A stretch of 64,000 nt of DNA from contig OU342632.1 in assembly GCA_910589415.1 (NCBI GenBank), positions 19,099,507 to 19,163,506 on the forward strand, given 5' to 3'. Position numbers and translations under genes: made by a program. This document shows positions 1 to 64,000 of this stretch, one piece after another. The notes under the pieces are model-generated. The model worked only from the letters and a program-made list of their open reading frames with translations, searched no databases and had not been told where the DNA came from. Within the stretch, counting starts at the first letter, position 1. Every line of letters begins with the position of its first letter. The DNA comes from Malachius bipustulatus. Taxonomy: Eukaryota > Arthropoda > Insecta > Coleoptera > Melyridae.

Positions 1-952
1 CAACAAAATTTTGTGTGCAGAAAATTCCTAGGTGACTTTTTAGGAAATTTTTCAAGAAAACGGTTAACGAGTTATTAACTAAATAATTCTTTTTCCACCA
101 AAGTGGTGGTTTTCCTGTTAAAGAATTCCCCGATCCCCTCTCCTCCGCTTACAGATCTGATTTCTATAGTTTTATGATGTATGGTAATACCCCCCCCTCC
201 ACTAACAGTTCCCGAAGAAAGATCTTTGATCAAAATTTTTCTGTACTTTAATGTATTTTTCATATTTTTGTGGTTGAGTTCAACTGAGACATCATAGACT
301 CCCAGAACTATTTGTGCAGCTTACAGGAAGACTATCATTAGGGAAATAGGGAAAGCACATCATAATGTTTTATTAATGAAGTTCCCTTTACCAGTAGATA
401 TTTATGGGAGGGTGGTGGGGGGGGGGGGGTTTCTAGACCACTCCGGTCTCCGGTTATGTTTTTCTAACCAACACCGGTGAAAATCGATCAGCTGAAAAAG
501 TAATAAGGGGGCAGCAGGCCAAGGAAATCAGGTCACTGTAGAAAGTACGTCATAACCAGTATTCAAATTAAAAGTCGACCACGTTAATAGAAAATAGGTC
601 GCTATATTAAAAGGTAAAACACCAAAACAAGTCCCAAAAATGGAAACTAAGTTATGATAGGTCAAAATCCATACTGTAACCTAGTGTTCATTTACTTGGT
701 GTGGCGTATTTGGCGCTCCTACTTGTTTTGGTAGGAAACACCACCGGTCCCCCAAAACTATCTACTGTCACTCTTTTCTTACTTTTAATAAAAAAAGTTT
801 ATTGCTAACTTTTACTGATGCATGATCTAATATTTTCAATTCCTTAATGGTACAAAAATGGTTATCAAAAAAAAATTATTACAAATTGATACCTTATAAT
901 ATGTCAGTTATATTATTTCTCATACTATATTACTTTTATATTATGCCCGTAG
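1..952 (+). other. Intronic sequence upstream of the first visible CLASP exon
   Basis: No exon is supported here. The stretch is AT-rich, with a G-run near 410-430 and a pyrimidine-rich tract ending in an AG acceptor at 951-952. It is best read as an intron of the CLASP gene, whose 5' exons lie outside the window. The open frame that seems to start at 847 is intron read-through into the exon at 953. Confidence 0.6.
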
Positions 953-3900
953 CACGTCCAAGGAAAACTCCGGAGACCGTCGCGACGCCCTCTCCCGAGA
1001 GACTGGGTCGAACCAGGAACCGAACGTCACAGTCACAGCGTAAGTAAACCAAACAATACTCTACAAGTACTGTTATTAACATAACTCGATATTTCCTTTC
1101 AGCGACAAGTAGATCGGGTTCCCCCAGTTCTCGTCTGGCTTACTTGTACAATCGTTCGGACCACGAATCTCCGCGTCCCAGGCGACTGTCATCCGGCATC
1201 CCGCGCTCGACACAAGGCTCCAGAGATACTTCCAGAGAGACGAGCCCCAATCGTAGTCTCCACAAATTTCGCACTCCTCGTACCAACGACAGACCTCCGA
1301 TGAGTCCCGTGGCCAGACCCGTGCTGGCTCAGAAGATCCTGCAGCAGAGTCTAGAGGCTGAAAATGCATTCGCTGATGTGTTTGTGAGTAGTTAGACTTG
1401 TCGGAAGAGTAAGATGATTGGGGTGTTAATTTTTTTTTTTTTTTAGAATGATTCGTCTTCGAGCGATCATTATCGTAATATCCGGAAAGGAATGAGAACG
1501 CTGGACAGCCAGCACTCAGACGAGTCCGAAACGTCCAGTGTATGTTCAGAAAGGTCATTTGACTCTTACAGAAGACCTAGCGATGTAAGTCATTTATTTT
1601 ATAGTAATAGGAATTAAGAGAACTTTTCCATTATTGGTAATTATTGCTTTCGCTAACATAATTTTCTGTTTCAGTCTTATTCATGGAGCGGTTCACAACA
1701 ACGCCTCACTAATAGGGATCTTTGGGAACCCTCTCAAGTAAGTTTTCATTTTATTGTAAATTTAAACTTTCACCTGCATTACAAAATCAAACAAAACGAC
1801 ATTTTTGTTGGGCCCACTTTTTCTAAAATTTTGCTCAAAGAGCACATTGAGCCCCTCCCCTCCTCCTGCAACTTTTTCCTGAACAGACCTTTGCTTCAAA
1901 AGTATTGGGCTGGTCTCATTATAAATCTTGAAGTCACTACTTAAAGCGACTTTAATTTTTTTATGAAAAGGGCTTTAGTTTTTTAGATCAAGTGTTCATT
2001 TCTTTCATTTTCACCACTTTTGAGAGTTATAAAAAACTTTATGGCCTTAATATCACAAATTTTTTGTTCTAAGATTATTATTTTTTTAGGATATTAATGA
2101 AATCATCATGCTATGTGCGAGTACGACTTGGCAAGAAAGAAAGGACGGTCTGCTGTCTCTTCAATATTTCATGAACAACTATAAAGATCAGATGTCCTCA
2201 ACAGAATTGAAGCACCTGACTGAAATTTTCACGAAAATGTTCATGGATTCGCACACGAAAGGTCTGAGTGTCTTTCTCGACACCCTGCACGAGTTTATAA
2301 AAATTTACAGGCAAGATTTGCAATACTGGGTGTACGTTCTCATGCAGAAAGTATTCTTGAAGCTCGGCTGTGAGATATTGAACTCTGTACAAGTCAAATT
2401 GATGAATACCTTAGAGATAATCAAAAATAATTTCCCGCTTCAGCTGTTGTTTAGTAATGTTTATCGGTTTTTCATCGACGCCACACAGACTCCTAATGCG
2501 AAAGTCAAGTGTATCGCTCTGTCGTTCTTGACGTCTCTGTGTCATTTACCAGATTCCGGAGATCATTTATCGGTTAAACCTGCGAAACAAGCTCTTCTTA
2601 AAATCATCACCTTCAGTCAGGTAATTTTTCCAAGATGATAAAATAAACATTTAAATCATTATTTTCATTATATCGTTCTAGGATATGAAGTCTCCAGATA
2701 CTCGTAACGCTGCAAGAATATGTATTGTCGCTATTTTCAACTGTAACACAGCAGAAGCTACTCTAATGTTGGCGGACCTACCGAAAGAATGCCAAGAAAT
2801 CGCTTCGAACATTGTGAACAACCACATGAGAAAAAGCTCGACCAGCAGTGAGCCGGGAAGTCCTGTTGTTACTTCCAGTCCGAAACCTCTATCACCGGGC
2901 ACTCCGACTACTGCCAAAGATGGACTGGATCACGAGGAGATTTATAGGAGTCTCAGAAAAACGACTGCAGAAATACAGAACTATAGTTACGAAGCCTTAG
3001 GTAAATGAATTTCAATCACGCTATAATAAAATTAAGCAGCAGTGTTTCTATAGTATCTCTTTTCTGACTGTATAATTCGATTCTGAAGTGACATAATACA
3101 GTTTGTTTAAATATTGATGATGTTGCTTTGGCAGTTTGAAAAAAGTTTGGGACACCCCATAATATATTATGATTTTTAGGTTCAAAATTGGATAGGGACA
3201 GAGATACGACATCTCAAGATTCGGGTATATCCCAGATGTCTGTTGGTAATGATGTTAAAAATGATATTGCTTCCCTTGAAGATCGAATGGAAGAATTGAA
3301 TATTCGGCCTTCGTACGGACAGAAGTCAGGTCCCAAGTCTTTGCCGTACACTCCTGTAAACGGTGCCTCGGAAAATAATTGCAACGGTTATAGAAGCTTA
3401 GGTGAGTCTGCTGTTTTGAGATATCTGTGGCCATTTTATTGATCTTATTTTAATTCGATAGGTGATTTAAAGGACGCAGATGTGATTAAAAGTGTGTTTG
3501 AAAATTGCGCATTAGACAGCCCCGCTCCGAGAGAGGAAAAACGAAAATTGTTTTCTCTGCTGATCGAAGTAATCAAACAAGGACAAACTACACATTTAAT
3601 TCAACATTTCCGGTATGCAAATTGTTCGTTTTATCCTGTAGACTTTCAACCAAATTCCACTGTTGTCCAATTCAATTTCCTGACCCATTTCATCAAGTAC
3701 TTAACGCCAAATTTTATAAAGCAAGATAACGTGGTGTTAAAGATAACACTCTGATAGTACCACATCACACTGAGGGGTACTGACAGTGTTATCTTGCTAG
3801 AGGTCTTTGTAAACTTAGCTTAAAAAAAGTGTCGATTGCTAAGTAATCTGAACTAATTAAAAAAAAATTCCAGGAAGTTGCTAAGAATTTTGATTGATAA

Positions 3901-4662
3901 TTTAAACGAGCAGGACGATCAAATGAAGATAGTGGTTTTGCAATTATTGACCACGATTTTCCAATGTGAAGAAATGAAAGACGGTTGGAGTAATTTCGTT
4001 GAATTATTGACGCTACGAGTTCTAAGTGCTCATACTGAAGAGAAGCGAGATGTAAGAATTATCCGATTTAAATAAAATCGTTGATAGTAATAAAAATAAA
4101 TATATTTAAGGTTGTCAAAGCCGCTGAAGAAACGGCGTCGGCCATGAAGGTGTTCCCTTTCAACACTGTCGTCAATACCCTCACACCAATGATTCATACC
4201 AGTACAGATCCGACTCTTTTGGGAGCTGTGAAAATGTTGACAAAGCTTATTGAGGCGAACCCGGACGATGTAACCGATGAGCATTTACACGTAATCATGC
4301 CGGGACTTATAAAGGTAGGTTTTCTCTAATATTTTACCACATGACTTGTAACTTTATAAAGCCTGCTGTGGACATGTTGCTAAATTAACACCCGTTGATG
4401 TTTTTCAGTATTGATAGAGAGATAAAATAAAAAATTAATTTCATTTTTTTATATTTTCCAGGGGTCCGATCATTCAGAAAGTGCCGTGCGTAAAAGTTCG
4501 ATATTCTGTATGGTGGCTCTGCATAAGGCAGTGGGAGAGGAACGCTTATCCAAATATATTTCCATGTTGACCGGGAGCAAAGTGAAGCTTTTGCGCTTGT
4601 ATATAAGTAGATCGCAACAGAATACGTCTGTTCCAACTAGTCCTAAAAATGTTGCCAGCTAG
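953..4662 (+). CDS. CLASP: CLASP (CLIP-associating protein / Orbit-Mast), C-terminal 791 residues, 5' incomplete
   Basis: CLASPs are microtubule plus-end rescue factors acting at growing ends, kinetochores and the cell cortex. Exons: 953-1039, 1103-1383, 1447-1584, 1675-1737, 2090-2620, 2682-3000, 3180-3401, 3462-3612, 3874-4051, 4111-4314 and 4462-4662 (stop TAG 4660-4662). All junctions are GT-AG and keep frame. The first exons encode a Ser/Arg-rich linker with an SxIP EB1-binding motif (SGIP, 1192-1203, flanked by basic residues) and the CLASP-typical stretch RPVLAQKILQQS. The exon at 2090-2620 begins a TOG array (TTWQERKDGLLSLQYF), continuing to a typical 'NHMRKSS' boundary. The last four exons form the C-terminal helical CLIP-interacting domain, ending in LTGSKVKLLRLYISR, very close to vertebrate CLASP1/2. 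The N-terminal TOG domains are outside the window. Identification is firm; small alternative exons cannot be excluded. Confidence 0.92.
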
Positions 4663-7100
4663 TGACTCTGTCAACAGTTTATCTTTTGTTCAGTTTAGTC
4701 TCAACTTGCATAGTTGTCAATATTTCAATTACCTAATGTCACCTTACTACTTAGAAAGCATCACAGTATAGAATAATCTTTCGGTGATATTTTTAATAAC
4801 TGGGCGAATTTATCAAAAAATGTTTGTTATTAATTATTAATTATGAATGATAAATGGAAAAAAGGGCAGTTAGAAATATGGTCTCTTAAAATACGAGTTA
4901 TTAACATTAGGATTCAAATAAGTATGACATTAATAAGACTAACCGCTAAATTATATTATTTTTCATGAAGTATGAAGTTAGATGCATCTCCTGAATTATT
5001 AAAAATTAAATCTTGTCAGATTTCAACAAGCCATAGGCTAATTCAAGGATATATTTTAATTAAGTTTGATATTTATTGAAATTAAGCCTTTAATCAGTTG
5101 TTTTTCAATATTGAATCAAAAGTATTTTGAATCGAGTAAAAGTACAGTAGATTCTCGATTATTGGGGTGCTTTGATACCCGGATCACAGGGTAATATATT
5201 AGATCGATAATGTCTTTATGAAATCAATCCAGTTTCAGGAACTGACAAATTGTGTGTGTGATGGATTTTTGGTATCCAATTTCCCAGAAAATTACTAGGC
5301 CCTTATTTGGTCATTAAAGTTTAGAAAATAATGTTTTAAAGTAACAAAATCATAAACCTGTCATTCAAGTGTTATTTATTGTGTGTAATGCTAATACCAA
5401 AAATACGACCTGTTCCAAAAAAAATTAACCTTTCACAAGTGATTTTATCAATTCAGTCTGTTTCTGTTATTTAGAGAGAATTTGTGTTCCTTTCAATTCT
5501 TCTGCAGGCTTAATTTTTCAATTTCAAATAATAGTTTTCTCATTTTGACTCATGAGTCTAATCTTTAGAGCTCTTGATCTATCCTCATAATTATTATTTC
5601 GCTTCATGAAAGACAGATATTTTAGCATAACGACTTAACTGCATTTATTAATATTATTTAATTCAACTGATAAAAGACGATTTTGAATAAAAATGTTACA
5701 ATTATTCGCATTTTAAGACCACAGTTATAAACATTTTTTTATCAAAGTATTACCTACTTATCAGTATTGAATTTTGATGTCCAGTATAAAAGAAGTGGTT
5801 AACGAATCTGCTGAGTTATTAAAAATAGTGGGTGATCGATGTTAAAAATATTCAGAGGTGGCGAAAACCACAAATGTAGATATGTATGTATATCAATTAG
5901 TGTAAAAAACTGTGTCTCTTGCTTCAACATTTGCTGTTGACGACCTGCTCTGAATACTCTTAACATTGGGTGTTCTGTACAATAATTCTTAAAATGTCTT
6001 TGAAAATTAATAATAGTATTAGTAATTTTTGAAATGTTGTCTAGTTTCATTCAATATTAAGTTTGAATTAAATTAAAAGTACACACTTTTAATTTATTTA
6101 TTATGCTACCATCTTCTTCTTGCAATTCGTGTACTGTTTATTTATTTGTTTAATGTTTTAAAGTGTTGAAAATTTTACTCCTAGTTAGTGATTGTATATA
6201 TGCATATTTAAACTAGGTACTGTTGACCAATGTTGGTTGTTGTTGTCATTTATTTAAGGGGTTGATTGAAGGCATTTAGTTTTAACTAATGATAATTGTG
6301 TTATCCTTGTTCTTCCCACTATTCTAGCACCACACATTTACGTGCCATTTTCTTTTCTTTTGCTCTATAGTTGACGTAGTATTTTAATGTGGGGATCTCG
6401 CAGAGAACTATTTTCTATTGATCATTAAAACGTGTATAGAGAAATCTATCATTTTATTTCTAATGGTTGTGTTTAATATTATATCATTATTGATTATGCA
6501 GCCTTTAGGTGTTGAAAGCTGTGAGCAAATAAGACATGGGATCTGGTTTGGATGATTGAACAACGTACTGATTATCACAGAGAATGCTTTTTGTATACCT
6601 GTTATTGCTTTATGGAAATGAGACTAAATAATTTTAATACTTGCATGGTGATAAATGAATGAAAGGCATGAGTATAGAATTGCCACCTTACAATTCTCAT
6701 TCCTTATAAATGCAATTAAAGAATGAAAAAATAAGGTTGGCAACAACTCTGTTGAAAAGAATACCTAGTCATAATAATTATTCTAAATTAGCATCTGGGT
6801 AGTTTTTTTTTTTTTAATATCATTTTTGATATTATTTTGTTTGTATGAGATTAAGATGGTGTGTAAAATTTGGTTCGAGATTTTTCTAGTGCTACTTTTT
6901 TTTTAAACCTTGACTCTGAATTATAATGATCTTTGTCTTTTGTAATGCTGATTTGTACTAAAGTTGTAATGGATTGCTATAACATTGGTATGTCGTTTAA
7001 CTGTTAATCTATAGTTTTATATTGCACATTTTTGTCTAAAGAAATCTAATGATTTTTGTAAAATTATACATGTTTTGTAATCATAGCTTGAAAATAAAAA
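4663..7100 (+). other. Probable long 3' UTR of CLASP
   Basis: There are about 2.4 kb of AT-rich sequence after the CLASP stop with no supportable exon. AATAAA signals occur along it; the one at 7093-7098, followed by T-rich sequence, is a reasonable end. A short piece near 5143-5215 (CAGTAGATTCTCGATTAT) resembles a terminus of pogo-like inverted-repeat elements and may be a relic. The exact transcript end cannot be set from sequence alone. Confidence 0.45.
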
Positions 7101-8331
7101 TTTTGTATGCCAAATAATTATTATTATAATGACTACAAGATGTGCTATAATACATACATACTTTATTAACATGTGGATAAGTTTGTAAATATGGAAGTTA
7201 CATAATTGTAGATCTGTTTTTCAACATTTTAACAGCTTTTACTATTAATCATAATTTTAACAATAATAATTTTTAAGAAATTAAAACTTACAATAAATAA
7301 AGAATAAAAGTCACTGACTGGTCTTTTAAATATTCTAAAACATAGTTTAATTATTGAATGCAAAGTTCCCTAAACTTTCTGAAGTTTCAGAATGTGATGA
7401 TGTTTTGTTAATAAATTGAATAGTACAGAACAGAGTATACTGCGCTCATATTTATTAGGGCCATAAGGAAATGACCTGCAAAATGGAATTTTGGTCATTA
7501 TTTTCCTTAAATGTCGAGAGAAACATTAAATGTGCTATTTTTTAAAATTGATTCTGTTTCTGAGGCTGTAGTTAGTTTTAAGCCTGTTGTTCCGTTTCCC
7601 AGAAAATAAAAAAAAGGTTTCAATATGTGACATCATTTTTATTATTGTCTTGACTTTGACAAATAAAAATGACCACAATGAACTAAATTTTAATTGTTGT
7701 AAGTCGCGGCAATAATGAAAATAACTCACAAATCAAAAACGTTCTTGATTTTCTGGGAAATGGCTTAGGCTTATTATCAATCTTGTCTTATGTTATGTTT
7801 CTCTCTAAAACATTTTGGGGATTCCCCCATTTTGCATGTGATTCCCCTATTATGTATAAAAATCAAATAAACCTGTAGTACAATAGCCTAATTTCAAAAT
7901 TGACTAGTTCCTGGACAATGCCCTTGTTCGACATTTCCTTTTTATCATCAGAGTTGTCGATTTTAATTAGAAATGTGACAGTAAAAATTGCATAAGCCTT
8001 AAGCAAAATGATTTGTCGGAAACATAGTGACTTGCATGGCAAATGCCATCTGATGACTGAAAAGTACAACTTTCAATGTGTCAATCAGAGATTCTCCCAG
8101 AGAAATCTGCAATTTTTCACTACCAACGCTGACAGTTCACTGAAAAACCAATTACCTTGCGAATCTCAGTAAACCAATCAGAGATGGAGCTAGCCACAAA
8201 GCTGTGTTCCTAGAAAGGAAGTAGTTTCTATGAAACAAATTGAATAATAATAAATTATTATATCAATTACAGCAATCCGATTGTTGAAAAACAATAATGC
8301 TTTCTGAACGACACACTTACTCCAACGGTAT

Positions 8332-8394
8332 GGTGAAGACAGAGACATCGATGTTTCAATGGTTATTTCCATCTCATCAGTCTGTCACATCACA
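8332..8394 (-). ncRNA. Type I hammerhead ribozyme, copy A (minus strand, in inverted arm)
   Basis: Read on the minus strand, this copy has the core CTGATGA, a five-pair stem II, GAAA, a short stem III closed by TCGA, and the GTC cleavage triplet. The inner stem I pairs GACAGA with TCTGTC. The outer stem I loses one pair because the inverted arm begins inside it (TGTGA instead of GGTGA). Confidence 0.83.
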
Positions 8395-8481
8395 TTTGCC
8401 ATGCAAGTCACTATGTTTCCGACAAATCATTTTGCTTAAAGCTTTTGATTTTCTTTCTGATCGGCACACTTCTCTAGTGGT

Positions 8482-8544
8482 GGTGATGTGACAGACTGAT
8501 GAGATGGAAATAACCATTGAAACATCGATGTCTCTGTCTTCACC
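8482..8544 (+). ncRNA. Type I hammerhead ribozyme, copy B
   Basis: Every conserved part is visible. Core CTGATGA is at 8496-8502. Stem II pairs 8503-8507 with 8514-8518 (one G-U) around the loop AAATAA. GAAA is at 8519-8522. Stem III pairs 8522-8524 with 8529-8531 around TCGA. Cleavage is predicted after C8532 of GTC. Stem I pairs GACAGA (8490-8495) with TCTGTC (8533-8538), then an asymmetric internal loop (TGT against T), then GGTGA (8482-8486) with TCACC (8540-8544). The very short stem III is typical of metazoan retroelement hammerheads, which often work as dimers. Confidence 0.88.
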
Positions 8545-8919
8545 ATACCGTTGGAGTAAGTGTGTCGTTCAGAAAGCATTATTGTTTTTCAACAATCGGA
8601 TTGCTGTAATTGATATAATAATTTATTATTATTCAATTTGTTTCATAGAAACTACTTCCTTTCTAGGAACACAGCTTTGTGGCTAGCTCCATCTCTGATT
8701 GGTTTACTGAGATTCGCAAGGTAATTGGTTTTTCAGTGAACTGTCAGCGTTGGTAGTGAAAAATTGCAGATTTCTCTGGGAGAATCTCTGATTGACACAT
8801 TGAAAGTTGTACTTTTCAGTCATCAGATGGCATTTGCCATGCAAGTCACTATGTTTCCGACAAATCATTTTGCTTAAAGCTTTTGATTTTCTTTCTGATC
8901 GGCACACTTCTCTAGTGGT

Positions 8920-8982
8920 GGTGATGTGACAGACTGATGAGATGGAAATAACCATTGAAACATCGATGTCTCTGTCTTCACC
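8920..8982 (+). ncRNA. Type I hammerhead ribozyme, copy C
   Basis: This is an exact repeat of the motif at 8482-8544, shifted by 438 bp. With copy B it would release a 438-nt RNA monomer running from 8533 to 8970. Confidence 0.88.
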
Positions 8983-9357
8983 ATACCGTTGGAGTAAGTG
9001 TGTCGTTCAGAAAGCATTATTGTTTTTCAACAATCGGATTGCTGTAATTGATATAATAATTTATTATTATTCAATTTGTTTCATAGAAACTACTTCCTTT
9101 CTAGGAACACAGCTTTGTGGCTAGCTCCATCTCTGATTGGTTTACTGAGATTCGCAAGGTAATTGGTTTTTCAGTGAACTGTCAGCGTTGGTAGTGAAAA
9201 ATTGCAGATTTCTCTGGGAGAATCTCTGATTGACACATTGAAAGTTGTACTTTTCAGTCATCAGATGGCATTTGCCATGCAAGTCACTATGTTTCCGACA
9301 AATCATTTTGCTTAAAGCTTTTGATTTTCTTTCTGATCGGCACACTTCTCTAGTGGT

Positions 9358-9420
9358 GGTGATGTGACAGACTGATGAGATGGAAATAACCATTGAAACA
9401 TCGATGTCTCTGTCTTCACC
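9358..9420 (+). ncRNA. Type I hammerhead ribozyme, copy D
   Basis: This is the third plus-strand repeat of the motif, again 438 bp further on. The unit carrying it stops at about 9460, some 40 bp beyond the ribozyme. Confidence 0.87.
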
Positions 9421-9472
9421 ATACCGTTGGAGTAAGTGTGTCGTTCAGAAAGCATTATTGCATAAGCCTTAA

Positions 9473-9992
9473 AATAGACCCTAATTGTCTATTTTAATTA
9501 TTCTGAATACCTGTGGAAAATATAACTAATTTATTTATTCTGCCCTGATGAAATAAAACAAAAGTGCCGTAATAGTATCAAGATTTTGAGTTATTGCCAA
9601 TTTAGTTTTTTTTTTATTACCATAGCTAAATCTGACATCAGTTGATCAACCTGTGCGAATGAGGAAGCAGTTAACATGGCAGTATTATTGAGAGTAAATA
9701 GTTCCTACGGTTATTACATAATACGACATTTGAGAAACATTCAGACAATGTTTAATTAACCCATGCCAGTATTTTTATGTCACAATTTGACTGCTATGCT
9801 TGTGAAAATTCAAAATAAAGTAAATGGGTTTTTACCCATCGATTATTTTTAGTTTCTGAAGAGATTAATAAAATATGAAAACGGGCTATAAGGAAAACCA
9901 GGTGGTGAGTTTTTCTTCAACAGTCATTACATTGATTTGATTTTTGAAACAAACTTAATTTTAAGTTTAAACGTTATGGCCATAAGTGCCAA
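9473..9992. other. Upstream region of the HCN/CNG-like channel gene
   Basis: AT-rich sequence with no recognisable gene. It should contain the promoter and 5' UTR of the channel gene starting at 9993. An out-of-frame upstream ATG at 9976 opens a short reading frame that overlaps the channel start codon. Confidence 0.4.
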
Positions 9993-12239
9993 ATGGCTAA
10001 ACAGTTGGATTACGTGTATCATTTAGAACCGGATAACGATTTCGAAGGAAAGTTAAGGAGGTTTCTCTACCGGAGTGTCACAATAGGTCAAACGCATCCA
10101 AAAACTAAAAAATATATGAAGAGTCAATTTAATGTCGGAGAGGGTATGAAAAAACATTTAGAATCGCCCACTATTATACATCCGTTCAGCTCGTTTCGGT
10201 GAGTGAAGTTATAAAAATGATTCTTTTTTTATTGTCTGCATTTTTAGACTTTGGTGGGACTTCATAATGATTTTTTTCGTAATGTTAATTCTGATAATTC
10301 AACCCCTTCAAGCAGCTTGTTATCTATTTGAAAACTTGGATCTTGACCATGTTGACTCTGTGTATTATATTGCTACTGGAGCAGTATTCACTCTGAATAT
10401 CATCATTGAATTCAGGTCGGGATATTGGGACAATACACATCAAGTTGTGGTACTTAGTAAAAGGGATATCGCTATGTAAGATTTTTTATATTTTTGTTCC
10501 ACTTTATGTCTATGTCTGGAATAAAATTGGATGTGTTTTTTTCAGACATTATTTAGTGACATTTTTTCTGGTAGATGTGTGCATTGTTATTCCAGTAATA
10601 CCGTCCTGGGATAAAATGAAGGGAGGCCATTCTTTACTTATAGGCATACTACTTTTGAAGACTTCTAGCATTGTGAGAGGATTCAAGATGATGCAAGATA
10701 TTGTGATGTTCATGGAAGTAAGTTAATAATATCTACATTTTTCCTGAATTACAATTAAAATTAATAATTTGCATAAGTACCAAAATTTTTTGGCTAAACA
10801 AAATTTTCTGGCTAAACAAAATTTTGAATAAGTTATTTTTTAAAACATCGATTACGTACAGTTCAACATGAATAAATCTTCTCTTAAAAAGTTCAACTTG
10901 AAGATGCGAGTCTTTCCTTGAAAAGAAATTTTTTATATGTAAATGTAGCTTGCAGAGTGTTTTTTTTTTTACTTTTTGAAATCGAAAACTATTTTTCATT
11001 TCCAGATGGCAAATATGAGTTACTCTCTTCGAAGAATAGCTGAATTGATAATTTTTTGTATGTTATATGTTCACTGGCAATCATGTTATAATGTTTTCTT
11101 AGTCAACTTAACTAATGCTGAGTATGCAAAACGCATTTCAGCTAGGTAAGTGCCCTTCTAATCTAATCTAATAATTTTTGATTCTATTTTATGAATTATG
11201 ACAGAGACTGGTTAGGAGATGCAGGAGAAAACTCTATAAGCACGTTGAATCTTTGGGCGAATTTATTTTTTATTTGCACAAAAGTTTTTGCCCAAGCCGG
11301 AGTTAACGATGTGAATGTCATCCAGAAATTTTATATCCTAGAAATTTCCTCGTGGTTTGTGGCAAAAGGAGTTTTAATTTTTATCATAGGTGGGTTTTGA
11401 TATTTTGTTAAAATTGACTGTTATCGGTACCTACGTAAAAGAATCAAATTTTTAGCCAGCATGATGTTAGCGTTTAAGAGTAAAAGGATGTCGATATCTA
11501 AAAATAATGAAATGTTCTGGCACTTGGAAGTGTACATGAGAAGTAAGGGCATGCCCGATTATTTGAGAAATCGCTTGTTGGTATTTTACGAATTCAGATA
11601 CCAGAAAAGCTTTTTCCGGGAATCCGAGATAATGAACACCGTAACTGGTCAATTGAAACAGGTAAAAGTTAAAAATAAATAACAATCAATTTTTGAGGTA
11701 GTCCTTACTTGCAGGAAATGATAATGCATAACTGTAGAAAGCTTCTGGAAAATGTTTCCTTCTTCAAGAAAATGCCGTTGAATTTTCTGGCAAGAATAAT
11801 TACCAGAATGGTGGAGGAGGTTTACTTAACTAATGATGTAATTCTAAAGGCTGACAGTATTCCTACTTGTATGTACTTTATATCTAGTGGAACGGTTGCC
11901 GTGTATACAGCAAATGGTGAAGAAGTAATGCAGCAACAAATTATCGAGTTTATGAACACTGATCAATCAGTTTCATATATATTTCAGATAATGCATTTGT
12001 TGGAAGGAGACCACTTTGGAGAAATAGGTTTGGTGATACCCGGAATGAAAAGGATAGCCACGGTAGTGGCTACAGAACTGTGCGAATTGTTTCGGTTAGA
12101 TAGAGACGATTTCAAAATGGCAGTAAGCCCGTTTCCAGATCTTCTCACGCAAATGGAATCAATTGCAAATAAGCGCTTGGAAAAAACGAGAATTATAGAA
12201 GAGAGAGAGTACCAAATGGAAATCACCAACTCGGTTTAG
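9993..12239 (+). CDS. HCN/CNG-family cyclic-nucleotide-binding channel-like protein, divergent pore
   Basis: Predicted 532-residue membrane protein. Exons: 9993-10198, 10248-10475, 10546-10717, 11006-11145, 11205-11389, 11456-11661, 11715-11924 and 11988-12239. The N-terminal motif HPFSSFRLWWD matches the HCN pre-S1 signature (HPxSxFRxxWD). Hydrophobic segments correspond to S1-S6. A C-linker follows, then a cyclic-nucleotide-binding domain with EGDHFGEIGL and the phosphate-cassette arginine in KRIATV. Odd points: the S4-like segment has only scattered basic residues, and the pore loop (KVFAQAGVNDV) lacks GYG or the CNG-type filter. It may conduct unusually, not at all, or act as a regulatory subunit. 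The last intron (11925-11987, 63 nt) has no stop and is a multiple of three; removing it restores GEEIMHLLEGDHFG. Family assignment is firm; subfamily and function are not. Confidence 0.85.
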
Positions 12240-12270
12240 GTTTTGAGTTAATATTTTAAATAATTATGGC

Positions 12271-12276
12271 AATAAA
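12271..12276 (+). promoter_or_regulatory. Polyadenylation signal AATAAA of the channel gene
   Basis: AATAAA lies 32 bp after the stop codon in a T-rich context. A short 3' UTR is implied. Confidence 0.6.
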
Positions 12277-12339
12277 ATCTCAAATTTTGAGTCTTATTAT
12301 TATTAAGTACATTTCATGACTTAATGAATCATGAAAAAT

Positions 12340-12344
<5 letters not shown>

Positions 12345-12389
<45 letters not shown>
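12345..12389. repeat. (TA)n microsatellite
   Basis: About 22 uninterrupted TA dinucleotides between the channel gene and the thyroglobulin-domain gene. Confidence 0.95.
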
Positions 12390-12391
<2 letters not shown>

Positions 12392-12529
12392 CATATATAG
12401 TTCTAATCAATCAGATAATTTATGATTAGATAGATAGTTTGAAATCCTAAATATTTGTCTTATCTGCCATTATTCAATTGAAAGTAGGTAGGTACTATTA
12501 AAAATAAATGTGTCACACGCTTCAAGGAC

Positions 12530-15500
12530 ATGTATAACAAAATGAGTTTTATGGTGTTGTACCTTTTCTCTGTCTCTGTGTTAGTTTTTGTGTTGTGCCA
12601 GGACTGTTCAGAATTACCAAAAGTGATAACGGACTACAACAAAAAAGATTGTAAAGCAAAAGGACCAGAATATTATTATATCACTAAACAGGGACACTGC
12701 TTTCACACGTGTGAATATTACCCCTTAATAGGTAACATACATTGTTTTTGGGTTTTTTATTTTTATATACAATATTAAACTATTATTGCATTTAAATCTA
12801 CTAAATGAATAATTGTTCCAATCAAAATAAAAAGAAACGATTCCTATGAAGGAAAAGTAGCGTAGAGTTGTATTATTGGTAAAATTAAGTTTTCAAAGCT
12901 TGTGATTGGTTATATCGGGCTGAGATACTAATAGGTATAGCTTTATGAGTGGAGAGAAATGAAAAGTACACTGAACACTGTAAACGCAAAAGAGAAGGCG
13001 ATAGATATCCCAGTTGAATTACTTGCCAGCGATGTTGTCTAACCTGTCAATTTTTAATTAGTTTGTTGTGACACAATATGCAAATTGTTGTCGCTTCACT
13101 AATTTTTGTATCAACATATCCTCCATCCTCTCTTAATGCACATCACCTCTATATAGCTATCTTTTTCTGTGCATTTCTACATAATACCTAGCATCATTCA
13201 GCCAACACATAGGTAGATAGGTACTTTTATCTTTTATTTATAAGTTTCAACAAGAGGAAAGGAAATATTTTATTTTTAAATGCTTTTGGTGGTTGTTTTC
13301 TTGAGATGTTCGTGTTTCATAGAATACATTTTTTTGAAATTCTGTTAAAATGTCATCTCCATGAATAACTAATTTGGCAGAAAATTAAGTTTTAATCACT
13401 TTCAGTTGCCCAATTGTTCTGCCACCGTGATCCTTTTTTTTATTGAAAACAATTTCTTCTACCTTATGATCGAACTCTCATTAATGAGGAGTATTTTCAG
13501 TACCTTCACAAAAAATATTTATTCATCGTGCTCACACATCAAGTAATATTGCACTCAGCTCCAGTAACTATTATGGTTGATCTAATTATTATTTAAAAAC
13601 CTCATATCAAGTCGAGACAGGCATTTTACAAAATTCGTCTGATTTTATCCTTAATTATTCTTCAGGTCGCATGTGGCAATCGAAACATTATTTGATTACA
13701 TAAGTTTGCAATAAATATTTCCATCTATTTGATTATGAGCTATCTTACTAGCAGGAAACAACTGGTTAGGGTCGGCAAGGTTAGAAGTAGCATTGGAGGT
13801 ATTGGTGTTGGTGTCCCTCAGGGTACCATACTTGGTCCTCTGCTTTTTATAACATATATCGATGATGTATTTGAGTCCGCTATTGATTGTTGTTCAATTA
13901 TTGCTTATGCTGACGATACTACAGTTATCTGCAGGGCGGAAACTTGGGATCAGGTTAGAAAAAATCTTGGATTACAATTAGGATTATTGAGTCAGTGGCT
14001 TGTTGAAAATAGTCTATCTCTAAATGTAGATAAGACTGTCTGTATTACTTTTGGTAATTATGCTGATAGCGTACCTAGTACCTTTGAACTGAAAATTGAG
14101 GGAGAAACTATCAATAGAGTGGAGACTACTAAATACTTGGGGGTGGTTTTTGACATGTCCCTAAAGTGGAAGTCACATATAGGGTATATCGTTAGAAGGG
14201 TCAAGTATATTGTGTATGTGTTATCTAAACTGTCGAAAATAATGTCATCTGTAAATTTACTCTCTGTAATGTATGGACTCTATTATAGCATTGCCACCTA
14301 CTGTATTGTGGCATGGGGATCAGCCTGTGATAGTGTTATATATCCCCTTCATAGTGTGCATAGAAGGATTGTTAAAATATTATCTTCTTCAAATGTTGAC
14401 GTTAAGTTACCATTAAATATTGATCAGAAGTATATTCTGGAGTCCATTTCATTTCATTACAAAAAATTGAGTTATGAATTTACTTCAAGTACTTCAAAGA
14501 CTAGATATAAGTCCATCCCACTGCCTTCTTGTTCTAAGGAGGTTGGTAAGAGGAACCATGCTTATACGGCAGTAAAATTTTTCAATAAACTACCGAATGA
14601 ACTTAAAGAAATTGGAACTGCAAAGTATAAGAAAAATATTAAAGAGTTTATCAGAAAAGTTGATAAGATGGAATGAGGACAGGAAACAGTTACATTGTGA
14701 CTCTTGGAATTACAAGTATATGATTTTTTTTTACATTTTGGTGATCTAGTGTATCAGTTGAGTTTTTCTTTTTGTGAATTATTTGATTTATATACATGTG
14801 TTTTTTATTTCGTGGTTAATTAGTGTATTTGATTTTTTATTAGTCATGTATTCTTTTTTTGTTTGTATTTTTCCTTTTTCCGTTATGTTTTAAGTCTGGG
14901 CTGCGTATAGGTTAAATTTGTAACCTCTGCAGATATACAAATATGTCAAAAGATTTTTTTTTTTTTTTGTATGTATTTTTTGTACCTGGAAAGTAATAAA
15001 CTAAAAAAATATCAAATAATATCAAATTGCAAATAAATGAATAATAAAATTTCATAACATATCAGATTATAGTGAAGGGGACATACCTTGTGACACAGAT
15101 GATGACTGCACTCCTGGATATATTTGCTACGCAGATCCTGATGAAAGCACTTGTGGTCAACAACAAAACAGTAAGAAAACTTATACTCATTTTATTTGTT
15201 TAATATAAACATGGTTTTATTTAAGTTTCAATTTGTTTGGATCGGTGGGCGTACACAATTGATAATGAAAACTATTACAGTTACTACTGGAAGGCGGAAT
15301 GCGATGATTATGGTAATTGGAGCCCTGTCCAATGTAAAGGGGATGCATTATCAGGAAGGTAAAATTTAGTGGTCATTAAAAAAATTATGTTCTCAACCCT
15401 AACTTGGTAGAACCTCTGCATACTGATGATAAATAAAGCATTAACGTTTTAAATTTCTACTTTACATTCACGGATCATTAATAAATGTAATACGTGTTTT

Positions 15501-18500
15501 GCTGTTTTCAAAGCAGCATCTTCAGACAAATGCGAATTTATTTATTTACATGATTAATAAAATTAATTTATTTATTTTCATGAATAAATTTACGTTTGTC
15601 TGAAGATGCTGCTTTGAAAGCAGCAAAACACGTGTTACATTACTAACTTGATACAGATACCCAAAATTAAACATCTGAATTATAAAGTCACCAATCTATG
15701 CTGGCTGCTCCCTTTACAACACTCTACCTGCAAATATTAAAAGCTTATGCAGAAATCAATTTAAGAATACTATAAATACTATACTGTCCTCGAATACTTT
15801 CTACACATTATACGAATATCTCGTCTATATCGAAGATGTTCGGTGAATTATCTTGAGCTTTAGCTTACCGATATGAGCGCGGAGCCCTGCGGATGTTTCT
15901 ATGAAAAAAATTTCTGTGATGGTGATGTGACAGACTGATGAGATGGAAATAACCATTGAAATATCGATGTCTCTGTCTTCACCGTACCATTAGGGCGAAT
16001 GTGTCATTCAGAAAGCGTTATTGTTTTCCCTGCGGATGTCATCTACAGCTGCATTATCGCGTACAATATTTAGTGATATTGTTATGTTTTTTTTGTAAAA
16101 GTGTCTGATGTTGTGTGACTTTGTAAGATGGAACTATATAGCTATACATTGCTGGCTAAGCTTACTTATGTAGTGTTAATTTACTATTTTGATTATTGTA
16201 TGTGCTAATTGATGATGAGCCATGTAAATATAGCCCGTCCGAAATGTCATGAGCCAGAATCCTGGAAGTGTGCTACGTCACTATCTCGCAGATACCCACT
16301 TGCTACACGGGCCGGAAAGACAGTAGCGGTGCGTCTTTCAACAGTTCACGTTTATAGCTCTTGCAGTTAATTGGGCAAGTTTTTAAATCAATCGATTGCC
16401 TATGTGCATTAAGCAGTTCCCTCAGCAGTCCGTTCGTAAATTCATCACAATGTTCCACTGAAATCTACCGGGTAGTTTTTTATTTCGGCGCTGGAAACAA
16501 TTTATCTCCAGCAGATCCATCGGTCTTGGAGGTCGATGAATCCGCTGGATTCTGGATGAATATCAGTTATGTTTGGTTACATTTGGAAAATTGTTGACAT
16601 TTCCAGTTTTTTCTAATCACAAGAAATGAAAAATGGAGTATTTATTAGATCAAAAGTTGGTTGGACATAGCTCATCATCCTCTGAAGAGACAGACAGCGA
16701 AGATGACCTATAATTTTTTATAAATATGAACAAATGTAGATATAAACATACCAAAAATACAAATTACCTATACAGGGTGTCCGGTAAGTACCTCCTAATC
16801 TCTCGGGAGCATACAGGGGAGGTCAAAATAAACCTAGTCTGTCATAAAAAAAACATTTCTAAAGTGTCCCTAAACGGAGATACAGAGCCCCAAAATGGTA
16901 CCCTAAGATTTACTTTTTTGGCTCTAACTTTTGAACCGATCTGTATAATTTGATGAAATGTTAATTTTTTATAGAGGCCATAAAGACTCATTAAGGCATA
17001 TCAGAGTGGATGTTTAACGTCCTAAAGGAAGTCAGGAACGGACTTACCACCACAATCATTGTGTCAAAGTTTTGACACGTGTCATTTTACAGAGCTGAAA
17101 ACTTATTTTTTAAATACGCTGGTCATTCATCTTCACAAAAGGTACTCTTAAATTATTTCGATAAAACTAGCGGTTCTCAAGATAAATCGACTTTTATGCG
17201 AACTTTGATCAAGTTCCGTCAATAGCAATCCATTATGTAGGTAGGTTTATCAACAAGAACCTGATTTTTACCTGTTTGTGTTTAGCATTAGTAACTTTTT
17301 AGTGTTTCGCATACCTAAAAACCGATTTATCTCGAAAACCGTCAGTTTTACCGAAATAAATTAAGAGCACCTTTTTTAAAGATGAAGTATTATTAGACTA
17401 TTCAAAAAAAAATAGTTTTTAGCTCTGTAAAATGACACCTGTCAAAATTTTGACTCAACGAGTATGATGGTAAGTCCGTTCCTGACTTCCCTGACGACGT
17501 CAAACATCGACTTTAATATGGCCTGATGGCTCTCTGTGGCCTCTATAAAGTGTTTAAATTCCATCCAATTATACAGGTCGGTTCAAAAGTTAGAGCCAAA
17601 AAAGTAAATTGCGGGGCACCCTTTTAGGGCTCCATATCTCCGTTTGGGGACACTTTAGGATTTTTTTTTTATGACAGACTAGGTTTTTTTTGACCTCCCC
17701 TGTATGCTCCCGAGAGATTAGGAGGCACTTACCGGACACCCTGTATAGTAAAAATCGTTTGCCGCTATTCTCATGGTGATTTCAAGTCACATTTTAGACT
17801 TATGTTTCGTTGTTTATTACAATTATTCGAAAACTTCATCGAACAGTTCATAAATTCATCGAGAATTCGCATTCAATGGAAGCATCGATGACGTCACATG
17901 AAAACATATCGAATAATTTCAGCGATGTTTTTAAGGTTGCATTTAAAAACTTGCCCATTGCCATTTTTTCATACCCTGAATCTACGTTTCAAAATCCGCC
18001 CGCCACTGCTTACAAATATCAAGCCATGGCCTACCCCTACGTCTCTAGGAGAGAACGTTATCGGCTTACTCCTTTCTGAGAATTTTGGTTCATGAAATAC
18101 CATACGGGATTTATATTGTTTATACTTAAAAACAGTGAATAAAAGAATAGAATAGCTGTACTATATCCTGGGTAAAACAGATGAAATTTATTGCATTTAC
18201 TATTATAATTGGACACCTGCCCTTCTATCATAGCTATTGGTCTCATATCCTGAGTTACTTCCATTTAAAAGTAGGGTAAATCTATTCATGTAGTATTTTG
18301 AGTACCATGACAACTCTTTTATTATTTAATATTTCGGTGCCAGAAGGGAATTAAAATTCTATTTTCGTAAAACAGATTCAAAGGATTTTATGTTGTATGA
18401 TCTAGAAGTCTTTAATCAATTCGAAATAATGTTAGATTATTTAGAAAAAAATTACTGACCTTGTTCATTGATAAAGTTAATGTTAATAATGTAATAATAA

Positions 18501-20608
18501 CAAACCTATATGTATCTCTATATCAAAATTGATGGCAGAATAATGCAGGAAAATTAGGGTTTTAATTCTAAGAAAATCCGAGCATCAATTTTATGTAACA
18601 TTTATAGTATTTTGTAGTGTGCACCGTTTAGCTGCTAAATCGATTCGCAAAGACAAACCCCTTTCTCAAAATGCTCAAGGGTGGAGGTGCTGAAAAAGTG
18701 GTTCCGGGCTCCTTTAGGGTCCCCTAACAAAATGTTACATAAAATTGCTGCCCGGATTTTTTATGGATACCAGCCTTTTTTCCTAATTTTCTTGTATAAC
18801 TGACAGTACTAAAAAAGCAAGTTTAGAGAAGTAAGAATCAGAAACTTATGTTTGGAGAAACATTTTCTGCTTGGCGCTTCTCCAAAATGGCTCTTTTCCT
18901 TAGTACTGTCGGTTACTGCCATCCAATATTGAATCAAAGATATAAAATGTTGAATTTTATATGCTTTCCAGATGTTTTTGCTTTAGTGAAACTGGTCAAC
19001 GACTATATGGTCAAGCCTGGATTGATAAAGCAGAAAATATGACTTGTGGTAAGTGAAATATTTGAACATCGCATGCCTTATAATTTCACTCTAATAATAT
19101 GCTTTTGTTACTACTAATTTTTTTTAACGATTCTAGGTTGCAGTAGACGTAAATCAAATCTTGATAAAAATCAAGCCATGTCGTATAATACTTTTCATTG
19201 CGATTTCACAGGAAATTATGAAGAACTGCAATGCAATTCGGGAATCTGTTGGTGCGCAGATACTAAAACTAGAGATCCCGTATCTATTATACTGCCAGAG
19301 ACAGCCATGAAGAAACTGCCCTGTTGTAATTATTCCGGTTCTTTAATAATTGAAGTAATCAATTCAAACTAATCTATTTTCAGTCCACACCTCTAAAGAT
19401 GGAGACAAATACTTGCGACTTTGTGATAGTCAAAAATATGCTCAAAAACAAATCGAGCAAGCTTTCAAACAGCATGGAACAAGGACCGTTAATTTTGTGC
19501 GTTTAGATTGTGACTATGACGGAGGGTTTGGACCTTTTACTATTTCTGACGACCAGTAAGTCTTGTGATTCTAAATAAATTAATTCGCACATCAAAAGGG
19601 AAACTTTTTCAAAAACAAATTAGAGACTTCCAAAATTGTATTGCAGGTAATTAATAAAAGAAATCTTTTTAGGGCATTCTGTACTTGGAGAGATGGATCA
19701 AAAATTAAATCATACCAAAGTGCTCTATCTGCATATACAATCAATATGACTTGCAGTAAGTAATGTGCCCATTTATACAAAAAAAATTACAATTTAACAT
19801 TAATATACTCGAGAGTCATGCAGCGACAGTATATCATTCTTATTCATAGTTCATACATTGCAGACAAATTTAAGATATGAATTTATGGGAACATGGCCTA
19901 TATTTAAGTAGGCACTATACTTTTGTACTAGACTATCGCCCGTATTCACAAACGATGATAATTTCCTAAATAATTACGTAATTAATAATTATACCCATCT
20001 CACTCGCTGCTTATCTCCATCCCATTTATTTAATTATTTTCGAGATATTACAGGACAGAAACGCTTTGTGAACACGGGCCTAAGGGTCTCAATTATTATT
20101 ATTATTATTTTAATTTGAACATATTTACTAGATAATTGCTATTCTTCAAAAATTTTCACTGTTCGGTGTTTAACTTACAACCTTCAGACTATTGTCACAC
20201 ACTGGCATAACTCAGATCAGAAAAATAATTTTTCAAAACAATTCACATCCGGACCTGACCTCCGGGCTTGATGTTTTCTGCAATGGAAGAATTTGAATTT
20301 TTTCTGCAATGTTTGAGCTATGGAAGAACAATGAAATGAAGGACCCAGTTTGTGTCAAATAAATAAGACCTGCCCATTGATTAATTAAAACAATTATTTT
20401 TATTATAGACTGTGCCAGAGATGGAATCATTTACGAGAAAATTGGTAAAAGTCAGTGGCAGACGTGCAATATCACTGGTGATTATGAAAATGCTCAATTT
20501 GATTCACAAACTGGAAAATTCTACTGCATCGATGCAGATGGTTACAGAAACGTAGCTGACGAATTTTCTCAAGTAGATGCTGTTACCAGCTGTGCAAATC
20601 AAGGTTAA
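12530..20608 (+). CDS. Secreted cysteine-rich protein with thyroglobulin type-1 domains
   Basis: Exons: 12530-12731, 15066-15170, 15226-15358, 18972-19048, 19137-19325, 19384-19555, 19673-19755 and 20409-20608 (stop 20606-20608). All junctions are GT-AG and frame is kept. The first exon encodes a hydrophobic signal peptide ending near VFVLCQ, then a cysteine-rich start. Exon 2 has a compact Cys cluster (PCDTDDDCTPGYICY). The rest resembles thyroglobulin type-1 modules: WSPVQCKG followed by CFCFSETGQRLYGQ, then YEELQCNSGICWCAD, then further related Cys-rich units. Thyroglobulin type-1 domains often bind or inhibit cysteine proteases and occur in secreted or matrix proteins; the exact role here is unknown. 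Introns 1 and 3 are swollen by a non-LTR retrotransposon and by a hammerhead insertion plus palindromic elements. A further 3' exon after 20608 cannot be excluded. Confidence 0.8.
13719..15030 (+). mobile_element. 5'-truncated non-LTR retrotransposon (reverse transcriptase C-terminal half), in intron 1
   Basis: An open frame to 14676 encodes about 315 residues of non-LTR reverse transcriptase. It has GVPQGTILGPLLF (motif 4 region), the catalytic YADDTT box, and the YLGVVFD and LKWKSHI motifs downstream. It starts inside the RT domain, so the element is 5'-truncated; the endonuclease and ORF1 are missing. About 330 bp of T-rich 3' tail follow. Short near-identical sequences (TTGCAATAAAT near 13706, TTGCAAATAAAT near 15028) may be an imperfect target-site duplication. 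The clade is likely jockey/CR1-like. The frame is intact but cannot be autonomous. It lies sense-oriented inside the thyroglobulin-domain gene. Confidence 0.85.
15485..15646. repeat. Small palindrome, about 60-bp arms
   Basis: The left arm contains ACGTGTTTTGCTG and GCAGCATCTTCAGACAAA. The right arm is its near-exact reverse complement, separated by an AT-rich loop. It looks like a fold-back or MITE-type element in intron 3. Confidence 0.75.
15897..16027 (+). mobile_element. Solo hammerhead-ribozyme insertion with 12-bp target-site duplication
   Basis: A 131-bp insertion is flanked by the identical 12-mer CCCTGCGGATGT (15885-15896 and 16028-16039). From about 15919 it matches the 438-bp unit of the 7987-9472 array, with several substitutions. 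It ends at TTATTGTTTT, close to where the array also ends on its right side. The 5' end carries unrelated A-rich sequence. This is a second, older and independent insertion of the same family, inside intron 3 of the thyroglobulin-domain gene and in sense orientation. Confidence 0.8.
15921..15983 (+). ncRNA. Type I hammerhead ribozyme, copy E
   Basis: Core CTGATGA is at 15935-15941, GAAA at 15958-15961, and cleavage is predicted after C15971 of GTC. Stems I and II are intact (GACAGA with TCTGTC, GGTGA with TCACC). Stem III has one C-to-T change that turns a C-G pair into a U-G wobble. All catalytic positions are kept although flanking bases have diverged. Confidence 0.82.
16771..17745. mobile_element. 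Palindromic DNA element with TACAGGGTGTCCGG termini and TA flanks
   Basis: The termini TACAGGGTGTCCGGTAAGT are inverted over arms of several hundred bp, and the element is flanked by TA on both sides. It has no coding capacity. It is the prototype of many TACAGGGTG-ended fold-back elements in this window. The TA target suggests Tc1/mariner-like mobilisation, but no transposase is visible. Confidence 0.8.
18535..18810. repeat. Diverged palindromic element in intron 3
   Basis: Imperfect inverted arms: AATTTTATGTAACATTTAT near 18587 matches the reverse complement near 18730. Outer arms around 18550 and 18785 also pair. Confidence 0.5.
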
Positions 20609-20699
20609 GAAAAACCACCTGTATCTTTAAATTTAATCAAGGAACATATAATCCAGCTTGAAATCTAATTTATTCGACACCGTTTTTGTTTTTATTGTA

Positions 20700-21520
20700 A
20701 TTCAAATTAGTCAATTATATAAAGTTTATTTAAACAACTGACTGGCATACCAGTTTGCCCTAAGACACAGTATACAAAATATTGCTTAAAAAATAAGATA
20801 AAATTATTAATTGAAAATTATTGCAAAAAAAATTATTGTAATTTCGGTTTAAAACCAAAAAGATGATTCTTAAAATGTATGTTGAACTTTTTAGAATTTT
20901 GATTACAATTTCCATGTCTAAAGATTTATTTAATCCAAAAAATTTCCTAAATTCAATATATTTTTTAACTAAAGTTCCTCTAGAGCCGAAAAATAGTCCG
21001 ATAACTTCAACATTTTTAACTTGAAATTTGGATTTATAATGTGGTATAGTTGGCTCATAAATTTGACATTTTTCTAAGTGGACGTCCTCTGGTTGATTTT
21101 GGTGTTTTTCAAATCTTATTGTAGGGTCAGTTATGAATCCTCTATCCAGTTTTCTATCTATTGCCAAAATGTCAATTCTTCTGATGTTGTCTTCAATGGA
21201 TAATCCAGATATTTCTTGGTGTACTTCAAAACCTTTTTCCAGTAACGCATTCGCCAACATTTCTCTTATATCGTTGTGCCTTTTGATTCGTAAAGTTTCT
21301 CCGTAATGACAATATCCTAACACATGTGCAAGGGTTTCATACTCACTGCAATGTCTGCAGTGGTTTGTGTGGATACTGCGTCCGGGAATACTGCGAACTG
21401 TTGCTACATTGCATGTCATTTTAAGGCAATCTCTCCATTCTGAGCAGCTTAAGCCATTCTTTTTATAAATCCAGTTGTTAGCTACTTTTACTTCTTGATA
21501 TAAAATGGAATTATATAAAA
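20700..21520 (-). mobile_element. 3' fragment of an R2/NeSL-type non-LTR retrotransposon (restriction-like endonuclease)
   Basis: A minus-strand frame (21419 to 20760, readable upstream to about 21500) encodes the C-terminal end of an R2-like protein. It has the CCHC-type knuckle CRHCSEYETLAHVLGYC, then LRIKRHNDI and NALLEKGFEV, matching the region before the restriction-like endonuclease. An RRIDILAID segment is consistent with the nuclease core. The reverse transcriptase is missing, so this is a dead 5'-truncated copy. It lies between the thyroglobulin-domain gene and CFAP410, away from any rDNA. Confidence 0.75.
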
Positions 21521-22351
21521 TATAAAATTATCTGCTATAGAAAGTATAACATGTAATTATTGAGACTAATCAGTTAGGGTTTTATAGTTTTTATAGTTTT
21601 AATAAAAATAAATAGGTAACACTGATCCTGAATTTATTTCTTTCAAACATTAAAGTGATGACAAAAATTACATCGTGATAATATTTATTATTATAATTGT
21701 TTATAAAATATGATTACGAGTCTTATATTTTTGTTCCATGAGAATATTTTTCTCGTCAGTATTTCAGTAAACGGACTATTAAGTAGTGTCGTATGTCATT
21801 GGAATTATTTTGAATTTTCCTCTTGATGAAATTTTAACATTTTCAAAAGACCCTAAGATTATCCATTAATGTAATTGTTACAACTAAAATGTTTAGTGGT
21901 ATTAAACGTGTAAAAAATTGCACATGTGCATTATGAGGCACTTACATGTTGCACTTATAAATTATAAAACAATCTAATATTGCACTCGAAACATTAATTC
22001 CTAAGAATTCATTGCCGTAGTCTCCGGGACTCAAGTTCAATTATTCTGGAATGTAAGTCGTGTTTATGTAACTTGAGGTGTGTGTCACTATAATAATAAT
22101 AATAATAATATCTACTACAATATAATAATTTACAACAATGTGATACACACACACACTAGAAAGGCAAGCCTCGTGTTCGTCAATAACATTAAATGACCGA
22201 TTTTTAGTTCCATAAACAAGTTACATGTTATTATAAAGGTATAACGAAACGGTTTTTATAAATTAATCTGTAATATTAAAAATATTAAAGCTACTTAAAG
22301 CTTATTGTCTTCTATTTCCGGTGCCAGCTCGTCCACTGAAGAGTTCTTATG
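21521..22351. other. Intergenic AT-rich sequence, CFAP410 3' side
   Basis: No gene is recognised. It holds an (AAT)n run near 22093-22110 and probably the 3' UTR of CFAP410, transcribed on the minus strand from 22351 downward. Confidence 0.4.
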
Positions 22352-25300
22352 TCATTCATCTAATTCATCCATCCTGCACCTGACCGCCATCTCTACCACT
22401 TCTAAGCTCGGATAATCCAGTTCTTTCACCAAACACAATACTGCTGACAGAATATTCGAATTCTAGAACAAGCAAACACAAGAAAATTGTTATATTACTC
22501 GATTTTTTTCATTAACTCTACTGCAATTTTAAAAACATGTACCTTCAATAATTATTATTATTGCAGGTAACTATTAGAAAATGGATTCTAAATGGAAAAA
22601 TATGAAAATTAGGCTTGTAAAAAAGAATCAGTTGTTTTATATGCAGTTCTGTCTTGTTCTTAAAAAAAGTTATTTACCCTAGTCATTGGTCTTCTATTAA
22701 ATGGAGGCCGGTGGGTAGCAGCAGGACACGTATACCTTTCTCGTTTCTCTTGACCATGATTCGAAGAGACCTCACCACTTTCACCCGTATGATAATGTTG
22801 CTGCGAATGGTGATACTTGTCTCCATTGCTGTACTCCTAAAAATATCATATTAGTCGATTATCCAAGACATTTATAGTGAAAAGCTACAAGTACAAGAAG
22901 TCTCAAGGGTCTGTAATTCGCTAAAGGAATATTAATACCAAGGAATGTGTAGCAAATAATCTCCATATATCATATGTGTATACAATTAAATGAAATTGAA
23001 AAACAGTAGCTAGCTAACCACTAGTACTTAGTACAAGGTAATAGTTACACTAGTTCTAGTTATTTTGAAAAATTTTGATATAATTTTATAGATACCCCGA
23101 TATCCTAATAAAAGCCAAACAAATTTATACAAGTTATAAATAAACAAAGACAACATGCTGGGGTATTAAAAATTAATCAAAAGCACTTTTACTTAATGAT
23201 TTTGAAACAATAATGAATTGCTGTAATTAGTTATTAATGGAAGCTGAAAACAACGAGTTGTATGGGAATTTTATGTACAGATGAAGACAATAATTTCAGA
23301 AGAGAATTCTTGCAATTATCATTATTACCGTTTAGAAAACACCCAAGTGTTTCTTTGTTTCGAATCATCAGATGTTTATTTCTAGAGTTTTTTCAAAATT
23401 ATCTTCAGGATCTTAATAATAAAATTTCTCTGCTATAAAATTTCTTCAAGATCATTTTTGTCGAACAAGTCTACAAAATGAAAAGAGTATACAAAGAATT
23501 CATGATTTTTCAGTTTTTTCATCACCTTGTAAAATTAGAGAAGGAGGCTTCAATAATGACTTTAGAAGCTTGTATCGCAACTCTTGAAAGCTTCTAATGC
23601 TTAAAAAAAACATTTTTACGATAATATGAAAAAAAAGTTTCATCTTCATTTTTTTCAGATTTTTTAATTTACAAACTACCCTTGTTGATGACACAAAGAG
23701 TTACTATGGTCTCTCATATTATTTTTCTTATCTCCTAGTAAACTACTTCTTTAATTTTATTAATATTACTGGAAGTCTATTATACTCTTGGGTGATTTAC
23801 AGGCTTGAGGCTATTCCAAGGGTTTGTTACTCTTGAACCTCTCAGTATATTATACAAATAACTACTATTAAAAAATTCACAAACCTTTACAGAATTTGAA
23901 GACTGACTGTTTACGAGTTTAGGTTCCCTTTGATTGCTTTCAGAAGTGAGAGTAGTGTCTTCAAATGAGATATTGGTCGGCGATTGCTATAACCACAAAA
24001 AAGAAAACTGAAAATAGGTTTTCTTTGGGCTTAGGATATATCTATATCTAACAACCATGCAAAAGTCTTTTTTACGCAATGTGATGTCAAATCTGTCGAC
24101 AATAAGCTCATCCTTCTTACATTATTTTGAACCGGAACGCAATGTTACTGAAAATTCAATAAAACAAACTTTAAGTTTTCTTCATAATGTGTAGGGAATA
24201 CACACATTTCCCTATAAAAAAATGTATTGCTGAACTCTCTGGAGCATATCAGCATTAACAGTAAAAATTGCAATAATGCTGATAATTGCAATAATATTAC
24301 AGTAACATCACATAAATTGCAATTTTTACATGTTCCCTTAATAAAATTCTCCAGGCATAAAATTTGGGGAACAAAGAGACCAAGCAGGTCCCATGCCCAT
24401 CAATAATTTTAAGCAGCAGGTTTCTCTTATTTTGACTAATAACTGCATAATAACTCGTGATGGAAAAATTATCGATTTAAATTTATTATCAATTAAATGG
24501 ATTGAATGTACAGGTGATAAATTAAATTAAATTGAATTACTTATACAGGGTGGTCAGTAACTCGCGCACTCTGTGGGAAACTGTAAGAATTCGATAACCA
24601 TCGAATTCAATTTTTTTTTTGTAAATTATCCTTAATTTCAATGGGCTCAAAAACAGCAGTATTCGAAGCACATGAGTTACTGATCACCCTGTATATACAG
24701 TTAATAGTCGAATGAATTTATGGCAGTTAAAGTGTTTAAAATACACCAATTTTTTATATACACCTTTACAGATTGCCTGTGTAATTAATCTAAATAATTT
24801 GTCATTGAAGCACAAGCAATCTGCGAAAATTATTAACTTTCATTTAACGAAATTTATCATTTTGAATTGTAGTGATGTCAGGTTGATAAATTTTATTAGC
24901 TGAAGAGGTTTTATTAATATTCTCAATTTGGTAAAAATAAAATTTATAGCAAGCTTAAAATTATTAATCCAGTGAGAAAATGAAAAAGTAATTTAGACAG
25001 GTTTTGGGAAAAAAATTTATGCTTGAGATTGAATCTGTAAGAGCTATCAGAAATATTTCCCTTTACACTTTTACAGATTCAATCAAACATGAATGAATCT
25101 TAGGCAAAAATAGAATTGAGTCTGAGAAAACACAACATGAGAGTTTAAAAAATGAAAGAAAAGTCCCATGTCCTCAGAGATCACATCACGGATGGAAAAA
25201 AAACTGCCACATTTATGAATCGTTAGGTTTTTTTACAGTTTAGCTCGAACCTCTCTAAACATTACAGATTACCTCATAATACTGTATTTGTTTGGGTGAT

Positions 25301-28300
25301 TCCCGGTCATAGCTGCTTTTATCAGTGTATTCCTGTTGATCTGGCAAGTATGCTCTCCTGAATGGTTCGGTTCTTCTCGGCGGGCTTACCTAATAAAAAA
25401 TAAAAACCGATAAAATACGAAAATATAAACTTTAGGAGTTTTGTTAAAAGCATGAATTAAGTTAGCTACGAATTATTATTTATTACCTGTCTTGGAGGAG
25501 TATTCTCTCTACTTTCTTCAGACACTTCTCTCGGATAACCGTCTTCACTTTCTTTGGTGTCATACTCTGGCTAAGATGAGTTATCAAATTGTTAATAAAA
25601 ATATTAATCAAGCCACTCAACAAACCTCTTCCTTAAAAAAGGAAAAGGTTAAAACAAATTTTAGTATAACATGGTGGGTTATTGCGTTAATGTTCATGAA
25701 TACTATTAGACATTTTAAAGATTAACAAAGTATATTATATTATATTATATATATATATATATATATATATTATGAACTAAAGTTTAATATTTTTAATCTA
25801 TTACCAGATATTTGTTCTTTTCATATTTTATGTATAAGATAATATTATTATGTGACCTCTTACCTCTTGCCTCCGAGGAGGACTTCTTTGAACTGGACTG
25901 TACTCCGACTCTGAATATTCCTGCTGATATCTAACGGGACAATACTCCTCTTCTTCGCTTTCTTGTGTGTCATCGGGGTGCACCAAAGTTTTTCCGTATC
26001 TCTGGGAATCTCTCACCTCTTCCTGCGTGATCTGGACGTTATCTAATTTCTGGAGTTGCGGCAGTGCTTTAATTACGGCTAGTCGGTACCTAAAAACAAG
26101 ACATTTCAGTTTTGACAACTTGTACTTACTAACGCCTGAATGTCTCCCTGTGATTTAATTTAAAGGTGATTACAGGAGTAATTTTACATCTTCTCTAAAA
26201 CACTACTTGCTGGGAATCACCTATTTTAAGAACCAACACTCTACAATAATGAAATCATCAATATTGGCGAAATAGTGATTATTGCCAAAATTTTCATAAT
26301 CCACATAATGCATGGTAATGGGTGGAAGAATGAAATGCGGATATTGTTTTGAAATCACTGAGATTATCCAGTGATTTCCAAAAAAACATCCCTTTGGTGG
26401 ATAAAGCCTCTTTTACTCAATAACCCCTTGAAGATATCAAATAACTGTTATGTTATAATAAAAAAAATCACTTACCCATCAACACTGGCACACGGATTTT
26501 CTCCTAGCCAAAGGTTCTTCAGGTTGGGCAAGTTTTGCAAGTAGACCACTTCGTTCAGGTTAAGGATGTTATTTTGACGGATGTAAAGTTCCTCGAGACG
26601 CTTGCAGAATTGAAAGTCGGCCAAGTTGTTGATCTTGTTGATACTGGAAAACCGGCAGAAAAATCATCAGTGAATTGTCACGAATTATGATGTTGAATGC
26701 AATTTTTTTCCTTGAACATTAATTTTCTATAAATAGTGTAAATAATACAGAAAAATAATTGGCGGATGTATTGGAAAACAGGTATTATAAGCGCCTTCCA
26801 CTGAGAAATGAGTTTTCCTTCCCTTTTTCCGTACATAAAACAGTCATTTTTTATATTCCTTTTTTCGGCTTATACTTACCTCTTTCCCCAAACATCCACC
26901 AATTATGAACTAAAATTATATTTCTTACTAACCAAATTTAATCAGCAATAATTAAAGACTATGAAAATGGGGTTTATGAGAACCTAAATATTCCCTACAG
27001 CACCTCAGTCAACAAGAGGAAGAAAAATAAAAATGTTAGGAAGTTTATAAATAGTATAAAATTATTGGCTATTGTTCCCTAAAAATTTGAGCAAAGCAAG
27101 TGTCATAAGAAAAAGTAGGGAAACGAAAATATGTAACAATAACAAAACAATCAATAAAACTTATATTGAAAAAAAAATTCAAATTTTTGTATTATAGATG
27201 CATAGAAGCAATATTTGGTCGTGGTAAAATTGATAGGAAAGCTATTTTTTACCATAGAAGTTCAAAATTAATAAGAATTTCCTAGATCCATGACTCTTCT
27301 TCAATATTTCCATTGCTATAAAGATTTAATGCTTGTACATATTTAAATATTTTAGGAGTTGAGAAGGTCGTGAAGATCAGTAACATTTGAAATTGTAGGA
27401 TTGGTATTAAATAAAAAATACATATTATGATGCAACTTCATACTGTCTACATAGTTCTGAAAAATAGTACAGAACAATTCCTATTAGAGGCTCTTTCTTA
27501 TTGCAACACGAATGCCCCCACGCTTAATCACGACAAATGAAACTAGAGCTTAAATAAAACTCAATAATGGTCAATTAATTATTAAGATATTCGGTCGGTA
27601 GTGACCTTCCCTAAGATATTAGTCTTGATGTCATCTATTTCTGTGAATTTGGGAGTAAATTAATGAATGCCAGAATCATTACCATTATAAATAGAACAGA
27701 GTTAGAGTTACGCCCACCTGAAATTCTTACATTATAGAAACTAGTTTTCTCTTTATGGGCAGAATATATTAGATCATTGTTTATTTACCAGTTAAAAAAT
27801 AAAATAATAAAGGGGAAAAGATTAAAAGATAATAATTAGACCTTTAATTATTACTTCTTTAAAATTTTCCTTTCCTCAATTTTCAAATTTACAAACGAAT
27901 AATTTAGTTAACTGAATTTGTTTATGGTACAGTTTTATAGATGACACAACACAGTAACATAATGTACCACATGTCTGGTGAGTTCGTTTTGTAAGTACAT
28001 AATAAACAAAGCCAGTAACCTGTAGGAGGACTTGTTTTCAATTATTCAAGGATTGTTTCATGCAAATAAAAATTACCATGTAGCCTGTGATGGTTACGAT
28101 GCCTCTTTGTCTTAACGCCTTTCCTTTTTTACCATCATTCTATCTATCTACATTTATCTATAATTCGTATTTCATTGTATATTCAAGTGGAACTACTAAA
28201 TGACCTCACAAACAAACCTTTAAAGGCTTGTTTGTGGTTTGTGCATTGGTACTTATTTTATTATTTTTATTTAAATTTTTTAATAGTAGAACAAAGTTTT

Positions 28301-30482
28301 ATCACAATCTAATTCTAATTCACTACACTTCTATCTGTATCATCCAACCTGTGGCTGATAAATAACTATGATATAAGTCAATAGCTCTTTTCCTTTAAAC
28401 GTGATTCACTTACAATACTTGCAGTCTACAACTTTTTCAAATTAGTAGTACCCGAAATAAAAAGTCCATCCCTTATTTGCCTCATATCAATAATATCTTA
28501 ACAAAAACACCCTGGAAGTTACGTATTTAATAAAAATAATTACATATTAACTCACCTTAGAGATAGGACTTCAACACATGGCATTTTTCTTAAAAGTGAC
28601 ACGTCGATTAGTTCGCTGCCCCTGAAAAACCATATTTTATTAATTAAATTGATTTTTTTTCTAATTACAAAAAATGCAAAAAGGAACTTGATAAATACAG
28701 GGTGTTTAATAACTGAACAGCCAAAATCGAAAGTCAAGCATAAAGGAGAGAATAACTCTTTTCAAGATGAGGCCTCGTTTAGGAAATACAGTAGAGTCCC
28801 GCTAATCCGACCCCTCGCTAATCCGAATATCCTCGTAGTCCGAACAACCCTCCAAATTTCTAAAGAAATTACTTATTCTCGTAGTCCGAACAGCAGTCGT
28901 CCAAAAATATCCTTATAAACCGAACAGCCTACCTCTTCAAGCAAACATCTTGATAAAAATAATAAAATTATGTGCGTGAGATATGTGATGTAAATGTTTT
29001 GGTAGGCTGAACGAAGTTTGCGACTTTCAGGAAATAAAAATAACCGAATGCTGGAAACAGGTCCATTCGATCGAGACAATAATTATTGTCTGTTCGAGCA
29101 TTTTTTTTTATCAGTCAGTCATCTTCTCAACTTTTTGTATACTTTTTTCCGAATGATTTTCAGTACCTAATTCGCACGCACTCGCGGAGTAATGATTTTA
29201 GATTCACTAATCCGCAAATATTCGGAATAGCGAAATACGGGCTAATCCGAATATTCGCTACTCGGAACAACCATGTGCCTGATATGATTCGGATTAGCGG
29301 GACTCTACTGTATTTCCAAAAATGTAGAAAGGCTGCTGTGAAAATGTGGTTTTTATTAACTGGACAGCCAAAATAGAAAGTCGTGTATAAAATCATATTT
29401 TAGGCATAAGAGAGAGAATAACGTTTTTCAAGATCGGGCCTCATTGAAGAAATATCTCAAAAAATGTTAAAATAAGGCCGCAATAAAAATATGCTTTTAT
29501 TCAGTAACTTAACAAAAATTTTGAAAAAATTTCCTAAACAAGGCCTGATCTTGAAAAAAGTTATTGTTTATTTTATGCTTCAAAGACGATTTTATATTTG
29601 TCGTTTCATTTTGACTGTCCAGTTACCCTGTATCCTGTATAGTGTATAGGCTCCGCTGAATGTGTTAGAGAGAAATGTTAAATGGACATTTTTTGTAAAG
29701 ATTGAAAAGCTAATTCTGTTACTGCAGTTACATGTGAGGTCTCTTGAGCCTTTTTCGAGAAAATCAAGGAGAAGTTTTCAATTTGTGACCTCATTTTCAT
29801 CACAAATTAAAAATTTGGGTCATTATTTAGATCAGTGCCCAGTCACACTCAGGCATTATGTATACGAGATAGTACGACTATCTAGGAGTATCAGGGTACC
29901 TGTGAAAGTCTGTGCAAATTGGTAACAAGGGAGATATGTATTAACTTCGCTATTATAACTGTGTTTATCATTGAGATGTCTCATCCCCCCCCAGCACCCC
30001 TCTGCTCCATGGTCCGCAGATTCTGAAGGTTATTTAGTAATGTTGTGCCTTCGTGACGATAATTCCCCTTCTGTAGCCCCCCTACCTTAGTCAGGTTAGG
30101 TTTTTTCCCCTAAAATTTCATGAAAATTAAAGAAGAAAAGTAAACTATAGAAAATAAAGATTGTAAATTTTAAGGAATAAAACCAAAGCCGACCAAATTT
30201 CCTTCAAAAGGCTTTTCAAAAACCCGACCTTTCAAAAAGGTATTCCCAATCCCAAGTTATTCGCTTACTGATGTGAATTAGTGACCATGAACAGCACGTT
30301 CACACAAAACCAAAACTGTCATCCACCCTTATCTGTTTGTATTGACTGCACAAAATTAAAAATAACAGGGCTGGCTGGATAGGTGCCTATTCAACTTACC
30401 AGCAGTTCAATCTTTTAATTTTGGAAAGGTCCGACACTTTGGTCCTAGCAATGACCATTTCTTCTGTCAGTTTATTTGCCAT
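22352..30482 (-). CDS. CFAP410: CFAP410 (C21orf2), leucine-rich-repeat ciliary protein
   Basis: Predicted 369 residues, nine exons in transcript order: 30482-30400, 28621-28556, 26643-26476, 26089-25864, 25564-25487, 25389-25273, 23986-23885, 22836-22678 and 22462-22352. CFAP410 is a basal-body/axonemal protein that partners NEK1 in vertebrates. The N-terminus (KLTEEMVIARTKVSDLS, then LNCWGSEL) and the LRR units (LEELYIRQNNILNL, LPNLKNLWLGENPC) align with the family, followed by the LRR cap ALPQLQKLDN. The C-terminus (NILSAVLCLVKELDYPSLE) matches the conserved CFAP410 helical domain. Exons 4-8 encode a disordered Glu/Ser/Pro/Gln-rich middle that makes the protein longer than the roughly 256-residue human form. 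For exon 5 I chose the acceptor giving 25564, because it keeps an acidic, repeat-like composition. Introns carry several MITEs. Confidence in identity is high. Confidence 0.9.
24544..24693. mobile_element. 150-bp MITE, TACAGGGTG termini, TA flanks
   Basis: Inverted termini (TACAGGGTGGTCAGTAACTC; the right end is the reverse complement with few changes) flanked by TA at 24542-24543 and 24694-24695. Located in the sixth intron of CFAP410. Confidence 0.8.
25735..25771. repeat. (TA)n-rich microsatellite
   Basis: TATAT-rich simple repeat within the CFAP410 intron between 25564 and 25864. Confidence 0.9.
28697..29636. mobile_element. Palindromic TACAGGGTGTTT element, interrupted by another MITE
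   Basis: The left end TACAGGGTGTTTAATAACTG and the right end (CCAGTTACCCTGTA near 29620) are inverted. Internal stretches (AGGCCTCGTTTAGG against CCTAAACAAGGCCT) also pair. A separate copy of the family is at 39299-39502. It sits in the first intron of CFAP410 and was split by the element at 28789-29310. Confidence 0.7.
28789..29310. mobile_element. 522-bp pogo/Tigger-like MITE with TA target duplication
   Basis: Termini CAGTAGAGTCCCGCTAATCC are exact inverted repeats, flanked by TA at 28787-28788 and 29311-29312. The CAGTAGAG start and the internal repeated TCCGAA units are typical of pogo-superfamily MITEs. No transposase remains. It is nested in the palindrome at 28697-29636, so it is the younger of the two. 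Confidence 0.82.
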
Positions 30483-31700
30483 GACTCCAAGCCAATTTTA
30501 GTTGTGCGATAAACAGGTAGGTACTTCAGCTGCTCCTGTTCCTGTGTTGGTGTTGTGTAGGTAGATACTCCAGTTTGTGAGTTGGAAATATTTAATATAT
30601 ATTATTAAACCAAAAACTCTTCATTTCACTTTATTTATGAACTTTCACAATTCAAAAATTCACAGTCAGAAATTAAAATATTTTAATTATTTAAGCTATT
30701 TGGTTTCAAATTTCAATGAATATGGATATTCCTCCTAATCATTAAAAGAGAAAGTACAATCTAACAATAGGAATAATAATTATTTTGAACAATTATTACA
30801 AATTGAAGTTAGTGTCTGATGAAATTTCTTAAAACCCGAGTACCGCATTTTATCGCACAATAATAAAATCTTCGATATGGCTATGCTATCTGCAATATTC
30901 AATCACAAACACTTTACACTTTTTGTATTAAAGAAAAATTTTGATAAAATCAAAATCAAATACCGAGTAATTGTTTAAATGTCACCGTCCAGCCGAGAAC
31001 TAACCTGCGCGATCGTGGGCACGACACTAATGACTTCCTGCGCTTGACAAATTGACAATGACAATACTGACGATTTTGAACTGACTAGTAGATGACACTA
31101 GTTCTAAGTCTTTGACTAGGTAAGCGGTCAGGATCGTAACCAGCATCTGTTCTCTCTCAAAAGCAGCAAACAGACGAGTTAAAACTTAACGCGTCATTCA
31201 TAATTTATATAACTTTGAAATATATTTTAGAACATGTACCTAATACCTAATCTTTTATTAAAACTATAAGCATTAAACATCATTGCAGTCATATGACTTA
31301 CGTGTAAAGAATAATTCATTCCTTACGTTTGATGTAAATATTGCAACATCTACATAATGCAATTCATCACAGTAATCAGCTCAGTATTTTTTCGTTTGGT
31401 GACAGTTTGCTTCACTGCCACTGCGCATCATATCAAAACAATATCCATCCTAACAGCTTACCTTATCTAAGAACTCAGGTAAAAGTTGAATGGAACTACT
31501 GGTGGATTGAACTACTGAGGCTGACCTGACCTGTCTGACCTAGGAAAGGTAAACTCCTAAACTCTGAAAAATACAGTGTCAGGGTCAGGGTGAATAGTAT
31601 GAAATCATTGTCACAGCCACAGCTGATCTTGCAATTTCTGAGTTTTATTATTTATAAAAATGTTTAATTTCTTTATATATAATTATTGGGCATCATCAAC
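30483..31700. other. Intergenic region between the divergent CFAP410 and METTL4 genes
   Basis: About 1.2 kb separates the two start codons. It must hold both 5' UTRs and promoters, possibly shared. No TATA-type element can be assigned with confidence. GC content rises locally near 31000-31030, a plausible promoter core. Confidence 0.4.
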
Positions 31701-34700
31701 ATGAGTATAATATACACTTGCGATATTGGATGGTTTATTTCACATGAAAGCATTATAAATCGGTTTTACCACAATTTTGAAGAATTTCATGTCAATGTGA
31801 AAGCAGATTTATTCAAAATCAATGTGCCCTATAAAAATGGCAATAAGAATAAGAAACTTGGAGGAAAATCTAAAAGCATCAACTCGAATTCTTCACTTAA
31901 TCAACTGCAGGTTCAAATTGGCGAAGAAGTAAGTGAATCTTTAAAAATGAGAGGAGACAAATGGCATCTCGCTATTCTAACATTTTGGTAGGAAAATATC
32001 TCGAAGATACCTTTTCTCTTAGAGAATAGATTAGCCAGTTTTAAGTGTCAAAATATTAGGGATAATTTTGATGTAATGAGTAAAAGGGCAATGATGGCCT
32101 GTAGAAAGTCCCTTGCCAAAACATGGGGCCTTAAACCATGCATGGTGCATTAGCTATACAGCTGTGATAAGACCCATAGTTACATCCCGCTGTTTAGTCT
32201 GGTGGCAGAAAGTTAGCCAGACTTGAGCTACCATTTGATTGTGTTTATAAGAAAACAGAAGCTATGAGCAGCCTTGGAGGCCATACTTGACCTGTTGTGT
32301 CTTCATATTTAAGAGCGAAGCACTAATGTGGGCTTACAGGCTGAACTAAAACAAGAACTGGGGGAAACCCGGACTTGTATGGCACACCAGAATATCATTA
32401 CTGGTCCATAAACATACTGGAACTATGGACCAAGAAATAAAGCATGCCCAGTTAATAGTGAGAGAACCATCTCCAAAACTTGCCTATGAAATACTGCACC
32501 TAAATTGAACACAAATCAGGACATGGTGGGACTTCTGCCCTCTTAGACAACATCTGCATAAGATAGGCATCTACAGAAAAGAACCACCTGTAGAGTTTGC
32601 AATGAGAAAGACGAGACAGCTGCTTTCTATGTATATTTTGAGTGACACTCACCTGAAGGCAGCTATATGCAGTCATGGGCAAACCAGCCCCTGCTGGCAA
32701 GTATATCCCAGGCTAACGTACTGTTAAACCTTGTAAAAGGCACTGAACTGTTCACTAGCCAAAGGCAGGGGCAGGATACAAGATACAATAAGCCTATACG
32801 ACTGTAGCATTAGGGATCACAAAACTGTCTTCCTTATTTAATTATAGGACATTTCAGAAGTATGGGGTACTACAAAATTGAGTAGGTTTCTCAAGTCGAA
32901 AATATATTCAAATATTCTTTTTTATTATTTATTATAATGATTCATGTTTACACCTGTTATTATAATAAAATAAATATAATAATCTATTCTTGAAAAATTA
33001 ATATTTTACAATTTTTAGATATCTTTTGTGAAGACATCTTTCAAAAACTTGAAAGCAAAACTTGAAGAAAACGAATTAGCAATTAAAAATGCGAATGATT
33101 CAGAAGACTCCAACTCAGCAGCGCTACGAATTGCAGAGCTAGTGTACAAAACCACCGAAGAGCACGCTATAAAAAATGCCCACGGAGCAAATATGGGCAA
33201 TCCAATTGTCAAAGAGTTCAAAAATCAGAAGTATTTGTTTCCTCAAAATGCGGTATTTCATTGCGAAAACATTTCGGTGTTACCCGAGCACATCAAGACC
33301 AAGTACGATTTAATAGTCCTGGATCCTCCGTGGTGGAATAAATACATACGTAGAAAACGATCTAAATCCGGATCGGCTTACGACATGATGTATAACACTG
33401 ATCTCGCTAATATTCCGATACAGAATTTGTTAAACGATGACGGGCTTGTTGTCACTTGGTGCACCAATTCTCCACAAAACTATAAAGCGCTCGTTGAAGA
33501 TGTCTTCAAAAAATGGGACATTAAATTCGCGTCTAAATGGTATTGGATTAAAGTCTGTACAAATTTTTTTTAATTAAAATCAAAATTGTATCGTTATTGT
33601 TTTCAGGTTACCAAAAATCTCGATCCTGTTTGTAATTTTTCCGATCCACTCAAGAAGCAACCGTTTGAACAGATTATCTTTGGCTGTAGAAATGTGAGAC
33701 AGTTACCTAACCCACTTGATCAAAAGTTGGTGGTTAGTGTGCCAAGTATCCTGCATTCTCACAAACCTCCACTTATAGGTATGTATTATAGTTTTTATCT
33801 TGCAAGTTATTATATGAGGCATGTCCAGAAAAATAGTAGCGGTCAGTGGTGGTTGGTGGTTCTTGTTGCTGCCTTGAGGAACCCTGAGATTATAGTGATG
33901 TCGCTCAATGTCTCCGTGATTTACCACGAAATTTTATCTTCCAGATAGGATTTTAGCAGCTGGAAGGGACGATAAGCTAGAAGTCTCTTTAGCTCACTTG
34001 TAATGTTTAGTTCAATTATGCCCTGCTAATTACTAAACCCAAAATGACTTGCTGGGATAATTTTCCTTTCTTCTGTTATTATTTTGAGTTTTTTGATGTA
34101 CTTTTTTAAAAACTTTTCAAATCATGGGTCATGGGCTTATTCGAGGGCTTATTATTATAGGTCGACATGAAGAGACATTTTAAGGTTTCTTCCCGGGTTT
34201 GAGAATCATCATCTCAAACTGAGCCATTTCACAAGCGTTGGGGAACAAATTTGCATTATGAATGTTATTGATTGCATGCACTTTTTCTGAGAATTCTTGC
34301 AAGGTTTTACCAGAGATTAGATCAAATTTTCATGGATTGAAGCCATTTGAACTTTTACATTTAGGAAGTTGGTTAGTTTGTTTTCTTGATCTGTGGATAA
34401 CTGCAGAAGGAGAGGGCTTAAATTCGTTTTAGATTGGATTGAAATGATACATTTAGGAAGTCGGTTATTCTGTTTTCTTGATCTGTGGATAACTGCAGAA
34501 GGAGAGGGCTTAAATTCGTTTTAGATTGGATTGAAATGATACATTTAGGAAGTCGGTTATTCTGTTTTCTTGATCTGTGGATAACTGCAGAAGGAAAGGG
34601 CTTAAATACGTTTTAGATTCATTTGAAATGGTATATTTAGGAAGTCTGTTATTCTGTTTTCTTCATCTATGGATAATTGCAGAATTGAAGGGCTTAAATT

Positions 34701-35374
34701 CGTTTTAGGTCCATTTGATTTTTATAAGTAGGAATTTGGTTATCCGGTTTTATCTGAGGATAACTGCTGGAGGTAAGGGCCTAAATACCTATGTGTTTTA
34801 TTATGGGAAAACTTCAGCTTTTCTGGCTGCAGTTGCCAGTTGGAGTAAAACTTTATAAGGAGTCTTGGATTCCTTGATTTTGTTTCTCCTGGATTAGATC
34901 TGCTGTCTCGTTTGTTACTTTGTCAATTTTTTATCAAAGGTGCAGTATCGTCAAGGGTCGCATACCATCCTGAATCTCGTCTTTCTGCTCTTTCTCTGTT
35001 CAGCTCACTTTTAAAAGGCAGATTTATAGAAATAAGGCTATCTAGTTTTTCTCTAAATATTACAGAAAAACGTCTATTGCAAAATGTCAAACACGCGTAA
35101 GGTTACAATAAGTATTGGTTGAATTTAAAGGTTTAGATTGTGGTTGTCTCTTTTTGTAATCTCTTGTTTTTTAAATTTCAACGATCAGCATACTTCCAGC
35201 TTTTATGTAATTTGTACGCTTACAGATCTCTTGGCTCCGTATTTACCTGAGAATCCATCATGTTTGGAGCTTTTCGCGCGTTATCTTGTTCCCGGATGGA
35301 CCAGCTACGGTTTGGAAGTTTTGAAATTCCAACACGAGAGTTTGTATGACATCATTGAAATAAAAAACCAGTAA
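31701..35374 (+). CDS. METTL4: METTL4, MT-A70-family N6-adenine methyltransferase
   Basis: Predicted 360 residues. Exons: 31701-31928, 33019-33552, 33607-33778 and 35226-35374 (stop TAA 35372-35374). The MT-A70 catalytic motif DPPW is present (LIVLDPPWWNKY), followed by the METTL4-type KRSKSGSAYDMM and the VVTWCTNSPQNY strand. The C-terminus CLELFARYLVPGWTSYGLEV closely matches METTL4 of other animals. METTL4 methylates adenine N6; reported substrates include U2 snRNA (m6Am) and, in some studies, DNA. The N-terminal region is shorter than in vertebrates. A minor start ambiguity exists, but ATG 31701 is the first in-frame methionine. Intron 1 holds a dead retrotransposon and intron 3 a 92-bp minisatellite. 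The gene converges on GALE, only 72 bp between stop codons. Confidence 0.9.
32080..32830 (+). pseudogene. Degenerate non-LTR retrotransposon fragment in METTL4 intron 1
   Basis: Broken frames read KTWGLKPCMVH then, after a stop and a frameshift, YTAVIRPIVTSRCLVWW. This is the conserved block just after the reverse transcriptase in jockey/R1/I-type elements. Downstream remnants are too decayed to align by eye. It is clearly inactive. Confidence 0.6.
34357..34790. repeat. 92-bp minisatellite, about 4.7 copies
   Basis: Units begin ACATTTAGGAAGT at 34357, 34449 and 34541 (period 92), then diverged units near 34632 and 34724. The first three are nearly identical, with decay toward the right. They lie in METTL4 intron 3. 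Confidence 0.88.
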
Positions 35375-35438
35375 ATGTGACTTTATTTATGATAATAAGT
35401 TTATTTGTGATAATAATTATTATTAAGCATACTTTTTT

Positions 35439-35444
35439 AATAAA
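35439..35444 (+). promoter_or_regulatory. Polyadenylation signal AATAAA of METTL4
   Basis: Located 65 bp after the METTL4 stop and only 3 bp beyond the end of the GALE reading frame on the other strand. The two transcripts therefore very likely overlap antisense at their 3' ends. Confidence 0.55.
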
Positions 35445-35446
35445 AA

Positions 35447-38400
35447 TTACGGATGACCATTCGTTTTTAGTCCATTTTTAGTTCTATATCCGTTTGGATT
35501 CGTTTTTTGCCATCTCCAAAAATCGGCACCTACATAAATAATAATAATTATAATATTATCCAGTTGTAGTTACTTCTTAATAAGCATACTTACACATATC
35601 TGCTAGTGAGTGTTGTGCTTTCCATCCTAATTCTCGTTCGGCCAGATCAGTGTTAGCGTACATAATGGAAATGTCACCGTCTCTCCTGTCTACTATTTCG
35701 TATTTAATAGTTGAACCTGTTACTTCTTCAAAGGTTTTAACTAGTTGAAGTACTGTTACTCCCTTTCCTGTTCCCAAGTTGTATACCTGAAATTTTATCG
35801 CAAGTTATTTCCTGCTTCAAAATCTCATATAGACCAAGCAAAAGTTTACAAAGAGACTCGCGTAGCCTAGTGGTTCAGTCCGCTGCCTACCGAGCCTAAG
35901 GTCGCGAGTTCGGGACTCACCGGCTCGTGTTATTTTTCGGATGCATTTTCGAATGTATGTGAAAAATACAACAAGCGACCGAACGTTTAAATTTATAAAA
36001 GGCATACTTGAGGCTGGGTGAATGAGTAAGATACTCGAAATCCCGTGTTACCGGAGTGGAGCGACTTTGTCTTACCTACATAGTTAAGACCAATGCTCCC
36101 TCCTTTTAAAAAAAAAAAAAAAAAAGTTTACAAAAATAGTAACACTCCCGGTGACTTCACATGCGGAATAGCCACCAGATCCTAACTGCACAGTTTTCTA
36201 CTCCAGTTTACAATTTTCTTTTTTTTTTATTTACACTTTAGGTCAAAAAATTATGTTTTTTTGCTTTTTGCTTGTAATAGAAAATCTGATGGTTCAATTT
36301 ACATGATTCCAATTATTTGTAGAACACTAAAATACGAAGAGAAATGAGAACTGAAGCAACCCGACCGGTTTATTATTAAGGGAAAAAATTAAAAAAAGCC
36401 AATAAAAGTTTTTTTTGAGATGAATTGATAGGGTTGTTTCAGCACTCATTTCCTTCATAAGAAATACCTCCATTTGCTTGCTCTATCAGAAGAATAGCCC
36501 CTGTAAAAGTGAGGTAAACCATCAAGGCTTGACCTCACCACAACCAAAAGATTTCTAAGTAACTGACTTCATATGTAGGTATCTAATAATATGTTTGAGC
36601 AGGTAAGTCAAACATACCTTTGAAGACACTTGCCTTAAGATGTTGATGTTTCTGTGATAGTAAATTTAACGCTGCCACGTGACCGCTTGCAAGATCCATA
36701 ACGTGTATATAATCTCGAACGCCTGTTACGTAAATGCATTATAGTGATACTTAGAAACCGATTGTTAGAATAATTTACCAGTTCCGTCCGATGTGTTATA
36801 GTCGCCTCCAAAAATTGTTAAAAGCGGTTTACGTCCTATGGCTACCTGTGCAATGTATGGCATGATGTTTGTAAAAAGTTTCGTCGGGTCTTCACCTATT
36901 AGTCCGGAAGAATGAGCGCCTACAGGATTGAAGTACCTCAGTGCAATGATGTTCCATTTCTGTAAAAATAATTGAGCATTAATTTGCTCAATAAATATTG
37001 TAATCAATTTTGCTACCTACCTTATTAGAGTATGTGATATCTTTGAGCATTTCTTCAATGAAATATTTGGTTTTTCCATAAACGTTTGTAATATTTCCAC
37101 CAATTTTGTGATTTTCGGTGATGGGTAGTTCTGTAGGCTCACCGTATACAGTACAGGAACTTGAGAATACCAATTGGAAACATTCCTTTTGTTCCATTAC
37201 CTGGATATGAGGTAAAAAAAAAATATTAACTAGATCATTTTTTGCATTTCATTAATTGAAGTTTAAATCACTCCCCACGTTTAGAAACAGTTACATAATA
37301 TCTCATTTTTTACTTTACCTCTAATAAGTTCAACATCCCGATAAGGTTGTTCTTGTAATACAGTAACGGTTGCTCCATGGATTCGCCAACAGCTTTCATT
37401 GCGGCAAAATGAATCACGCAGTCAATTTCGTGCTAAAACATACATTTGTTTAACTCAATCTGCGTTAGCTGCCGAGTTGAACACCAATCTTTTTTGTCAA
37501 TTATTATTGTTACTCAACTGAGTCAGCGTTTTAGTTTGAGCTTTGTTTCATGCTGGGGTGGTCAATCGGGGTAAATATAAACATTTTTTTTACAAATAAT
37601 AGTTACAGTGGTAGGTACCAGTTCTAAATTGACACTGTTAGTAACTTTCCGTAATTAATTTCCTAACCACCCGCTTTGTTGTAAAGGTAAGAACAAAAAT
37701 AGTAAATAGGCATAAATGTTTTCATTTGATCAGGCCAAGTAATAAATGTACTTAAAGTACGAAAACTTATATGGTTTCCAGTTGCTCCTTACGATACAAG
37801 GTGTTTACTGTAAGGTTGGCCAAACTTCACAGGCTGATTCTTCAGGCTAAAATAAACAAATAAATTCCCCTTAACGTGTGTCCGGAAATGCACCGTTTTT
37901 GAGATACAGGGTGTCGAAGAAATATTATTTTTCCAGTTTTTTGACAATATCTCCGGAACCGTTATGAGATACCTACAATGTTCACCTCTTATACACACTG
38001 TGTGCTCACTGATCCCCTTATTTTCGCCGTAAAATAAAGGTTTAAAAAAAATTTCAGTGGTGTAGATTTTGGGGATTTTTGAGGGTTTCATTTCAATCAA
38101 AATGCAATTTTTCTCGGAAACGGTTCACTTTAGAGCCGTTAACCAAGAGTACCTTATTGGTATAGAAAACATGGGCGGTTCAAAGGCGCTACTTAAAATC
38201 GCATTTATTCCAGTGGCGTAGAAATTAGGGGGTCGAATGAATTTACGCCACTGAATTTTATTAAAATCTTTATTTTACGGCGAAAATAAGGTGATCAGTA
38301 AGCACATAGTGTGTATAAGAGCACATTGTATCTCATACGGTTCCCGAGATATCGTCAAAAAACTGGAAAAAGAATATTTCTTCGACGTCCTGTATCTCGA

Positions 38401-39175
38401 AAACGCTGCATTTCCAGGCACACGTTAATGGGAAATTTTTTGTTTATTTTAGTCTGAAAAATCAGCCTGCATGTGAAGTTTGACCAACCTTATAGTAAAC
38501 ACCCTGTATATCAAATTAATCGAAAAATCCGTGGGATAATTGAAAACACTAAAAAAAATTCTGCACTGATTAATAAAGATCGTTCGTGAATATAGAGCAA
38601 TATTAGCGACCCGTTTTCAATTACCCAGATTGACCCTATATCCCTAGATCACTTGGTAAAATACATAAATCCAAAAAAATCACTTTTGCCTTTTGCTGCG
38701 CCAACAAAATAGCATTTTATTAAGTGTCAATTGGTTAAAAATAGTATTTATGCAATTCATGAATGAAAAGCGAAAATTTTTGCACTTATTTGCACCATTC
38801 GAGTGTGAAAAATGTTAATTTAGCCCACTAGTGCGAAAAGTAGAATAATTTTCGCACTAGTGTGAAAAATAAAATGATCGGATTACTTTGCGTTATACAC
38901 AAAGCATTGTAAGTATGATATTCGTGTATTACCTTGTCGAAAATTTCCTTTAACATCGGTTTATTGAGCAGATCACATTTATAGAAGATAACTGGTTTTC
39001 CTGTAATTACTTGGACCCTTTGTAGGGCAACAGATTCGCCGGTCGGTCCATCCACGCTGTTGACGAAATTGTCTATGACCACAACTTCATAGTCTGCATT
39101 TAACAATTCTATAATGCAGTGGCTTCCTATGTACCCTGCACCTCCAGTTACAAATACTTTCTTAAGTTGCGGCAT
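35447..39175 (-). CDS. GALE: UDP-glucose 4-epimerase
   Basis: Predicted 360 residues. Exons in transcript order: 39175-38933, 37432-37319, 37200-37021, 36959-36779, 36722-36634, 35786-35594 and 35529-35447. GALE interconverts UDP-galactose and UDP-glucose (Leloir pathway) in the cytosol, with bound NAD. The Rossmann motif [10 protein letters not shown], the SSSCTVYG strand and the catalytic YGKTK (YxxxK) are intact. So are [26 protein letters not shown] and YNLGTGKG. Length equals the usual 340-360. The start ATG lies directly after a splice acceptor, so a non-coding first exon lies upstream beyond 39177. The fifth intron appears to use a GC donor (AG/GCAAGT at 36633): only this keeps frame and restores the conserved YNLGTG join. 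Introns hold a SINE and palindromic elements. Confidence 0.93.
35853..36121 (+). mobile_element. tRNA-derived SINE with 13-bp target-site duplication
   Basis: The head carries RNA polymerase III boxes: A box TAGCCTAGTGG (35863-35873) and a B-box-like GTTCGGGAC (35908-35916), spaced as in a tRNA. A roughly 180-bp tRNA-unrelated body and a poly(A) tail follow. Identical AAAAGTTTACAAA at 35840-35852 and 36122-36134 is the target-site duplication. It lies in a GALE intron, antisense to the gene. It was presumably mobilised by a LINE; which one is not visible. Confidence 0.88.
36126..36425 (+). repeat. Unclassified dispersed repeat, copy 1
   Basis: About 300 bp similar to 52714-53010 in the same orientation. 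Shared blocks include AAAATAGTAAC, CAGTTTTCTACTC, TAAAATACGAAGA and TTATTAAGGGA. No terminal repeats or coding capacity are seen. It abuts the SINE duplication. Confidence 0.65.
37797..38515. mobile_element. Palindromic 'GTGTTTACTGTAAGG' element, copy 1
   Basis: The two halves are reverse complements over about 340 bp (GTTGGCCAAACTTCACAGGC against its inverse). Internal blocks such as CTTATTTTCGCCGTAAAATA occur in both arms. Related copies are at 45364-46318 and 48735-49678. It lies in the first coding intron of GALE. Confidence 0.8.
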
Positions 39176-39298
39176 CTGTAAAAATAATGTGGGCACTTAT
39201 TCGATTATTACGATTACCCTCGGTTAAAATTGCTGTAATTCAAATTATGTTATTCAACTGTTTATGGTGATCAAAAGCCACCCATGGACGTGGAGTGG

Positions 39299-39502
39299 AC
39301 AGGGTGTTTGGTAACTGGAAAGCCAAAATCGAACCTCATTGAACACAACAATGCAAAATTAAGACCGCAATAAAAATATGCTTTTATTCAGTAACTGAAC
39401 AACAATTTTGGAGATTTTTCCTAAACGAGGTTTATTTTATGCTTAAAATACGATTTTTACATGAGGTTCGATTTTGGCTGCCCAGTTACCAAACACCCTA
39501 AC
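39299..39502. mobile_element. Short palindromic element, CAGGGTGTTTGGTAACTGG termini
   Basis: About 204 bp with inverted ends, the same family as 28697-29636. It sits just upstream of the first coding exon of GALE. Confidence 0.75.
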
Positions 39503-39509
39503 TCTATAT

Positions 39510-40650
39510 ACAGGGTGATGAAAAATCTGCTATTTTCTTTTTTTTTTCTTCACCATTGGTAACTTTGTTATTAGGTACACTATGCAAAAATAAAAGTGTC
39601 GCATCCCAAAATTTTGCCTGATTTTTATTGGAGATATAACTTTCTAAATTCAAATTGGGGATTTCAGTTTTGTTTTCTGCTTTGTTGGATTCTTGTAAGT
39701 TTTGATGATCAAATTTTGAAGCCTGATAAAACTTCAAGCAAGAAAATCCAGGGGCGAAAATTGAACAAACATTAAAAACAAAAAGATTGCATAAAAAATT
39801 ACTCAAATTTAATTTTTTTATTCTGGAAACAGGTTTTGGGAGGAAAATTGAATGAAAATGTCTCCGAACTAGCCTTCATTTGTGAAAAATTTAAGAAATT
39901 TCTTACTTACTAACCCCGAGATAAATGATTCTAACCTGAGAATGGTTTGTACGATGTGCCGATGTAATTTGGCTGCTGTTATAAATATTTTTTCATCTCG
40001 TTATCTCTAGCAGGAGACTTATTAAATTGTTCATGGCTGACTCGGAGACAAGTTGATTTTCATTCAGTTTTCCCACCAAAAACTGCTTCCAGACGAAATT
40101 CAAATTTGAGTAATTTTTTTATGATATAATGTCGATTCGTTTTTCGTCCCTTGATTTTATTGCCTGAAGCTTTAGCTTAATTTAGCCTAAATTACCTAAA
40201 TCGATTGGCGAGGAAAACAGTTATGCACTTCAAGAGCTTTTGAGATCACCTTTTAACATCTCAATAGAGGTGTTAAATCGAAAATTTTAAAACTTACATA
40301 ACAAAAAAAAAACTATGGGGGTCTTCACATATCACCCTGTAGAAAATTATTGACAGTTTAGTTCCGATAAAGCAGAAAAACAAAAGATAGAGCTACTGAC
40401 ATGCGAAAACAAGATCGAATTCACTTGGGAGTATGGAAAGTTATCCCCAATCAAAATCAGGCAAAATTTTGAGGTGCGACTTTTTCACTATACTTTTTTC
40501 TTATAAAAAATATTATTTTCATTCTTTCGAATTAAGTCATTCTGCATCATTTTTTTGCTTATAAAAATACAATTCGCGTTAAGAAAATTTGATTTTATTG
40601 TACTTTTGTAAAACTACGTTTTCCTTTTTTTTTTTGCTCACCCTGTACAA
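39510..40650. mobile_element. Nested palindromic TACAGGGTGATG element(s)
   Basis: The left sequence TACAGGGTGATGAAAAATC and internal AAAATTTTGCCTGATTTTTATTG pair with inverted counterparts near 40450-40470. An inner pair (GAAAATGTCTCCGAACTAG against its inverse near 40040-40070) is also visible. The exact borders are uncertain. No genes are seen. Confidence 0.55.
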
Positions 40651-41329
40651 TAAAATCGAATTCTCTCAACGCGTATTATATTTTTATAACAAGCAAAAGC
40701 ATGCTTTCTGCAAAGCATTCTGCAAAATTATAAAACAGAACGACTTTTTTTCGAAAGCATGAAGATTTTTTAAAAGTGTAGTGAGCTCCATCCGTAGACA
40801 TACTGTAAGTATACAGGGTGTTAAAAAAAGTCTCGGTGCCTGGTGCCCTCCAATAATTCCAAAATTTTGTTTTGAAAAAAATTAAAAAACAGGTCAATTT
40901 TAAATTTAATTTATTATCTATTATTGATGTAAAGAGATTTTATACAGGGTGTTTACATTAAAAAGTTGTTTATATTAAAAACGGCCAAGATACAGGCTTA
41001 CATGTCCCCATTTTAACTTTTTATCTATTATCCTATGACGTAATTTCTTTGTACACCCTGTATGAAAAATCTGATAATTTTCATCACCCTTTATAAAAAT
41101 TTCAAGTGTCACTGTAAAGGTGAATACATGAAAAGTGAAGATAGGGATATGTTTGCTTTCAAAATGAAAAAAAGTCTATTTTCACTTGTTTATAACTCAT
41201 AACCTACTCAATTTAAACTGTAAGTGTAATTGATATTAAAAATATGAAAATACAATAATATACATACAGGGTGTCCTTAGATAAAAAAATAGACAATGCT
41301 GCCATTACTGAGTAAAAAAAAAACCTCTG

Positions 41330-41972
41330 TACCGGGTGTCCCAACACTAGTGTCCACCCCCTAAATCGAGCTTAATATTAAAGATAAAAAATTGAAACTT
41401 TGAGGATTTGTGTACTTGATATAGGACCACGGAATGGCATAATTAGTTTCATTAAAAAACATTTTTAATATCTTTTTAATAATCACCTTTTTCATGAGTC
41501 CATACTACGACACTGTCCAGTGCAGGTTCAGTGTGCCGGCTAGCCCAGCAAGAGCAGTCCTTCTATTTATTTGGACCTTATTTACTTTGTCATAAAACTT
41601 ATTGCATCTACCGTTTTCAGATTATATTGATATATATTGTTCAGATTATATTGTCTACCTGTCATTGCTATATAATTATATTTTATTTAATTAAAGCCTT
41701 ATAATTAGTTTTTTCACATTTATTTCAAGCGATATTGATTTTATTAATCGATTTCTACGTATGTATTGAAAAAAATACAATTTTTTTTTCGACAATTCTT
41801 CACCATCTTACAGTTTTTTATCGCTGGCGCCCGAACTAATTTTTTTTTAATGAAACTGATTATGCCATTCCGTGGTCCTATATCAAGTACACAAATCCTC
41901 AAAGTTTCAATTTTTTATCTTTAAAATTAAGCTCTATTTAGGGGGTGGACACTAGTGTTGGGACACCCGGTA
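41330..41972. mobile_element. 643-bp palindromic element, TACCGGGTGTCCCAAC termini
   Basis: Long inverted arms: TACCGGGTGTCCCAACACTA at left and its reverse complement at right. Internal ATATAGGACCACGGAATGGC is also mirrored. No coding sequence. Confidence 0.82.
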
Positions 41973-42556
41973 CAGGGAGTGATTCACAGTCGATGGTACC
42001 TTAGACGTTTACGGGAAACGAGTCATTGGATTTTTCTGAAAATTTAATCACTTGAATAATTGGATACGCTCTATCGATCTAAAATATTTTCGGCATTGCG
42101 ACGTTGCCGCTTATTTCGAAAAATCGCAACAACGTTGATATTTTAAATGAGACACCCTGTATATTATTGCATTTTTGGGTTCGCTATTGTTTCCCGGCTA
42201 TTTTTCAATGTCAATGTCCTCTCTATTAGTTCTTCGCAAAGAAATTCGTTCTGCATTATAATACAAGGTCGTTTAAAAATTGTGCTCTTACCGCTGCAAA
42301 CGATATTTAATTCCTCGAAAACTGCTAAAAATAGGTATAGGAGTGTTTATACAAAAATAACCGGAAAACAATAGCGAACCAAAAAATGCAATAATATACA
42401 GGGTGTCTCATTTAAAATATCAATGCCGAAAATATTTTAGATCGATAGAGTAGAGCCAATTATTATTCAAGTGATTGATTGAAATTTTCAGAAAAATCCA
42501 ATGACTATAGTTTCCGGTAAACGTCTAAGGTACCATCGACTGTGAATCACTCTGTA
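41973..42556. mobile_element. Palindromic element, CAGGGAGTGATTCACAGTCG termini
   Basis: Inverted ends with an inner second level (ACAGGGTGTCTCATTT and its complement). It abuts the preceding element and shares a TA with it. Confidence 0.78.
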
Positions 42557-42814
42557 TAAAATTGATCTGCTTTTGTATATTTTTTTAACTCAAAATTTAA
42601 AGACTAATTGCAGGTTACCGAGACTTTTTCAACATCAATGTATTGCAGCTTTCAAATTAGCATAAATGATGAGGAGAATTTTTATGGTGGTGGAAATAGA
42701 AAAACATTTGAAAGTGGGCTTCATGAAAGATTCTCAAAAACTGTGAATTATTAATTTATTACAATTTTTAAATTTTCAAATACACTGTGTACAAGATACG
42801 AATGAACAGGCCAT

Positions 42815-44801
42815 GGGGATCTCGGAAACGGTGGGAGATACAGGGTTGGTTAAGCGGGGAAAAAGTTGTGCTACCAGAAGGACCATGCAATAGCAGAACG
42901 AGATTTCAAAAATTATTGTTGGTTTTAAATTATTTTGAAAAAAATATTTTTTCAATTTAATTTTTTTTTCTTTATTGACGTTATTATTGAAGATTTGGAA
43001 AAACTGAAACCACATTTTCATTGCAGTTATTGTCCAGATTTATTTTTGCGTTGTCAGTTTTTTTTTTTGTAATCTGACGGTTCACATTTCCAGAGCTGCA
43101 CCGAACTTCGATTTTTTTAAATATGGCCTGGATTTTTATTGCAAAAATTGAAAGATTAATTATAAATTTATGCCACACATAGTACCTACCTACTTTAAAC
43201 ATGTTTCGGACTATAATGATTATTGACATCATCAGTTTAATTTCATCTCAATACGGGTCTGTGCTCTTATCAAACTTCTTCACAATCCGACAAGTCCAAA
43301 AAGTTTAATAAGAGCACAGATCCGCATTGAGGTGAAATTCAAATGATGATGTCAATATCTATAGTCCGAAACACGTTTGAACCACTATGTCGTGTGGCAT
43401 ATTATTAAATTCAGAATCTTTCAATTTTTGTAATAAATAATCCAGGACCGTATTTAAAAAATCGCAGTTCACTCCGGGCCTGCAAATATGAACTCTCAGA
43501 TAAAAAAACTGACATTGCAAAAATAAAGCTGGTCAATAACTGCAATGAAAATGTGGTTTCTATTATTATACGTCATCCCTCATGGAATCGGTAGGGTTGG
43601 GTAATTGTCATCTTTACGCGGATGACACACAGCTTCTATACTCTTTCTACCCACATGAGTTGGAGAGCACGAATAAAGTTATTAACAGAGATCTGTCGTC
43701 ATTATCGGCGGCATCACATAGACATTCATTGGTTATAAATTCTGCCAAGTCTAGTGCAATAATTTTCGCTGGCAGAAATATGAGAGAAACACTAAAACAA
43801 AATATAAGAATACATATTAATAATGAAGATATAAAGATTCAAAACTGTTCTAGAAATCTTGGACTCATAATGGATCAGGACCTGCGGTTTAGAGAACATG
43901 TGGCCCAATTGTTGCAGAAGTCCTATGCTACCCTGAAAATTATATATCCTCATAGACATTATATGAGTACTGAGCTAAAAAGGTTGCTTTGTGACACGAT
44001 GGTGCTTTCTAGGTTTGACTTCTGTGACAATGTATATGGGCCCTGTCTGGACAAGCATGATTTCGACAGAATTCAAAGAGTGCAGAAGTCCTGTTTGAGG
44101 TTAATTTATGGCGTGAGACGAAGACACAGAATTAGTCATAAACTGAGGGAGATTGGGTGGCTGGATATGGCTAAAAGACGGCAGCTTCATGCTGCCTGCT
44201 TTTTCTTTAAAATAGTTGTTTCTAAAACCCCGCCCTATCTCCATCAAAGACTGACATTTAGAACTGATGTTCATAATTTGAACATAAGGAGGAGAGCTTT
44301 GCTCACGGTGCCCAAACATAAAAAAGAAATATATAAGAGGTCATTTTCATATACCATTGCGCATTGTTTGAATCAGTTCATGGCCTGGGATTTTGCTTTG
44401 TCTTACAGACAGTTTAAAAAACTATACAAGACCGCTCTCTTTGACACTGGTTAGTGAACAGCCTTCACTTCGTCACTCCCTCCAATAACTAATAATTATT
44501 GTTGTCGGATGTATATAGGTACCTAGCATGTAGTAGTTGATAAGCCTATTAGAGCATTTATTTTGTAAAATTGTGTAAGTGTGTTAATTGTGTTAAAAAT
44601 TGTGTAAATTGTGTGAAAATAGTGTAAAGATGTGCAAAATTTGAGCTGAAATTTTAAAAATGTAAAATTTTAAGGCTGCAGTGGAAGAGCACACTGTCCA
44701 ATTGGAACAGCTGAACTGCTAGCCTCTTTACCCTAATAATGAATTATTGATGGTGTATTTACTTGTGGTAATGTAATGTTAACTGAGATGGGTAAATAAA
44801 C

Positions 44802-44835
<34 letters not shown>

Positions 44836-45005
44836 CCATTTTTAACAATAACGTCAATAAATCAGGAAAACAAAAATTGAAAATTGTGGGTTTTCTAAAA
44901 CAATTCAAAAAACAAAAATAATTTCTGAAATCTCTTCCTGCCATTGCATTGTCCTTCTGGTTGTCCAGCTTTTTCCTCGTTTAACCGACCATGTATCTCT
45001 CACCG
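42815..45005. mobile_element. Composite: inverted-repeat element split by a fold-back and a CR1/L2-like retrotransposon
   Basis: Outer arms (GGAGATACAGGGTTGG... at left; its inverse ...TGTATCTCTCACC at right) pair over about 180 bp, including ATTGACGTTATT against AATAACGTCAAT. Inside lie a palindrome (about 43006-43565) and the retrotransposon at 43566-44834. Confidence 0.65.
43566..44834 (+). mobile_element. CR1/L2-like non-LTR retrotransposon 3' part with (TTA)n tail
   Basis: The frame to 44454 encodes about 290 residues of reverse transcriptase from the catalytic box (LYADDTQLL) onward. It includes CRNLGLIMDQDL-type and KSCLRLIYG motifs and the C-terminal FSYTIAHCLNQF block, typical of CR1/L2/Rex-type elements. 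The 5' part is missing. A 3' UTR of about 350 bp ends in a (TTA)n tract at 44804-44834, as such elements use microsatellite tails. Not autonomous. Confidence 0.8.
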
Positions 45006-45363
45006 CTACCTACCCATCTATGTATAACAACTTAAGTACACCCCTATACACCAACTTGAAATTTCGAGCCCTGAAATTCAATATCATAACACAGCTAAGG
45101 GCCATCAGTTTCATATTAAAATTTCTCTTTAAAAGTCTCTTTAAAATTTAAATACTAATTATTTCACCTTGATTCTTGATTATACTGTAACTATGTCTAC
45201 TTCTACTCACTAATAGTTTAAAGTGGCTTTAAACTTAATTAGGTACCTATTTTTTAAATTTGTTTGTTTTTAGTATCTCTCATTAGTGCAATAACTTTCA
45301 AGTAGGTATATTTTTTTTAGAAACTGCACAATAATCCAGAAAATGCTAAATTAGGTAGGTATT

Positions 45364-46318
45364 ACAGGGTGTTTACTGTAAGGTTGGCCAAACTCACAGG
45401 CTGATTCTTCAGACTGAAGTAAACAAAAAATTTCTCATTAACGTGTGTCCGGAAATGCACCGTTTTTGAGATACAGGGTGTCGAAGAAATATTATTTTCC
45501 CAGTTTTTGGACGATATCTCGGGAACCGTATGAGATACAATGTTCAGCCCTTCTACATACTATGTGCTCACTGATCCCCTTATTTTCGCCATAAAATATA
45601 GGTTTAAAAAAAATTCAGTGGCGTAGATTTAGGGTATTTTGAGGGTTTCGACCCCCTAATTTCTACGCCACTGGAATAAATGCGATTTCAAGCAGCGCCT
45701 TTGAACAGACCATGTTTTCTATACCAAAAAGGTCCTCCTGGTTACCGGCTCTGAAATGAACCGTTTCCGAGAAAAATGGCATTTTATAAGAGAAAACATG
45801 CCTTTTTTTAACGGTTTTCCAACAGCATTTTGGAAAAATGAAAAGTAAGTACTTTTAAGTGAAAACTTATTCTTATAATTAATGTTTTCTCTCATAAAAT
45901 GACATTTTTCATGGAAACGGTTCACTTTAGAGCCGGTAACCAACAGTACCTTTTTGGTGTAGAAAACATGGGCGGTTGAAAGGCGCTGCTTAAAATCGCA
46001 TTTATTCCAGTGGCGTAGAAATTAGGGGGTCGAAACCCTCAAAATACCCTAAATCTACGCCACTGAATTTTTTAAAACCTTTATTTTACGGCGGAAATAA
46101 GGGGATCAGTGAGCACATAGCGTGTATAAGAGCTGAATATTGTATCTCGCACGGTTGCCGAAATATCGTCAAAAAACTGGAAAAATAATATTTCTTCGAC
46201 AACCTGTATCTCAAAAACGTGCATTTCCGGACACACGTTAATGGGAAATTTTTTGTTTATTTTAGTCTGAAGAATCAGCCTGTGAAGTTTGGCCAACCTT
46301 ACAGAAAACACCCTGTAT
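45364..46318. mobile_element. Palindromic 'GTGTTTACTGTAAGG' element, copy 2
   Basis: Most complete copy: ACAGGGTGTTTACTGTAAGG at the left end, inverted at the right. The centre contains a second palindrome (GAGAAAACAT...ATGTTTTCTC), suggesting an insertion or an element with a double fold. Confidence 0.8.
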
Positions 46319-46319
46319 A

Positions 46320-46995
46320 ATAAGTGAACACTTGTACATAAAGTGAGCGCCAAAAGTAAGGAATAAATTTGGTAAAATGGAAAGTGTTGTTTAAAAAAAA
46401 AAACCAGGTCAATTTTGTTTTTAAGTTGTATACAGGGTGATGCGCGAAAAAGTGATGACGTCATCGGCATTTTTTTAAATGGCAACCCCTATTTGTTATT
46501 CCATGTTTTAATGCTACATTGGATTGCGAATATGGTAATCATTTTGTAACCTTAAATTAGAAAATTTCTGAGAAAAAAAACTTATTTTAGACAGATTTAA
46601 TTTAATAGACTTTAATTTAATAGACATATCTTATTAAATTACCATGGAAACAATCATTTTATTTGATATGGTTTTTATTTTTATCGTTAATGTTCCGATT
46701 TCCACATCAGTAAAAAGTGCGCACTTTAGACTCACAAGCTGTTCTTTTCAGAAATTTCTTTATTTAAAAATGTAGCATTAAAAAATGGAATAAAAAATAT
46801 AGGTTGCCATTTAACAAAAAGGCCGATGACGTCGCTACTTTTTCGCGCATCACCCTGTATAGGTACTCTAATATTATGTCGAAAAGTTGAACAACTTAAA
46901 AACAAAATCTTTAGTTTTTATTTTTTTCAAAAAAACAGCGCTTTCCGTTTTATAGAATTTATTTCTTACTTTTGGCACTCCACTCTGTATAACAA
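46320..46995. mobile_element. Nested palindromes, outer GTGAGCGCCAAAAGTAAG and inner ACAGGGTGATGCGCGAAAAAG
   Basis: The inner element (about 46434-46860) has strong inverted ends (GATGCGCGAAAAAGTGATGA against its inverse). The outer arms pair TTTTTAAGTTG with CAACTTAAAAA and CTTACTTTTGGC-type sequence. Confidence 0.65.
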
Positions 46996-48734
46996 AATAC
47001 TAAAAACGTAATTAAATTATTATTATTATGCACACCGACGCTCATAAACGCATACACACGAAAATAACATGTGTTTATGTATAGGTAATAAGGTAGTTAG
47101 ATAAGTAGGAACCTATCATAATGTATAAAGTAGGTATACCAAGACCAAGGTAAGGTACAAATATTATACGTATAAGTTTACTGTTTTATGCGATATATTG
47201 AATGCATGAATCTGGCAACTTTTTGAACTTGAAAATATTTTATAATTAAATTACTGCGAAATAAAATTCTAACTACCTACCTAGAGTAAGTTAAGTACAT
47301 TATTCAGCGGACTTACCCTTTCAAATTCCAAATTTCAAACAGTCAGAATTAGGTATTCCTATTTTTGTGTTGCACCATCAGCACTAGCACTGCAAGTTGG
47401 TGTAAGTTGATGGGTGGGTATAGGAAGATACCCAGGAGCCAGGTATGTGCGTAATGGTCGTTCACCTCGATAGGTATTATAGACGAAGACGATCTTCGCA
47501 CTTGTTTTATTATCTGCTACCTTCTGATTGCTATTACAAACAGAAGCTGCTTCTTCGGTGTTAGCAATACATCTAAATATTATAAAAGCAGCGACCAAGG
47601 TAGGCACACGAAACAATCATGAAAAAACGATTGGGATATTACTATCTATACTTATAATACATCAATGAAAATATTGTCTCATCATCACCATCATCATCAT
47701 TAACTTACCTACCTGGCTGTGGCAGAAGATCGAAACAGATTCATATGTGAGAATCACTCTTTTATACCTAGCAGATCAGGCAGGTGGATGCACTACTAGT
47801 GTATTATTAACGATAATTTGTAGGTTTTATTATTTTTTTTACATATTTTCTGTCTGTGAAGTTATTGAGCGAAAAAACCTTATTATTACCGAATATTTTC
47901 CTTATTTTCTAATATTATTAAAACCTACCTATGAGAACGTTTTTATTAGAAAATATATACTTATCTCATATTTTAAATCGTTAAAATGTTATCTCTTATT
48001 TATTATTTATTTAAACATGAAATTACTGTTTTCTGAAGATACCTATGCAGGGTGTTTGTGCATACATGACAGACGTATCTTAAATTTTTAAAAGTTTAGT
48101 AAAAGAATGAAAATTTTGACCAATCGCTGTCCTTTATCTTAAATTGTTCTAATTATTCCCAATTACATACCTATTAAATTTATTCTGAATAATTAACGGT
48201 GCTATTACCACTATATTCCCATCTAATCGTAAATTCAATTAATATATATTTGAAAGTTCAAGGCTAAACACCTGTCTTCACGATAAATCCACGATGACCA
48301 GCACAGATGAACGATGAGTAGGTACCCAATGGGTTAACGACGCAAGTTCATAACCATAAGCCTGAAGATGGAGAAAACTTTACGCATCAATCAATCGCAT
48401 ACCTATAATTAATGTATTTTAATGCGATGATTCAATTATGAGTATATCTCCATTTTGGAATTTGATGATTGAAATTTTTCATGGTCATCATAATATTGTC
48501 TATTATGAAAATTTCATTTCGCTTCGTTTGAAAACGTGCAATATAGAAATTTAGCAACTTTGCCCCCTTCTCGTATGCACGCCACTGGCTACCTAATTTT
48601 AAAAATGCAATTTTACTACCTTGAAATTCGAAAACACTTATAGGCTAACCAAATTATAGAAGGGCGGTTCACTTGGAAAAAAGTATTGGAAAATTAATTA
48701 TTGTTTTGATCGGTTCATTTGACGTTATTAAGAA
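46996..48734. other. Intergenic sequence without recognisable gene
   Basis: AT-rich, with short ATC/CAT-type and TAGGTA-type simple repeats. No coding signature or RNA gene was recognised. Confidence 0.4.
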
Positions 48735-49678
48735 GAAGGTGTTGGCCAAACTTCACAGGCTGATTCTTCAGACTAAAATAAACAAACAAATTCCCATTAA
48801 CGTGTGTCCGGAATTGCACAGTTTTTGAGATATAGGGTGTCGCAGAAATATTCTTTTTCCAGTTTTTTGACGATATCTCGGGAACCGTAATATGAGATTC
48901 AATGTTCACCTCTTATACACTCTATGTGCTCATTGATCCCCTTATTTTCGCCGTAAAATAAAGGTCTTAAAAAATTCAATGACGTAGGTTTAGGGTATTT
49001 TGAGGGTTTCGATCCCGTAATTTCTACGCCACTGGGATAAATGCGATTTTAAGCAGCGCCTTTGAACCGCCCATGTTTTCTACACCAAAAAGGTACTCTT
49101 GGTTAACGGCTCTAAAGTGAACCGTTTCCGAAAAAAATTTCATTTTATGAGGGGAAACATTAAGTAAAGGAATATGTTTTCACTTACTTTCATTAATTTC
49201 TCCAAAATCCTGTTGAAAAAGCGTTAAAAAAGTGATGTTTTCTCTCATAAAATGCCATTTTTCTCGGAAACGATTCACTTAGAGCCGTTAACCAAGAGTA
49301 CCTTTTTTGCATAGAAAACATGGGTGGTTCAAAGGCGCTGCTTAAAATCGCATTTATTCCAGTGGCGTAGAAATTAGTGGGTCGAAATCCTCAAAATACC
49401 CTAAATCTACGCCACTGAATTTTTTTAGAACCTTTATTTTACGGTGAAAATAAGGGGATCAGTGAGCACACAGTGTATATAAGAGCTGAACATTGTATCT
49501 CATACGGTCCCCGAGATATCTTCAAAAAAAAAACTGGAAAAAGAATATTTCTTCGACACCCTGTTTCTGAAAAACGGTGCATTTCCGGACGCACGTTAAA
49601 GGGAATTTTTTTTGTTTATTTTAGTCTGAAGAATTAGTCTGTGAAGTTTGGCCAACCTTACAGTAAACAGCCTGTATA
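48735..49678. mobile_element. Palindromic 'GTGTTTACTGTAAGG' element, copy 3
   Basis: Same family as 45364-46318. The left terminus is slightly truncated (starts at TGTTGGCCAAACTTC); the right end is CAGTAAACAGCCTGTAT. It contains the same inner palindrome. Confidence 0.78.
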
Positions 49679-49679
49679 G

Positions 49680-51672
49680 CTTCGAAACAGTGCGTTCCAG
49701 CGAATATTTCACTGGACAAAAATCAAAGAGCCACCAGTTCTAAGTCGAGTGAGTTCCCCTCATTGAATTCGGTACAATGAGTGGTATGGCTGAAATCGTC
49801 GGTCGAAGATCATGATTTTGCCAACATTGCTGAAGAACGCGTTATAACGGCGTTCAATCGGTGGTCAAATTGTGTGTTCAAAAAACAGCAGAGCCGGCAA
49901 TCCAAATAAGTAGTCGCACCAAATGTGTAGTTTTTGATGGATCAATGACTGCGACTACGTCAAAAGAGGATTTCTCATCCTACTCATCCAATAATGAAAG
50001 TACCTGACAATTAAAAAACGTCTAATTAGCATCCTTATTCATTGATAGATGAAAGTTGCATGATGAAGGGTTTTTAGTAAAAGTAGCAAAGACACTGACA
50101 GACTCATTATTACGACTGCTATTAGCTTATTTGGTATTGACTTAAGACTGAATTAGCCATCTGTGATAATTGTTGAAGAGGACACTCACCTCTTTTGGTC
50201 CTACTCACAGCGTTATCACCTTCTACCTCAAAGGTTGCACTAATGAAACCTGGGAAAGGTGCAAAGGGGAAATACTTTGCACTCTCCCAGATACTTCAAA
50301 AGAAGTTCTTTCAAAAGTACTTTAAAAGTTTGTAAAGGAATTCATTATCTTCAGAAACAACAATGTTTGTGCTGATGAGATAGACGCCGCTGGGGAAAAT
50401 TCCTTATAGCCATTTAATGGTGGCTCTTGAAATACGATGACACAAGGTATATGATCTATTTGCCAAAGCAGTAGACGAGATTAACGTGAAGTTAGCGTCT
50501 TTTCCCCCTCTCAAGCTGCCGCTCTTCGGCATGCCCTCCGGATATATACCACCAGGTCCAGACGTGCTTTTGGGATACGCCAAAGATCCTCTCCAGTGGG
50601 GATGGAAAACAAAAAAATTCAGCCTACTATAATGCCCATATCCACCTCCAGAAATACTCAACAGCGTGTCCCGTAAGTGCTCTACGGCATGTCGTTATAA
50701 TGCCTTTTTCGACAAAGTTTGTAAAAATCACTATTTTTCTACCCACGATTTCAGTCATTCCACTAGACCGAATTCAATAAATGGGGCATTCATTCAACGC
50801 AGAATTGAATGCTCTTTAATTTCTGTAAGAATGAAATATTCGCTGGAGTGAGCTGTTTTGAAGCTATAAGAAAAAAACTGAAAGAAGTCTGTTTTTCTTC
50901 TTCTATCAAAAAATTTAAATTTCTGTTTTTTTTTACTTCCTGACGAGCGGCAAACTTAGTAATTTTTATCATTTTTAGCATTTTTTTCGAAAATTCAAAT
51001 GGCTGCCATTTTGAAACGGCTTGACCGACTTTGCTCAAATGCAACACCGGGTCACTCCTTTTATTATGTATATGTATAATCTTACTCCCATAAAACATTT
51101 CAGTCTCTCTATAGATTGAAAACTGCGGCCTGAAATGGTACCACAAAAACCGTTTTTTTTTTTCGAATTTTAAAGGGACATTTTACCCTGTATAAGTATC
51201 GCGACTTTCGGAAACTTTTTATTAAAGAAAATCCAAAGTCTTCCAAAAGTTTCACAAGTGTAAAAAAAATCGTTCACTAATCTTGAAAAATAAAGCTACA
51301 AGGTCGTTTTGAAAATCGAAAAACGCGAATAGTGTATTTTTTTGGGAGGTGGTAGAGGAATGTAAAAACTACACTAATACAGGAAATACGATGTACCTAC
51401 TTAATTATTACAGTCTTGATAATATCAGCTCGTGTGCCAGGGAAATTATGTGTTCCTGTTGAATCGCTGGAATATAAATAATTTAGTAATGAAGAGGAAA
51501 TTAATTTTGATCAAGTTTCCTTCATTAGTAGTTTCAGTTTCTATAGAGGCTTACAAGAATCTATAAATTTTATTGTCGCCCTAAAAGTGGGTGTCCATTT
51601 GAAGAAACAATATCCTTTAGGTATCTACCTACTTACAGTTACAACAGCAAATTGTCTCAATTACTAAAAATC
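49680..51672. other. Intergenic sequence with a possible old coding relic
   Basis: A plus-strand stretch near 50450-50610 reads without stops (for example LPLFGMPSGYIPPGPDVLLG) and is GC-richer than its surroundings. The flanks are full of stops. It may be a fossil gene or an old mobile-element piece; I do not recognise it. The rest is AT-rich, includes a TACCCTGTATA-type MITE end near 51185, and should contain the promoter of the channel gene at 51673. Confidence 0.3.
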
Positions 51673-54600
51673 ATGTTTACACGGGCAATAAAAGAAAATT
51701 TTAAAGAATTTGCTCAAAATACGAGTCTACATGGAATCAAATACATCGTGAAAAGTAGCATAAATATTGTAGAAAAGTGAGTAGGTATTTTTTTAATTTT
51801 CCTATATGGCCCAATAAAAAAAAACATGCTTTTCTTATGGCCGCCATATTGTTTTTTCATGTCATTTGGTATTAAAAAAATCAAAGAAACGAGAAATCTA
51901 TTTATTACAATCAAAAAAAATTTCTTCAAAGTTCTAATCATCTTTTTTTCGCAAAAAAAAAGAAATATTTTCACAGAATGACTTATTCCATATGGTTTTT
52001 TTTAATTAATTCGGCGAAATTTGTTTCGAAAAAACAAGAATAACATTATTGTACGTAATATATCATGAACTAAATATTATTGAAAATTAAAAACGACCTC
52101 CAATAAGTTGCAAGAAAACACAACGTAGGGTGTAATTTTTAGCTTAGTTGAGGCTGTTTTTACCTAGAATAATTATTATTGCGGACTTTATTTCTTTTTC
52201 AGGGTTATTTGGGCTGTAATCTTAATACTCTCCCTGATTGGTTCCGTTTATATGACGAAATTACTATGGAACAGGTACACGAGTAATCCTACAATGACTA
52301 GAATTCTTTCAGACTACGCTCCGCTTGACGAAATACCATTTCCGGCAGTCACGGTTTGCAGTGCTAGCGTAATTTCTCGAGAAAAGATCAAAGATTTTGT
52401 CCAGAAAACGTAAGTGTCATTCATCTCTTCTTGCTTGGTAATTATGCACTTTTAATAAGTGCCTATACGATAAAGATATACTTAATAAGGTATAGTTACA
52501 GACCATGTTGATTAACTTAGAGGTATGACGGCTCTAAAAAATAAAATTTTCTGGCTGTACTGTAGTAGGTATAAAGAATAAAGACTAACACCACCAGTTG
52601 CTTTAGTTACTTAAGTGTGGCTCTCTGCTCTCAGAAGTAATTTTGCACTTGCCTCTCTCCAGACTCGCAATCGGCAACTAGACCAAGCTCTGAAATCAGC
52701 AGATTCTGACAAAAATAGTAACGGAATACCAACACCGCCGGTGCCATTACACGCAGAATAGCCCCCAGATCGTATAATAGTACAGTTTTCTACTCGAGTT
52801 TACCATTTTATTTTTTTTTATTAATACTTTAGTGAAAAAATTGCATTTTTTGTTTTTTTTTTTTCTTATAAAAGAAAAACTAATAGAGCCCAATGTAAGT
52901 AAATGGTCCCAATGGAAGAATTGTAGAAAATTAAAATACGAAGAAAATGAGATCTGAAACAACCCGATCGGTTCATTATTAAGGGAGAAAACCCCAAAAA
53001 AGAAGAAATTTTGTGAGATGTCGTACAGGCTCTTTGCCAGATAGTTGACATTGATAGGTACTTCCTGTGCGCAAAACTCGGACGCTGTTGGATAATAGTT
53101 TTCGGGTAATTGCAATCAGAAGTTCTTCCATACCATATTTTGCAGCGAGGCTGGATACTCTAGAGGTTAATAAATAAAATAAGAAGGTAGGTCAAATGAG
53201 TATAAGTATAAAGCACATAAGGTGCAATTGCTAGCCTGTTAGATGGGTCAGAGAATTCCTCCATCGCCCATACAAGTTGTCACGATGGCAGTGCCCGAAA
53301 CTCCAACGTATAGAGTTTCCACATCCAACAGCAGAGCCAGCCAGAGTACCAGAACAAGCACAGACACGTGTTTCGCTCTACTGGAGCTCTTCAGTGTGCT
53401 GCATCTGGAGTATCCGAAACTCTATATGTTGGAGTTTCGGGCACTGCCATCATGACAACTGCTAGGGCGATGGAGGAATTCTCCGACCCCATCTAACAGG
53501 CTAGTAATTGCACCTTATGTGCTTTATACTTATACTCATTCGACCTACCTTCTTATTTTATTTATTAATCAATCGTTGAGTATACTTGCCTTATTTCTCT
53601 TACTCTAGAGGTTGTCCGATTCGAATTTATCAAACGGATTTGGAAAGTAGAAAGAAGTGTTCAGCTATAAAACGTCAATCTTCGTTTTCCATTTAAATGC
53701 TGAAAATTTGATAAAAACTGAAAATTTCGTGCAAATATGAGCGAAAACGGCCGAGCGCGCGAGAGTGGTGGTGGAACAGCAGTGATGCGAGGAGCGCTGG
53801 GTCGTTTTTCCTTATGTTTGCGCGCAATTTTTACTCATTTTTCAGCATGTAAATGGAAAACGAAGATTGAGGTTTTATAGCTGAACACTCCTACAGATTA
53901 TCAAAAGGAAAGCATGTAATTAACTAATGTTATTTGTGAAGTAATTTCGGCTGTAAGCCGAAGGTGCGTAACTTCTTATACATATAGCTCTGTGGTGTGC
54001 GATGCATAATAATTAATCTAATATCTAAGATCTAATAGTATAATAAGAGTAATAAACATTTGTAACGTTTTAGGAAACTATTAACGCCAGAAGAATCCAA
54101 ATTTATGATAAAAACATTACCAACGTTAGCGAATATTTTCTATCCAAATATGGTGGAATACAACCACACGGATCTTGTTCATCTAAGCGATTTACTCTTG
54201 AGAAGTGGTTACAGTGAGGTTTCTGACACCATGGATAATATAGTGCACAGTTGTGGAGATCTGATCAGAAAATGTTCCTGGGGAGTGAATCGAACGGACT
54301 GCAAATCGATGTTTAAAAGATCTTTAACTCCTCAAGGACAATGTTGTTCCTTCAATTATCACATAGGAAGGTGAACATTTTTATACATAACTACCTACAT
54401 AATGAGAATTTTTGCATACTCTTAATACCGTTTACGACAACGTGCGTACACGTATCACTTTTCTTTTTCAAAAGATTCAGTGCAAAGTCCGCACGAACGC
54501 CACCACAAACAAAAAATTACGTTGTAGCAGAAAATGTCTTACTACATTATGCACAAGTTCTCTAAAATCTTGCGAAATATTAATGCGATCATGTAGAGTT

Positions 54601-56604
54601 TTTTCAGTTCTCAGCAACCATTGACCACTGTCTACAATTCCATCCAATCTGGACTGACGCTTCTTTTAGATCCTGTTAAGGAATCAATGATATATTCTTC
54701 CACCAACACTGTCGGCTTTAGAGTGAAAAAATTATGATAAGCATAAAAAACAATTTGATTAATAATTTTTTTCCAGATAATTCTACACGGTTACTCCGCG
54801 TATCCCTATATTGGCGCAACTACTAAAATTGTTGCAGCAGGACGGCAGGCGAAACTTCAAATTTATGGCACGAAAATCAAGTGCAGTGACGCTGTAAAAA
54901 GTCTTTCGATAAGTCAACGTAAATGTTTATATCCGGAGGAAAAAACTCTGGCATACTTAGGCGAATATAGCAATGCCAACTGTAATGTGGAATGCTACGC
55001 TCAGAGTTTTTATAAGGAATGCGGTTGCGTGCCATATTACTATTCATTCTCAGGTAGATTTTTTGTCCAGTACCAAAGGAAAGGCCTCCATATAATAATG
55101 TTATATGACTCACCCTGTATATGCCCATATGTTTATGTATAAGAATGCAGCAGTGTATTTTGAAAAATATCTCTTTTTTCAGATAAAGAAAAGTGTAATG
55201 CATCAAAGATAACATGTATACGGGAAATGTCATCAGGTAAGTAAAATGGAGTTCACTCTCACTCCACTCACTCCACTCAGAATAAAAATGCGTAGCAGAT
55301 CACTAGACATCTAATTGAAAAAATAAATGGCACTTCTAATTTTTTTTCTTGATAATAAAATTTTCAATCAGTGAATTTTATTAAGAAATAGAAAACATGA
55401 CGATGAAAAAAAACTTGTCTGTTTTAGGTCATCGTGAGAAAATTGCCGACCAATGCCACTGCATGGCTCAGTGTGAGCTGTCACTCTACAAGGTTTTATC
55501 TTCTGCCACTCGGTTTCATTTCATGCCAAATATAACTTCTGGTAATTTCTTGTAAGTGTTCTCGATTATACGTAACAATCTGTCGAATTTCCTAAAAAAA
55601 AAGGTGTATTCGCGGATAACTGATCTTTAAAACACTTTCTCTATTTCGAGCACTCATATTTCAATTAACTTTGATATTTTTTTCATTTTCGTCCTTTTCT
55701 TGCAGTCCTCGGTTGGACATACAAACGACCCCCCCCCCCCAATCTTTAGGGGTGACTGTGAAACTTTTATAAGGTGAGGAGTAGTTTTTATGTCCAACCA
55801 ATGGTCCGACCAAATCAAACAGCCTCTTGCAATTTTCCTCTGGATTTGTTATTGTTTAGGTAGAAGAAAGTAAATGGGTATTGAAAAATCGGTTTTTGGA
55901 TTACTCGGTTATTCAAACAAAAGTTTCTTATTTTCATGAAAAATCATAATCCACGATAAAAAATGGGGGTTCCTTTAAGAAGTCGAAGTCATCCCCACCC
56001 ATAGGCAGCGGGTTAAGGGTTGGGGTGGTTGTTGGCTCCAACCGATGTCCCCTAGATAACTTATTGTGTCTAAAAAATTTTTTCGGAAATGATGCCCCTT
56101 CCCAATGATTAAAAAAAAAGATTAAAATGGTTCACACTGTATATGCAAGTTGGAAAAAAATTTGAAAGGGTATAATATTTATGAGCAATATTTTGCCCGT
56201 TACTTTTTTAGGGCTGATGAAAAAAATTTATCCGACGATCACATACATCTTTCGATTTTCTTCGGGGGAGAGGCACACACGATACTTCTCAGAGATATTA
56301 TCATGTCGGTGATATTTTTAATATGTAAGTGATTTTCATTGCACCATAATACCTGTAACTAGTCATATAATTTTATGATATTTCAGCATCTTTTGGAGGA
56401 GTTTATAGCCTTTTTCTGGGTTGCAGTTTCATAACAGTGATTGAATTATTATATTACATCTTTGTGAGGCCGTTGGTTAAGTGGAAACTACTACCAAAAA
56501 TAGAACTAGAAAAGAAAAGGAAGAGAAAAAACGCGATAAATCCAATATTAATGGAGCACAATAACTTTTATAAGCCTTATAATAATCTTGAATATGTTAA
56601 TTGA
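51673..56604 (+). CDS. Pickpocket-like DEG/ENaC sodium channel
   Basis: Predicted 502 residues. Exons: 51673-51776, 52203-52409, 54074-54370, 54608-54722, 54777-55053, 55183-55236, 55428-55551, 56212-56324 and 56387-56604. PPK channels are trimeric amiloride-sensitive cation channels used in mechano-, chemo- and hygrosensation. Exon 1 is the cytosolic N-terminus with the TSLHGIKYI motif of the family. TM1 is VIWAVILILSLIGSVY, followed by the post-TM1 FPAVTVCS. The extracellular Cys-rich domain includes GQCCSFN, TVGFRIILHGYSAYP and NCNVECYAQSFYKECGC. TM2 carries GGVYSLFLGCSFITVIELLYY, with a GCS filter (G/SxS). The small exon 54608-54722 is needed: without it the next junction meets a stop. 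The specific PPK member is not determined. Confidence 0.9.
52714..53010 (+). repeat. Unclassified dispersed repeat, copy 2
   Basis: Partner of 36126-36425 in the second intron of the pickpocket-like gene. Similarity runs from AAAAATAGTAAC through AACCCGATCGGTTCATTATTA-type sequence. Confidence 0.65.
53170..53600. mobile_element. Near-perfect palindrome flanked by 13-bp direct repeats
   Basis: Arms of about 180 bp: AATAAATAAAATAAGAAGG, CTAGCCTGTTAGATGGG and GGAGTTTCGGGCACTGCCAT are all mirrored. The central loop is near 53330-53400. TACTCTAGAGGTT occurs at 53157-53169 and again at 53601-53613, a likely target-site duplication. It is longer than most DNA transposons make, and it includes about 25 unpaired bases on the right. 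Confidence 0.75.
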
Positions 56605-56730
56605 AATTTATATTGTAGATTTGTGTGCAAAATTAATAATGCCTATACAAACACAAGCATCTGAATATTTAAATAATCAAAAATGTATCAAATAGCACAA
56701 CTCTAATAATATAATGTAACACATTATAAA

Positions 56731-56736
56731 AATAAA
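56731..56736 (+). promoter_or_regulatory. Polyadenylation signal AATAAA of the pickpocket-like gene
   Basis: AATAAA at about 127 bp after the stop codon in A/T-rich sequence. Confidence 0.5.
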
Positions 56737-57200
56737 AAATCAGCTCATAAGAAAACTTGACACTGGCTAAATACACAGAAGTGTGAAGGCCAAAAAGTAG
56801 AATCGAACTTGAGCTTGGTCTTCATCCTTTGGTGTAATTTTTGCCAAACAACTTGTTTATCCCTACGTCCTGGTCCTATAAAGTAGTTTACAGGCCCTAG
56901 GCCCATAAAAGCTAAATTACGCCGTAATTTGAAGGCATATAAACAAGTTTGAGTGCAAAATGAATATTTAATTGATTATCCATATTAATATACCAGGTGT
57001 TGCATCCGCAGACGGTCCATAGGAAATCCAATACAAATTTTAATACCTCCTAATATCTCCCCGATTCATTTTATGACAAAAAAGGGCTTTTTGAAGGCCC
57101 TTGTATGATGGACTCACGTGCAAAATACGAATAATTAACATTCCACGAATTAAGTCCTGATTCTTTCCTCAATTAAACCACCAGCAAAATGTCAAATTTT

Positions 57201-59802
57201 TAGGGATGTGCCGAACCACGATTTGGCCGAACCGCCGAACCACCGAAGCTTCGGCCGAAACTATGCCGAATCGCCGAATGTTCGGCAAAAAGTTCGGCTG
57301 AAAGTTCGGCAGGTAAAATAAGTCTGAATCGCCGAAAAACTGCCGATTGATCTGAAAATTTGTACTGGTTTTCAATAAATCGTCATTACAAAACGTGAAA
57401 TGTCAAAAACTCCGATCAATCCAATCAATCCTGCTTGTTATTCCTGAAAAAAGTAATTATATAATTCGGATAAAACGAAAAAAAAATTAGGTTAGGGAAT
57501 ATGGGTGGCTTAGGCCAGGTACTCCAGGTACTAACTATATCAAATAAATATGTACACTTTTAAGTTTTAAATCTAAAGAAAATTAATTGCGTCAATAATA
57601 ATAATTATTATTATTATTAGGTATTTATCACTGAAAGAACTAAAGCACTCGTAAAATCCAGACCTAAGTAAATTGAGTTAGGTATTATAATACCTAAGTA
57701 CCTACTTCCTATTCCTGTACATTGTTTTCTTTTTTGTCTAATTTGACCCTGATCTCAGTTACAAAACCGGTTTCCCTCTTGCCACACTCCACTCCTGGAA
57801 TTCTAAATATTCCACTGGACTGGAAAGTGGAAATCATGCAATTAGGTACCGTCAACCGGGGTTATATCGGATCGCAGGGGTAGGGTAATATCGGACGATT
57901 TGGTTATATCTCACATTGCAAGCGTTACAGCTGTTGGGCTACAGTTTGGTTACTAAGTAAATATATCCCAAGATTGAGAAATAACCTACCAAGTGCACAC
58001 GTGTTTCGCGCTCACTCGGAAATTCAAGGTAAGCTCACAAAAAATTAATTATTAAAATCACTTTTTCGATAAAATTGACTCAGCCAAATAGTGTCATCTG
58101 GCCTGTGAACCCTGTGCATGATAGTCATGTGGTGCACCGAGATTAATATTTGTTTTAAGCCTTATCAAGACACCCATAATCTCAAAGTTCTTGTTACGTC
58201 TTTCCTTTTCGTAAAAAATTGAAATTAGCGGAAACTGTGTTTTTCAGGGGTAATATCGGACATGCCACGAAAACACCGCCATCAGCTAGGAACGCCGTAT
58301 CGGCGAAATTAGTCCCAAGAAAACATGGAAAGATTGAAGAAGAATGAAGGGACCAAGAAAAAAACAACTAAAAAATTTGTTGGGCGAATTGAAAAGATTT
58401 CAAAAAATTATATTATTGTGAATTGCCTCAGATTCTACATGGGTCACAAAGATTCCTTTGTTTTTCCAGACGTTGAAGACAACAGTAAAATTCAACTTGA
58501 ACAAGTCCACAGTATTTTAACTGCGCCCAATTCAGAATGTTTTTGTTTTTCTAGTTTTTTATTCAATGTATGAAGTTTATTTTTCTGTTTTTCTATTTTT
58601 TGAAGTTTCTAGAATGATAATTTGTTTCATGAATAAATAAGTTTGTTTCTATTATATCCCTTTTTGTCTTACTTTGACTTTTAGTACATCACCCTGTACC
58701 CTGCATGGCATTTTTTTTTTTTTTTTTTTTATAAAATGTCCGATGTAAGTGTCTGACCAAACCTATACCGGATACCAGGCTTGAAACGTACATTCTCAAT
58801 GTAAAAATTGAAGCGTCCAATATTACCCCAAACCCAGGGTTATATCGGACGAACGTTAAAAAAAATTAATAAATAACCGTGACAACTTTTAAAAGATTTA
58901 TTTATGGAAATATGTTTAGTAGGTTAACTTCTTACTACAGAATGCATTAGTTAGCTTTAACTTCAAATAATAAAATAAATATAAGCAGAAAATTGAAAAT
59001 ATCGTCCGATATAACCCCGGTTGACGGTATACTCCTTAAAACTGGGAATAAAAAAATTCTGATTCTTTATCAAGTGTTGCCTAATTTAATATTTCATTAT
59101 TTGTTTGTTCATATTTTTTATTGTAGTAATAAATTTACTACTACTTATTAAATTGAGTTCATTTACTTTCAATGTAGAATGTAGGTATAAAAAAAAAATG
59201 GCATGCCAATAAACAACACTTCAGGGAAAAGATCTCAAAGACGCTAAGTCAGGCCTTCATTATTTATTAATCATTACATATTTATAGTCTTTTATACTTC
59301 AACTCATGCTATCCCAGCTTCAGATTTCTGTATAACCTTGTCTACTCATAAATATTATGTTGCGTGGTTATGGCTTTTGAGACAATAATTACAACCAAGC
59401 AGAGAGGAATATTACGGATGTTAGGTTCAGAATTAGGTCAATGCCACAGGGTCTCAGCTGTTTCTGAACTCACAAAGCCAAGTAACATTATGAAATGAAA
59501 AATATTAAACTATTCAGAAATACCTACCTATACCTAGTTTTTTATTGAAGTTACAACAATCCTCACTAGACGAGCTGTATTTCTAACTGCTGTCGATTTT
59601 TTTTACAAACTAGACTTGTATTGGGGTTTTTGTTTGAAAAGTTTGTAGTGTTTTACGCAAAAACAATATCTGCAAAAAAAAGTTCGGCAAAAGTTCGGCA
59701 AGTTCGGCAAAATCATATCAAAGTTCGGCTTCGCCGAATATTCGGCAAAAGCGCCGAACTTGCCGAATACCGAACTTTTGCCGAACATTCGGCACATCCC
59801 TA
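57201..59802. mobile_element. hAT-like non-autonomous element, 8-bp target-site duplication
   Basis: Termini TAGGGATGTGCCGAA are inverted, and the 8-mer CAAATTTT flanks the element at 57193-57200 and 59803-59810. Eight-bp duplications and TAGGG-type ends fit the hAT superfamily. The subterminal regions are packed with repeats of TTCGGC/GCCGAA, possible transposase-binding sites. No hAT transposase remains. Confidence 0.82.
57849..59027 (+). mobile_element. Pogo-like element with residual transposase C-terminus
   Basis: Inverted termini CCGTCAACCGGGGTTATATC, flanked by TA at 57847-57848 and 59028-59029, 1,179 bp. The block TTATATCGGA/TAATATCGGA recurs inside. A plus-strand frame (58325-58573) reads KKKTTKKFVGRIEKI then FVFPDVEDNSKIQLEQV, resembling the C-terminal tail of pogo-type DDE transposases. 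The catalytic domain is deleted, so it is non-autonomous. It is the youngest layer of the nest. Confidence 0.75.
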
Positions 59803-60316
59803 CAAATTTTTTAATCAATTTTTGTCAAATCAATTCCGTTGAAAAAAAAAACGTTCTAAGGAACACAAGAAAAAGTAAACACAATTAAATGATACTACAT
59901 GGGAAGCTGTTATGTAGAACATTTTGCCTACAGAATCGATTTGATAAAAATTAATAAAAAATTTGACACTTTGCTGGTGTTTTAACTGAGGAAAGAATCG
60001 GCACAGGAATCACGTGAGTTCATCATTGCCTTTAAAAAAGTCTGATACAATTTTGTTCTAAAATGAATCGGGGAGACAATATTAGGGGGTATTTTCATGG
60101 GATTTCCTATGGATGGTCTGCTGATGCAACACCCGGTATAATTTAATACATGAAAATTGACATGTCAAGAGAACAATCCAGATTTTAATGTTGATGCAAG
60201 TCTATTTCAAGACCAAAGAAATCACTTTTATTGTAGCTCAAGGAGAAATAATGAAATAATAATATTGACTACTTAAATATTATTATTATTATTCGAAATA
60301 TGAACAATGTAAAAAC

Positions 60317-63300
60317 TTAGACTAATTCTTTCAATCCCGGTCGTTGAGGGCTAAACGGTTTGTCCGTTCTTCTATAATTATAGTTCTGACTCTTAGAAGT
60401 GTAACTATTTTGATAATTTTGCCTTCTTTTATTGGCTACATGAGGAGGTGTTTGAATTTCACTGCACAGTTGCTCCTCTAAGGTCTGCAAAAAAAAAAAA
60501 GAAAATTGTTATGAAATGAAATAGTGTTAAAAAAAAAGTAAAATAATATTATTATTACCTTATCGCTAACATGGCCTTGCTTGCCCAATAACAGAGCGAC
60601 TCTTTCCACTTCTTTTTTCAAATCAGCAGAATTGGATTTATCGACAGCTTGTTTAACTTCCTCGATTACGTCTTTATTAAATGTTTGCAGAGTGTTATCC
60701 GGAGTATCCGTTTGCAGGACAGATTTCAGAAGAAGCACTGCTTCTTCAAGACGACCTACCCTTACCAAAGCCATAGCCTGAAAAAATTTATAACAATATT
60801 AATAATTACAATAGAATGTGATATTACTTCATATTTTAGCATAAGTATTTTTTAAATACAAATTTCAACACTGTGTTCTTTTAAAAAAGCAACGACAAAA
60901 AAATTGCAACTAACTTTAATATTCCTAACTGTAGTGTAACTTTTGTTTTTTGATAACGATAATATTTCAATGGCGGCAGCTGGATCGTTCTGGTTTAGCG
61001 CTAATCCTGCTAAGAACGTTACGGCCCTCCTCATCGGTAAATGACCAGTTTCATTCAACTCGTTCCAGATTTTGAGAGCGTGCTTAAAACTTTCAGAAGA
61101 ATTCTGAAATAATTAAATATAACATCTTCATTATGACAACAACGCATACAAATAAGTTTTTTTGGGTATGTATGACAAAAAATCTTTCTTACCAGTTTAT
61201 AACAAGCCGCCATCACTAAAACAATAATATTTCTAGGGTACTTTGTACCCTCGATCTGACGTTCCTTTATAACTTCAAAAGTGTCCAAGATTTCTTGATA
61301 TTTCCCATTTTCATATAGCAAATCTAGCAGCAACTGGTACGTTATCAACTGGTCAAAGAAACCTTTCATATCAGGATCGGTGAAAAGCTAAAATTACACT
61401 CTGTAATGACGATTTCGTCTCATTTTATCGCATACAAACCTGCAAAGCGAGTTCGGGTTTATTTTTCAGATGGAAAAGCCTCATAGCAACACTCCCAAAA
61501 ACAAAGTTACCGAATCGTAGTTCCTTATTTTGATTATTGAATCTAAAACGATATAAAAATAACCCTTCTTTCTAGTTTCAAAAATTATAATATACTTTTT
61601 CATCATTTGAACTACCAGTTCAAGATCTTCATCACTTTCGGCTATGTGCAACATGTTTTTCAGGTCCTCTGTGAAGATCATATTTTTAGAGTTGCCGGAA
61701 GTGTACTCGGTCATTCTTGTTTTGAATTTTTCGGCGATATTAGCGATCTGCTGGTGGGTCATTTGTCGACTTTCTTCGTATCCTGTTAATCCCAGAGTGA
61801 CTCTGGAATATAAATGCCTCACGCCTAGAAATAAATAATATTTTTAACATTTACTAGCTAACTAAACATACAGGAGTGAACTTTTATAGCAGACAAACTG
61901 CTGGACTATTTATATTTGTATAAGTCGTATTCAGAAGTAGAGCTGTACCTATTACAGGATGTCTCAGTGATATTCGGCCAAATTTAAAGCGCCAGTTCCT
62001 CTCGTTTAAGAGATACAATACGCCAGGGGTGTCGAAATTTTTAAAAAATAACACTTTGTGATTATAAGCTCATGTAAATTTAAACCAATTTTGATGAAAC
62101 CACAATAAACAAACAAAAAGCTTTAATTTTGATTTTACAAGTTTTGTTGATGTCTTCCAGTTGTCTAGGTATTCATGGTTGGTGATCTTTTTCCCTTCTA
62201 AATTTTTTACGCCACCAACTTTACTGCAAATACCAAAATATTATTCAATAACCCACGCAATTTAGAACAAAAAAATCCTTAGTTTTTTCACACGGTACGA
62301 GATTATTAAAGATTCCTTAGGCAATGTCACTAATCATTAAGAATAACATTATCAGATAACGTTTAATAAAATCTTGCAATGAGACTTTCGTCCAACATTA
62401 CCTGAAAAAACTTCTAATATCTCAAAAATGTTGCGCCACATGAAAAAAACTAAGGAACACTTTTTTGTTCTAAAATACATGGGCTATTGAATAACGTTAT
62501 TGTTTTTGCAGTAAAGTCAGTGGCGTAAAAGATAGGGAGGGGAAAGTGGAACCAACCCGAATATCTATGCCAACGCCACTGGAATAAGACAAGACATCTA
62601 GAAAACCTGAAATAGCCAAATTAGAGATCTTAGTTTGTTTATTGTTCATGTGAACTTTCATCAAAATTGGTTTAAATTTACAGAAGTTATAACCAAAAAC
62701 TGGGTAATCCTGTACAATCTGTCGCTAAATTTTACCTTACCATATAAATAAAAATAAATCCCCCAAATTCCGGTTCGGTTAGTCAGGTCTTTGGTCAGGG
62801 TAGGTTTTTTTTTTCATTTCAAGGCCATTTTAAGGAAAAAAAACCTACCCTGACCAAAGACCTGACTTACGACGCATTTATTTTTATTTATAGGTATGGT
62901 AGGGTAAAATTTAGCGACAGATTGTACAGGATTACCAAAAACTGTTATATATTTTTTTGAAACTTTGACACCCTGTATCTTTTATACAAAAGATTCCGAA
63001 GTACAAAATATGCCGATTTAACCTCAATAATTAATCATGTCCAAAATGGCCCCCATTTTCAATATACAGGGCCTTTACAGAGGGTGGGTCGAATAAGGGA
63101 GTACACATTCTCCAGAAGAAGTGAAAAATGGGCATACCAAAAAATGGATTAAATCATGAGAAACTTCTAATTTTTATACATAAAGTAGATAGGTAGTAGT
63201 TAAAAATTGATCCCTTGAACTTACCTTGTGATTGTGAGTAATTAAAATTAGTAGTTAATGATCCGCGACTGAATAAAACTAGCTGAGGGATTCTCAGCAT

Positions 63301-63318
63301 TTTCAAAGTTTGTGCCAT
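60317..63318 (-). CDS. PTCD2: PTCD2, mitochondrial pentatricopeptide-repeat protein 2
   Basis: Predicted 398 residues. Exons in transcript order: 63318-63225, 61824-61596, 61542-61440, 61387-61193, 61103-60915, 60777-60559 and 60484-60317. PTCD2 is a mitochondrial RNA-binding protein implicated in cytochrome b transcript processing in mammals. The N-terminus is basic and Leu/Ser-rich, a likely import presequence. Family blocks include EDLKNMLHIAES, LRFGNFVFGSVAMRL, ITYQLLLDLLYENGKYQEIL, VMAACYKLNSSESFK and RRAVTFLAGLALNQND. PPR-like helical pairs fill residues of about 110-300. The C-terminus is Asn/Tyr/Arg-rich and low-complexity. Length matches the human protein (about 390). The first intron is enlarged by nested palindromes. 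Confidence 0.88.
62027..62985. mobile_element. Palindromic element in PTCD2 intron 1, interrupted by a MITE
   Basis: Long mirrored arms: AAATTTAAACCAATTTTGATGA against TCATCAAAATTGGTTTAAATTT, and GTCGAAATTT-type ends near GACACCCTGTA at right. The right arm is split by the element at 62703-62936. Confidence 0.72.
62703..62936. mobile_element. 234-bp MITE with 8-bp target-site duplication
   Basis: Termini GGTAATCCTGTACAATCTG are inverted; AAAAACTG flanks it at 62695-62702 and 62937-62944. Almost the whole element folds on itself around a short loop (CCTACCCTGACCAAAGACC mirrored). The 8-bp duplication suggests hAT-type mobilisation. Confidence 0.85.
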
Positions 63319-64000
63319 TTCTAGCAGAGTGCCTTTAAAAGGCAGCCTTTGTAAAATGATTAGTCAACCAGGAAGTGGGGTTAGGAGGTTCGACAGGCCG
63401 GTTTTCGGGTCTTCTATCTTCTACTGCTTGCTGCTGCAGTGCTGCACTGCTGGTTTAGGTGTCGGTGGATGAATGTTATTTGATGAATGCTGATCTGAAG
63501 CTGACCCCCTTATGATAAGATGTAGGAGGAACTTCTAGCTTCGGTAAACACGTAGAAAAGAAAACTGCTCTTACTTAATTTAATACTTAGACCATGCTTG
63601 TTTTATTTTAACGAGAACAAGCAAATACAAATACCTTCAAAAATGTTAATACCGCACACTGGGCACACACTTCCTCTCAAAACCTCCGTCGTAGGGAACC
63701 TGCATTACCGACGTTAAGGCTTACTATACCTTATTTAATAACTAGGAGGAGTAAATTTAAATAAACCGCCAAAAAAAGATGCTTCTCATTGGTCAATTCA
63801 TAGGCAAAATTACACCCAGCAAAACTTGTACAGGAAATTGAATCTATGCAACGCTCAACACTACATATACGCTTGTTTTTTATTGTTGTGTCATTATTGT
63901 TTACAATGTCAGCGTCGAATGTGACACATCAGTTTTATAATCAGTTATTTCCAAAACCCTATAAGTTGTTCTAAATAAGTTCTTTAAAAGTTATTTCAAA
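63319..64000. other. Upstream region of PTCD2
   Basis: No further gene is recognised. It should contain the PTCD2 promoter and 5' UTR. A GC-richer patch near 63380-63470 lies about 60-150 bp upstream of the start codon. Confidence 0.35.

Follow-up and report, generated by a model that had tools for sequence, protein, structure and literature searches.

A hammerhead retrozyme of Malachius bipustulatus forms two-armed insertions with a fixed pair of ends, as do two measured insertions of resident Penelope-like elements

The analysed stretch of contig OU342632.1 of Malachius bipustulatus (64 kb, hereafter the window) contains at 7987-9472 a single insertion of 438-bp units, insertion A, which lies within a 16-bp target-site duplication and carries three hammerhead ribozymes on the plus strand and one on the minus strand. 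The duplication appears as a 16-nt direct repeat, whose left copy (7987-8002) is at most 16 nt long, its last 4 nt matching the element too, and whose right copy occupies 9457-9472. When the unit is numbered from the first nucleotide 3' of the hammerhead cut (position 1), the minus arm (7999-8393, 395 nt) reads as unit 389-438 followed by 1-345, with an irregular start near 345, and the plus arm (8393-9460, 1068 nt) reads as unit 299-438, 1-438, 1-438 and 1-52, with a regular short start. Both arms match one cyclic 438-nt unit with 100% identity; of this unit, a complete copy, counted from the nucleotide after the cut, lies on the plus strand at 8533-8970. The coordinates of the insertion, its period and its three plus and one minus hammerheads had been given correctly by an earlier reading of this DNA made from the letters alone (the sequence-only reading). 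The minus hammerhead belongs to the second arm of a two-armed insertion. Within the complete unit, the putative short zone of reverse-transcription starts (unit 47-56), defined from other genomic copies, corresponds to 8579-8588 on the plus strand, and the long zone (unit 104-120), for which a second insertion in the window, insertion B, was used besides other genomic copies, corresponds to 8636-8652 on the same strand.

The type I hammerheads of insertion A are located at 8482-8544, 8920-8982 and 9358-9420 on the plus strand, with the predicted cut after 8532, 8970 and 9408, respectively, and at 8332-8393 on the minus strand, with the predicted cut between 8344 and 8343. They are composed of CTGATGA, a 5-bp stem II that opens with a G-U pair, GAAA, a short stem III capped by a TCGA loop, and GTC, and their stem I has six pairs, a small internal loop and five further pairs. 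The claim of a type I hammerhead in every copy is borne out structurally; in the minus copy, stem I is one base short at its outer end. When both strands of the 64 kb were scanned by structure, five type I hammerheads were found, namely the four in insertion A and a fifth at 15935-15971 in insertion B, which the sequence-only reading had missed, against a background of 2 motifs across 200 replicates of the window generated by a first-order Markov model.

The sequence-only reading had also named a covariance search as a check and the lack of a hit as evidence against itself; formally, this is what was found, as Rfam gave zero matches at gathering scores across the whole window and, at E values up to 5, ten matches in 7900-9600 with no hammerhead among them. 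Eighty-one bases scored 14.3 bits against Hammerhead_3 (cut-off 48.5) and 13.6 bits against the RAGATH-1 hammerhead (cut-off 56.3). ViennaRNA favoured a competing pairing of the core (-18.4 versus -14.3 kcal/mol for the type I drawing); models of this kind are blind to the non-canonical core of hammerheads.

The unit has a GC content of 0.37, and no LTR structure was seen in the insertions examined. The circular unit holds no reverse transcriptase or GIY-YIG frame, its longest ATG frames being of 60 aa on the plus strand and 83 aa on the minus strand, and the 60-aa frame is interrupted by a stop in insertion B. The predicted circular fold of the unit had a z score of -4.1 versus 60 Markov replicates. 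The head-to-head junction of insertion A (8358-8517) gave sub-cut-off matches to microRNA precursor models because of the inverted repeat, and RNA running across this junction is predicted to fold into a long hairpin.

Insertion B is a second, older insertion at 15885-16039, flanked by a 12-bp target-site duplication (15885-15896 and 16028-16039). It comprises an 18-nt inverted arm on the minus strand (15895-15912; unit 120-103, 17/18 identical), which has a long start, and a 112-nt plus arm (15916-16027; unit 383-438 and 1-56, 90% identical), which has a short start and includes a type I hammerhead at 15921-15983 on the plus strand with the predicted cut after 15971. An equally good match to the inverted piece occurred at none of 20654 other sampled window positions, and chance 12-nt direct repeats at both edges arose in 9 of 200000 random draws of place pairs, some draws being skipped. 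Comparison of insertions A and B showed a single difference in the 63-nt ribozyme, a C to T change that retains the pair as U-G, and 10 differences at 49 flanking sites (p=0.001 versus the ribozyme). All 11 differences between the plus arm of insertion B and the unit are transitions, nine of them A/G on the plus strand. RNA editing as the source of the A/G differences was weakened by the finding that sites 18, 21, 23, 25, 28 and 46 are altered in most older copies.

Three other repeats were seen in the window. An imperfect palindrome at 15500-15625, with 58-nt arms that are 83% complementary, precedes insertion B by 260 bp. At about 16772-17744, a stretch of some 970 bp whose inverted ends begin ACAGGGTGTCCGGTAAGT (by eye), resembles a small fold-back or MITE-type DNA transposon, and a tandem array with a period of 92 bp (3.8 copies) is located at 34356-34708.

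A search of the 544-Mb genome with the unit, a comparison that the sequence-only reading had suggested, showed that the element is multicopy (1346 candidates, of which the 40 that were scored gave 204 matches); because the best of more than 1000 were scored, the sample is biased to young copies. We examined 41 insertions, which are A, B and 39 further listed loci, and 35 of them had a readable duplication, with a length of 10-16 bp (median 13); the other six (L013, L032, L041, L048, L051 and L058) were left out. In 31 of the 35, two head-to-head arms were found with one outer end in the long zone and one in the short zone, and none had two equal ends, either both long or both short. The probability of 31 discordant pairs is 5e-10, assuming an independent and even choice by the arms. 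Three insertions had one regular and one irregular end (A, 345/52; L038, 18/115; L050, 122/26) and one, L014, was single-armed; thus 34 of 35 were two-armed overall, and the rule was broken at one end in four, insertion A included.

The short ends lay at unit 47-56 (median 50) and the long ends at 104-117 (median 112, with B at 120), bases shared with the duplication being assigned to the latter, and the outer ends of the two arms were about 60 nt apart in the unit. The long end was on the left in 16 insertions and on the right in 18, two of these being placed by hand. In this tally the ends of insertion B and L047 were set by hand, and ends were located 1-12 nt inside the duplication for L033, L040, L043, L049, L050, L054, L056 and L057. 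Two insertions were interrupted by another insertion (L036 and L049) and one by a deletion (L047). The number of units and the central junction varied between insertions, which were short, flanked by duplications and dispersed on many contigs.

A second genome search, with insertion B as the query, yielded 1168 candidates; the 40 that were scored gave 45 matches, and 20 older loci were retrieved. The duplication was readable in five of these, all of which had one long and one short end (by eye), and the 15 with an unreadable duplication were left out of the end count. No relatives of the unit were found in viral contigs, in prokaryote genome contigs or on plasmids, collections that are not expected to include an animal element. 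Two further arrangements were observed. The same foreign sequence (AGGGAACCTGTATTACCGC...) lies beside retrozyme copies at about 3209-3658 of L049 and at the edges of L081 and L082, and is perhaps another mobile element landing in retrozymes; L037 (about 2228-2268 and 3287-3380) is a young insertion inside an older, diverged hammerhead element.

Substitutions relative to the unit were counted in the 20 older loci and insertion B. They affected 3 of 345 site-copies in the ribozyme core, 39 of 1313 in the rest of the ribozyme and 503 of 4467 outside it, counts that are not independent because the same sites are altered in most copies (nearly all carry changes at five sites of unit 13-56, and 21 of 27 at a sixth). 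No ribozyme site was altered in a majority of older copies, the maximum being 8 of 26. The ribozyme was no better conserved in the youngest copies (11/2520 versus 91/15000 locus-sites, p=0.39), as is expected if the changes arose after insertion. The prediction that catalytic bases are kept genome-wide therefore held for the older copies and failed for the youngest. Because the core is conserved in older genomic copies, we still call the motif a hammerhead, despite the Rfam and folding results, and would predict that it cleaves itself.

The arms start at unit 47-120, proceed to position 1 and then go on to 438. Arms longer than their start cross the cut junction, and cut linear monomers are therefore not the template. 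More than one unit was spanned by 55 of 79 arms, the longest reaching 3816 nt (8.7 units). Inner ends fell near the cut in 3 of 70 cases, where about 2.7 are expected by position and pieces below BLAST detection were missed, and near unit 386-416 in 14 of 70, versus 5 expected, this region having been picked after viewing the data.

Units were alike within insertions, with 171 differences at 56632 compared sites, versus 14167 at 1957503 sites between insertions. Twenty-five variants were present in all covering units of an insertion, and all 21 of those covered in both arms occurred in both. The variants 21G>A, 82T>C, 366A>T and 367T>C were common to several insertions, the others being found in one only. 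A further 67 variants were present in only some units of an insertion, eight of them in two or more units, and part of those outside the eight are edge effects. The minus arm of L017 had two unit types in the order A,B,A,B, which fits two rounds on a dimeric circle, and in the minus arm of L053 one variant was present in 4 of 12 units with strict alternation absent. Copying of a circle would be the best account of the arm lengths together with the likeness of the units.

Penelope-like elements (PLEs) are present in the same genome. A GIY-YIG search gave at least 150 matches above the cut-off (150 scored of 775 candidates), many of them in frames of 823-855 aa arranged either in tandem, with a spacing of about 3.1-3.5 kb, or as pairs placed head to head. 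Contig C11 (84,009 bp), for which 24 GIY-YIG matches are listed at intervals of about 3.33 kb, six on the minus strand and then 18 on the plus strand, is made of PLE copies placed head to head in mid-contig. All seven PLE junction regions inspected, two of which come from one family, had a hammerhead-like core (by eye); the minimal GAAACGTY form was present in five (counted by hand) and a frame starting MGF lay downstream in six (by eye). The unit gave no significant match to these seven regions (best E 0.045 over 17 nt) and zero matches to ten GIY-YIG loci at E values up to 1, in a comparison that covered some of the PLE families of the genome. The proposal of a retrozyme-like element with links to PLEs is upheld for the type I hammerhead, the tandem 438-bp units, the duplications and the PLE-like anatomy, but not for sequence kinship to the resident PLEs. 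A reading of the unit as a PLE pseudo-LTR carrying a frame start (the ATG in stem II) was rejected because of the stop in the 60-aa frame of insertion B and the lack of similarity to the resident PLE regions read, which represent some of the families.

Two PLE pairs, chosen because they are head to head, were measured by BLAST. The ends were at 1174 and 1135 for L076 and at 1111 and 1072 for L073, in both cases 39 nt apart, and lay about 125 and 86 nt, and 129 and 90 nt, respectively, after the motif GAAACGTT; these positions are uncertain by several bases, the targets being AT repeats with unreadable duplications. By comparison, the retrozyme ends lie about 112 and 50 nt 3' of its cut. The retrozyme and both measured PLEs have in common the order ribozyme, short start, tail and long start, with one start of each kind used. 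An inverted arm, a tail on one outer end and a short duplication, the traits of PLE insertions, were found together in the 31 rule-following retrozyme insertions. The two differ in that the measured PLE insertions lie within (AT)n and those of the retrozyme do not. In predicted folds of the start region, tail hairpins are seen for the retrozyme and are less evident for the PLEs.

The element is an animal non-LTR retrozyme, of a known kind, that is young and multicopy here. From these sequence data we infer, with somewhat better than even confidence, that it is moved by the enzyme of a PLE through two-ended priming, probably on a circular RNA. The retrozyme RNA would be captured by the reverse transcriptase/GIY-YIG endonuclease of a PLE, and nicks would be placed in the two target strands at a distance of about 13 nt. 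Of two internal RNA sites, each DNA 3' end would use a different one for priming, and both cDNAs would grow toward the RNA 5' side, crossing the ribozyme junction in its uncut or re-joined form and often circling the unit more than once, after which the two cDNA ends would be joined. The template would most likely be circular RNA of one unit, or sometimes of two, produced by the hammerhead and a ligase. In support of this model, one long and one short end were found in 31 of 35 insertions of the young-biased sample and in 5 of 5 readable older ones, and 2 of 2 measured PLEs were alike. Against it, the unit and the PLEs had no sequence similarity in the regions read; further counterpoints are the lack of a strand difference in start sites for an anole PLE in bulk (PMC11167929), the (AT)n targets of the measured PLEs, the four rule-breakers, the partial variants, L053, and the Rfam and folding results.

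Other origins of the inverted arms were considered. A LINE-type reverse transcriptase acting by twin priming would likewise yield inverted 5' parts; LINE-type frames (RVT_1, class by eye) are present in the window at 13696-14676, and duplications of 10-16 bp would fit. Twin priming is, however, an occasional outcome with one fixed 3' end, usually an A tail, whereas nearly all of the insertions scored here are two-armed and have a fixed pair of internal sites as their outer ends, and we regard this origin as very unlikely. Inverted arms and fixed-size duplications would also be left by a fold-back DNA transposon with inverted ends that moves by cut and paste, but such ends would not differ by about 60 nt, and the variation in unit number and central junction between insertions already contradicts this explanation, to which we give hardly any credence. 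It is also highly improbable that the units are a satellite repeat with a functionless hammerhead-like sequence. Satellite DNA was the form in which hammerhead repeats first became known, cave crickets being one example (PMC2837043), and the lack of Rfam matches at its cut-offs would agree with this, but the copies are dispersed short insertions with duplications, and the ribozyme is their conserved part when they are older.

The same element and PLE machinery could also operate with another template, an uncut, near-clonal linear multimer transcribed from a genomic array, the ribozyme being idle in integration. In vitro, an anole PLE uses mainly uncut RNA as its substrate, and its hammerhead mutants insert normally (PMC11167929); moreover, because units are alike within an insertion, the transcript of that insertion would likewise be close to clonal. 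Arms copied from a linear template could, however, only hold their length or shrink, yet most exceed one unit and one reaches 8.7; in addition, a dimeric circle would account for the A,B,A,B order in L017, and the ribozyme is conserved in older copies. We consider the linear multimer unlikely, though a serious alternative, and favour the circle.

With the PLE-driven, two-ended reaction as the preferred model, the one-long-one-short rule and the two matching PLE insertions turn the guess that a PLE provides the retrozyme enzyme into a testable mechanism. In Adineta vaga, the PLE Pen2a has two direct and one inverted pseudo-LTR and a 9-bp duplication, the PLE tail sits on one inverted repeat, and the discussion of that study ascribes, as a proposal, PLE inverted repeats to self-priming on an antisense template (PMC3846280). 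Two-ended priming would be an alternative explanation for these repeats, and would link the tail, which is optional in PLEs, to a pair of starts. The purified protein of the anole PLE Poseidon_Ac nicks and extends both target strands and initiates at two adjacent internal sites that delimit the tail (PMC11167929); strict pairing of the starts is not demonstrated there, because the start sites are indistinguishable between the strands in bulk. Our judgement is evenly balanced on a broader proposal, that retrozymes and PLEs share one reaction in which both nicked strands would prime on the same RNA, obligatorily at two fixed sites, and the cDNAs would be linked in head-to-head fashion, with no ordinary synthesis of a second strand. 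On this view, the PLE tail would be a footprint left by the paired start and the 438-nt element a minimal natural substrate, the RNA being, for retrozymes, a ribozyme-made circle.

The sequence-only reading had put the array forward as its best candidate for an undescribed system, but the kind of element is already described, and the insertion rule was not visible from the window. Small tandem repeats with type I hammerheads, and their linear and circular RNAs, are reported in corals, mussel and axolotl, with similar repeats in other animals, insects included, and the discussion of that study leaves the mobilising enzyme of animal retrozymes open, calling PLEs "a strong candidate" (PMC7229834). 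The element studied here shares with animal non-LTR retrozymes one type I hammerhead with a short helix III per unit, as judged by structure and with Rfam scores below cut-off, tandem units within about 150-450 bp, of low GC and without LTRs, and target-site duplications exceeding 4 bp (35 of the 41 insertions, with lengths of 10-16 bp). It differs in that the retrozymes of PMC7229834 are described as direct tandem multimers, whereas nearly all insertions here are two-armed and head to head with a fixed end pair; the words "inverted" and "head-to-head" are absent from the accessible text of that article. We did not find a description of two-armed retrozyme insertions in the open-licence literature searched, and the insertion rule and its match with resident PLEs are, within that literature, the new part.

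Comparison with the plant LTR retrozymes (PMC4918200), as described in PMC7229834 and PMC7761336, shows that both are non-coding and bounded by hammerheads, with a proposed circular RNA intermediate, but the plant elements have a type III hammerhead, LTRs, a primer binding site, a polypurine tract and 4-bp duplications, whereas our unit has the type I arrangement and longer duplications. The pDo500 repeat of Dolichopoda cave crickets is likewise an insect hammerhead repeat that cuts multimer transcripts to monomers, but is described as satellite DNA (PMC2837043). Compared with PLEs, the unit is without a reverse transcriptase or endonuclease frame, its hammerhead has a helix III whereas PLE hammerheads are minimal (PMC7761336), and its tail is about 60 nt long instead of the 30-40 bp of PLEs.
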